Source: Diadema setosum
Lineage: Eukaryota; Echinodermata; Echinoidea; Diadematoida; Diadematidae
Length of the DNA: 64,000 nt
Assembly: GCF_964275005.1 (NCBI RefSeq)
Contig: NC_092693.1
Location: 21,348,335-21,412,334, forward strand
Direction of reading: 5' to 3'
Below the pieces are notes generated by a model. That model was given only the letters and a program-made list of their open reading frames with translations. It was not told the origin of the DNA and made no database searches. A program made the translations under genes and the position numbers. This document shows, piece after piece, positions 1-64,000 of this stretch (its first letter is position 1; each line of letters opens with the position of its first letter).

Positions 1-31
1 AATCTGTTAGGACTTATTAAAAATCAATGAA

Positions 32-227
32 TACTGTAAAACATGATATTTTCGTGAATTGGAGCCGACGGCCTTTTTCGTGGCATGGAATTTTCAGCAA
101 GTTGCCTCTAACATTCAATGCATATAGTGTAGACAAGAACTTTCATGTGCATTTTAATTTCGTGAATCCTGGTTCTTGCAAAATTTGCGAAATTAAAATG
201 CACGTGAACATTCCTCATTTTACAGTA
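32..227. mobile_element. MITE with TACTGTA ends, copy 1
   Basis: A ~196-bp palindrome-ended element starts TACTGTAAAA and ends in the complement (TTTTACAGTA). Its interior has the pattern shared with five other copies in this window: short blocks such as TTTCGTGAAT and its reverse complement spaced along the element, with more CG than the flanks. It has no coding capacity. The terminal repeats and the multiple copies point to a non-autonomous DNA transposon. The superfamily cannot be fixed from the sequence alone. Confidence 0.7.
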
Positions 228-1403
228 ATCGTGTACTGTAGTACTGTTGGCATTGCAAATTACTAGTGATGGTACGATGTTGTACCATATCCGTGTGTAT
301 GACAATTGTGAGGTTGAAAAATTGTAAGAAAATGTTATGCATTTTGCTTCAATTTCACAACCAGGTTGAGGAAGAGAGCTTGTGTACTCTTGTGTGTGCA
401 ACTGAAATTTAGACAAGAAAATTTACCAAGAGACAAAGATTTTTTTTAGAGTCAGATTCCTGATGTTTTCACAAACAAGAAAATAATTTATGCAACTCTG
501 CGTACATACCAGTGGGTTTGTACATTTTACATACAGTGTCTTCAATGAGGATTGATAACTTTTGCAGTGTGTCATAATATGCCAATGAAAACAGTGATAT
601 ATTTATGCAAAGTGGCATAATCACACATTCAAAACAGAACCAGTGTCATTCAAAATGAAGCTTGGTTTTCAGTGGATATCATTTTTGTTGTTGTTGTAAG
701 CTTTGCATTATAACACACCACTGCACACACATTGCATTTGACCTTAGAGAGCTTGTTATAGCATTATTGATCATTATTAGATGACCTTTTCCAAATCATG
801 AGATTGTAATGTTTATGATTTTATTGTACATTTGTGTGTGGCATAGCCACATGAATATTGGTCGTGATAGATATTTCTAGAGATTGATTTGCCTGTTTTT
901 ATTCTTTATTTTTTGTACATGCAAACACTTTATATTTACGTGTAATATGTATAGAATCAGCTCCGAAAGACCACTTTGAGTTCATCGAGTGTTTTATTGC
1001 ATTATAATTTATGGTCATAATTAGAACATTATGTTGAAATACTTCATCATACATGCAGAAATACTGCTCATCATAAACATGAACATGTATTCCTCAGTCA
1101 ATGGCATTGTGAAATTCAGTGTAGATATATATGAGATTTGTAAATGAAATTTCAGCATGCATCTCTTGATTGTATTGAAATGGCCACTAATTTTTGTGTA
1201 GAGGTTGATTATGCAAATGACACAAATTGACTCAGTGAGATATTATATAGTGTTGATGTTTATAAATCTAGATCAGATCTATATCTTAGATATCAATCTA
1301 TTTTTTTATAAATTTGTGTCTGTATGTCTGTCTGACTGTTGTCTTAGAGATACTTCCAGTACTAGGTTTTTATTTCTTCTCTTGTTGTATTATGACTACA
1401 ACA

Positions 1404-1436
<33 letters not shown>

Positions 1437-3161
1437 GCACTTTCAAATTCTTATCAGGATATCATGAGCAAATTAGATACTTCAGTGTTTGTACCATTCC
1501 ACTTGTGTGTGCCACAACAATGTCATGCAAGTTTTTGATAACCTGATATTAAATATATAATCTAAGAGAATGTATGTCTTTTTGCAGTGCTGCGTGGTCA
1601 TTATACATGCAGAAATGCAAGCTGCATTATATTGGAGCAACACATCGCGCTGTATGTGTGGTATATTTTGCGGCTTTTTTGTTTTAATTTGCAAGTCAAC
1701 TGATATACTTGCAAAGTTAATGACCTGCAAAAATATTGCCTCCCATACCACAAATGTGCTATATATATCTCTAAGGCTGGCAACCACTCACCGTTAGCCT
1801 AACAAGGGATAATACCTGTTTATCATTTCATCACAGTGGTTCTTGATGGAACTTCAACCACTTGCCTAATTGTCGTACAAGTCCCAGTTTGCGAAATATC
1901 ATACAGAATGTATGGCGTACGCCGTAAAACTTTCCTTGTGTGAACAAGGACTTTTGAGCATGTACAAAGTAAGCAGCAAATAATGTCCGTTTGCAAAACA
2001 TAGCGTCACCTTGAATGTGCTGTCATGTGGACCTTGTGGTATCTTCATTGATATGTTTGTTACATAACAAACTGTGTGGTGGTAGGTTTGCATAGCTTGT
2101 CATTTTCAGTGGGCCTCTGTTGGCAGATTTTATTGGACTCTAGCGCTTTTAAAATCATTATTTTATGTGTATATTGTGCTGATGATTCTACCGGTATACA
2201 GAATGTACAGACACTGTATAAAAAATAATACATTGTTTCATATGCTTGCTAATAACATTGTCACCATCTGTTTGCTTGCCAAATCTTTTCAAGATGCAAT
2301 GTAGTTTATGGACAGTAGGCTAACACATCCTTCTTCTTTGTGTTTTTGTTCTTCTGTGACTGTGTGTGGAAACTTCTGGCATTTCACCCAATTGAGGTGA
2401 CACTTTTGTTGTCGTTGTTGTTGTTGCTGTTTTGTCCCTTTGTTTCTGTCTCTTTATAGCATCGCGAGACTTACACTAGTTGTGCACTCTGCAAAGATAA
2501 GAAAACGTATACCCCAATTTCACTTTCACTCGCACTGTCTCACTGACATAGAAAAACCCATGTTCATACCATTTGATGTTAAAAGTTCATGAACCCCGGA
2601 TTTGAGAGGGCGCTGCTGAATGGCGTAAGGCAGTGCCGTAGTATATAAAGAGAGTCTGGCCAACTCGGTTTTCGGCTTATGAATTTTGAAGCTTGTGATT
2701 GGTCAAAACTGGTCCCGTGATATTCGTGGAGCCATGTCGTTACCAAAGTGTGCTCATATACGCAGTACCTATTGTTCACCACCCCTAATTTGGCTTGCTT
2801 TCATATATTATTACATCTTAGCGTACACACTAACCCTGTAACCCTGTAATACGCTGCGTAACGACATGGCGTGCAATTTAGCAGTTGTCCAGACTCTCTT
2901 TATGTACGGCACTGGCGTGATGGTCACCGCCATCTTCATTATGAAGATCGACTATGTAGAGCTAGTTACCTTTATTGTTACCATCCAGTCAAAGTAGATT
3001 ATGTACATACACACTAGTTTCTGCAACTAGGCAGCAAGCAAACTTTGTCTGTGAGAAGGATCCATATTATGTCATAGACGAGACTAGACAGGAACAATGG
3101 CCGGATCAAGAGAGAGCCTGAGATTGACATTTTTGACATACTTGCCATAATTATGAATTGG
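228..3161. other. Intergenic, no recognised gene
   Basis: AT-rich sequence without a coding region I can recognise. The open frames are short, rich in Cys, Phe and Tyr, and resemble no family. The only simple-sequence feature I note is an (AAAAC)n run near 1412-1437. The stretch could be intergenic DNA or the 3' UTR of a gene to the left of the window; nothing seen here decides between these. Confidence 0.5.
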
Positions 3162-3372
3162 TACTGTAAAAGCTGTAACGTGTTATTTTCAAGAGGGTTA
3201 AATTTCCACAAATGTCACGAATCACTGTGGACTGCGAATTTGAATAACAGCATGTGAAAATATTGCCACAAGTTAGGGTATTAGTAGACTAGTTATAGCC
3301 TCACTGTCAAATTGTAAAAACACCATCTCGCACACAAATGCCCATGACCTCATTCGCACAAATATCTGTATG
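3162..3372. mobile_element. MITE with TACTGTA ends, copy 2 (degraded right end)
   Basis: The left end reads TACTGTAAAAGCTG, as in the other copies. The interior (AAATTTCCACAAATG, CACGAATCACTGTGG, later CATCTCGCACA) aligns block for block with the copy at 16591-16813. The right terminal repeat is no longer clear, so the end coordinate is approximate. Non-coding. Confidence 0.6.
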
Positions 3373-3425
3373 CAAAAAACAAACAAACCCAAAACAGCAG
3401 ACAGTATTATTTGACATTGAAAATA

Positions 3426-3494
3426 TAGTTGAACCTCTCTTATCCGGCCTCCCTTTATCCGGATCTCTCTATTATATGGACGCAATCTCGCCGT

Positions 3495-3527
<33 letters not shown>

Positions 3528-4029
3528 ACGGGAGGAAAGGGGGATTCCCAACTCCGTCAGAGAACTCCTACACAAACACACATGAATTACATATTACTTC
3601 CAACATGATTAACATACATTACATCAAGTTTCCTTCCAAATTGTTTACCTTCAGACATTTTAACATCCCCAAACATCCGCAAATCACAGCATTTTGAAGC
3701 GTAATTTCGTCGACTCGTACTGTTTATTTTCAAGAGATCTACTTGATACATTTCTTAATAATTATTTAGGTAAATCATCCCAAGAATTTATAAAAGAAAA
3801 TGATTTCATTCTTGCAAACACGAACCTCTATGTTGGGGTCTTTTACTGAGTGTAACAATGAAAAGGTTGCAGTATACACATTACTACATGTGGTACTACA
3901 ATGGGCTACATCAGTACATGTGTATGTATATGTACATGTATAAAGCATTGAGTCTCCCGTATCCGGCCAAATCCCTTATCCGGATGAGCCCCGGTCCCGA
4001 CTTGTCCGGATACGAGAGGTTCAACTGTA
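3426..4029. mobile_element. MITE with TTGAACCTCTC ends (pogo/Tigger-like)
   Basis: The left end (TATAGTTGAACCTCTCTTAT) is matched inverted by the right end (ATACGAGAGGTTCAACTGTA). Both arms carry repeated TATCCGG motifs over about 40-80 bp. The interior holds a long T run (3498-3522) and about 400 bp unlike the arms, probably filler or a nested insertion. The terminal-repeat style (TACAGT-type ends followed by a short motif) resembles pogo/Tigger-type MITEs; that family call is inference. Confidence 0.65.
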
Positions 4030-6569
4030 TTGCAGATGGCCAAGTGTGGGTCTGTGTAACAGCATCCCTCTGGAATCGTGGGGCCATATCCCTCTAAGTA
4101 CATTCCCAGTGTACTTGTTAACCTTTTCGGAAGAGTTATCACAAAAAGCGATGAGATTAGTCATCAAGTTTGTGCACTACTAATCTCTTGGCAACAAATG
4201 TCTGCATGTTGGGTGAGTGAATGTGTGAAATGAGAGAGACAGGGAGAGATTAAAAAGGATGCCACAGGTGTACTTTTGTGTAGCCCCTAAAAACATACGA
4301 TGATAGCTGCACCAAAATGTTCAAAGCACAACTCCCAACTCAAGAATTTATTTTCAGCTGAAGGCAGATGTATTTCATGTGCTTGTTCTCTAGCTGCTGC
4401 ACTGTTTATGGTTTGCTTTACATGTAGTAGGCTTGCCTCACAGCTTAAAATGTATCTTGTAGGTCAAGCAGTGAAAGTGCAAATAAAAACATTCAGTGGA
4501 GAACAACTTCAATCAATTCAGTGTTATTGATATGATGATATTGCAGTGATAGTGCTTGAAATACATACAGTGTTCCAGGAGATATACTTTATTGCAACTT
4601 TTTCTACTTTTGGATGATGCATATGTATATGTCATTGTGTGATGATGATTAGGCAGAGCAAATGTATGAATCTCCATTCAGGAGATCAGGAGGTACAGGG
4701 GGAAGGGTGTGGACAAGATCCAATGAACATACTACAGAAGGGTGCAAATAGTTGTTTTTGTTTTTTTAGTTTATAGGCTGGGTGAGGAACAATGCAAAAG
4801 AGTTTCATGGCAACATGTATCATGTTATAGTAACAGCTTCTATCAAAATGCATCATGGTGCTTGTTTATTGTGTTGAAAGTTACTTGTATGTGTCAAGTG
4901 AAGACAGTACATTTCCTATATGTTCTCCTTTCGGGATTGGCACTAGTGGCCAAGGATTTTCCCACAAGTCATGTCGTGTCCAACTGCATACATTTCTATG
5001 CATCATGCATGCACATTTTTGCTGTGCTACTATGTCATAGAATGGTAAATATATTCTTAGTTTTTATCAGTGCAGAAGATGGGCGAATCAGAAAATTCAG
5101 AATATGCAGGTTTGCTGTTTTTAGATGGAAAAAAAAAACGCCATTTTGGTTAATGCACCTTTTTAAAGTCTACAATGTACAACAATGCAGTCATAAAGTG
5201 TTCAGTGTTTCAAAGTGTTTCAAAGAGTCAATGCTCTCCAAAGCCTTTCCATACACCAATGCCAAGTGTATGCAGGTGTACTACACTGGTGTGCATGATT
5301 TGCAGAGATTAGCCGCTAAACTCAAGATGGATACTAAAGTGCTGCTTAGATAGTTTGGAAAAATGTTGTTAAATCCATATTCACAGGAGCCCTGTATTGA
5401 TTGTTTAGAGAATTGCAAAAGCCTTTGAGCTGGACATGTCAACTCTTTAATTGTTTGGCAAGACTTGTGGGCTACCTACATGTACATGTAGTGTGCATTG
5501 TGTGGTCCTTATTGTGATGTCCTGTTCTTGTTTTGTGAGGAGCCAAAAACTCCTCTTCAGTTTCTCATCAATCATCTTGTAGTCACACACATATATAAAA
5601 AGGGTATCTACCTCCCAAACTATGCCCAGTCCTTTTGTCTTCTGTCTTGATATAAATATAATTTACTGAGTTATGTGTATGTAATATGCCATCTGATCAA
5701 TTTTGGTGGTGAAACACGCTTTGCTATTTATGAAATACGGAACAACCTGGAAACTTGGGCACTGTGAGCCTCCCACCTGCTTTTCAAATTCCAGTGTTTG
5801 GTTCTGTAAAATGATTTACTATCGGGGTGTAATTACAAATACTGAAAAAAAAATAACAAACCACAAACTGGAATGTGATTTGAAGGAAGAAACAACAGTA
5901 TCATGCAAATTTCAGTCTTTGCCCAAATGCTTCTCTCATACAATGTATTTCTACTACGCATGTACTAATTAAAATCACTTCTCCCCAGTGGAAACCTATT
6001 TGTGAGCTATTAAGAGTTACTTGTGTTCAGCTCAGAAAAGAAAGAAAGAAAAAAATTCTGATACTGTTTATAGCTTCCTACAACTGCTGTATGCCACACG
6101 GTTTGAGTACTAGAGTCAGAGTTAAAACTTGTGATATCTTCCTTGCACTTATCATTCTTGGTCATTCAGTGCAGTCTCAGAAGTTTGCAGTCAACACATA
6201 ATCATGTGGTATGTGATTGAAGGCTGTCCTCTGCAAACACAAGTTGTGTGAACTATCATCACTGGAAATCTTTTGAATGCATATTATCTGTCTTTGTAAT
6301 TTTGCAATTTTATACATTGCATTCTCTACATGCTATCCTCTATGAATATGAAATATATCTTTATATGTTTATTTCTATGTATTGTATGTGTGAATCAATT
6401 TTAAAATACACGATGATGAATTGGTTTATACGAATAATTGGCTTGGTGTTGACTTTTCTTCATTGTCTTGAAACATTGTGAAATGTACAAAGGGGGAGTT
6501 GAATTATATGCTTTGCAAGAGGAACATATACATGTACAAATTTTAGCCCACAGATATACTTTACATCTG
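4030..6569. other. Intergenic, no recognised gene
   Basis: The longest open frame here is 4742-5353 on the plus strand (203 codons, opening on GTG). Its translation is rich in Cys, Phe, Val and Lys without any domain, motif or repeat I recognise, so I do not call it a gene. No structured RNA or clear repeat element was seen in the rest. Confidence 0.45.
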
Positions 6570-7647
6570 AAAGGGAATGTAAACCCAAAGAGCAATGTGG
6601 ATTGAGTGAAAGCAGCAACATTAGTAGAACACATCAGTGAAAGTTTGAGAAAAATCGGACAATCGATGCAAAAGTTATGAATTTTTAAAGTTTTGGTGTT
6701 GGAACCGCTGGATGAGGAGACTACTAGAGGATATGACGTATGAGTGGACAACAATACAAAGAAAATATAAAGGATATTCAACAAAAATTCACTTTTCTAG
6801 AATTATGAAAGAGCAGTGGACCAACCGCTTTCAGAAAGCAGGGGGAATAATTGCTACCCTTAACATATGTCAATATGAAGTTGATGGAATTTGTAATTTT
6901 CATGAAAAATGGATTTTTGTAGTATTTTCTTTATATTTTCTTGATATTGTAGTCCACTCATACGTCATAACCAAAGACGCTTAATAAATAAGACACGAAA
7001 GTGCGCGCTAATCCTGTACAAAACAAATGGACAGCGCGCGGTCTTCAAGCGTATACACACATCACCTGAGACGCGCTGCCTTGACGCTTGATAAACAACA
7101 GCAGCGGCTTCAGGGACAGCGCGTCTCAGGTGATGTGTGTCTTTGCCTGAGACGCGCTGTCTTTGCAGATGTTGTTGTTGTTTATCAAGCGTTTTTGATT
7201 GTGAGATCATGTTGTTGCCAAATTTTTACCTCCACGAAATAATCCTTATTACTCTAAAATCTCGTTCTTCAAAATAATCACCTTAATCGAAAAAAAGCTA
7301 CGACTATAATTTTTAAATCTTTTTAAGATGACAAGAATACCACTACCTTTGGAAATGAATGATGTTTCTAGGTGTACTGAGTTTGTACTTAGCTCTCTTT
7401 TGTATCGTCATGTAGGGTAGCCATTTTGTGTCCATCTTTATCACGCGCCTTCGTATCTTACATCTCTACTATCTTTGGTCATAACCTCTAGTAGTCTCCT
7501 CATCCAGCGGTTCCAACACCAAAACTTTAAAAATTAATAACTTTTGCATCGATTGTCTGATTTTCTTCAAACTTTCACTGATGTGTTCTACTAATGTTGC
7601 TGCTTTCACTCAATCCACATTGTTCTTGGGGTTTATCTTCCCTTTAA
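6570..7647. mobile_element. Foldback DNA element with ~168-bp terminal inverted repeats
   Basis: The left arm (6570-6737) and right arm (7479-7647) are reverse complements over about 168 bp with few mismatches; for example CTGGATGAGGAGACTACTAG recurs inverted in the right arm. Inside, a second inverted repeat of about 40 bp (6735-6774 with 6926-6966, containing GACGTATGAGTGGAC) encloses AT-rich spacer. A third CG-rich set lies at 7055-7190 (CACATCACCTGAGACGCGCT and its inverse, plus GCTTGATAAACAACA and its inverse). No transposase frame is present, so this is a non-autonomous element, possibly a composite of nested insertions. Confidence 0.8.
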
Positions 7648-9282
7648 AGTGAAAATAAAGCTGTTGATACTTCTTAGTCAAAGTTGATACAACTTCTCAT
7701 AGGAAATGGTTTTAGAGCCAGATGATAGGGATGTCATTTCTCTGTTTTAATTTGCCATCTTTGCCATCTCCATAAATACTACAGATTTTTCAATGCTGCT
7801 ACACAATCTGAACAAGATACAACATGACAATCCATTCACTCGGTCATTAATCCTCCGCTTCAGATTGGGTTTATTTCTGTACAGATTCACAGAATACAAT
7901 GTACAGGTATATGTTGACAGTAATAATACTGTATATACCTGCAGCCTTTCTTCTTCCTAAAAACAATCACACAGTTTGCCAGGTACAGGTTACAGGTTCA
8001 TGTGTGTGACAGTGTGAGATTCTGGATACTTTGGGAGACAGCATTATGGCGATTCACCGACATTCCTACAATATCCTAAAACACAAAACAAAACTTGATT
8101 TTCTGATTCTGTTCAACCCTATAAATTGATGGGTTTCAATGTGACTTTCTTTTCTTCTTCTTTTTTTCAATTAAAATCTTTTGGAACTAGAAATTTAACT
8201 CAGATTTCTTGGAAACCAAAGGGAAAATCGCATGCCAGATGAGAAAGGCACTGAGCATATTCTCTTAGAGTGGGATAAGAATGCTATTAAAGATCAGCAT
8301 GATTATACCCTTCATATTATGCATTCAGGAAAAAAGAACCAGATGAAATGAAATGCATATATTTCCAAACACTGACACTGACAGTATTGTTTATTCTGAG
8401 AATTGTAATAGACTGCCCATTGCTTCTTAATTAAGTTTCAGTGGTTCTCATAAAGTAGGGATATTATAAAAAACAACAACAAATGAAACAGAAAAATACT
8501 ACTCAACACCACCGGATACAAGATTTTATTGTACTACATTATCTACTTATTTACTTATTTACTTACTTATCTACTTTCTTAAATGAAGCATGGGAAAATA
8601 TCAAAATATAGGTTAGACATTGGCAAATATCCATAATGAACTGTCACAAAATTTAAACAATGTTGTACGACAAGCTGGAACCTCTTTACGAGGTCAAAGG
8701 TAGCGCAATGCCTGAAATAACAAGGTAATTTTGCAGGTCCCGTTCCTTTTATATATACTTTTGTTTTTATCCCTGTTGAAAGATGACACTTGATATAATG
8801 AGGAAATCTCAGCAGCTCCAAGCAGCTCGTTACAAGGTCCCCCTTGTGCAATCAATACATAGCTCTTCAGGCACAATCAAAGTAGGTTCACAGAGTCCGA
8901 GTTTGGTTTTAAAGTCAGTACAGTTGTATGACCATCATGTTAAATGCAGTCAATGAAGTCTCCTGTCTGCATTTGCCACTTTTTAACCACTGCCTCATCA
9001 GGTCAACGTTTACTGTTGTTTTCGACAGCCCGAGCTTTGCCAGAAAAATGTTGGCAATGGATAATCATATCATACCCATTCTAGGAGACACAAGTCACAG
9101 TGAAGGCATGTTGGGGGGGGGGGGCACTCTCTCATAAGAATGGAAAGCCCAGAATGGAGACCAGTTTGCACAACAGTTTTTTTTTTTTTTTTTTTTTTTA
9201 ATCTAGAAGCAGAACTGACTGACATCCAGACTGAATGAACCAGTCCTACCTGCGTTAATCTATTTGCACCTTGAAAAAGGCG
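7648..9282. other. Intergenic, no recognised gene
   Basis: No coding region was recognised. The stretch holds a TTAC/TTAT-type simple repeat near 8545-8575, a G run at 9113-9123 and a T run at 9177-9199. It lies downstream of RPUSD2 and may include its 3' UTR or downstream flank. Confidence 0.45.
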
Positions 9283-9479
9283 TACAGGGAAACCCTGTTA
9301 TAACAAGCATGCTTGCAACGATGTACTGCTTGTAATGAGGTGAATTCAGCGGTCTCAATTTTCCATTACTGTGTTTAGCGAGTCTCTATTTTGTAAAAAC
9401 GTTTACAACGAGATGTATCAAATAGAACAGGGTAAAAGAGGCGGTCCTGGTGACCTCGCTATAATGCTGTTTCCCTGTA
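9283..9479. mobile_element. MITE with TACAGGGAAAC ends (pogo/Tigger-like)
   Basis: The element starts TACAGGGAAACCCTGTTATA and ends CTATAATGCTGTTTCCCTGTA. The outer 11 bp are perfect inverted repeats, followed by weaker matching for about 15 bp. About 197 bp and non-coding. The TACAG-type ends with internal TTATAACAAG-like motifs resemble Tigger/pogo MITEs. It ends about 60 bp beyond the RPUSD2 stop codon, immediately downstream of that gene. Confidence 0.7.
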
Positions 9480-9519
9480 TTAGCAATCTTGACAGATTCC
9501 AATCATGCTTTAAAACAAC

Positions 9520-9525
9520 TTTATT
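9520..9525 (-). terminator. Possible RPUSD2 polyadenylation signal
   Basis: AATAAA on the minus strand, 17 nt past the RPUSD2 stop codon. A usable signal this close to the stop would give a very short 3' UTR, so a more distal signal is equally possible. Confidence 0.3.
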
Positions 9526-9542
9526 CAATGAAAGAAGAAATG

Positions 9543-12500
9543 TCACGTGACTTCAATGCCGGTGCGGTTGAAATGCTCTACGGCCCAGGATGGCATCGGT
9601 GTAGTGAACTCAAAGTCTGGACCCTAGAAGGAGGAAAAAAAAAAAAATATCAGTCTCGACAAAATATTCAGTACAATGGTCTCTTATCTTAGAGTACACT
9701 GCTGTAATTGATGTAACATAACAATAATTTTCCTTGCCAAAAAGTTCAAAGTCTCTGTGTATTTTATTATTTTTCCAAACACTACCAAAAATTTACAAGA
9801 CAGTTGCTGAAAGTCTCATATTCACCTCATTTACCAGAGGATCTGTCCAGAACTACAGAATTTTATTTGGAAGTCTTGAAAGAGACTACAATGCATATGA
9901 GTAATAATAGGAGAGCTCACAGTGATCAAGCAATGCATTTGCATTCGTTCTAGTTTTAAAAAAAAAATCATATAAAAAAAATTGTCTTTTATCTTGGTTT
10001 TGACTCAAAGTAGTATCATTTCACGTATTGGAAGTAAAGACAGGCTAGTGATAGTCCTGTTGAAAATCCTATAAAGCTTTGTAAACATCTACAACAAGAC
10101 CCTGCTGCACAAACACTTCACTTTGAGTAAAAACACAAAACAAAACAATTGAGAAACTAGAGAAGCACTCTGAGAGCGCAGACCTCTGCCAAGCATGCAG
10201 CTCACTTCCACCACTGATCTTGTTCTTCCATAGAGATTTCAGTGATTTCCACCCATACATACTTTTAGCATTGTGTGCTGAAAGTCGCCCGATTTCCCAA
10301 TATAGAAGCCTTTGTTACGTCATAAACCCTCAGCTGCACGGCGCACCTCGCCCTGGCAGAAACTAGAGCACGCACTTTAGTGCGCGCAGCCTGAACTCCC
10401 AAGTTCATTGACCCTACCTGCCAAAATATCAAAAATCCTTCATAAATTCCCCCAAAATTCTCGGATCACTACCAAAATTTAATCATCTGTTACTTGTATC
10501 ATTCTAAACCCTTCCTGCAAGTTTCATCCAAATCCGTTAGCTACTTTTTGAGTTATTTTGCACACGGACAAACTAACTAACTAACAAACAAACAAACCAA
10601 CGGTAACGAAAACATAACCTCCTCCCTTGGCGGAGGTAATAAGTGGTTTAAAAAATTGCTACCCACACACCTTGTATGTCAGAGCGTGAAGGTAGATGCA
10701 CATCTCGTGGGGCTCAGGGTCAGGCATGGGGTCACGACACTCACGGCAGAGTGTCACCACTAGCTTGTCTGTCCTCTCATCCTCCAGCCGCTCCTTGATC
10801 TCATCATCATCATCACCATCATCATTAACCTTGTTGTTCCTGGCAACCGTCTCTTTCACACCTCCACCACTGACGTCCTCTGGACTGACAGAAGCCCTGC
10901 ACACTGGCGGTGATGATCTGTCCGTGTCCGTGGCATTGTCGTCACTCCTGCTGGTTTCAATGTCGGCAGTCATCAGCTGACTTTTATGACACTCCTTATA
11001 TAGTGCCCCTCTTTCAGGCTTTGCGTCAGCTTGGGTGGCGTCACCATCTCCATCATTTTTCCCGCTCCTTCCTTTGTCAACTATCTCATCAGGCTTACAG
11101 TCTGCGCTCAGTATATGTGCTTCTTCTGCATGACCAAACGACATAAAGAATGAAAGCAAAATTAGTAAAAATGACAAGTATAATGGAAATGACAATCATA
11201 ATGGGAATGACACTAACATGAATCCTATACAGGAAAAGATTATATATTTTGAGTAACTACCTAATGACATGGTGAGAATACAAAGCAGAGTTGCCAATTT
11301 GAGAATCACTACAAAATTTAGTAATCACAAGAGTTTGGAGAATTGTGCAACCACAACAAAAAATGATAACATATGAGCAACAAAGAGCTCCAAAGGAAGA
11401 TTGTTTCTATGTCATCCTATGACACACTATGTGCCAATGAATAGTGCAAACTGCAATAAAGAAATACAGTGTCAAACCACACAAGTGTGATATCTGGGAC
11501 CTGACAGGGCTAGCAGGCCTGTTTTTGGTACGAATGATCAAAGCGTATACCTCTACCATGCAGTGAACCCGAGGATTGATGGCATCTGGTTTCCTCCAGG
11601 ACACTGTGATTAGTCCTTGGTGTTTCCTGAGGATTATTCATGGTGGCATCATCACCAGACAAAAGACTTCCACAGGTCTTGCCTGATGCATCCTGATTGG
11701 TCCTATCATCGACTGAAGCTGTACAATGCAAGGTGGCTACAGACGTGGAGTCCACAGCATCAAGTCCTTGATCGCTGTGAATGGTATCGTCTGGCACGAC
11801 ACGGTTTGGCAAATGATTGACGGACAAAACTGCCTCGCTGTCTCTGCTGTCTCCTGATGTGCAGCTTCGGAGACTGTCTCCACCCTGACGGCTCGTGACC
11901 CGACCATCGGCCGCTTGGAGATCGTTGTTGCCATGGGTGGTGCTATCGTTGTCATGGGCAGTGTTGTCATTGTTATGGGCGGTGCCCTCATTGCCATGGG
12001 CAGTGCTGTCGTCTCCGTGATCAGCTGTCTGCTTGACATTCATCAAGTTCTGGATTCTGGCCTTCTCAAGGGCAGCATCGATCTCGATGTCATGCTGCTC
12101 GATCAGATCCTTCAGCAGCTTCACAAAGACAAGCATCAAAGGATTCAAGATTTCATTATGAAACTAGAAATGTCGCTACGGCAACTGATATGCCTCCGCC
12201 ACAATGCATGGTTCTCCTAATAGGTCTACAGTGCAATGTCTTGACAATTTGAGATGACAGTTTCAAATAATTGGCAAAATATTAAAATGACAGGTTTGTC
12301 ACAAATGTGCTAAATGTTCACTTTTCGTGAACTAGGTTTAATTGGACGAATGACAAAGTTAAGTCAGAGTGCAGGTATTTGGGGATTTGAGGATTTTTAG
12401 TTGACTTCTGACCCTTTTACATGTTTATGCACTGAGTAATTTAGAAGGTATCGAGAAAAAGTATAATTTCAGTATGGTAAAATATTTGGTTATGGTATGG

Positions 12501-15500
12501 TTAAAATCATTAAAAATAATTTAAACCTGGCCTTTGACCCTTGATCTTAAAGTTCTAAAGAGAAAACTGTTCGGTAGAACATGCATAAGTATGTAACAAG
12601 TTTCATGATGATCCGCTGTTTTCGAGATATGGAGGAAGAATGGAAATTTAGCACTTTCACTTGACCTTTGACCTTTTGGCAAGAAACTTCCCACAGAATA
12701 TCTATTGGGTAATACATGTATATATCAAGTTTCCAGAAAAATCCTGCAGGCATTGCATAAATATGAAGGAAGTAGTGACATTTTGAGGAGTTGACCTTGA
12801 CCGTTGACCCCATGACCTTTGACCCATGAACCCCCCCCCCCCCCCCAATTCCCTAGATAATCACTGCCAGTCAGTACATGCATATATACTATTAAAGGTC
12901 CAAGAAGATACCTTGAACCACTTGCAAGATATGGAGAAAAGCGTACAATTTCAACATTTTGACTTGACCTTTGACCTCACGACCTGAAACTCTCTCTGGA
13001 GAATCTTTATTTGGTACTAGTTCATGTATACACTAAGTTTCAAGAAAATACCTTCAGGCATTGCATGGATATGGGGGAAATAGCGAAATTTTGAGCATTT
13101 GACCTTGACCTTTGACCTTCAGCATGTGCACCTAAAAGTTAATAGGCACAACTTCGCCCGCTCATACATATACATGCCAAGTTTCATTAGGATACCTCAA
13201 ATGGTTTTTTAGTTACGCTGTCCACAAAATTGATTATGGACAGAAGGATGGACGGACAACCCGAAAACATAATGCCTCCGGCACCACTTTATGGCGGAGG
13301 CATAAAAAATTTCTATGAGTACAAATTCTTTTTATTTTTTCACTCGGACTTAACATAAAAGAGAAACAATTATTGATTTATACAATTCTGTGTTTTTTAT
13401 ATAAAATAACTTATATGGTTGAAACAAATTAGATCAAAATATTTCGTTCTCAAGGAATCTTCTTTCTGTCTGCATAATGGATGGGCACCTTCCATTCTAA
13501 TCTTGTATAAGCCATCGTACCATGCTTTAATGCAGACAATTCATGGCAAGTCATTCCACCAAGGAAGTCAGTACTTTATCCTTCATAATTCCTGATGGTT
13601 TGTTTATCCAAATTCTGACATTTTTGTTGATGTTGCAGTTCACATATCAAGCTTTACTCTCAATGTGTAGGCATATAGATAGTCCTAGCAGGGTACACTT
13701 TTGCTTTTCATCTTTATGAAAACATAAGATTCTCAGGAATTCCGACAAGTACTAGTATGGGAGTCTGAATTGGTCGGGTCTCTTTCTGTCTGATTTTCAC
13801 CGCTGTTCTTTGTTTTCCATAACTTACAGTTTTACAGATGCAGTAGTCATTTTATATTTGTTTGTGTGTGTGTGTGTGTGGGGGGGGGGGTGGATTGCAC
13901 ATAGGTATATGTGTGAGGGCATCATTGCATACATTTTTATCAAACAGACACTGGTAGAGTTTGGGTAAAAAGAGATGAAGCATCTACCTGCTCGTCTGTG
14001 CGCCCCTGGAGGCCCCCTTTCCCCTTGTCCGGCCCCCAGACGGGGTTGTTATAGAGGGGATCGTTGATGATGGGGTAGCCCAGGTACTGCAGGTGGACCC
14101 GGATCTGGTGCATGCGCCCCGTGAGGGGGAAACCTGCAGGGGAAATCAAGTTTAGGGTGAAAGAAAAATGCAAAACACATGAGAGGTACACTTGCCACAA
14201 AATTATGCCGAATCTGGTCTGATTGAGAAATATGATTGTACACTTTTATCAGGCCATGTCGGGATTGGCAGCAAGATGCTGAGGAGTTTGCATGCTGGGA
14301 TTTACATCAAATATATATTTTAATATTCAGTTTCAGTCATTGTGCTATAAAAGTTTTTATGCACAACATTATGAAAAATAATGAAATGACATTGTATCAG
14401 TCATTTACTTCAATAAAGATCCTCATTCCATCTACCATGAGATGATGCTTTGCATTGCAACTTGTGGCAAAATCCATACATTCAAATGGATTTGAATAGT
14501 GGCATAATCTTGATTCCACTGCATGTTACATCTGAGAAAGTTTGACTTACATTTAATGATGCTGGTTTCTCCATCGTAGCTGAGCCTCTCGAATCTGGTG
14601 TGGCATGGTTTTCCATCAGCCTTCACTCGACATACACCGATCTTGTGAGACACGATAAAGATCGGTTCTGCGCATTCCACTGGCTCACTGCAAACACAGA
14701 ATAGATAGGATGGGACTATCAGATAAAGTTGTAAACTATTTCTTCTTTTCTGAACAATTTATACATACCAATTTTAGTACCTCTAACCTCATCAAATAAT
14801 GCTGACCATTCACAAATCTATTTTTTTTTTTTGCCTCTGCGTGATATTCAGTACAAACTTGACACACAGAAAACATTTACTCCATGAATCATTTCCAAAT
14901 ATATCGTCTGTTTTCCATTCATCATAGCTTGTTCAGGGATGGTTTCAGTTTAACATCGATCATTGTAATGTCGAAACTGAAATATTGTATTTGCATATTG
15001 GACTTGGAAGTTATTGAAGAAACTTTGCTCTTTCTTTTTTAAAGCCATTGTGACCTGCAGATGTAGGGTTCTAGCATCAGGAATGCTACAATCTCAACTT
15101 AAAGGGAGAACAGAATTGCAGCAAAGTACTTTTCATACCCTCCAGGACACAATGAGTAAATTTCTCAATAAAAATTTAACAAAAAATGTTTTGGGACTAT
15201 GAGTAAATAAACCAAATACAGAATCTTAAATATAGACATAAAGAATTGAGATGCAATCGTCATATGACAAAAGTGTTCATTATGTTGTGTTCACATGGGT
15301 GTCATGATGGGCTAGCATCTAACCTGGTACTAAAAAACAAAGCTCTTCCTTCATCTGATTTTTGCTCACCTCACATTTGAAATAAATGGGGGTTTTTTCG
15401 GGGGGGGGGGGGGGGGGGGATTTGTCATATTTGTTGTAATACTTCATAATTTCAGAATATCAACCTACATGTTAACCCGTTAAGGACAAGTAAGTCCCAA

Positions 15501-18500
15501 GTATACTCGGGTTAGTGTCTATGGGAAATATGTGTTGTAGCAAAATCAGCCCATCCTCAGATGGGTTAAAGAATCTTGGGGAAGTAATACTCCGATCAAT
15601 ATGTTGAGTTACACTTTCCAGCTGGAAGAGGGCTTACTGAATCGATGTGCCTTTCACTTTGACCTCGTCTCTCACCTTGGGAATTCCCCCTGGACCTTGC
15701 AGACATAGATCTTCTCCAACCGCCTGTCCCTGACATAGGCATCCAGTCGGAGCGACACTTCCCTCGTTCTGAAAATGGCACATTGGGAAATTCTGGTAAA
15801 TTCACTCCACTTGCCATACTCCTTGTGGCATAATGATGTATAGAATGTTCTGTGTGATGTCCCAAGTAGAAATACATAACATTTTTGACACTGACAAACA
15901 TCATTATGCAATTTTGTGCAGGTCTTTGGGGTTAGAACCGGAGACAAGTCTTGTGTTCTTTGTGGGCCACTGAGCACATCTACCCCATATAGTTAGTGCT
16001 TGACAATTAAACCTGTTCTTATGGTTAGCATCTTTTGTCCATTACACACTTTGAATCGGTCCTACATCAAAGATTTTTTTATACAGGTGCGTTAGCATGA
16101 CACACATACATTTGCATGAAAGTACACTCAGATACCATCTAACAAGATCATGGAAATGAAATTTTGGGTAAGGAATTGGTGACATACCTCGCAAAGAGCA
16201 GCAGCCCAGAAGTCAGCCTGTCCAAGCGATGAATTGCTGTTGAAAATCGACAAGGTTTTGAGAAATAAAAAGCATTACAAGTTGATCACAGTTAAAGAAA
16301 TCCAGATCATGCAAATTTTTCGACAGTGTATTTAGTTGGAACTCAGTTCAGCATGTAAACAAGCTCTCTCATACTTCACTCTTTATTCAAACTCATGAGT
16401 CACAAGAAATACTGCCTACTACAGAAAATTCATCTTATCTGATACACTTCACAGTTGAAAATAGCAGACAGCCAGAAAAAGAAAAACTCATAACAACTCG
16501 CCATGGCCTTGCATAATACAATCATTTCATTAAAATGCTGAGATTACCATGGAAGTATGCCAACTGCTCTCATTAGGTCCTCAATAATTTGTAAAAGCTC
16601 TTATTTTCATGAGGGTTTAATTTTGATGAATTTAACGAATCACTGTTGGGCTGTGAATTTAACAACACATAAAAACACAGCAAACTGCAAGACATTAGTG
16701 CACTTACGATAGCTTCGGTGTCAAATTGCAAAAAGGAACATCTTGCGAAAATGTCTGTGTTCTCCTCGTTCACAAAAGTATCTGTAGGCCTACGTGAAAA
16801 TGATAGCTTTTACATTACACTGCATTACTTTAAACAATATTTTGATGTTGGCTGACAGGTCTCTGCATGATATCCTCTAAATGCATCTGTATGTGTTCCC
16901 CAAGTCAATCATACATATATCTTGCCTAAAATTCTCTATTAATCCTTGTGCAAGCAAAGCGAAAAAAATGTGAATTGAAGTGAAAAGAACTAGAAGAGGA
17001 TGTATACAGCACTCACTATGAAGACCACGAAAGCCATACTCCCGACCGAGAATGAACACCAGGGTGTTGCGACGATACTTTCCACAGGGGTGAACCTGTA
17101 AAAGGGTGGAAGGACATGAGAATGACAAGGATTATTGCCCAGTAACAGCTCTCTTTGTAAAGTGTTTCATATAGTTAGTGCAAATTTATAACAACAGACC
17201 TGAAAACTCATCTCTTTCAGTAGTAATGCATTATCTTTTCATACTGACAAATATTGTCAGTATGGACTGGACAGTAGTACATGAACTGCACATTAGTCTG
17301 TCTATTTTGAGTGTTCATCCATATTGGAGCAAGCACTGGTCAGGTTGAAAAGCTGCTAAACACAATTTTTTTGATTCCTCAAATATCTCATTCTTCAAGA
17401 GCATTCTGACAAACTTACTGGAATGGAGGCTGGTTTATTGATGACTAGATAGTCTTCTGTGTCGGCGATGATCTGGATGGGCTCTCCAGAAACTGGTGGC
17501 TCGTGACGGTGAACCTTGGACTGCATGAAATCATTGTTCCGTAGGATGCGGTCCGGTGACGCGGCAGCCTTGTTGACCCTAATGAGGCCCTCTTTGATGG
17601 CCACTTCCTGGGGGTGCAGAGATGATTGAAATAGGGATACTGACATTTCAACACTCACTCATATTTAGAATCATAATTCACCAGGGACAGGATTCACTTT
17701 GCCATTAGAAAAGGACATTTACATTTACGAGGGTTTTGTTATCTTTTTTTTTTTCTCCTGGCTTCAAAGGCATACATCCATCACACAGTTGTTGGAAGTG
17801 ACACTTGACTGGGAGAGACTGATGCAGCACTGCTTATATATCTAGAAATGCCCACGTAAATTCTGACGAGCTCACTATCAAAAGTTAATTAATCACATCT
17901 CATTTATCTGACACTTATGTTTGGAAAATCCATAGACATTTTTTGGTCGTTGTTGAGATCAAATTGTAGTACAAACTAGCTGCAACAATTACTTGAACAC
18001 CAAGCTTACAGACTGCTTTATCATCTTGACAGAAATGACACATAACATGTCTCTTCAAACAAATATGTAAGTGAGCACACAAAGGTGATACGAGGATCAA
18101 CTCTATGACCAAACTACTATATGCCACCTTTGGAATAATATTTGAGATTGAGTGACCAGATCTGTGTTATCAAAACAAACAAACAAACAAACAAACAAAC
18201 AAACAAACAAACTAACTAACTAACTACCGGTAACTAACTAATAACATACAAAAAAACTTGTCAGTTCAAGCAGAAAATATGTACAATTTTCCATTCAAGC
18301 TAGAGAGAAGATTAGTAAGGAAAGCTTCTCTAGGTAAAGTATATATATGTGTGTGTGTGTTCGGGGGGGGGGGGGGGGGGGGGGTGATGATATCCTAGTT
18401 TTAAATCCTTAAATGTTTTTATTGTCATGATGTTGACAGTACACCTTTATTCACACATAGTAACTGTATACCATAAGTCCATGTGAAAATCATGAGTTTC

Positions 18501-20427
18501 TGTTTTTATGAATAGTGACTGTTTCAAAGGCAAATAGATGATAAGTGAACAAGAGATGTGTTGGTGGCAAGTTTGGACAGCAACATGTGCAAACTTCTGA
18601 TTGCATGCACAGTGCACGTGATACTCCTTGAAATTTTTTGACAATGCCACCATAATAGTGATGACCATGGAGGTGAGCGGAAGGAAAACTGAACTCACAT
18701 AGTACTCGGGTGTCTCCAGTCGAAACTCTTTCCTGAAGACATCCAGGAGTTTGCATCCAAACCATCTTCCTTTGGCATGGGTCTCAAACTTGTACACATA
18801 TGGCTTGACCTTCCTCAGACCTGGGAATAAGGGGGGGGGGGGGGGGGAGAGGGATGAGGGTTGGGAAAAATTACATAGACAGGGATGAGTTGGAATGTTA
18901 AAGGTTTCAGCCTTCATTCATGTTTGACAAATAAGTCAAAAAGTTCAATGAATGACAATTAGTGGCCTCACAAATGTGTAGGATGAATGCTGGTATTAAT
19001 GTAGCATCTAACCTTATCCAACTGTGAAAGAAAGACCTGTATGGTAAGGATTTACAGGAAAAAAAAAAGAGAATTCAGAGGAAAATTTGTTCACAATTAA
19101 TCCAACAGGCAGTTTGCAGAAATCAGGTACATCACTCTGAAACCAACACAGCACCTATCAAATCTACATCAATTCATCAGAATATGCCTTGTCTATCTTT
19201 TAAAATTTATGGGATCCTGACAAACAAGCTGCTGCACTTGGCAGCGTATCATTTGAAATCATGGTCACTCTGTGAATACCTTTGATACCTGCAGACTGTA
19301 ATTCACACAAGACTTATGCTGGAAAAATGAGGCAATCAATTTATCTTAGAGAGTGGCAGTCTTTATTTCTTGACATTTCATAGCCCACTAAAATGTAGTT
19401 TAGAGTCGACAATAAGTATTGTGTCCAATCTTTCACAGCTGTCAAGCATTGATTCTGAATGATTACCGTTCTCAAAGTAATATTCCACATTGCTGAACTG
19501 GTCTTCATGGGCAAACTTTTGCACCTTTTTAGGATGATTTCCCTGCTTCTGTAAGAAAGAAAAAATAAAGAAAGAAAGAAAACAAAGGCAAAAGATTATT
19601 TGCCTTTCATGTAGGTTCTTGGATTCATCTGGCCTTTCAGTTTACTGCATGCTGTGATACACTGTAGCAAAACCAAAATAAAATTTGATTTGTCTTACTA
19701 AATTGGCTCAACTTTGAACAACTCCGAACCCTCTGCCTTTTGGCATTAAGTGATCCAATTCAGTTTGGTGATAAGCCTAAAGGTCTGTATGGACTACTAC
19801 CTGTCAGGTACATACATCACTGCTATGCAGAGAAGAATGCCCATATCTAGTGGCAGACTCTTAAATTCATAAATCTGTACACACTCTTGATTAATAATAA
19901 TGTGGAAGAAATATGGCTGTCAAAACACACACACACACACACACACACAAATTGACTCGAGGTAGAACGACCACTCTCGACCTGTCTCCACAGTTTCTTA
20001 GAACACTTTCTTAGGATGTCTTTTTATTTTATGGACATTATTTTCCCCGTTTGCACATAAATCCACAAAACATCAACCCATTGAAGATAATACAAAGAAA
20101 ACAAAGTCTGCTTCACTCTATTCTATGTCAGAAGGATCCCACCACAGCTAGAAGCCTGGCATTTAGAGAGTCTAATGTTTATAATTGCAAAAACAATGTC
20201 ATTCACCGCTTTAAATTAATTTAGATCTAGATTTACTGCATTTTTTTTCTAAACTTTTACCTTTGTGATTCACAGATTAACTTTACAGCCCTATGGCTAT
20301 GAATCAATTGTTTCTCAAATATTCGCCTCCTTCCATTCCCTTCATTGTACACCTGTACAACCTTGATCAATTATATCAGACATGCAATGTCTTCTGTTCT
20401 TCTCACCTTTGTTTTTCGTTTCGGCAT
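9543..20427 (-). CDS. RPUSD2: RPUSD2-like RNA pseudouridine synthase (RluA family)
   Basis: Converts uridine to pseudouridine in RNA. Coding exons in transcript order: 20427-20407, 19548-19467, 18820-18699, 17607-17419, 17095-17017, 16236-16188, 15768-15676, 14687-14551, 14133-13988, 12118-11551, 11125-10671, 9623-9543. All junctions are GT-AG and in phase, giving 2022 nt (673 aa plus stop). The catalytic loop HRLDRLTSG puts the nucleophile at Asp170; the second RluA signature [10 protein letters not shown] spans residues 262-271. The N-terminal [12 protein letters not shown] block and the C-terminal [14 protein letters not shown] block match vertebrate RPUSD2, which excludes RPUSD1, 3 and 4. 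Residues ~307-610 are acidic and low in complexity, with heptad repeats at 337-372. The start is uncertain: the frame stays open upstream, with in-frame ATGs at 20505 and 20775. Several introns carry transposable elements. Confidence 0.94.
10268..10641 (+). mobile_element. SINE-like or retroelement-tail repeat with 3' hairpin (RPUSD2 intron 11)
   Basis: The right part has the layout of widespread invertebrate short repeats: a block containing TTCATCCAAATCCGTTAGCT and GAGTTATTTTGCACACGGAC, a tract of short ACTA/ACAA units (10570-10600), then AAAACATAACCTCC and a hairpin (CCTCC...GGCGGAGG) ending at 10641. It has no coding capacity. Its 3' edge lies only ~28 bp from the splice donor of RPUSD2 exon 11. 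Family and left boundary are uncertain. Confidence 0.55.
11924..12026 (-). repeat. Coding 21-bp tandem repeat in RPUSD2 exon 10
   Basis: The minus strand encodes four consecutive seven-residue units of the form T-(A/T)-H-x-N-x-x, preceded by a related eight-residue unit (residues 337-372). Units differ at several positions, so this is a degenerate coding minisatellite. The frame stays open because the unit is a multiple of three. It lies in the disordered insertion between the catalytic domain and the conserved C-terminal block. Confidence 0.8.
12189..13304. mobile_element. ~1.1-kb non-coding repeat with TATGCCTCCGCC ends, built of ~150-bp units
   Basis: TATGCCTCCGCC at 12189-12200 is matched inverted by GGCGGAGGCATA at 13293-13304. 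The interior consists of about five diverged units of ~150 bp. Shared unit motifs include AAGTTTCAAGAAAATACCTT, CAGGCATTGCAT and a TTGACCTTTGACC block. A C run lies at 12832-12846. No frame of note. It fills most of RPUSD2 intron 9 and stops 70 bp from the exon 10 acceptor. Whether the short inverted ends are true transposon ends is inference. Confidence 0.65.
12662..13117. promoter_or_regulatory. Array of DR1-type nuclear-receptor half-site pairs
   Basis: Exact TGACCTTTGACC cores lie at 12662, 12813, 12965 and 13106, spaced 151, 152 and 141 bp; extra TGACC half sites adjoin several. The reverse complement, GGTCAAAGGTCA, is the DR1 layout bound by RXR heterodimers, HNF4 and COUP-TF. The match is seen directly. 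Any binding or regulatory role is inference. Confidence 0.4.
15400..15419. repeat. G20 homopolymer in RPUSD2 intron 7
   Basis: A run of 20 G on the plus strand (C in the transcript). Such runs are length-variable. Confidence 0.9.
15472..15569. mobile_element. 98-bp piggyBac-like mini-element, copy A
   Basis: It begins TTAACCCGTTAAGGAC and ends CCTCAGATGGGTTAA, so the ends are inverted and both sit on TTAA, the target of piggyBac-type transposons. The interior shares AAGTATACTCGGG and TATGTGTTGTAGCAAAATCA with the copy at 54379. Non-coding. Confidence 0.6.
16591..16813. mobile_element. MITE of the TACTGTA family, copy 3 (RPUSD2 intron 5)
   Basis: GTAAAAGCTCTTATTTTCAT at the left is mirrored by TGAAAATGATAGCTTTTAC at the right. 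The interior (GAGGGTTTAATTTT, AACGAATCACTGTTGGG) matches the copies at 3162 and 59062. Non-coding, ~223 bp. Confidence 0.7.
18171..18222. repeat. (AAAC)n microsatellite
   Basis: About a dozen ACAA tetranucleotides in RPUSD2 intron 3, grading into ACTA units. Confidence 0.85.
18363..18384. repeat. G22 homopolymer in RPUSD2 intron 3
   Basis: 22 consecutive G on the plus strand following a short GT repeat. It reads as poly-C in the transcript. Confidence 0.9.
18831..18847 (-). repeat. C17 run forming the polypyrimidine tract of RPUSD2 exon 3
   Basis: 17 consecutive G on the plus strand are poly-C in the RPUSD2 transcript. The run ends only 10 nt before exon 3 begins (TTATTCCCAG follows it), so it sits exactly where the splicing polypyrimidine tract belongs. 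Confidence 0.8.
19925..19949. repeat. (CA)n microsatellite
   Basis: About 12 CA dinucleotides in RPUSD2 intron 1. Confidence 0.9.
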
Positions 20428-20971
20428 CTTGTTTTGGAAGTCCGAGACCAAGTTGAAGTGATCACCTGTACTTGTACTTGCAAATCCAGTACATTTGTTC
20501 AACATTACATTACATAAAGGTCTGGTGAGAATCCCGCTTATGTAATCAAAATAAAATATAGCACATCTCGATGTCGAAAACAAAAAACCATCCTCCAAAA
20601 CTCTGGATCTTTCCGTCACCCTGGGCCTACGGACGACTCTTCGTGAAACCCACGATGACAAATCTCTGACTAACACGGAAAGGCCCACCTGGGACTGAAG
20701 TTTAAGGCAAAGGTTTGTCACATTTCGGCAACAATATACTAGTTGAATTGGACGAATCTGAGAGCCAAAGGACATTACATTACTGACAAAGGACGTGTAC
20801 AATTAGTTGGCTTTTCTCACGAGAGAGTCAAACGACAGTACTTTGATCTTGAGTTGAAACCTGTTCGGAGGTTTATTGCGCAATACAAAACACATGTGTG
20901 CTGTCGTGCTGATACTAACAGTAGACGACATGCGCTTGGCTTGGTAGGGGTAATGATCGAAATACAAAGTA

Positions 20972-21139
20972 CAGTGGCGGATCCGGAAGGGACGCGGGCG
21001 CGCGCCGCCCCTCTCTATTTTTTTTTTTTTTTTGTTTAAACAAAAGAAATACAAAGAAAAATGGGGGGGGGGGGGGCGTGCGCCGCCTTTAATTTTGTGA
21101 AGGCGCCTCCCCTTTACGGAATTCCTGAATCCGCCACGG
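20972..21139. mobile_element. hAT-like MITE with CAGTGGCGGATCC ends
   Basis: CAGTGGCGGATCCGGAA at the left is mirrored by TTCCTGAATCCGCCAC at the right, with a CG-rich interior (CGGGCGCGCGCCGCCCC) broken by T and G runs. CAGTGGCGGATCC-type ends are common among hAT MITEs. A clear 8-bp target duplication was not found. Non-coding. Confidence 0.65.
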
Positions 21140-21375
21140 CAAGTAGGCCTGGTAAGTATCGGTCTCGTGATTTATATACTCGAGCTCATTTCATTTACTC
21201 GCTCATTTAGCACGCTTTTTTATTCCCATTTCATGATAAGAAATTCAACGATTTTATATCAAAAACTACCTTATTAACAATTCATTTTTATAGGTTTCTA
21301 TATCAAGAATATAATTATTTATGATATCAAGAAATGTTTTTCTATAGGGAACTAATTATCGAATTCTTGATAGCA

Positions 21376-21456
<81 letters not shown>
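21376..21456. repeat. (TA)n array 1
   Basis: About 40 nearly pure TA dinucleotides, self-complementary and prone to cruciform formation. Confidence 0.95.
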
Positions 21457-21458
<2 letters not shown>

Positions 21459-21673
21459 GGAGATATTTGCGATTAAAGGTCAAGAAAAATAAAGAGAATG
21501 ATAAGAAAATGTTTGCTTCTTTTGACCATGACTTCAAAAATGTACCTTTATATGCAGTGACCAATATATCATTTAAAAGGTATTATTTTGTACTTTATAA
21601 CAGAGACCGTACTTCATACCGAACTTCAAAATCTTCAAAAATGGACTTATCGGTTTTTGCAAACAAACTCTTC

Positions 21674-21676
21674 ATA

Positions 21677-21725
<49 letters not shown>
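21674..21725. repeat. (TA)n array 2
   Basis: A second TA array about 220 bp from the first. The segment between them is AT-rich and non-coding as far as I can see. Confidence 0.9.
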
Positions 21726-21731
<6 letters not shown>

Positions 21732-22754
21732 TTCTTCATATATTAAGAAATGGGAGTATCAAGAAATAGAAATAATTTGAAAGGGCTTGTCATACACTCA
21801 GCTCGTTAAATCTCCGACAGGTTCTATTCCAATCATTATTTTTCATTGTTCATGAAATTGTACTAACTTCACAAATAGGCCTACAAAAGGAGATTACATT
21901 TCACATCCAAGATTACTTTAATTTAGAGAGGAAATAGAGGGAATGAATAACAAGGAATGGTTCAAATATAAGGTTTTGTACAACAAAATCTATAAGAAAC
22001 GGCAGAGCATAATCAAATTCAAATTGTATGTGGGATGCTGGTAAGCATCACCTCCTCTTTCTACTTTCGTATGGTCAGAACATTGGTGATCACTTTTCTT
22101 CATAGTCTGTTGTATAAAAATGACAGGTTTCCTGCTGTTAGGATCTCATAGAATAGGTCAATTATACTGCCTATACAGTTTTGTTGTGTTTCGATCTTCT
22201 CTGTATTGGTGATTGATGCCATATTCTCCTTTTATAATTGGATGATTCTTTGTTCTCGATGGTCATCGATTGGTATAGAGTTTACTGAGATTGGGGCAGA
22301 ATCATGCTTCCCGCACATGTATTTAAGGCTTTGTTTGTTTTAGGTTTAAGCAATTAACGCTAGCTCAGCTTGATCCCATTTGTTGGGCTTCACGTATATT
22401 ATTCTTTGAGGCCTCAATTCTATTCGTGTGCATATGTAGGCCCTATGAAAGTTTGTTTCAAGATGAAGGGACTTAGGCTACTTCCCTTCTGCTACTTTTT
22501 TTTTTTTTTTTTGCAATTAGAAGAAAGTTGCGAAATGATGTGGTTTCTCATGTTTTACGAATACTGACCAGCAATCGGGTGGTCATAGTCATGGATCCAT
22601 CTAGCAAATAGGCCTAAAAAGCGATTATCTCAACGATACTCAGCTATTTATTGTGCACTTTCATTTTATTTATACCTCTCTATCTTTAACCCACTTTTAG
22701 TAGGAATATGATTTGGATAGTTAATCTTTAGTATTGGTTAGGCTTTTGATGCGA

Positions 22755-22762
22755 TGACGTCA
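22755..22762. promoter_or_regulatory. Palindromic CRE (TGACGTCA)
   Basis: A perfect 8-bp cAMP-response element within a 12-bp palindrome (GATGACGTCATC). It is 2.3 kb from both neighbouring starts, so any role is speculative. Confidence 0.3.
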
Positions 22763-24527
22763 TCACGATTATTTTGAAGGGTGAATTAAGCAAAAGCTGG
22801 CTCTAGGCCCTTTTAAATTCATCGAAAACATGAGGAAGTTTTGAGTCGATTTCATAGTTTTCTCATGATGTCAAATCCGCTGAATTCTTTGCAAAAATTA
22901 AATTGTTTGATTTCATTATTGTCACTGACTCTAACATAGATTGGTTCTTTATTTTTGTAGTTTCACGAAGCTGTGTATCGAACTATTTTTTTTTTTTCTG
23001 TTTACCGATCATTTCGGCATCCGTGCAGCCTGCTCAATTTTCCTCCTTTGTGCATTTATTCATAATTTATCATTTAATTGTCTCTGTATGTAAGCTTTTC
23101 TCTAATCCAAAAATGTTAGACTAAACGTGATAATGAACTACACACGCACCCAGTGTCTATCTTGGATCTTTTATTTGAAGTTTTATTCAAAGTTTCCACA
23201 ATACAAAAATTTACATTAAAACAATAATATGTAACAAGGAATACATTGTTGAATATATGTGATTAAAACAATTTGCAGAATATTTGAATATAAATTGACA
23301 ATGCATGTAGATGCATTATAGATGTAAAGTGGAGGGGTCTTAGAAAAGCAAGCTTGTATAATAAGACCCCTGAAAGGCAAGTTAAGACATGTGATATAAC
23401 AACTCACAAATATATACAAACATATTAAAGCCACAGAATAATTTTAGTGGAATCCCTCAAGAAGCGCAGCAACCACACCCCAGAGACAAAAAAAAAAAAA
23501 AAAAAAAAAAATGACACCAAATTTATTGCCCCCCCCCCCCTCGAGTCAATTTAAAAATTTATTTTATCGGTTAGTGATATATGACCACAAGAGGGAGCAG
23601 TATTTTTTTTTTTTTTTTTTTTACTTTGTGGTATGTTCTCAGAACCCTCACTTTTCCACAGGTAAGGACCCTTTCAATGTGTACACGCATATAGGGCCTA
23701 TCATTATGCAGCAACAATGAGTTGACAAACGAGCGGTGTATAAAAAGTATATACCAAGATAGTGGTGATGCATAAATTTCTGATTTGAATTGGTCAGCGT
23801 GCTGCTGCGTTAGTTCGAAACTGCTAGTACCAAGATAATGCGATAGTGATGCGTGTCTGATTAGAATCTTCCGTCTTTTTGTGACTTCCGAATGTGTATT
23901 TAGGGATAAGCCTCCTAATAAAAACAAGAAACAAACAAATTTACAAACAAAACACGATAATGGTATTATTTGTACTTCCTCATCATGAGCCTACACTACC
24001 GTATAATCCTCAGGTGAGTACTAGTAACATACCATCCCTTCTGGCTTGTTTTCAAGGTCTGCTGTTGGCCCATAAACCAATATTGCAGTCATCATTATCT
24101 ACAGGAAAGGTGCAGCAACCCCCTCTGACTTGTCCAAACAACAGCAAAACTATTTTACAAGTTAAATGCAAGAAGTTTTCTGTCTTTGCTGTACATGTAT
24201 TGCATTTGATTATGAACCCCACAATGAGAATAAAAGTTACTCAAAAGATTCCTGTAGGGAGCCTATCATCCTTGAAGCTCAGCTGATGGTTTTGTCCGTC
24301 GTCGAATAAAAATGAATCGGAAACCCTTGATGAATTTCTTCACATGTGCACATGCAAACAAAAGTTATCATGTTATCGCTATCGCGAAAACTTACACCTT
24401 GGGACTTGTTTTGTAAATAATTGTGGGGAAATTACTAATAGTAGTAGTATAGTTTGCGGTCGTTTTTACGGAACGCGTGTACGACTAATGATAATGCTGC
24501 CATCACCGTCAAAAAGTATCACGTTCA

Positions 24528-24535
24528 TGACGTCA
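24528..24535. promoter_or_regulatory. Palindromic CRE (TGACGTCA) upstream of CHMP4
   Basis: Perfect TGACGTCA within CATGACGTCATG, 565 bp before the CHMP4 ATG. CREB/ATF binding is established for this motif; use here is inference. Confidence 0.35.
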
Positions 24536-25099
24536 TGTCGAAAATAAGGACATGAACAACACACTACTCACAGTCACACTGTGCTTATGATAGGGGCAGT
24601 GGCACAGCATACGGTCCGGTGTAGTGCATACGGCGAAAAGTAGACGGACGAGTATGCAGTGCATGCAGTGCACTTAGCACTCAGTGTAACCTCTGCTGAT
24701 CCGTGCTAAACGAGCTACAATACGCGGTCTACGTCTATGTGTGTTTACACCCAATCTACCCAGCGTCCGATCCGTGGCTGTGAGCTAGCTATGCTTTTCA
24801 TGTTGTAGTCGAGACTACTCGACTAGCAGCTGATACACTCAGTATTTCAGTAAATTTCAGATGTTTTACTCTTTTCATTCAAGTTGTATCTTTGAGTGAC
24901 GTGACCACGACCAGGCTCTCGGCAGCGGCAAAGCCAAAGAGGCTAGAATCTATTTCACTCCATTCGCGTTTGTACCATCACGAACATAATCATCAGATTC
25001 AGCACACTGTCAGTCAGTGTAGTCCTGATCGGTCGTCGAAATAATTTCTCTGTTGTTGAATATTTATTGGAGGGACTTTAGTCTGACGGGAAAGAAATC

Positions 25100-28000
25100 A
25101 TGTCTTTCTTTGGGAAAAAGAAGAAAGCACCGGCGCCAACGTCAAATGAGGCTCTCCAAAAGCTGAGGTCTGTAGAAGAAATGCTTATGAAAAAGCAAGA
25201 CTTCCTTGAAGGAAAGATAGACAATGAACTGCAATTAGCTAAGAAAAATGGAACGAAGAATAAAAGAGGTGAGATATATTTCTTGTTCTGTTGTGTGTGT
25301 GTGGTGTACTTGATGCTACATGTTAAAAGTTGATAAAACTAACACTGTAACAGTTAAAAGCATGTGCATTCAATTGAAGTTTGTAGATTGTTGTAGGAGG
25401 CACTTTCTCTCACCCCCCAAAATCTAAGACTCAATTTCTAACAGGTAGAAATCATCAAAATCTAATGTACTGACATCTGCGAACAGTTTACTTTGTCGAT
25501 TGACATCAGTGACATTTGTTGTTATCAAATATTGGTTACTGGGCTGAGGATACACATACACACCAGCCCGAACGCGAAGTGTTTGGGAAGGAGCACCCCA
25601 GGGTTTGGTACATCTAACTGTTTTGGATGGCTAAAACTGGGTCTGTACCACTGAAGCGTACATATACGTAGTGAAGGCACAAATAAAATGTGCATTAATA
25701 AGCATCCATGAAGTCTGCTCAAATTTTGCATTACTGAATTGCCATAATGTCCAAACTCATAAGAAATGGATAATGGTCCAGAAGAAGAACGTACTTGACT
25801 CTTTTCAAGTAAAGTTTACTCACTTAAATTTGAACCAAGTTGAATGTCGGGAAGCATCGATATCAACGTTGATTTGCATGGTGTTGTTGAAAACGCTCTC
25901 TTTTCAGCGTACCACTCTACCTGCATAATCGGAAAGTAGCCATATCCATGATCTAATTTTATGTGAATATGAGGGTATGATGTCTTGCAAGTATTAAACA
26001 CAAAGATTTCCCTACCTTTCCCTTGAGGTTTTTACATTGACTTGTTTTTATTTATAATTATTTTTTTTTTCAGTTTTATTTGAAACAGAGTTCATACAAG
26101 TTTGCATGTGACAGCATTGGCTATTATTTTGACCGGTCTATTTATATTTCATTGATGATATTAAAAACAAAATTCATTGTAAATTGCAGAACAGCATCTC
26201 GGGCTCCGTAGACTTCGTATTTGATAATTGAAGTGTCGATAGCAACAACAGTGATTGCAGTATTACAGAACAATGAGGAATATGATTACATAATTATATA
26301 GTTGAAATGTAAGGAAATTGAAATTTATATTTCAGAATATTTGAGTGTCTTCAAGCTTGTGAATACTTGCTCCTTTTCATATCCACAGCTGCTCTCCAGG
26401 CTCTCAAGAGGAAAAAGCGGTACGAGAAACAGCTTGCTCAGATCGACGGGACGCTCACAACGATAGAGACCCAGCGAGAGGCACTGGAAAATGCCCACAC
26501 CAATACCGAGGTTCTGTCTACCATGCAGTATGCCAGCAAAGCATTACAAGCAACCCATGCAAAGGTGTAAGTTATTATTGCTGTGAAGTGAAATGAGATG
26601 AAGACGACTTATCAAAACTCACCTATGGCTCATCTTTTCATGGTCATTGTTTTTTCTTTTCTTTTTTGTCTCGAACAAGGTGCTTGAGTGAGTTTCAAGA
26701 AGTTGCTTTCATGTGCCACATGTAAACTCCTGCTGGTAACCTGTTTGTTTTTGTTTTTTGTTTTAGCTACTGTCATGTTCACAATGAAAGTGCAATGCCA
26801 CCCTATGTTTACATGGACTTTTATGAATATATGGTAGTTATTAAAGATTAAGTAAGTTTTCAATGAAATTAAGTAAGTTTTCAATGAAATCGTAATTGAA
26901 ATAAAATTATTGTTGATATTCCCAACTACATCTTATATGATATGTGCATCGAAGGTAGGTTTGCTCATCGGCACCAATCAAGATTCTTTGGCTGTGTGTG
27001 TACTTATCAATGATAAAACTGTGCACAATTTGTTTAATTGTAATTCTGGAATATACAATGTATCTGAGCTGGGCCAGCCTCCCCACCCCACGGTATCCCC
27101 ACACTCCTGGGTCTTTAAACTGCTCAGGAGGCTTGAAGACGGGTTGAAATTCTAAATCTGTTTCTGAAATTCTAAATCTGTTTCTATGTAGCAGGACCTA
27201 CCTTGGAAAAAGTCTTTGTAAAGAGGAGAATTCCACATCGGGCTAAATCATGAGACTAGTTCTATCTTGTTGGTACACTACATTGATAGGATTGCATATT
27301 CATAAGATTATTGCGATAATGACATTAATTTGAATACTAATGATTTTGACATGCATTTTATTGATATTGATGACTGTCGACTACAGTGGTGTGGATGATG
27401 TTGATGAACTGATGGGCGACATTCAAGAGCAGATGGAGAGAGCCCAGGAAATCACGGACGCTATCTCCAATCCCATCGGCTTTGGAGCAGAGGATATTGA
27501 TGAGGTAAGTTTGGAGTTGTTGTGATGACTCTTGATCATCTTTTACATATCTGTTGCATGATATGAGTGGATATTAGAAGATGTTCAGTGTAAAAAACAA
27601 TTAAATCATTAGTATCGAACACTTGCAGTTTGGCTGGGTAAACTACAACTACCAAGAGACCTTTCTGATATATCTGTTAGTGTAACAGAACAATGAAATT
27701 ATTTTGAATTCAGATCCACATATATTAATAATGATAATAATACAGGATGTTTGTAATGTCCCTTACCTCTCTGTCTGAGTGCTCAAAGGGCACGAGAAAT
27801 TTGTCACACAGCATAAACAGAAAATAGATAGTATTTCTTTGTACACAAAAGAAGATGACATGAGATTTCTCTACTCTGTGTTACATAACTATGAATTACA
27901 GCAAGGAATATTTGAATAATAATAAGGATGGAACTTATTGACTATGTTCTGCATGATTATATAAAAACAATGAGAAGAGTGAGGGGTATCTCAGAATTTC

Positions 28001-29382
28001 TACTGATGCACGGGAACAAAGTGACCAACAAGATGTCCTGAGTTTGTTGTCAGCCCTATGTGTGCATCATTGGACTGGTCATTTTCACCAGAGTGCCCCC
28101 CACCTGACCGAGAGAGCAGACCTGGTAACGTGGCAAATGTCTGACTAAAATGATGAGATGGGTGGGGGACCTCAGCCTCAAAAAGGGAAGCACTCATATT
28201 GATGAGGCCAGCTAGCTAACTTGAGTGATGAACCAATCTCATTTATGAATTTGCCTCCCTCATGTACCTCTTATCTCCCAGGATGAGCTGAATGCTGAAC
28301 TGGAGGAGCTAGAACAGGAGGAGTTTGACGAGAAGATGCTTGATGTGGACATTGAGCTGCCATCGGTACCCAACGCCGAGTTACCGGCACCAAAGAGTGA
28401 GTCCAAACATGCACCTATTGACTGTGTATCATATGCAACCCCTTATGACGAAGCTTGACAAAATTGCCAAGTGTCATTTTCCTTTTTAATTTTTAGTATA
28501 ATTTTTTTTGATGGTCAAACTCTTCAGACTCTAAACCTTCTATGAAGTTACGTAGCTATGCCAACTTTGGTTAGCCCCCCTTTTAGACTGCATAGTTCTT
28601 GTATGATTATACAATGTATGGATATAATAGGACATTTTTTTGTGTGTGTTTGAATGCCTGTATATTGATACGACATGAATATACATTGTATATCAAAATG
28701 ATGGTTTGAACTTTATTCCGATATATGATGTATATTCACAGGACATTTATTTGTGTCTGAATGCTCGCATACTATACATCATATAAGTACTAGTAGGCAG
28801 TACTTGTTTGCATCACACACTAGGGTTAGCCCCAACTACCAAATGAATCCAACGCAGTGTAAAAGCACAAAGTGCAAAGTTCATACTGCACAAGAGAGAG
28901 ACTCGTACCTCGTATTCATGAGCTTCTCATGAAACATGACAATGTGTGAGTTCTGATGCTGCCGTACGTTTATTGTATGTCTTGACATGTCTGAATGGTC
29001 TCGTGCAAATATGTCATATATCCATATGTTGTATGGATGTACAGTATGTATGTACAATAACTTGGCGTGTCTGAATGGGCTAGTAGTCTACTGCTTGATA
29101 GACCTATGGACATTATTATTGTCTTTGTGAGTCAGTGCTGTCTTTAAAGAAAGAAAAAAAAATAATTAAACTGACTGTGTTGTCAAATTTTCATGTGTAG
29201 GTTAAATTACTTTTCAGTTACAGTGGACTGAATGAGCACAGTTTCAAATTCTAGTTCCTTGTGTTTTACTAAAATAATGTCTTTTCTTCTCTCCCCCCCC
29301 CCAATCTTTCTGATCTCTTGCAGAAAAAGTTGCGCAAGATGAGGACGATGACATGAAGGAGCTTGCGATGTGGGCGTCGTAG
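25100..29382 (+). CDS. CHMP4: CHMP4 (SNF7/VPS32), ESCRT-III filament subunit
   Basis: Cytosolic protein that polymerises on membranes and drives ESCRT-mediated budding, abscission and repair. Coding exons: 25100-25268, 26389-26566, 27387-27504, 28282-28396, 29324-29382. All junctions are GT-AG and in phase, giving 639 nt (212 aa plus stop; human CHMP4B has 224). Residues 1-56 hold the short N-terminus and the first basic helix (EALQKLRSVEEMLMKKQDFL). ALQALKRKKRYEKQLAQIDG begins at residue 58 and is near-identical to CHMP4. PIGFG and the acidic helix DELNAELEELEQEEFDEKML follow. The tail DDDMKELAMWAS corresponds to the ALIX-binding C-terminal helix. The start is the first ATG, with the expected MSFFGK-type N-terminus. 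A single gene like this usually corresponds to all three vertebrate CHMP4 paralogues. An 11-C run precedes the last acceptor. Confidence 0.97.
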
Positions 29383-32300
29383 AGACAGACATGACTCGCT
29401 TTTGATAAGATCATCATGTTTCTTTACTCACTTTTATTCCTCTGTGAAACTACTCCACCCAAATCCGTAGATGTAGAACCAAAGTTTGCAGATAGAGTAC
29501 ATGTACATATGGCTATATCGTCAAAAAATGGTCATGTGTCTTTGACATGAAATATACAGATAGAGATATGGATAGTGAGAGAGTGAGAGATACACAAATA
29601 AGTTATGTACAGAACCTTGTATGCTATGTGTTTATTGTGTAATTAACTCGCAACTGATAGTAACTGAGAGGATTGCCTTAATTTGAATACTTCTTCAGTG
29701 CTAAGAAAGTGTGGTGAATGCAACAGCGAATGCATAGCAGGCTTCAGCTGTGGAGTTTTGGACGGGACACATGTTAATGCAGACCGAGTACCTAGAGCTG
29801 TGGTCCCCGTGAACCAGCCTCAGCCACTGCAATACTGGCTCTGCAGAGCATGCTGTCTCATCAAATGCTGATTTTTGTAGGCTTATCATTGATTTACAGA
29901 AGAAGCCACTCTGATGGAGGTTATCACTCGACAGAACATTTATTTATTTTTTCTTTTTTAAGTTGCACTTTCCTGCAGGTATTTATTATCAGCTGTCCAA
30001 ATTCATATAATAATATTTAACAGTTACTGCTATTCACAGTGAGAGTAATAATTATCCTGGATCTGACATATAAGAACCAAGTATAGTCACATTTGTGCTT
30101 TTCATTGAAAGTGATGACCCTCATTTGCCAAGCATGTGTAGATTCTTTTATGGATATGACGAAATCTTTCATGGAAATGGAAACAGCTCATAAAAGTTTC
30201 AAGTATGTTGAGATGTATACATACATGCAAATGATTTGACACCCAAATGTAGCGTAACAAAATTCGTCAAATACTATAGAGCATTGCTTATGCCAAACTT
30301 AAGACTCAGTGAAATTCTAGATGAGACACACATTAATGGGAGGATATTCAAGGAGCAATAGAGCAATGTGAAATTCAATGTCCATTGGAAATCTACAATG
30401 TTAGCTAAAGAGGATATTTAATGTTGCCATACTACTGGTATGTTTCATTGTAAATGCCAACCCTTTACTACCTTCAAACTGACAAGCTTTTATTTGTGGA
30501 ATTCATACCTACCTGAATTGAACTTCAGTACCAAAAGTATTGTACTTTCAATACTTCATTTAAAAGTTCAAAGTATTATTGGACAGTGTCCCATATTTTG
30601 GGAACCACATCAATAATTTGTAATTCCAATACACTCTAAGAATACTCTCCATGTTGAGTATTGGCTGTGTTCTATCAACAATATATTATCATGAACTTTT
30701 ATTCTCTGTGCAGTAGCTGTATAAGGATATTGTGGTGGTAGATGATCATTTATCACGAAACAAATATGTAAGCCTTAGATTTGTTTATTCTGGGCCAGGT
30801 AGGCCAACCAGTGCTGATTATTGAAATGTCAATTATTTTCTTTGCTTGTCCTAACCCTTTCACATTGTGCTACTCACATTCAATATCAAGCAATTTAGCC
30901 GGTAAAGAATGACAAATTTTGGCATTTCATGAGGTATTTGCACCACTTCTGTCGTTTTAATCCCAACAACCGTGACTTATTCATGCCATTGCCACTTCGC
31001 CTTCTCGCGGCGTGCAATCAGAAAACAATATCAGTTTATTTGTGTGATTTGGCATTGAATTCCATTATGCTCAGCTCTTTTACTTATAAAAAAAAACGCA
31101 TATCTGGGGATACATATAGATTGCTCTGTTTATGAGAATAACATAGAGGTTAACATCACCATGTACTAAAGTTGTAAATTTTGGGGTCTGCTTTTTATTT
31201 TTGTATGTCTGTTGACTGTGTACATTGGTACCTTGTAACGTTTCATGTAGTTAGAATCAAAAATGGATGTGGAATTTCTTGATGAAAGACAAAAAGGTGA
31301 TTTTAAATCAAAAAGTGCCACAGATGCTCAGGTACAAAGATCGTCACATTATAACAGTTTTTCACAACATTAACTGTCGGCAACATCCTTAGTTCAGTGT
31401 GAATACAAGACAAGACACCATTTTTGTTCCCCTGGGCATGGTGTATATAAATAGCTCTTGATTGCAAGGAGGCCTTTGTCCTGTATTCAGTCTTGCATAG
31501 GGAGGAACAGAGGTTGAATATCTGCTGCCACTGCCAATGCTGTCAAAGTACTGGTAGCTGAAGTTATGCTCTTGCATTGACTAAAAGATCGGTCTGTATC
31601 TTGTCGTCGGGGATATATTCCGCAGATACTATGTCTGGCTTCATGGAATCCCCTCCTATGTCTTTGGAGGAGAGCTGTAAACGTCAAAAAAATGATAAAA
31701 GACTCCTCTGGAAAGTCAGATTTTTCTGTCTAGCTCTCGCATAACAATTACTCAATTGGCAAGAAAGAAAGAACGAGTGCAAGTAGGGAATGGCAGTAGA
31801 GAATGGCAGTCAAGGAAAATGTACTCTTGTGAGGTTTTGTTTTTTGCATTCTGACAGGCAAAAAATATTTTCTGACAGTAGTACACCATGTTTGCTAATT
31901 GAAGGAAGGTACAATAATCGATTAAGTTAAAGGGGAAATAGATTTGAGTATTGTAGCAGCATTTTGGCTAGAAAATTGGTGGCAGATGTGTATTATCATC
32001 ATTATTGCCAAGGAACACCAGAGAAACTTTATCTTTTTCATCCTAGACCACCTATAAATCATGACTTGTTTGTTGTAAAGCAAGAATCACATTATTGTTG
32101 CGATATGTCACTGCTGTAGAAGATTGTATTACAGTCAGTTTGGAAACTTCATCAATTCTCACTTTGCACCGACAGTTTCAGCAAAGTGGTTATGGAATGG
32201 TAACATGATTGCTACCGGTATTCCTTACTGCATGCTTCAAAAGAACATTGTCAATCCCCCATGAATAATTCTTATTTGGAAAAATGTTTTGCCTTGTTTG

Positions 32301-33444
32301 TGATCAATTCAAAATGCGAGATACACTGTAGTTTGTTGAGGCTGTAATCAATGTAAGGTTGTGGACTTGGGCAAGTTTAGACTTTGGCTAAGTTTGACTC
32401 TTGTGTGTTTGTGTGGCAAAAAGTTTTGCAAGTCACTAGTTGGTCAGTTGGTCATATTCCAATGTTTAGTGATATACTGATGTGGCTCAAATGTCAAATT
32501 TTGGCTTGTAACTGCTGCTGTATCTATCCCTCTCTCTCTCTCTCTCTTTCAAAAAAGAAATAGATCACTGGTGTAGTATAGAGTACCTTTATAGCACTTT
32601 ATGTTTCCTCTGGAAATGAATGGTCAAAATGAATGAACTGGGCGGTCTGATGCTTGAACATTGAAAGTGGTAGACAAAACTAATCCCACATGGTGTTTTC
32701 AAGCTTCACATAAAAATCTGTTTACTTTCACAGTATATGTACACGCCCAGTGTCTTTATCAGAGGGGACGGGTAGTGTAGCTTTGTGGATTTACCTGTAA
32801 TCTGATGTACATGTACCTGTTAGTATTTCATTATAAGCTCTGTGGAATCAATGAGGAACTGAACAAGTTGGTTCATCTAATCAACAATTTTGACTAGTCT
32901 GAAAGATACTTGTCTTTACTATTTTTTGATAGGTTTAACCGTTTGCACTGTTGTGGACAGAATGCTCTGATTCAAATATTATAAAACAAAACAACAACTA
33001 TACGGCCACTAGTTTTTGCAACTAGCACATTGTAGAGCTGCTAAAATCAAGTAAGAATTTCTTGTGATTTAACTTTCAGTTGCATTCTTCCAGTATTTAT
33101 ACATGAATTGTTTATGTTTTAAATTGTTTAGCTGTGTACAGTCATCATTCAGATTGGTTAATACCTCTTTTTACATGCAGATATGATTTATTCCCCGTTA
33201 ACATGTCATTGCATGTTGTGACAAGATATTAAGGTTTGTCTGCAAAGTTAGATGTGCAACTGAAAGTAATAGTCTGTGACTATGTTAAAGTCACAAAAGG
33301 AGACTCAAAATTAGATAAAAAGAGAAGAATGAAATCTTTTTCTGGTCTGGTACGGCATAATTTTTCCTTTCTCTCACTTATAAATGTATCTTCTTTGTAT
33401 GTATGGGTATGTCACTGGTAATTCTGTGATAATATGTAAATAAA
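29383..33444 (+). other. Probable long CHMP4 3' UTR
   Basis: No gene is recognised and open frames are short. Reading from the CHMP4 stop, the first AATAAA I find on the plus strand is at 33439-33444. The stretch is AT-rich and, unlike the rest of the window, almost free of recognisable mobile elements. That fits a ~4-kb 3' UTR. Without transcript data it could equally be a short UTR with a variant signal followed by intergenic DNA. Confidence 0.4.
33439..33444 (+). terminator. Candidate distal CHMP4 polyadenylation signal
   Basis: AATAAA in the context TGTAAATAAAGAATTT, the first canonical plus-strand hexamer after the CHMP4 stop codon. Confidence 0.35.
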
Positions 33445-33951
33445 GAATTTATAATGTGAAGCAAAATATGTGTATGGATATTCTGCCATTTTGTATCATC
33501 TTTTCACATGTGAAGTTACTACTTCACTTCTCAAATCTTTGCTTCGATAACATTAATTCATAGTGCAACTGTGCACTCTGCCAGTAGAGTATAGTTGCAT
33601 TTTCAGCCTGATTGCACTGTTTACTGACAAATTGCTCATCTGGGTACTTTAGAGTCAGCAGTTATGTATGTCTACTAGAAATCCCCATGCTGCAACTTCA
33701 TTTCCTATTTTATCACACCAATTTGATGTCTTTTGACCGTAAAAGTTCATAATCATAACTATGGTCTGGATTTCAAATGACCGTACTATTGCCATCAACT
33801 GAGACAAAAGTTGAGATTAGTAATACAATGTACTTTTCTTTTATAGCTCACCATGGCTGACTAGTCACTCAAATTTAAACTGCAAATGGAATGGTCTTTT
33901 CAATATGCTGTCAAAATATCAATGACTCTAAATAGCATCCACTCTTTTTTT

Positions 33952-33954
<3 letters not shown>

Positions 33955-34002
<48 letters not shown>
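33955..34002. repeat. (CA)24 microsatellite
   Basis: 24 uninterrupted CA dinucleotides after a T run. Confidence 0.95.
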
Positions 34003-34004
<2 letters not shown>

Positions 34005-34273
34005 ATGGGCCAATGTCACAAAGCAAAAACAGGACTTCCTGTTTGTTATAAGGCGAGGTATGACCCAGCGATACTGTGTGTGGCTCGTAGTCTGTTGTTT
34101 CCAGGAAATGTGTCAATTCTAAAAATGTGAAAGTCATTTGGAGTTCCTGCTGCAAGCCTTAGAGCAATGAAGATCAGGGCATTCTTTAAAGAATTTCTTG
34201 TTCTGAACTGTTATTCTGCTCTATCTATAATGATATGTATAAATGAATACGTACATAAACAAGTAGACAGATG

Positions 34274-34325
34274 AATGAATAGATGAATATATAAATATGT
34301 ACATGTATATATTCATCTATTCATT
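34274..34325. repeat. Perfect inverted repeat, 20-bp arms, 12-nt loop
   Basis: AATGAATAGATGAATATATA at 34274-34293 is exactly reverse-complementary to 34306-34325, separated by 12 nt. The arms are diverged GATA/GAAT simple sequence, so the hairpin may come from an inverted microsatellite. No coding role. Confidence 0.85.
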
Positions 34326-34694
34326 TCATTATGTACCGGTACATTATTTGGCCCTTAATATTATTTGTTATTTTGGCAATTATTTTGTTTGTTCTTTTGC
34401 TCAATCCAAGCTACTTAATCCAATCAAACTTCAAACAGTTTTAGCATCAATTTTTCTTTCTCTCTCTCTCTCTCTGGCACTTACAGCATGACCCTTGGTA
34501 AAATCAAGGTCATGATGGAAGCAAATGTCTTTGTAAGATTTTGTAGTAACATTGCAACAGTTGATTACTTCAATTCAAACACACATAACTTCATCTATGC
34601 TATACATATGTGGAATTATTCTTAGATTGTGTTGTTCTTTATTGATATTCCAAACCCATCTTGTCTGAGAGTCAGAGGTGAACGGTGACACAGC

Positions 34695-34904
34695 ATTTGC
34701 TCCTGCGACAATTGTTCCGGTGTTGTTTTCTCCAAGGACTTAGGGTTAGGGTAAGGGTTGTGATAGAGTTTAAGGTTTAGGTTGATGTGAGGATTAGGAT
34801 TAGGGTTAGGGTTATGTTTGTGGGTCAAATTATGTTTGGCTGTATTCATAGTGGGAAGATACACTACACTGTATTTCATGGGAGCAATTGTTCCAGGAGC
34901 AAAT
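34695..34904. mobile_element. Palindromic MITE carrying TTAGGG-like repeats
   Basis: 24-bp inverted ends (34695-34718 and 34881-34904, 21 of 24 matching, each with ATTTGCTCCTG at the outer edge) enclose a non-coding core. The core holds a degenerate telomere-like array. Each arm also contains a CAATTG palindrome. The ends and the array together look like one mobile unit. Confidence 0.6.
34738..34814. repeat. Degenerate interstitial (TTAGGG)n
   Basis: CTTAGGGTTAGGGTAAGGG, then degenerate GTTTAAGGTTTAGG-like units, then GATTAGGGTTAGGGTT. TTAGGG is the deuterostome telomere unit. The array is short, degenerate and enclosed by the inverted repeats of a MITE. Confidence 0.75.
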
Positions 34905-35468
34905 GACATAATCATGGAACCGAGGTGAATGCTGCCCTCTCTTTACACAGCCTTCATGAATGCATCCAACAATACAGTCATACAGGCAATGAGGGTGGAC
35001 TGTCTAGCTTATGATATATATTTTTATTGATGGGATAGATACTTATACTAGGCTTGCATCTTACACAGTTATACATATCGCAGAAATACATGTACGTACA
35101 CTGTATTTAAATGGCTGTAAAATTTAGTGGTTATGTACAGAGAGGTGATAACCTGGGTCACTGAAAGACAAAGTGTGACGACATCAGAAAACAGGGTGTG
35201 TAGCGAAATTGAAACATAAGTTATCCTATGTGACATACAATTGGAACAGCACCAAGTCTAAATGAGGACCTCATTACATTAGAGATGCTGTCAGCACAAC
35301 AGAGTTAGTAATCCACCCTTAAAATGGATGCTTTGTTTGAAAGAATGTATTGCTTTGCATTATTACTGGTCATCAAAAAAAAAAAAAAAAAAAAAAATCC
35401 AAGAGTAACTTGATATGACAACTGAGCTGATAGCTGCTCCCTTGCATAGTAACATGTACCGTGAACTG

Positions 35469-35629
35469 TACTGTAAAACCAGATATATTCGTGGCATTAA
35501 ATTTTTGCGTATTGGCACTGCAGTTCAATGCATATAGACAAGAACTTTCACATTCATGTACATTTTAATTTCACAAATATTGGCTCTCGCAAAATTTGAA
35601 TGCACACAAACCATTTCTGGTTTTATAGT
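35469..35629. mobile_element. MITE with TACTGTA ends, copy 4
   Basis: TACTGTAAAACCAGATAT at the left is mirrored by TTTCTGGTTTTATAGTG at the right. The interior block ATATAGACAAGAACTTTCA is shared with copy 1 at 32-227. About 161 bp, non-coding. Confidence 0.7.
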
Positions 35630-36124
35630 GGTTACAAGTACCTTGACCTGGTGACTATTAGGGGATTCTTGTATAACACTTATGCTATTAAAGATGTGTG
35701 CATCTCGAGGAGTTGAGAGGAAACCTTCCAGGATAGTGAGGATTTAGGAGGGATGAGGGCTTCTGGCACAAAAATAGAACGATATATGGTCCCATTGTTC
35801 TAACATTTACTATTATGCTGTACATAGGTTTGTTTTTCCCCCCCGAGGCTGAATGCATTCAAATAAAATGCTCGTATAACTGTAATAAGAAACTGTTTTC
35901 ATTTCTCAATGCCAGAACAGCTGGTACAGAGATAGAATCAAACATTTCTTTGGATATTACATGTACATGGTATGAAGAACAAAACAAAAATCATGAGTAC
36001 ACATTGGATGCCTTATAACAGAGGGCAATAGCTACGTTTTAAGCACTCATGTACAATTTACAAGAATCTTCATAAAGTATTTAATGAATATATTGTACCT
36101 CGTGAATTGGGATTTCCATCATGG

Positions 36125-36259
36125 TACAGTGGACTACCGTTACAACGAAGTCCTCGGGACTGGCACTTTTCATTTGTTATATCGAAATTTCATTATTTTT
36201 ACTTCGTTGTAACCGGAATTTTGTTATAACAGTGTCCATTATAACAGGTGTGCACTGTA
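36125..36259. mobile_element. Short MITE with TACAGTG ends (pogo/Tigger-like)
   Basis: Begins TACAGTGGACTACCGTTACA and ends TTATAACAGGTGTGCACTGTA. Internal TTACAACGAAGT-type motifs occur in both orientations. The layout resembles other Tigger-type MITEs in this window. About 135 bp, non-coding. Confidence 0.6.
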
Positions 36260-38168
36260 CCCACAATCAATATCATTATCATTATTATTTTTAATTTGGG
36301 ACTTTGAAGAAAGATTTCAATTTTTTGATCAATGTCACTGAAACACCCACACGAGGATGCACAAGAGTGGTAACCTTATGATTAGGGTGTACTGGTAACT
36401 GTGCAGTCACAGGCAACCATCAGTGATTTCTTGGCTTTGATTGGCTGTGGAATAGTGTTGCTATGGTAGCTCCATCGATTAAAGCATTATCATCACCAGT
36501 ACATGTAATTGTAAATTTGCCAGACTTTGCTGAAACTTGGCACCAGTCTCATTTTCCTATATCTGTCTGAAAACAAAAAACAAGACACTACACAAAACAA
36601 AACAAAACAAAAACATAACTGGAATCTACTGAGCAAATGAAAGTGAAAATTGTATCAGCTCATCTTCACATTGATTTACAGACATCTAAAGCAAACCATC
36701 TCATCGGTCAGGAAAAATGAGACCAATGCAAGAAGAGGCGAAATGATTGTAAGAATATGTCAGATGCATGGTCATGGTAGCAAAAGAAAGGCATTCCTTT
36801 CAGATGATGATGATGATGATGATGATGTAAGTGACAAGATATGATGTGGGATGAAGTGCACATACACCTATATATTGTGGTTCATCTTGACTAAAATGCA
36901 TGCAACTAAACCAACCCGTATATTCTTAGTGTCTTTGATGTTAATGGAGCCCAAAAGACCCTATCCAGTGAATGTCCCTACCCCCCCCCCCAAAAAAAAA
37001 AAGAAAAATCTTGCAATATCAATAAAGCAAACACACATGTGCATTCACTGTAAGTCAATGATGGCATTCCAGAGACTTGCATGAATAAACAGGCAAAAGA
37101 CATTGGATTGGACGCTCCTTTTCTTCCCCTTTTGCTACAAAATTTAATTGGAGATAAGATCAAAGTACTGTATCAACATCACACTACATTATCATGACAT
37201 TACTGGCTGGAATTGAAATCTGGAGTTGCTCGGCCGTACATTTGCTGAGCCAATAATCTCATGTAAACCTTGTGGAAGTTCAAACTCTGCCTCTGAAATA
37301 GTCTGAACTGCACATTAGATGTTTGATTTATTTGCAAGTAAAACCTCATGAAACTTCATGTCAAATGTCAACATGAACTTACATACATCAGTGACAAGTA
37401 ATCAGGAAGAACTACTAGCCTGTATGCAATCTACCTAACCAGAGAACTAACTGAGGTACGCAAATGATCTGTTTTGTTCTTGATTCCTAGCTGATTGGAG
37501 AACTGACTGTATTTCTGTGAACTACTTGTGTAAGACATGCTCCTGCTCCTGTCATTTATCAACAGTAATTTGGATGGGAAAACTTTTTGCAAGACCCTTT
37601 ATGCTTCCTCCTTACAAACAGCACATTTTGCCATGAACAACCTCACAGATTAATCATTTATACATGATTATTCATACAATCTTGGTGTATTAAAGGAAAA
37701 TGTGGCTGGTTGTTTTTATAATACACGTGTACAAGATGAAGCTCAGTTTTGCTTATTATGAGATGAATACACTTCACTTGTTCTATGATGTGGAAAAAAT
37801 TTCAGGATCACAACATTGACAAATCTGAAATGTAAATTGCACAAATTTTATAAATTGTAATTAAGTGCACTTTTGAAAAAAATTATTTCCACAGTCTCCT
37901 ATCCTTGCATTTTTCACAGTAAATGAATGCAAAATTGTCTTCAAAACTTTCACTACTCTGCTTCAAACAAACATCACTTAAAAAAAAACAAGTTTTTTCA
38001 GCATGTCGACCAAAAACCACTGCATATTCACTAGGTAGTGATATATTTAACACCCTGCAGCTTGTAAGCAAAAACCATTTGGGAGTAAGATCACATTTAC
38101 AGAGATTCAGTGGGTCTATGGTTCATATACAGTCCAATGGGTTTCTGATGCAGGTGTGAGTGAAGGTG

Positions 38169-38369
38169 TACTGTAAAAGTGGTTATTTTTGCACTATTAA
38201 TTTTTCACGCTCGGCTGGTTGAGATGAATTTCACATATCTTTAATTTCGCAGAATCAAGGCATTTACTAGTGGAGCATATGACTGCAAAAATGTTTGCAT
38301 GTTTTTATTTACGTCGCGCGTAATGCGCAAAAAAATTTACACACTGCAAAAATTTCCACTTTTATAGTA
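38169..38369. mobile_element. MITE with TACTGTA ends, copy 5
   Basis: TACTGTAAAAGTGGTTATTT at the left is mirrored by AAATTTCCACTTTTATAGTA at the right. The interior contains TTTACGTCGCGCGTAATGCG, a CG cluster that is rare in the surrounding DNA. About 201 bp, non-coding. Confidence 0.7.
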
Positions 38370-39959
38370 TTGCCTAAAACAAATGTGAGGTCTTTGGGTC
38401 AAGGTTATCAACAAGAAAAACACGTATCACAGTGCTATCACCATCAGTATCCTGTGAACAACTTTGTCACACTGCATTCTGTACTCATCATGATTCCTAG
38501 TTTACAAATCAGATTGTAACATGATTGTTTGATGAAAGTAGAGATGAAAAAGAAAGACATAACAAACTTTCTGAGCATGAAACACTCAAATTTGACAGTC
38601 ATAAAGAATCCTCTGAAAGTTTCAGTGAAAAGTTACCTCATATAGGCATAATGGCTAGTAGTCACTGGCAGAAAAAAAAAGTCTAAAGTTTACAGTAGTC
38701 ATATAAAATTACAAAATAGAAATTGAAATTAATATATAGAAATGTTTTGTCACAATTACTATACAGGATATAAAAACTGGTATTGTTTAGCATAAATGTG
38801 CGAACACTCATTTCCCTGACATACAAGTCTGTAGTTGCAACCATGGTACTTTTTCATTGTCATATGTGCGATAAACAAATGCATTTAAACTGCCAATTTT
38901 TCAGACATTGCAATTGTTTCGTATAAACCACAAACAGACTGGCCTTGATCAACAATAGTTTTGTAGATTAGTAACATGTATAAGAGTTAATCTGAGATGT
39001 CATTTCATTACCACTTGTGACTGACTACATAAAGTGTCATCCCGAATACGTAACTACAATGTACTAGTCTCCTTGAAAGAGTGGATGCAACAATTCCGTT
39101 TTTTATCAGGAATAGAAATACGATGTGTGTGAATTTTAAGACACAACACATTGCCCTATAACATTTAGTTACTCAACATCCTAAACACAATCATTATCAT
39201 TTAATGGCAAATACAGAACACAATGACTGCTAATTAGAATTATACTCATCAGAATGGGTCAGCTATTCAAAACTCTGTTGTTCCATCAGACATGCTTCAA
39301 TATGATGACAGAGTCCTAAATGAATGGTGACTAGGCTATACTCAAATTCACAAGAATCTGAGTCATGGCTGGTTCCAGCCAATACATGTACTCACAATGA
39401 CTTTGTTCTTTGCTGCTATTATGTGACCAATAACGAAGAGCATGATAACTTCAACAATGTTTTCGGCATATAATACATTATATATTTACAGAGATATATA
39501 TATAAGACAGATTTTGATAGACAGAAATAGATGTGTCCCAGGCATATCAAGTCCAGAGTATACATATACACCATATATACACAGTATTGATGCATCCATA
39601 TAAATGCTATACTTTAGGAGGCCACAGGCAATAATGTGTCATACATGATCATGCATGATGGATAATGAGTATACTTGCATGCATGATTTCTTGCTTTCAA
39701 AGTGCAAAAAAAACAAACAACAACAACCAAAAAAAAAAAAAAAAACCCATTGACAAGACCAGCCATACACACGTAATTATAAACTTTGATCATCATTCAC
39801 TGACAAAGGATGCTATCCTGCACTGTGCCTATTCCAGCATCGAAACCAAATTTGCATATATGGTATAAAAGGGCCGACAAAGACAGCTACATCATAAAGA
39901 ATGCAAAAGAAAAGAAAAGAAAAAGTACTGCTAGTCTACATTTATTAAGTCTTTGGAAT

Positions 39960-44631
<4,672 letters not shown>

Positions 44632-45389
44632 AATTTTTCCTGTCACGTCACTTTCCGTTCCGTAGAGACGTCAAGCAAAATATGTGTGTGCTATAATAGT
44701 TCACGCAAACACTGTACACATGTATGTAGTTCAGTTCAACGTAGGCGATGGAAAAGCCACACTCTCAAAAAGGTGGAGGCCTCTTACATACAGCCCCCCC
44801 CCCCCATCCCTCCCCATGGGTGGGACTTGTAATAAAATACAAATTGTTCTGCATGGGGGGGGGGGGGGGAGCTAGGAGTGGGGCCTCGAGCCCCCACTTA
44901 CTTTTTTGCACCATACAAAGTATACATAGGGTGTCACCACTTTGGCCCCCACTTTTTTTTTTTTTTTTTTTTTTTTAACCCGGAAGTGCGTAGGCCTATT
45001 AAAGTGGAACTATTTAGAAAGAAACCTTGAAGTGTGAGCTTCATGGCTTTGTTTTGCTTGTTGGCTCATGAAACCCGGAAATGCCCCTCCCCCCACTTTT
45101 GAAAACGTGGCGCCAGTGGTGTACTTAGCAAACAAAGGGCTCATTTTATTTTACCATGGACCCTATTTGATATTTGGTGATTCTTGGCGATTTTCAACAA
45201 TATTCTGTTTTTTTTTTCCCTTTTTTTTGGTTTTTTTTTCCCCATAGTCTTTCGATGCATAGGCCTGCCCAGTCACAGATGAACGCACTCCCATCAGGCA
45301 CAGCCATGCATCTCACATGTCTTGGAGATATGTAAGCGCTATAAATAGAAGCTGTAGATGTTCTCCTGCTGCTGTATAGTTTGTTATTG
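44632..45389. other. PDCD6 upstream region, repeats
   Basis: Immediately upstream of the PDCD6 ATG. A TGACGTGACA motif on the minus strand (44641-44650) is close to ATF/CRE-type sites but may lie in the 5' UTR. The rest holds C and G runs (44800-44809, 44855-44869), a long T run (44952-44976) and sequence with GGGGCCTCGAGCCCCCAC and GTGGCGCCAGTGG motifs that looks like an old DNA-transposon remnant. No gene. Confidence 0.4.
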
Positions 45390-48300
45390 TTTTTTTTTTT
45401 TCAGTGATCTTTTTATTAATTCCATTTCCTTTGAGAATATAACAATTCAAAAAAAAAATTACACACATTCTACATAACATCTGTCATAAATCATGTAAAT
45501 ATTCCTACAGTTATGAGACATAATCCATAATCCATAAAACAAGAATAATCATTCAATTCATTTTAAGGCAGAAATCAAACAGAAGAGAGGAAATAGAATG
45601 AATTATCCGATCATTCCTTTTTAACTACAAAACAAACAAGCAGAATTCATAAATGCAATTGTGAGCAATTTAGCCAAACACTAAAAAACAGGAAATGAAA
45701 TTTCTATTATAACAAAAGAACAATGACAACAACAACAACACAAACCACCCTCATTCCTACCTTTCCACCATACCCAACCCTCAACTACTCATAACTTTAA
45801 ACTTTAACCCCCCCCCCCCAAAAAAAAACAACAACAACAAAAAAACGTCCTTCTCATCCCTAAACCACCTCCCCACGCTCTACACCACATCCACCTCCTT
45901 ACCCGAGACAGACACACTCCCTCTCATCCACCTCTCATCTCATCCACCTTTCATCCCCCATCCATTTACACACCCACCCTGCACACACATCCACTTAACA
46001 CACACACACACACACACACACACATCCACTTAAACACACATCCACACCCCCTGCACACACATTCACTCAAGACAACACACAGTTATTTCTGCTCGCATTC
46101 AGAACATAAATAATTATGCTAATTATGCTTAGGATATATTCTGCATACACACAATACATGCATGCACATACACATATCATACACACAATATACATATCCA
46201 CATACCTGCATATATATTTTATATACACAATACTTATCTCTGAACTCAAAAACATCTAAAGAAAAGAAGTCAGTAATCAAACACACACAAAAGGGGAGAA
46301 GTACGGGTGCATAAATAAACTAATCCTTTACAAATTATTTAAACATTCCCATTTCAGCAAATGCAAACCCGGTTTATTTCTTCTAATGGCAATATCATTC
46401 TCTTCCTTTCGACATGTCATTAATGCCTTTTTTAATTCTACCAATGTCGGTGTTATTAACTGTGACCTCGCTTTATATAACATATGTTTAACTATAAGAA
46501 TAAGAGTGTTGTACAGTTTGATTCTGTGAGAAGTTCCTTCTAAACCAATATATATATCCCGCCAAGCTAAATTACGTAACTCTTCTAACTGAAAGTACTC
46601 AATGAAATCATGCCATAAAGATTTAACTTTTTCACAGTTCCAAAATAAATGCGAGTAAGTTTCAGAGCTTTTTCCACAAAAGGAACATAAATTATCAGCC
46701 ACAAAACCAAATTTTAGGAGCTGTTCCTTAGTATAAATCGCCCCGTGTAATAACTTATATTGAAATTCTCTTAAATCTCCAATTAGAGTTGAACTTCTGG
46801 GCCTTATAAAAATATCTCTCAAACTTTTATCAGCGAAAACAAATTTTTGGTGTCCATCTCTAATTTCTAAACAGTAAGACTGCTTTAAAAGAGACACGAA
46901 ATGTGAATAAATCTTCCTGGATTGTATCTTTTTTAAATCTGTAATTTGGCCAAAAAACTTTAAAGGTATATTAAAATCACTGACATCTACTTCATACCAA
47001 TTGCATAAAATTCCATCATATTTCCCACTTTTCAAAATGGACTCACAAAGACTCCATACATAAGCAATATTTTCACTTTGTAAACCTAAACTTTGAAAAT
47101 AACTAATTGGTCTTTCGATTGTTTATCAAATAATTGTTCTAAGTGATAAACCTTCCGCTCGTATAAATCTGCATTAAATATCATTTTCCCTCTCAATAAA
47201 AAATCTTTGTTATTAAATATAATTGGATTAATTTTCCCTTCTTCAAAACTTCTGCAGTTATATAAATCTTCCCAGGCAGCTAACATTTCTAAATAAAACG
47301 ATGGTGCCTTACTGCCTTAAGTGAAAGTTTTTTAGTCTCATAATTGCAAAGAAATAAAATTCTACCTCCTACAGCTTTAAAACTGTGATCAAAGTATACT
47401 TTCCAACTCATATTTCGTTCTCCATACAAAAGTCTTTTTACCCACATCACCCTCTGAGTTTTCACAAACAATTCAAAATTCATCATTCTCAATCCACCAT
47501 CCTTATAATCCTGATACATAATGGCTCGTTTGACGCGATCCTTGCCCTTCCACACAAAATCAAAGCAACTTTTTTTGAATTTCATCAAATAACCATTTTG
47601 GAACAACAGAGGATGACGCCACATAAATCAATTTAGATAAAGCATAAGTTTTAAGTAAGTGAATTTTCCCCATGATGGTGAGATCTCTTTGCTTCCACCA
47701 ATCTAAAAGTCTTTTAATTTTACTTAATATTTCTTTATAATTAACTTCCTCCATTCTCTTCCTTTCTAAAGCAAATGTAATCCCTAAAATCTTAATTTCT
47801 GTAACTATACTTCCAAACTGAAATTGTGCTACATTCTCTTCATCCTTACCAATAATCAAAACCTTCGTTTTATCCATATTAACCCTTAAACCACTGACTT
47901 CCGAAAAAATCTGAAATAAGTTTTGTAGTAACCTAACTGACTCTTTATCTCTTATAAAAATTGTCATATCATCAGCATACAGTATCTGCTTTACTTCAAA
48001 ATCACCAAGATCAATCCCTCTCAAAGTAGTCTCATTTCTCAAAGCATGTGCCAAAATTTCAATGACTACTAAAAATAAATAAGGTGATAATGGGTCACCC
48101 TGACGCACACCCCGTTCTATTCTAAAATAACCGGTTGAAAACCCCTCATTCATTACACAGCTGCTAATATCAGTATAACATGTCTTTATCCAAGAACAAA
48201 AAGAAGGGCCAAATCCAAAACTTTTCAAAACGGTCAATAAAAACGAATGAGATGCCGAGTCAAAGGCCTTCTCAAAATCAACAGCTATTAAATAACAACC

Positions 48301-49586
48301 TATATTATATGACAGACAGTGAAAAATCATATCATCTATTAATCGAATTGCTTCCCCAATATTTCTGTTTTCCCTGTATCCCACTTGATCCGTGTGTATT
48401 ATCTCACTCAAAACTTGTTTCATTCTCTTCGCCAAAACCTTTGAAAGAATTTTATAATCCACATTCAAAAGTGTAATCGGTCTATAATTCTTAATATAAA
48501 GAGGATCTTTACCATCTTTTTCTATTAATGTAATGGTCCCTTGCTTCTGTGATACTGATAAATTACCCCTATCATACGCTTCATTCAATGCTTCAACTAA
48601 ATGCCTGCCTAAATATGGCCAAAAAATGATATAAAATTCCACCGAAAGCCCCTCATTACCTGGAGCTTTATTATTTTTCATCTCTTTTAAAACTTCATAA
48701 CATTCATCTATAGTAATCTTTCCTTCACAAAATTGTTGACTTTCCTCACTTAACTTTGGAATACTTTTGAAAAAAAAAAACTTTCATTTGAAACATCTTT
48801 TACTGCACCCCTCTTCTTTGAATAATAAAATGTTTCATAAAAATTTCGAATTAACTTCAAAATTTCATTTCTATCTTTTATAACAGAATTATCTTCACTA
48901 TATAATTCATATATTATAGTTTTCTTTTCATTTGATTTTAATAATTGTTCAAAATATTCTTTATTCTTTTCCCCGTTCTCATACCAAGCTGCTCGTGATC
49001 TAACTTTGAGTCCTTCCAATGATCTGTCATATAATTCACTCAACATGTTTTTCTTTTCAACATATTGTTTATTTGTTTCTAAAGAAGTAGCAGCAGTTAA
49101 TAAATTTTGCTCTAAAATTTTTAATTCCTTTTCTAACTTTTCAATATTAATTCGCCTTTCCTTTGCTTTTCCTTTCGAATATTTTCTTGCATATTCACTC
49201 ATCTTCATTTTAAAAAAATCCCCCAAAACTAATTTATCATTAAATGCATCTTCCCACGTTTTCATAATACTTTCTATTTCCGTTATCATTCCTTCTACAA
49301 ATTCTTTATCATTACACAAACTGTTATTAAATTTCCAATACGATTTGCCCACACAGTTATAGCTTTCCGGAACAAGTTGTAATTCTAATCTAATACCGGA
49401 ATGATCAGGAGTAACAAATGTCATAATTTCACAATTTCTTACTAATCGCACCATGTGGTCTGATATGAACCAATAGTCTAAACGAGTTTGTACTAAAGGG
49501 TTTAACTGTTTGAAAGTAAATTGCTTACTGTCCGGGTTTCTTTTCCTCCAAATATCTAATAAACTATATTTCTTAAGAAAAAAAAT
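45390..49586 (-). mobile_element. L1/Tx1-like LINE, 5'-truncated
   Basis: A non-LTR retrotransposon on the minus strand. The 3' end has poly(A) (T12 at 45390-45401 on the plus strand) with AATAAA 11-16 bp inside it. Above that lies a ~0.9-kb 3' region rich in CA/CT simple sequence (45780-46060). ORF2 follows from 46328 to about 49586, starting inside the endonuclease domain. The endonuclease N-terminus and ORF1 are missing, and the 5' edge abuts a (TTG)n run, as expected for 5' truncation. It sits between the divergent PDCD6 and LONP2 genes. No clear target-site duplication was identified. Confidence 0.85.
46328..49586 (-). pseudogene. LINE ORF2 remnant: endonuclease C-terminus, reverse transcriptase, zf-RVT
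   Basis: Segments in transcript order: endonuclease tail and linker (about 49586-48750, with DYWFISDH and TPDHSG), reverse transcriptase (48681-47560), then 47624-47289, 47286-47086 and 47035-46328. The RT core shows NYRPITLLNVDYK, AVDFEKAFDS, GVRQGDPLSP and the catalytic YADD box. The last segment carries a C-x2-C-x8-H-x4-C zinc knuckle (CSFCGKSSETYSHLFWNC). Frame changes occur near 48.77 kb (at an A run), ~47.57 kb (at a T run), ~47.29 kb and ~47.06 kb, so the copy is dead. Long intact stretches suggest it is not ancient. The RT style is that of the L1/Tx1 group; clade is inference. Confidence 0.85.
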
Positions 49587-49587
49587 A

Positions 49588-49633
<46 letters not shown>

Positions 49634-49641
49634 GCTGTTGT
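49588..49641. repeat. (TTG)n microsatellite at the LINE 5' boundary
   Basis: About 18 TTG units ending in GCTGTTG, lying exactly where LINE ORF2 similarity stops. Confidence 0.9.
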
Positions 49642-51194
49642 TTTAATCAAAGCCTGTCACAATTTCACACCGGTAAATTATACCATGGAGCAACTGGTTT
49701 TTGCCTTCTGGCGTAGATCATAGGCTTAATGATAGAGTAGAAGAAGTGGTAAGCACAAAGGAGCAGACAAACAATACACTGCAATCGGTTTGTCTGTTCC
49801 ATTAAATCATAGTCCATCAAATTTGATTTACTCACGAAGACATCACAAAGTTTTTCATAGTTTACATTTACCCTTATCAGGCCTCAAAATACACATTACG
49901 TACATACGTATACAATAGTCTTAGTTTACAAAAAAAAAATACAATAGGCTTACTTTAATTCAAGCATCAAAGAACCATATTCATAAAACAAGAGGTTACA
50001 CTGAAGGTCACGTATTTGACTATATAAGTCTATATATCTATCTTGATATACTAGTTTCACTTTTTGTTTGTGCCTGCCATATGTGTGAGTGTCAAGCCAA
50101 ATTTCTTTCCCTTAAACAAAACCAGCTTTTCACATTACGTATTCTTTGTTTGGTCGTTTTCAGCTTTGTGTTTGATCAAAAACAAAATATGAATGATGAG
50201 ATACAACAATCATATTTTTCTTGTTATTCATGCGTTATAGGGCCTACCTTGATTGGTGGCACTTCTAACAATTTCAATGTCCTAAAAAACACGTATAAAG
50301 CTGAATAAAGATAAAAACAAAAGATCTATTCCTACCATCATTTGGTGCTCTTTTCAATGAATTTATTGTTTGTACACTAGTTAGTCACCCCTATAATTTG
50401 GCACATTTTACCAATATGAGCAGGTTAGTGATGCTGTGCATGCATTCATTAGTGTAATCAAGGAGCGCATAAAACAGTACCCAATATTTTTATCATTTCC
50501 TCCACACCAAGAATAAATAAATAGATGAATGAATACATAAATAAAATGTAGATAGATAGATAAATAAATAAATGTATAAAAACATAAAGACATGCATACA
50601 TAGATAAATAAATAAAGAAATAATGACACGTACAAGTAGAAATATATCGTGAAAGAAGAACAATATGACTTTTAAGTGATAACAAGTAACCTGATAATCT
50701 TTCAATTAGCTCTTTTAACCTGTCCATGCCATGGGTTGATCTGTGTGAAAGCGTCGGTGAAATCAGTGTTGCGACAATATGGTGCGTTTGTTTGTTTGTT
50801 TGTTTGTTTTTATTCAATGTTTTAACTTTCAGGGAAAGTAATTTATTTTGCTGGATTTTTATTGAATCTTTTAATTGTGATGTGAAATTGCGTTGCATAT
50901 AGTTTGATCACGCGAGTCCATATAGGTCCTACTCGACGGCACACCCGAAAGTCGCGAAAATAGTCGCTCGAAAATAGACATTTTAGTTTGAATTTGATAC
51001 TCCATCAAAAGTTCACAGGCGCCACATAGTAATCATTTTAGACATGATATTATTGAGACAATAAAGTTTTCTTAAACGAGTACAATAAATGCCTAATCGG
51101 GGCTGGGGTGCCCCAACTTTTTATTCATTTTTATTTATTTTGTTTTTGCTTATGGCAGACGATTTTTGGATGGCCCTAGTGGCAGCAAGAAATG

Positions 51195-51228
<34 letters not shown>

Positions 51229-51960
51229 ATTGTTTAACTCGTCGGCCGATCTTGGGAGAGAAGTGGGCAGCCAAAAGCGTGAAGACCTTTTCTTTTCCCT
51301 CAGTCATTTCTTCTTTTTTTCCCCTTTGCTTGTTAGCCGATTTTCATAGACAAATGGAATAAAAAAGTGGATTTTTTTTTATTTTGCTTTGCTTTGTTTT
51401 GTTTGTTTGTTTTTAGTTTTGTTTTTGCTTGTCAGCCAATTTCGGAAGGAAAGTGAAACGAATCAAGGTCCCTGTTTCCATAAATTCGATACCACCACCG
51501 TCTCTGATGCATGCTGATACAATATATTTATGTTGGGATTATATGGGATTCTTTTTTTCCTGGAGGGTGGGAGATTACTAGGGAGCTTTCGAGTTTTATT
51601 GCTATGGTTTCAGGGAAGGGACGTAAATGAGGCTTTTATTTGTTATTGGAGACTATGTGGATATTTTCCTTTCTTTAACAATTTGAAAAACACAGTGTCT
51701 CAAACAAACTTCCAGTGGTGGACCATTGATTCCCAGCAATCATCTGCTCAGAAAATTTTGTTGTTGTTACTTGGCTTTTTACAGCCACCATAGAAATCGT
51801 TATCTGCAGAATCTTCACAATCGCCAAGTCGACTAGATTCATGCCGTGAATCGTGTTACACAAGCGGGCGGTTTTGCTGTGAAGATAGGCAATGTAATAA
51901 TTCATAGCGCAGAATACAATGCAGTATTGCATCACAACGTCAAGGTCTGCCATTACAATC
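49642..51960. other. LONP2 upstream intergenic region
   Basis: No gene is recognised. Contents are simple sequence: diverged ATAAATAAATAG-type repeats (50513-50620), (GTTT)n at 50786-50810, (TTG)n at 51195-51232 and T/TTTTG runs at 51368-51430. The LONP2 promoter must lie near the right edge; I see no TATA box. The long minus-strand open frame overlapping LONP2 exon 1 (51675-52265) has no recognisable domain. Confidence 0.45.
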
Positions 51961-54900
51961 ATGTCGGACAGAAAGGGACTGAGTATTCCACGGCGATTGC
52001 CACTTTTACTAGTGGCGGACGCTGTGCTTTTACCTGGAGCATCGATGAGAATACCTGTAAATAACCCTCGGAAGTAAGTATGAAGGATTTTTCCTAGCTG
52101 AGAAAGACAAGAAAGGCAACTATTCAGCTGCTCATTATGTGAACAGCGGTGAATGAGCCGCCCTGCCCTGGCGCTGTAGGGAGCGCTCGCTCGCAGTTTC
52201 GCACCTCTGGTCGGGCCACTTTCAGGTTCAGCTACCGGTACGCAAGTCTGCGGACGGACTGACATGATATCTCCCTGCCCTGTTGTAACTTTTTACTACT
52301 GCTGCGGCTAATTAGTAATGTGCGAGCACTTACTGTATTCAGCTCTTAATGATTCTTAAAAAAAAAAAAAAAAAAAATTAGTAAAACCGGGCGCTAGTGT
52401 CCAGTGCAGTGTGGCTCTGCATGCTTTGCTTATTTGGCTTCTTTGGGCTCTCTAACAATAACAATAACATGTTAATAGTCTAGGACTAGACTATTGACCT
52501 TGTATCCTCCGCAGAACCGTGACAGAAAGTAGGGTAAATACTTACTACACGCAGCCGCTGTCGCGAAAGACAGCGGCTGCACCTCTATTCCTTTGCAGAC
52601 GTCGTCATTTTTCAGTGTGGTTGTGCGACTCCTTCATGAATATCTTTATTAATCGTGGAAAATTAAAATACGAGGAATTATCGTAATCTATGATAATCAT
52701 TCAATAATCGGTAGGCCCTATGTGATTTTTTGTTTAATTACGTCAAAAACTCACCGAAATCTGTGGCTGAAATCAGGTCTGTAAACGTCCTTATTGCTTC
52801 ACTCCTCATCTGCGTGTTATTTGAATGGCATTCACTCTCGTATACTACAACGTACAACGTAGGTAGTCGGAGAGCTAGAGAGGGCGCCTCTCTGACTACC
52901 TACGTAGAAAAATGACAACGTCTGCGAAAGAATAGAGGTGCAGCCGCTGTCTTTCGCGACAGCGGCTGCGTGTAGCTAGGTAAATACTAAATAGTAACTG
53001 GACCAGCAGCCCCAAACGCGTTTGGGGCTGCTGGTCGCAGTTAGGTAAATAGTGGGCATCATTCCTAAAATAATGTGTCGCCTTGTCAGTGACAATTAGA
53101 ATCTAGGGCCTAAATTTATGTGTATTAAGGGGGGGGGGGGGCGGACATTTGACTACATCAAGGTTTTGCACCCTCCTCTGTGTGTTGAATGAATGAATGA
53201 AGGATGGCATTGTTAATGTAAGTGCTGGTGGTTTTGAGACTTTTTTTTTTTATTAAAAAGAAATTGGATGACAAATATCACCATTTGAACCATTTCATTT
53301 TTCTTGGTAGCACACACTTCACAAACTAAGCATGTTATTAAAGTAAGCAAATTCTGCTCTGGTCTGACTTTTCTTTGGCTGTTTAAACCTATGTGTTAAT
53401 GCTGTGATTTGTTTTGTTTATTTTGTTTTGTTTTGTTTTGTTTTTGTTTTTTTGCTGGTTGTGCAAATGCTTTGTTGGCAAATTTTTGAAGGCTTTGCCA
53501 GTATGGATGCTGCAAAATGGGGTGATGGGCAGAATACTGGCAGATTCTCCAATTACTTTCCTTCCAGAAATTAAAGCCAAAATGTAGTTCTGCAGAATTG
53601 TCAATTATTGCTCTAAAATATATGCTCAAGAAATGTGTGCAATAATGTAATGACATGATTTAAGTTGGGTAACAACAAAAATAAGAACTACTACTAGCTG
53701 AAAAGGTTTGTAGGAAGTCCACAATCTCGGAGCTAATACCACAATATATCGATTATCAGTAATCAAGAAATTGGGCCACAGCGATATCCACTTATCTTCT
53801 CTACTAGAGTGAATCACATTCAGCTTTTTAGAAAAAAAAAAAATGATTGTAAGGGCACAACCAATCATCATGCCACATTCTATCCTCCAACAATGCTGAA
53901 CGCGGGGTTAACAGGGAGGGCTCTCCTTGAATGAAACTTACACTTTTGATCTCAAAACACTCATCATCCTGGCAAATCGCGTCAGCCAGGTAAGTTTCTT
54001 GGTAGACCCTTTCGGTGTATCGGAAGCAAAGTTCAAATGATCAAAGATAAAGTTTTAGCCCCTCCAAGAACTTTGCTTTGGCTTTATTGTCAAGTGTCTG
54101 TCAATGTTCTTGGAGAAACTATTTTAGAATGAGTGGAAGGAAACCAACGTATGCAGTCATTAGGATGATTTGTAGATATTACATTGAATATTGATGATAT
54201 CGCTGAGTTTTTATTTACCTCAGGCAAATGGTTTTGTTACATTCTGAATTTTGGTCATCATGGAAAAAAGAGGCTGTTTGCAGTGACTGTTTTGAGTGAA
54301 AAGCAGTCAGCAAAGGCATTAATTGAAAAGCACTTATAATTGAGAGCCTTTTTCTTCAAGTAAACTTGTATTGATATTTTAACCCATTGAAGACTAGTGC
54401 AAGTATACTTGGGCAGGTACATGGGGAATGCATGTTATAGCAAAATCAGTTTGTCCTCAGTGGATGTAAAGTAACAAAGATTAAATCTCTATCTCAATGC
54501 ATTATCAGCATGAACATGGTGAAGAGTCGCATCCTCCGCCACAACACACTGACCAGCACCATCATTGGAGTTATCCCAAAGGATCCAGAAAAAGAGGTGA
54601 TGAAAATCAAGTTGTTCCTTCTTTTCCAAGATCTACTTCTTGAATTTGTTAAGGTGTTCACAATACATCTATTATCTATGGCTGCTAGTAGAAAAATATA
54701 TTTTCCACTTGCCCTGTAGGCATTTGAACAAGGGCCCATTACTGTATATTGTACCACCAGGAAAAGGGTATAACAAAAGTTGTTCTTCACACTTTACTGA
54801 TACCATATTTCTCATTGATTTTGATTTGCTAACTAGAATGTATTGTATGTAATTTCTCACATAAACTGCCTCCTATTTTAATTTCTTCCTTGAAAGTAAG

Positions 54901-57900
54901 TTATGGAAAGATTGTCTTTGTAAAATTCTAAAGTATTTTCTGATAGAAACTGCAAAGTTAATGTCATATTTCATGATATGGTATATAATACACTTTTCCA
55001 TTTTTTTTTTTGTGTGTGTATTTGCTGTCTATGTGTATTTTACTTTTGGTTTGATATGCCCTGATAAATGCCTGGGCTCGTGCCCAGTCTGTAACGACGC
55101 GAGGGGATTAGTTAGTGCACTTGCAGACTCACCTGCCTCATAGTCACCAATTAACTTAATTAAGGGCAGCAATTAAAAAGATATCACACTAAATTCATAA
55201 GGTTAATTACTTTTATTCCAAGAGAAAACTCTCCTCTTGTCTAGGTAATTCAGCGAAGTGTTACATGGCACTGAAAGTACAATGATTATACATAGTTTAA
55301 ACGTAGCATGCAACTTCTTATAGTTCAGTTATGGTACTCACAGCTTCAGTGCAAGGTGCAAAGGGGGGGGGGGTTAATAGGGGAAAGGAGGAAATTGTCC
55401 GTGATCACTGGCTACATTCACTGCAGTCCTAGGCCAGTGGCCTCTCGCGGCATCTCATGGCTTCGCGGCTGGTACACTGCGGTTTCCGGCTGTCTTCGCT
55501 CCTCGTCACTTCCTCACCAGCTCATCAGGGGTATTAGTGGGCCTCAGGGTGGGGTGTGCGACATTCACAGTTCACATGGGTAATACATGACCCATGGTAA
55601 TACATGACCCATGAACACGATAAAGTCTTTTCGGACAGTGGCAAAAGGCGATTTAGTTCAAATCAGTTCCGATTCCGCCGGTTTAATTTTCAATTCAAAT
55701 TCTCCAAGCCGGTCCCTACCATGCTGGCAATCACAGTTTGACCTATGGCACTATGTAATAGGAATTCTTGTTCGCTCGCCACAGCGAGGGATGACGCACT
55801 ACTATCAATTGGCCGAGCCAGGCATTACTGCCCAACGAACATCTCGAATGCGTCCATTCCTGCTTAATTCACAAAATCGTTGCAATCCCTGACATCTTTC
55901 CCTTTCCGAATTTCGGAAAGAATTCTTAAACTGTCCTACTTCTTCGAAAATCTCTTCAAATCTTCTCCCAAACTCCTTTAAGATCTCTGCAAAAACTCTG
56001 GCAGAATTCTCCTTCAAAATCTCACTAAAATTTCTGGCAGAATCTTTTCCTGAAATCGCGTGCACAATGAATAAATGGGCAAATCTCATAAAAGAATCTT
56101 TCTTCCCAACATTGACTACCCTTTTTAAACTAATTCCTTAATCCCTCCTACCATTCTGTTATCCAATCATCACAATTAATTTCTCCCACCTGAATTATTG
56201 ACAACCCTCTTTCGACCAATCCGCTTACCTGTCCCCAACTTGACCTTCTCCTCTCACCTGTGTAACCTACATGTACCTGCGCCTCGAACCCAATCTGACA
56301 CTCTCCCTTCCTCCTATTATTTATAAAACAAAGCCTGGCTTCGCTGCGAGCCCTTTAGCTTTCTCCTGCAACAGGATTCCCGAATTAACTCACACTACCA
56401 CAATATTCTCGTTAAACACCTCAACTCCTTGTCAAACATGTACTCTTAACATCCCCCCTGCTCTATCTATTTCTTTATTTCCTTAAAAATCACCTGCTGT
56501 CTATCAAATGTCCTTCTTTTTTATTCCCTTTGTCTGATTCCCTACAATGTCCTACCATGCCCTAAGCCCTCTGTCTGAACCGTATTCACCCTATGCCTTG
56601 CCCTATCTACTCCCTGACCCTCTATATTCTAATTATTCCCTTTATAACGCCCAACCTTTTCGGAACCCCCTTTTTTTCACCTCGCTACATATATTTGAGG
56701 CAACGTTATGTTGTTTTTTCCCCTACTCTTCAGGATGCTCTTGAGAGCATGCACACTATTGGTACTGCGGGAGTGGTTGTCCAAGTGACGGGTACCAACT
56801 GGCCCCGTCCAGCCTACACCCTGCTAGTGACCGGCCTTTGCCGCTTCAGTCTTGACCGCCTCATCCAGGAAGAGCCCTACCCTGTGGCCCAGGTCAAACA
56901 GCTGGACAAGCTCCCTGGTGACGAAGCTGGTAGGTCAAAGGTCACATACCTATCCCTGCATTGGTCGTGTCCACATAGTGCCAATGGGAGACTGTGCATA
57001 CCTTGTATGATTGTCACCTGCAGGTGTGTTGTTGGTTACTGGTAGGATTTGATTAATGCCTCAAATATCTTTCTGTTAAAGAGCAGTGGCTTTACATTTC
57101 AGGAAGAAGTGAGTATAGTGACAACTCTATGCAGTTGAGAGGGATTAGTGTCATTACACACACACACGTAAAAGCTAATACTTGCCCTTGAATTTATAGA
57201 AGTAGTAGTAATAGTAGTTGTTGTGCCAGTAGTATGAACCTTGCCAGTTTTCCCCGATTGTCAATGTCTGAGTCACTTTTGCTGCACTTAGGATGTGAAT
57301 GTTGTGATGTGGAAGAAAGGGATGAAATCTGCGCAGGCAAAGTCCTTCAAATGTGTTGATTTGTATTACAGTCTTGGTGAGCTGGTATCAAAGTCAAAAT
57401 TTCATTGAAAGGACATGACTTTTGAGGTGGCTACTGCAATGTGCAGACCACAATTTTGACTACAAGGAGTCTTGTTCTATCTGGCACATTTCCCCTTATC
57501 ATTTCCCCTGGCCACATTCCCTGTCGACAAGTCATGCCACCTCAAGATGAAACAGAGTTTCTTTTCTTTTCTTTTTTGTTGCCAGCACTTGTAGCAGACG
57601 TAGAGGCGTTGCCCGTAGCAGACAACTTTCGAGAGCAAGCTGAGAGACTGCTGAAACTATTGGATGTCTCTACCCCTGTTGTGGCCAAACTCCGGGTATT
57701 GTATAGAAACTTGCGTTAAATGCTTTAATTCATCTCTTTATAGACCTGTGGTACAACTGTAGGAGTCACTCCAGATAGTTTTGTGCTGTGAAAGAGAGGT
57801 TCTGGTATGTAAAAATTTTAAGGAATATGCGAGCCAAAAAATATGAGATTTTACTGAGTTTCGAATATCAGCATGCTGGTGAAAGTGGCATGCTGTGGAC

Positions 57901-60900
57901 ACATCAGATGCCTTTTCATGAGTAGGAAAGCACCTGCCAGGTGGCTTCGCTTGGTTCTCATTCAAAGTTTTGATGGAGTACAGGCATAAGTCAACTCTGT
58001 TGGGACCACAACCCTAGTTCAACTTAATCAAAATTTGACTTATGCAATGTGAATGGTACAAGTTAGTGCACTGCTAGTCAAAAAATGGATTTGACTTGAG
58101 TTTAATTGTAAGTACAATTGTAAAAATATTCTGCTAAAGAAACATAATTTGTGGATATTTTCAATGCATTACCCAATGTTTAGAATAAAAAACAAACCCA
58201 TATATCTTCTAGCAGATGGACATTCCCTTTCACAGCCTATATTCTTCATTTCATCATTAGGTAGTTGATGTGTATGTGTTTGTGAAGGACACTTTTTACA
58301 GTGCTTCCTGTGATTAAGGTTGTGTAATTCAGGGCTTCCTGTGATATAGTCCATGGAGTAAAACAAGTGCAAACAAAACATATCTTGCACATATACTGGT
58401 ATGTGTGCTAGCCTGTGTTCATCATTGGGAGTGTGTCTTGGCATATATGCAGTGTGCCTCATGTTTTTATGCAATCAACATTTGCATAGTCCATAGACTA
58501 GACTCAAACCACCTTTTGGAATTATGGCAATTCTGTTTCTCAGCCCACGTGTACCATATTATATATGTTTATTCCAAATTATATTTTTATTTTATTCCTT
58601 TTTTTTTTATGGTAGAGAATTCCAGGAGTCTTATCTCGACAAGATATGCACAATGTCTTTCATTTTGGGCTCAGTCACATCAAATCATAACATTACAAAA
58701 ACAATGTGCCACACAGATGTGACGCAAGCAAAAGGTTTATTATCACTGGCTGTTTGTAGTGGTTCAATGAACAACATCTCACGTGTCTGGCCAAGTGAAG
58801 TCATGCATTGTTGCACATCACCAGAGTCCGAAGATCAAATCAAAAGGGCCATGGGGGATAAACAAGCTGTTTATTTTAGCTGGAACTTTGTCCCATGGGA
58901 TTTATAAATAGTGCTGCTGACCTTGGGTACCAAAGATTCTTCTGCTAACTTCAGCTTTTATGGGTGCAATTCTTAATGGACATTTGATCACATTGTTTTT
59001 TTTTTTGTTTTTTTTTGATGGGCTACCTAATGAATGACAGAAAGAAAGAAAAGAAAACAGATACTGTACATGCTGTTATTTTCACGAATGAGGAAGTCAT
59101 AGACATTTTCGTGAGATGTTGTATTCGCGAATTGACACAGATGCTAACGTAATTGATGCACTATTACCCAAGCCCATGGAGACATATTCGTGTTGTTAAA
59201 TTCCTGATCCAACTGTGATTCGCGAAATTCACGAAAATTAAACCCTCATGAAAATAACAGCTTATACAGTAGCATGCTATATGAGCTGGTGCGAAAAAGA
59301 AAGAAAAGAAAAGAAAATAGAAGTCCTATTTAGCAAGTTTAGAAAAGGATTTGGGTTTACACTGTAATCCCCAAACCCAATGTTATACAGTCTGGCACCA
59401 TAGCATAGTGAGGAAAAGTTTGATTTTCATTCGTGGGCAAGTGGGGGAAAATGATTCGGTTATCAAACCAATGACCTGTGTGATTAAGATGATTCTACCG
59501 CATCCATATGAACATATGGACTCATCAGAGTAACTGTTTGCGCATCATTTACATTCTATACATTCCCTGTTCTTATCAGAACCCTGATTTGAGATAGTGC
59601 ACCTCTGTTAAATTCAATGCGAACAATTCAATAATTGACATCAAACAATGTGGTAGTGGTACACTTATGAATGGGAACAATAAATTGATATAATAGAAGC
59701 TGATTATCCATGAGCTTTACACTCACTGTTTGCATTGTTCTTTCAGAGATAGTACATTCGCTATTGTGCCAGTGGAAACTCCATTTGCTATTTATTTATT
59801 TATTTATCTATTTTGATAACGAATTGCTGTCTCTCATTGTTCGGTAATAGATGCCAAGTATGTGGCACCATTATACTAGAGAATGTCTGTACAGTTTTAA
59901 ACTTGGAACATTTACCTGTATGTGCTACAAAACCGTTGATGTTGTATGATCTATGTATGCATTGTTTACTCTGCTCTGTTGGAGGTCATGGCTGAGGATA
60001 ACCAATTTTTCTCTGGTATAAACGATTCTCTCCTTCAGCGGCTCCTTGAGAGTCTACCCATCGCAAGACTGCCAGACATTGTTGCTTCCATAGTTCAGGC
60101 CTCCTACAATGAAAAGCTGGAGGTAATCTCTTTGCACTCTACCCACCTTGATGTAATGCTGGATTTGTAAAGTTTATTTCAATGTTTGAACTTGTCAAGT
60201 TTATGATAGCCGAGTGTGATATTGCATGGTATGTCACAGACTACTACTCCTAGAATGACAGGTTTACCAAATATGTATAAAGTGTTGTGGTGACAAACTT
60301 GATTGATGTCTTTTAAATGGATTGCCCATGATTTTAATGTGTATATTTGTGTAAGTCTAAATTGCGATGTCATGAAAAATTTTGTGACCAGAAGAAATGA
60401 AGCCGTAGTTCTTTAGTTCATAATATGTGGGGATGTGCACAATATATTCTTTGTGTCTATATTCTATTGATGTTTCTAGCCATTGAAACAATATGTAGTT
60501 ATTTTTAATTTTGCTGGTTCATATGAAGACTCTGAATTAAAAGTTGGACTTGACATGATATCCTCCATGGCCAATTGCAGGTCCTGGATGCTGTTGACCT
60601 TGAGACCCGCTTCCAGAAGACGCTGCCCTTGCTCATCCGCCAGATCGAGGGGCTGCGCCTCCTGCGGCATGCAAAACGAGGCAGCAATGAGAGGTCCGAA
60701 GACGTGCGGGTGCCCCCCGCCCTCAGGGACAAGAGTTCGGTGGTGGTGATAAAGAACAACCCCGGGAAGCGTAGCGCCTTCGTCGAACGCGACGACCGTG
60801 ACGACGAGAGGGATAGTGAAGGGGACGAGATCTCGGAGTTGGATCGCAAGATCCGGTGAGGGGCCAAGAAGAGGCTGATTGCTGCAGATCGTCACCTGCC

Positions 60901-63900
60901 AGATCTGTATCATGTTATTCCTGTATTTATTGTAGTGAAAAAGTGTAATATTGCAACCATGATTGTCTTGCAGTGCTCTTAAGCACTGGATCTCTCTCAA
61001 TTTACAAGGGGTTTGAGTGAAAGTGTTTGATTTGTGACATGACTGAAGCTCTCGAACACCTGCCTGAAATTAATCTATTGAAGTGTATGTACTGCAAGTG
61101 CATATTACCGACTTCAGGGGCCCGTTTCATAAGACTTGTCATCAGTGACAAGTTGTCATAGATGTGACAAGCTACTGAAATCCTTGCATCTGATTGGCTG
61201 AGAGCAAATTTGTCATAGAAATGTGGCAGTTGTCACTGATGACAAGTTTTATGAAACGGGCCCCAGGTTTCATAATGGCTGGTACTAACGTAGGTACATT
61301 ATTCTGAAATTTAGACTACCTGGGTTTCGGTAATTTACTTTTTCATTCATATTTCTTTGTTGCTTTCTTTTTTTTGCACCTGTTTTTATTATTTTCATCT
61401 CATTCATTTTTATGAATAATTCATTTTTTTTAGTAGTCACATTTATGTCTGAATTATCATATTATTTGCACATTTGAGTTTTCATTCTTATATCATATTG
61501 CAGTTTGTCCATTTTTCTTTTCAGTGACGCTAACATGCCAAAGCATGCCCTCAAGGCCTGTCAGAAGGAGCTGAAACGACTGAAGAAGATGCCCAGTGCC
61601 ATGCCAGAGTATGCCATGACCAGGAACTACCTGGAGCTGATGGCCGAGCTTCCCTGGTCCAAGCAGTCCAAGGACATGCTGGATATCAAACAGGCCAGGT
61701 ACTGCCCGTCTATGGTCCATCAAAGTCTTACTCTTATTTTTTTCTTTTTTTTTTTTTTTTTTTTTGCTTTGGTTTGATATGTTTGCTTTGTTTGTGGTCA
61801 TTTGGTTCTGTCTTTCATGGAAGAAGCCGTGGAAAAAACGATGCATTTTTGTTGTTGTTGTTGTTGATGATGATTATCAAGGCCTGATGTAAGAGAAGAG
61901 TTTGTTTGATGGATTCACGTTAAGAATTGTGCATTTCCTGAGGGTGCTTTATGGCACACAGTGATAATCAGTGGATATGTAAAACTTGATATCAAATTCT
62001 CAGCTGCCATACATACGGGCTGTTTAATCAAAACATTGAATTTATATGGATTGGATTTATATGGATTGGATACTTATGGTTACATAGGGACAACTTGATC
62101 TGATGGACATTGAGAGGGCTTACTAGAGAGGGCCACAGCTCCAACTAACAAATTGCCTTGGAAATATTACAATTCTTGTTAGGTTTAATATATGGCATAC
62201 CCATTTCCACTAAGTACTGGGTTTGATAATCAGTAGCCTTCAGCCATGTAGAAGAGATAGCATCTTTAATCCTTTAGTACTTGAAACATCCAATGGCTGC
62301 CCTAACATATGTGTCTGTGTGTGGATACATGCATCTGTGTGTATAGCTGTATGTTTCTGTGTGTGTGTGTGTGTGTTTTGTGTAATCATGGTAACACCCT
62401 ACTGTGCACTTGAATCTTATATAATAGTGTGAAATTGACTGCTTGTTTCACTGAGTAGCAGCTGACCTGACAAGAAATCTTTTGGTGATGGATGGTTAGT
62501 GACCACGTCTTTGTCCATTTCTTGCCTCGTCTTGATGCAGATTGGATCTGGACGCTGACCACTATGGTCTGGAGAAACTCAAGAAGAGGGTGGTCGAGTA
62601 CCTGGCTGTCCGGCAGCTGAAGAATTCCCTGAAGGGGCCCATCCTGTGCTTCGTCGGGCCACCGGGTGTGGGGAAGACCAGCGTTGGCAGATCCATCGCT
62701 CACACTCTGGGAAGGGCATTTCACAGGTAATGAAGATGGTGGTATACTGAAGTGATAGAGCAATTCACTGAAGGTTTGCATGGTTAGATGACCTAGCTCT
62801 GTTGGTTTTTGGTGCACCACGTAGATTATTTCTTAGGTAGACAGTGGGGTCTATTCTTTTTATGTTCACAGAAAATGTAAATTAATTCTATTTATTTATT
62901 TTTTTTAATGAAGCAAATACACAACAGCTTCCTCCCCACATCTTGTAGAAGTCTTAACCAACCAATTTGCTGTTGCTTGCTTTGCTCCAGGATCTCTCTG
63001 GGCGGATGCTGCGACCAGTCGGACATCCGGGGCCATCGCCGGACCTACATTGGCTCCATGCCGGGCAGAATCATCCACGGCCTGAAGAATGTCGGAGTCA
63101 ACAACCCCGTCTTCCTGCTTGATGAGATAGACAAGCTGGTGGGGGCTCAATTCCTCTTTGTTACGATATATCCGTTGCCATGACTACGCTACTATGACTA
63201 GGAAGTATGGGAGTCCATGTCGCAGCCAACTTTCAGCCACACATAAGAGACAGAAATGCCACATGCACACATTCTCTGTTCATTATTGTACTCCACATTC
63301 ACAAATTTTGCACTTACAAAAAATGTCAGGAACTCCCGATTCACACAAAAAATAAACCCCAAAACCAATTATACTTGCTAAATATATGCCGTATACAGTA
63401 TTTCACAAGTTTGTAAACTCATGAATTTTGGCTGATGATCTGCTTTTATAGTGTAGTAGTTGTTTGTTTCTATTTCACAACTCCCTTGATGTATTGCTTA
63501 TAAATGAATAATTAATTCCTCTACCCCACTCCAGCCTAGTTCATTGAAAAGGGTATTCATTTGATGGTCTTTGTACAGAATGAGTGGCTCTCACCTGTTG
63601 ACTTGTTACTCCTCTTATTGAGCTAGTTAATAAATGTGTGGAGATGTTCTCACAACAATAACAGCAACAACAAAAGAAAAACAGCAAACAAAAGCAGAAT
63701 GATGGATATGAAATGTAGTTCATGTGAGTAGTAATACCCTTGTTTACCGGAAATTAACCAAGGCTACAATCATTTATGGCAACTTGGAGAAAGCAAAATC
63801 GAGGGAGAAATTTGTGCAAGAATAGAGAACTAAGACATACTTTTCTGAGCAGAACGATGTAGGGAATCATTCTTACATGATCTTGTTTGCAGAAATGCTG

Positions 63901-64000
63901 TGGTGTCATGTAGAATGTGTTTTGTTGCTCTCTACAGTCCAAGAGTCTGCAGGGAGACCCAGCCGCTGCTCTGCTGGAGGTGTTGGACCCAGAGCAGAAC
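51961..64000 (+). CDS. LONP2: LONP2, peroxisomal Lon protease (N-terminal part, runs off window)
   Basis: ATP-dependent AAA+ serine protease and chaperone of the peroxisome matrix. Coding exons: 51961-52073, 54509-54596, 56734-56929, 57586-57695, 60039-60122, 60581-60855, 61525-61698, 62541-62726, 62991-63138, 63938-64000. All are GT-AG and in phase, giving 479 codons so far. [17 protein letters not shown] and [10 protein letters not shown] begin the Lon substrate-binding domain ([15 protein letters not shown] follow). An acidic, arginine-rich linker lies at ~265-288. [19 protein letters not shown] precedes the AAA+ domain, with Walker A GPPGVGKT at 386-393 and Walker B FLLDE at 450-454. The lack of a mitochondrial presequence and the residue pattern favour LONP2 over LONP1. 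The Ser-Lys protease domain and the C-terminal peroxisomal signal lie beyond the window. Intron 1 (2.4 kb) carries the foldback cluster. Confidence 0.97.
52543..52978. mobile_element. Foldback element (possible MULE) with 68-bp TIRs and nested hairpins
   Basis: TIRs at 52546-52613 and 52907-52974 match at about 65 of 68 positions. Each contains a perfect 12-bp-arm hairpin with a 6-nt loop (52551-52580 and 52940-52969; arms GCAGCCGCTGTC/GACAGCGGCTGC). A third internal inverted repeat lies near 52857-52912 (ACGTAGGTAGTC and inverse). GGTAAATACT flanks the element at 52533-52542 and 52979-52988, a candidate 10-bp target duplication. Long TIRs with a 9-10 bp duplication suggest the Mutator superfamily; that is inference. 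Non-coding, in LONP2 intron 1. Confidence 0.8.
53001..53036. repeat. Perfect 36-bp palindrome without spacer
   Basis: From GACCAGCAGCCCC at the left to GGGGCTGCTGGTC at the right, the 36 bp equal their own reverse complement, centred on ACGCGT. Flanking TAACTG and CAGTTA extend the symmetry with one odd base. It lies 22 bp past a foldback element and is bounded by GGTAAATACT (52979) and GGTAAATAGT (53044). Confidence 0.95.
54379..54469. mobile_element. piggyBac-like mini-element, copy B (degraded)
   Basis: TTAACCCATTGAAGAC begins the copy and AAGTATACTTGGG plus TATAGCAAAATCAG recur in the order seen at 15472-15569. The right end has drifted (GTGGATGTAAAG in place of a clean inverted TTAACCC). 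It lies just upstream of LONP2 exon 2. Confidence 0.55.
55880..56720. repeat. Pyrimidine-rich, strand-asymmetric tract in LONP2 intron 2
   Basis: About 840 bp in which the plus strand is strongly enriched in C and T (for example CTCTCCCTTCCTCC near 56302 and many CCCT/CTCC words), unlike the balanced AT-rich flanks. A short repeated motif (CTCTGGCAGAATTCTCCTTC near 55995; TTTCTGGCAGAATC near 56031) occurs at the left. It looks like a repeat-derived insertion, but no terminal repeats or protein domain were found, so the family is unknown. Confidence 0.4.
59062..59271. mobile_element. MITE with TACTGTA ends, copy 6 (best preserved)
   Basis: TACTGTACATGCTGTTATTT at the left is mirrored by AAATAACAGCTTATACAGTA at the right (18 of 20 matching). 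The interior has the family pattern: TTTTCACGAATGAGG, TATTCGCGAATTGACAC and its near-inverse CTGTGATTCGCGAAATTCACG. About 210 bp in LONP2 intron 4; non-coding. Confidence 0.8.
61117..61264. mobile_element. MITE with GGGGCCCGTTTCAT ends (LONP2 intron 6)
   Basis: GGGGCCCGTTTCATAAGACT at the left is mirrored by AGTTTTATGAAACGGGCCCC at the right. The arms continue inward with ACTTGTCATCAGTGACAA and its inverse, for about 35 bp in all. 148 bp, non-coding. Elements with GGGGCCCGTTTCATA ends are abundant in invertebrate deuterostome genomes. Confidence 0.85.

Follow-up and report, generated by a model that had tools for sequence, protein, structure and literature searches.

Two hairpin-bearing foldback elements, probably in one short target of a sea urchin LON-gene intron, one of them probably collapsed to a solo hairpin

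An intron of a LON-protease gene in Diadema setosum carries two neighbouring hairpin structures, el1 and el2, best read as a pair of non-autonomous cut-and-paste elements that share a design and inserted into the same short target. This reading, to which a probability of about 0.75 is attached, takes el1 as an arm-deleted copy and el2 as a "solo hairpin" produced by joining of end hairpins, with a Mutator-like transposase acting in trans. Both lie in the window, the 64-kb stretch of DNA that was analysed as a whole.

The host site appears to be intron 1 of a LON-protease gene, a placement supported by a Pfam LON substrate-binding domain that is split between 51901-52074 (model positions 2-26, a weak match at E 0.09, under the curated cut-off) and 56566-57042 (model positions 57-121, E 3.4e-9). 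Shorter exon pieces gave no match to NCBIfam or PDB sequences. The initial annotation had named the site LONP2 intron 1; the LON gene and the intron number are supported, while the name LONP2 and the exon limits are tentative and follow a reading of the frames. The features of the locus are as follows.

52533..52542, no strand: left target-site duplication of el1, GGTAAATACT
52543..52978, plus strand: el1, 436 bp, a foldback copy shorter than the 643-682 bp of most other family members; identified by own-genome matches
52545..52613, plus strand: el1 left terminal inverted repeat (TIR), 69 nt, 96% complementary to 52907-52975
52551..52580, plus strand: hairpin in the el1 left TIR, 12-bp stem with perfect arms, 6-nt loop GCGAAA
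52857..52905, no strand: el1 central hairpin, 18-nt arms, 94%; the midpoint of the entire palindrome in full-length copies
52907..52975, minus strand: el1 right TIR, 69 nt
52940..52969, minus strand: hairpin in the el1 right TIR, perfect 12-bp arms, 6-nt loop
52979..52988, no strand: right target-site duplication of el1, GGTAAATACT
52986..52994, no strand: el2 left flanking 9-mer, ACTAAATAG, overlapping the el1 duplication by 3 bp
52995..53043, no strand: el2, 49 nt, composed of TAACTG, the 36-bp perfect palindrome, G and CAGTTA
53001..53036, no strand: the 36-bp palindrome, perfect and spacerless
53044..53052, no strand: el2 right flanking 9-mer, GGTAAATAG

Much of this had been described beforehand and was recovered on measurement, including the 436-bp element with terminal repeats put at 68 bp, the 12-bp-arm hairpin in each repeat with a third one inside, the spacerless 36-bp palindrome, and a repeated word at 52533, 52979 and 53044, which is GGTAAATA. 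The hairpins at 52551-52580 and 52940-52969 also form a 30-nt direct repeat (family D3), 80% alike, with the difference in the 6-nt loop. The 49-nt el2 hairpin has a fold z-score of -8.2, and none of 200 shuffles was equally stable. The word GGTAAATA also stands at 5044 and 54212, and five occurrences in 64 kb are ordinary (13 of 100 shuffles reach five), so the weight rests on its placement at the junctions instead. Bracketing of both structures by the same ~10-bp word holds for el1, which has the exact 10-bp GGTAAATACT on both sides, as expected of a foldback transposon that duplicates 10 bp of its target. It fails for el2, whose flanks ACTAAATAG and GGTAAATAG agree in just 7 of 9 positions because the middle GGTAAATA belongs to GGTAAATACTAAATAG. 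A scheme drawn from the window alone, with 8-bp duplications TAAATACT and TAAATAGT for el1 and el2, was discarded, since other copies show el1 ending in GYTA with duplications of 9-10 bp.

The window holds further repeats. A second large foldback at 6560-7655 has 178-nt arms that are 93% complementary, a further inverted pair (6729-6802/6899-6972) and nested hairpins at ~7058-7190 with perfect 16-bp arms at 7115-7161. Frames resembling those of a non-LTR retrotransposon occupy 47560-49646 on the minus strand (Pfam RVT_1, E 1e-40 for 47560-48783), and a 79-nt repeat occurs in opposite orientations at 16590-16668 and 59190-59268, 85% alike and 42.5 kb apart. Pattern scans of viral contigs gave no match.

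In its own genome (912.7 Mb, 102 contigs), el1 has at least 145 matches, with 40 of 418 first-look candidates scored, and the copies sit in different flanks. Single-copy status, which would have spoken against the transposon reading, was found for neither structure. Forty-one el1 loci were examined (the window, L009-L047 and L059); ten were without one recognisable end, leaving 31 rows, and lengths come from 30, as the ends of L046 derive from different copies and give a negative length. The element measures 643-682 bp in 23 of these 30 copies with both ends. One copy, L028, aligns to its own reverse complement over its whole length; many others give one match per strand with only the centre in common. 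Judged by such alignments, el1 copies are palindromes nearly end to end, and the 436-bp window copy, which is without most of its right arm, is evidently a shortened form of a palindrome of ~655 bp. The two arms of one copy are no closer to each other than arms from separate copies (median identity 0.969 within copies, 29 pairs, versus 0.969 between copies, 2386 pairs).

Inspection of copy flanks for 9-10 bp duplications, proposed by the initial annotation as a check, was informative. At the fixed junction, where only the 27 el1 loci with exact end motifs can be judged, 20 have a perfect duplication (13 of 9 bp, 7 of 10 bp). The cross-locus control gave 2 of 702 pairs, both L029/L033, which have identical flanks. 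With shifts permitted, duplications are seen at 27 of 31 loci. The traits by which foldback elements are recognised are all represented: long inverted repeats over most of the element (29 el1 copies with both arms; the el2 parent L098), a target-site duplication (el1 20/27 against 2/702; el2 parent 2/4) and dispersed multicopy occurrence of both families.

Each terminal repeat contains its own hairpin, and this feature is well kept. The 69 el1 ends comprise 22 hairpin sequences, all of which fold into a stem except the left end of L026, which is collapsed to 10 nt; loops vary in length and sequence. In a second count, six to eight of the eight outer stem pairs are formed in 68 of 68 ends. Both stem arms have changed together in two ends (L046R and L059R), and such covariation within a palindrome can reflect self-templated correction instead of selection. 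The two ends of a copy are unlike: A-type ends usually have TAACTACAC with a TCGCGAAGCGACG centre, G-type ends TAGCTACAC with AGAG. One end of each type is present in 25 of 28 full copies, with like ends in L021, L023 and L059; this hand count omits L046, the window copy and L047 (one end unreadable), and copies without one end.

The second family is that of el2. The el2 query found 11 places, the window included, and the el2 end word ACTGCGACCAGCAGCCCC, with at most one mismatch, has 1478 plus-strand and 1492 minus-strand matches (control 0 and 1). A listing of 100 exact ACTGCGACCAGCAGCCCC places contains 28 pairs that face each other at 579-675 bp and a further pair at 5,478 bp; the other 42 places are without an exact partner in the list. 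The paired ends mark a longer parent, represented by L098, a foldback with 255-nt arms at 93%. Nine of 12 parental ends (L098-L103) fold into a terminal hairpin, and the remaining three, which have a duplicated end, fold otherwise. When longer flanks are included, the complete parent measures 656-658 bp. A perfect 9-bp duplication, ATTGCATGA, surrounds it in L105 and L108, two of four loci tested; in L104 and L109 the left copy is absent. The two families have a common design, with termini TARCT(R)C, a full-length foldback of ~650 bp and a GC-rich hairpin in each terminal repeat. A 9- or 10-bp duplication is established for el1, and for the full el2 parent in two of four loci.

Some el2 parents lie inside a larger element of ~1 kb that has a 152-bp outer TIR and TTAA at both ends (L108 and L109; in L105 a script identified one of the ends and the second was seen by eye), at the following positions.

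L105, 401-1421: TTAA element carrying an el2 parent
L108, 396-1421: TTAA element carrying an el2 parent
L109, 433-1457: TTAA element carrying an el2 parent

On contig 1, the flanks of this element were recognised by eye at 12 or more of the 21 unpaired el2 ends read, and a good part of the el2 copy number is therefore probably due to the TTAA element. The 5.5-kb pair of el2 ends in L097 was considered as an autonomous el2 relative and rejected, as it looks like a TTAA element with a DIRS-like retroelement inside; six-frame translation of L097 1-5901, read by eye, shows reverse transcriptase and tyrosine recombinase frames within an element of TTAA type.

The hairpin built on the 36-bp palindrome of the window, el2, is probably a solo hairpin, collapsed from an element of ~650 bp that lost its interior. 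With a hairpin in each end, the left and right hairpins are direct as well as inverted repeats of each other. Replication slippage or single-strand annealing between them would then delete the interior, and what is left would be a single hairpin that retains the two native ends and is still flanked by the old target duplication. Solos of this form exist in the genome as products; from their sequences we infer the joining event and that the duplication is the old one. Solos of el1 were predicted before the search, which returned nine places (control 0) with nine different loops. Eight of the nine were read (C20:19191063 was left out), and five of these (L132, L133, L135, L137 and L138) show a perfect duplication of 9 bp at the fixed junction, combining one terminal unit, both outer ends and a duplication as a solo LTR does. 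The other three are without a clean duplication (shifted in L136, 7/9 in L131, none in L134). An A-type end is paired with a G-type end in six of the eight; both ends of L134 are A-type, and the left end of L136 is unreadable. The loops of L132 and L133 are, by eye, half A-end and half G-end. These mixed ends and chimeric loops indicate that two different ends were joined.

For el2, the exact solo pattern occurs at 26 places (control 0), four of which were read. The solo at C5:27010528 equals the parental left hairpin running into the right end, one G short. Twelve of the 26 form three sets, of 6, 4 and 2 places, within which the centre is identical; this suggests that they multiplied as such, within larger repeats or through duplication, and the shared centres count against in-place collapse as the sole route. 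Among the 21 unpaired el2 ends on contig 1, the only solo is L129, with CTCCATCTC on both sides, which was spotted by eye where the script flagged none. One in 21 implies that solos are a small minority.

Other origins of the solos have to be weighed against collapse. Units of ~45-65 bp with two complete ends might transpose as such, and the presence of both ends in each solo, the perfect 9-bp duplication in some and the centres shared with another place by 12 of the 26 el2 solos would fit such mobility. It is nevertheless judged unlikely, since the nine el1 solos have nine different loops, as separate formation would give, and the combination of A- and G-type ends, together with the chimeric loops, points to two joined ends of a longer copy. 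Far less probable still is snap-back synthesis, in which one end folds back and is copied, leaving the palindrome as a hairpin by-product. The perfect, spacerless palindrome of the window and the two A-type ends of L134 are in its favour, but it predicts identical ends and loops, whereas six of eight el1 solos have two different ends, and by itself it would not yield both native termini plus a duplication. The related proposal of the initial annotation, a hairpin by-product of transposition, is not supported, given the palindrome's own family sequence and ends and its perfect 9-bp duplications elsewhere. The alternative offered there, a second, minimal insertion, survives in part: el2 belongs to a multicopy family, in keeping with a mobile element, and is a separate insertion, but it probably entered as an element of ~650 bp whose interior was lost later.

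Collapse of a longer element thus remains the preferred origin of el2, and a further matter is how el1 and el2 came to lie side by side. Two insertions into one, partly duplicated target had been suggested and are the favoured reading; the two elements do adjoin, 16 bp apart, with flanking 9-10-mers that overlap by 3 bp. A comparable arrangement occurs in L059, where el2 (duplication CTAGCACTG) and el1 (TGTGCAATG) are also 16 bp apart and their duplications overlap by 2 bp. The clearest case is L055, with the order CTCCACACC, a 147-bp element X, CTCCACACC, an el2 solo and CTCCACACC, all exact. In L053, a hairpin of ~40 bp and el2 lie between GGGTAACAC, GGTAGTAACAC and GGGAAACAC, which are similar and not identical, and in L062 el2 has an el1 fragment at a distance of ~120 bp (by eye). 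In all, el1 sequence is found within 200 bp of el2 in 3 of 11 el2 places. Two histories would fit the window: el2 may have hit GGTAAATAG, the left copy then gaining a 7-bp repeat before el1 entered it, or the 7-bp repeat may be older, with el1 and el2 as neighbouring hits.

The second history has a broader form, in which the GGTAAATA words predate the insertions as a tandem TAAATAC/TAAATAG and the elements are independent adjacent hits. This is a serious possibility, held at somewhat less than even odds. The spacer GGTAAATACTAAATAG is a 7-bp tandem repeat by itself, the L059 elements have different duplications at the same 16-bp distance, and in 31 rows, most with ~200 bp of flank, none of the valid duplications near el1 recurs exactly a third time; L032 has a third copy only for a non-matching pair. 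Against this stands the exact triple CTCCACACC round two elements in L055, which indicates that re-use of a target occurs. Three other candidates for shared targets were set aside: the extra GGTAATACC copies of L060 form a 17-bp tandem repeat that preceded the insertion (by eye), X and el2 in L071 have GGCTTCTAC in common with a mismatched el2 left flank, and the third TACACAGCC in L135 belongs to another hairpin element (by eye).

Other hairpins accompany these loci. Hairpins scoring at least 10 number 18 in ten el2 loci (28.0 kb), of which eight are el2 itself and one is an el1 centre, eight in the 64-kb window, of which four are in el1 and el2, and two in 12 MULE loci (39.1 kb). Hairpins of 41, 29 and 28 bp lie near el2 in L053 and L062. 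Element X, found at L055 1348-1494 (147 bp, CTCCACACC) and L071 316-421 (106 bp, GGCTTCTAC) with 9-bp duplications, may represent a further, third family with this design; in L055 short hairpins are seen by eye near both ends, and the predicted fold of the whole element pairs the two ends instead. Another hairpin family, with TATACACAGCCCAGTCGCTGTAC ends, occurs by eye near solo el1 in L135 and L136 and in the right part of L046, the solo el1 of L135 standing at the end of such an element.

Judged solely by duplication length, the mobilising enzyme would most likely be a Mutator-like transposase acting in trans. The el1 duplications (13 of 9 bp, 7 of 10 bp) fall within the 9-11 bp range used for plant MULEs in PMC3310237, and in PMC3169594, 45 of 53 complete copies of Tm1 of root-knot nematodes have duplications of 8-10 bp, mostly 9 bp. 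The genome has 27 MULE-domain matches. No el1 or el2 end motif lies within ~1.5 kb in 24 of the 25 MULE loci read, L078 having two loose matches, and no autonomous relative or transposase tied to either family was found among these 25. Helitrons are not known to make a target duplication and have a hairpin and CTRR near the 3' end only; a Helitron identity was rejected on the hairpins at both ends and the target duplications. Mobilisation by another superfamily (P/Galileo, Merlin or hAT) is improbable, if still to be reckoned with: no transposase was found, and the foldback form is also described in the P superfamily in the Galileo reports (PMC3573991, PMC4168063). These reports give Galileo duplications of 7 bp (PMC3573991) and, in D. 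willistoni, 7-8 bp (PMC4168063), so that the 9-bp and sometimes 10-bp duplications of el1 do not fall in the 7-8 bp class and suit Mutator-like or Foldback elements better.

The Mutator-like reading is kept on this basis, and a more speculative idea concerns the hairpins themselves, which could be the working part of the design. Extruded cruciforms would mark the ends for the transposase and draw insertions beside existing copies, so that members of different hairpin families accumulate where targets coincide or overlap, and they would give every copy a built-in route of collapse to a solo of 40-65 bp that may move again. This idea is rated as distinctly unlikely. That several hairpin families gather at a single target does raise a testable question of target choice. 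More generally, a perfect, spacerless palindrome in an intron is explained here without selection or an exotic mechanism, and a simple, testable rule emerges: where both ends of a foldback contain a hairpin, the element can be reduced to a solo in which neither the termini nor the target duplication are lost. Such solos, under 70 bp, are easy to miss and leave near-perfect palindromes scattered through the genome.

Foldback elements, Drosophila FB among them, TIR-only derivatives and solo TIRs are already known. An account of hairpins in both terminal repeats yielding two-ended solos was not found in the literature searched, most subscription journals and Repbase lying outside it. MITEs are short, non-coding, high-copy elements with TIRs and a target duplication, and el1 and el2 resemble them in those traits; the elements described here differ in being nearly all palindrome, with nested terminal hairpins and 40-65 bp solos. 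In solo LTRs, end-to-end recombination between the direct terminal repeats of a retrotransposon removes the interior and keeps the duplication. The outcome is like that of solo hairpins, with the difference that LTRs are direct repeats, whereas el1 and el2 have hairpins within inverted repeats. Tm1, a Foldback/Mutator-Foldback element, shares the foldback form, the non-autonomous copies and the mostly 9-bp duplications (PMC3169594); its repeats consist mostly of ~14-bp units in tandem, unlike the single hairpin per terminal repeat and the solos of el1 and el2. Galileo (PMC3573991) is likewise a foldback with many internally deleted, TIR-only derivatives, 2-TIR and solo-TIR copies among them; its duplications are 7-8 bp, and a solo TIR there is one TIR, whereas here both native ends stand in one hairpin. 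Successive insertions at one site through shared target-site duplications, with elements of the same type forming arrays, are described in a review (PMC12628747). The likeness lies in the re-use of one duplicated target, and the difference in that the elements there are of the same type, whereas those described here come from different families.
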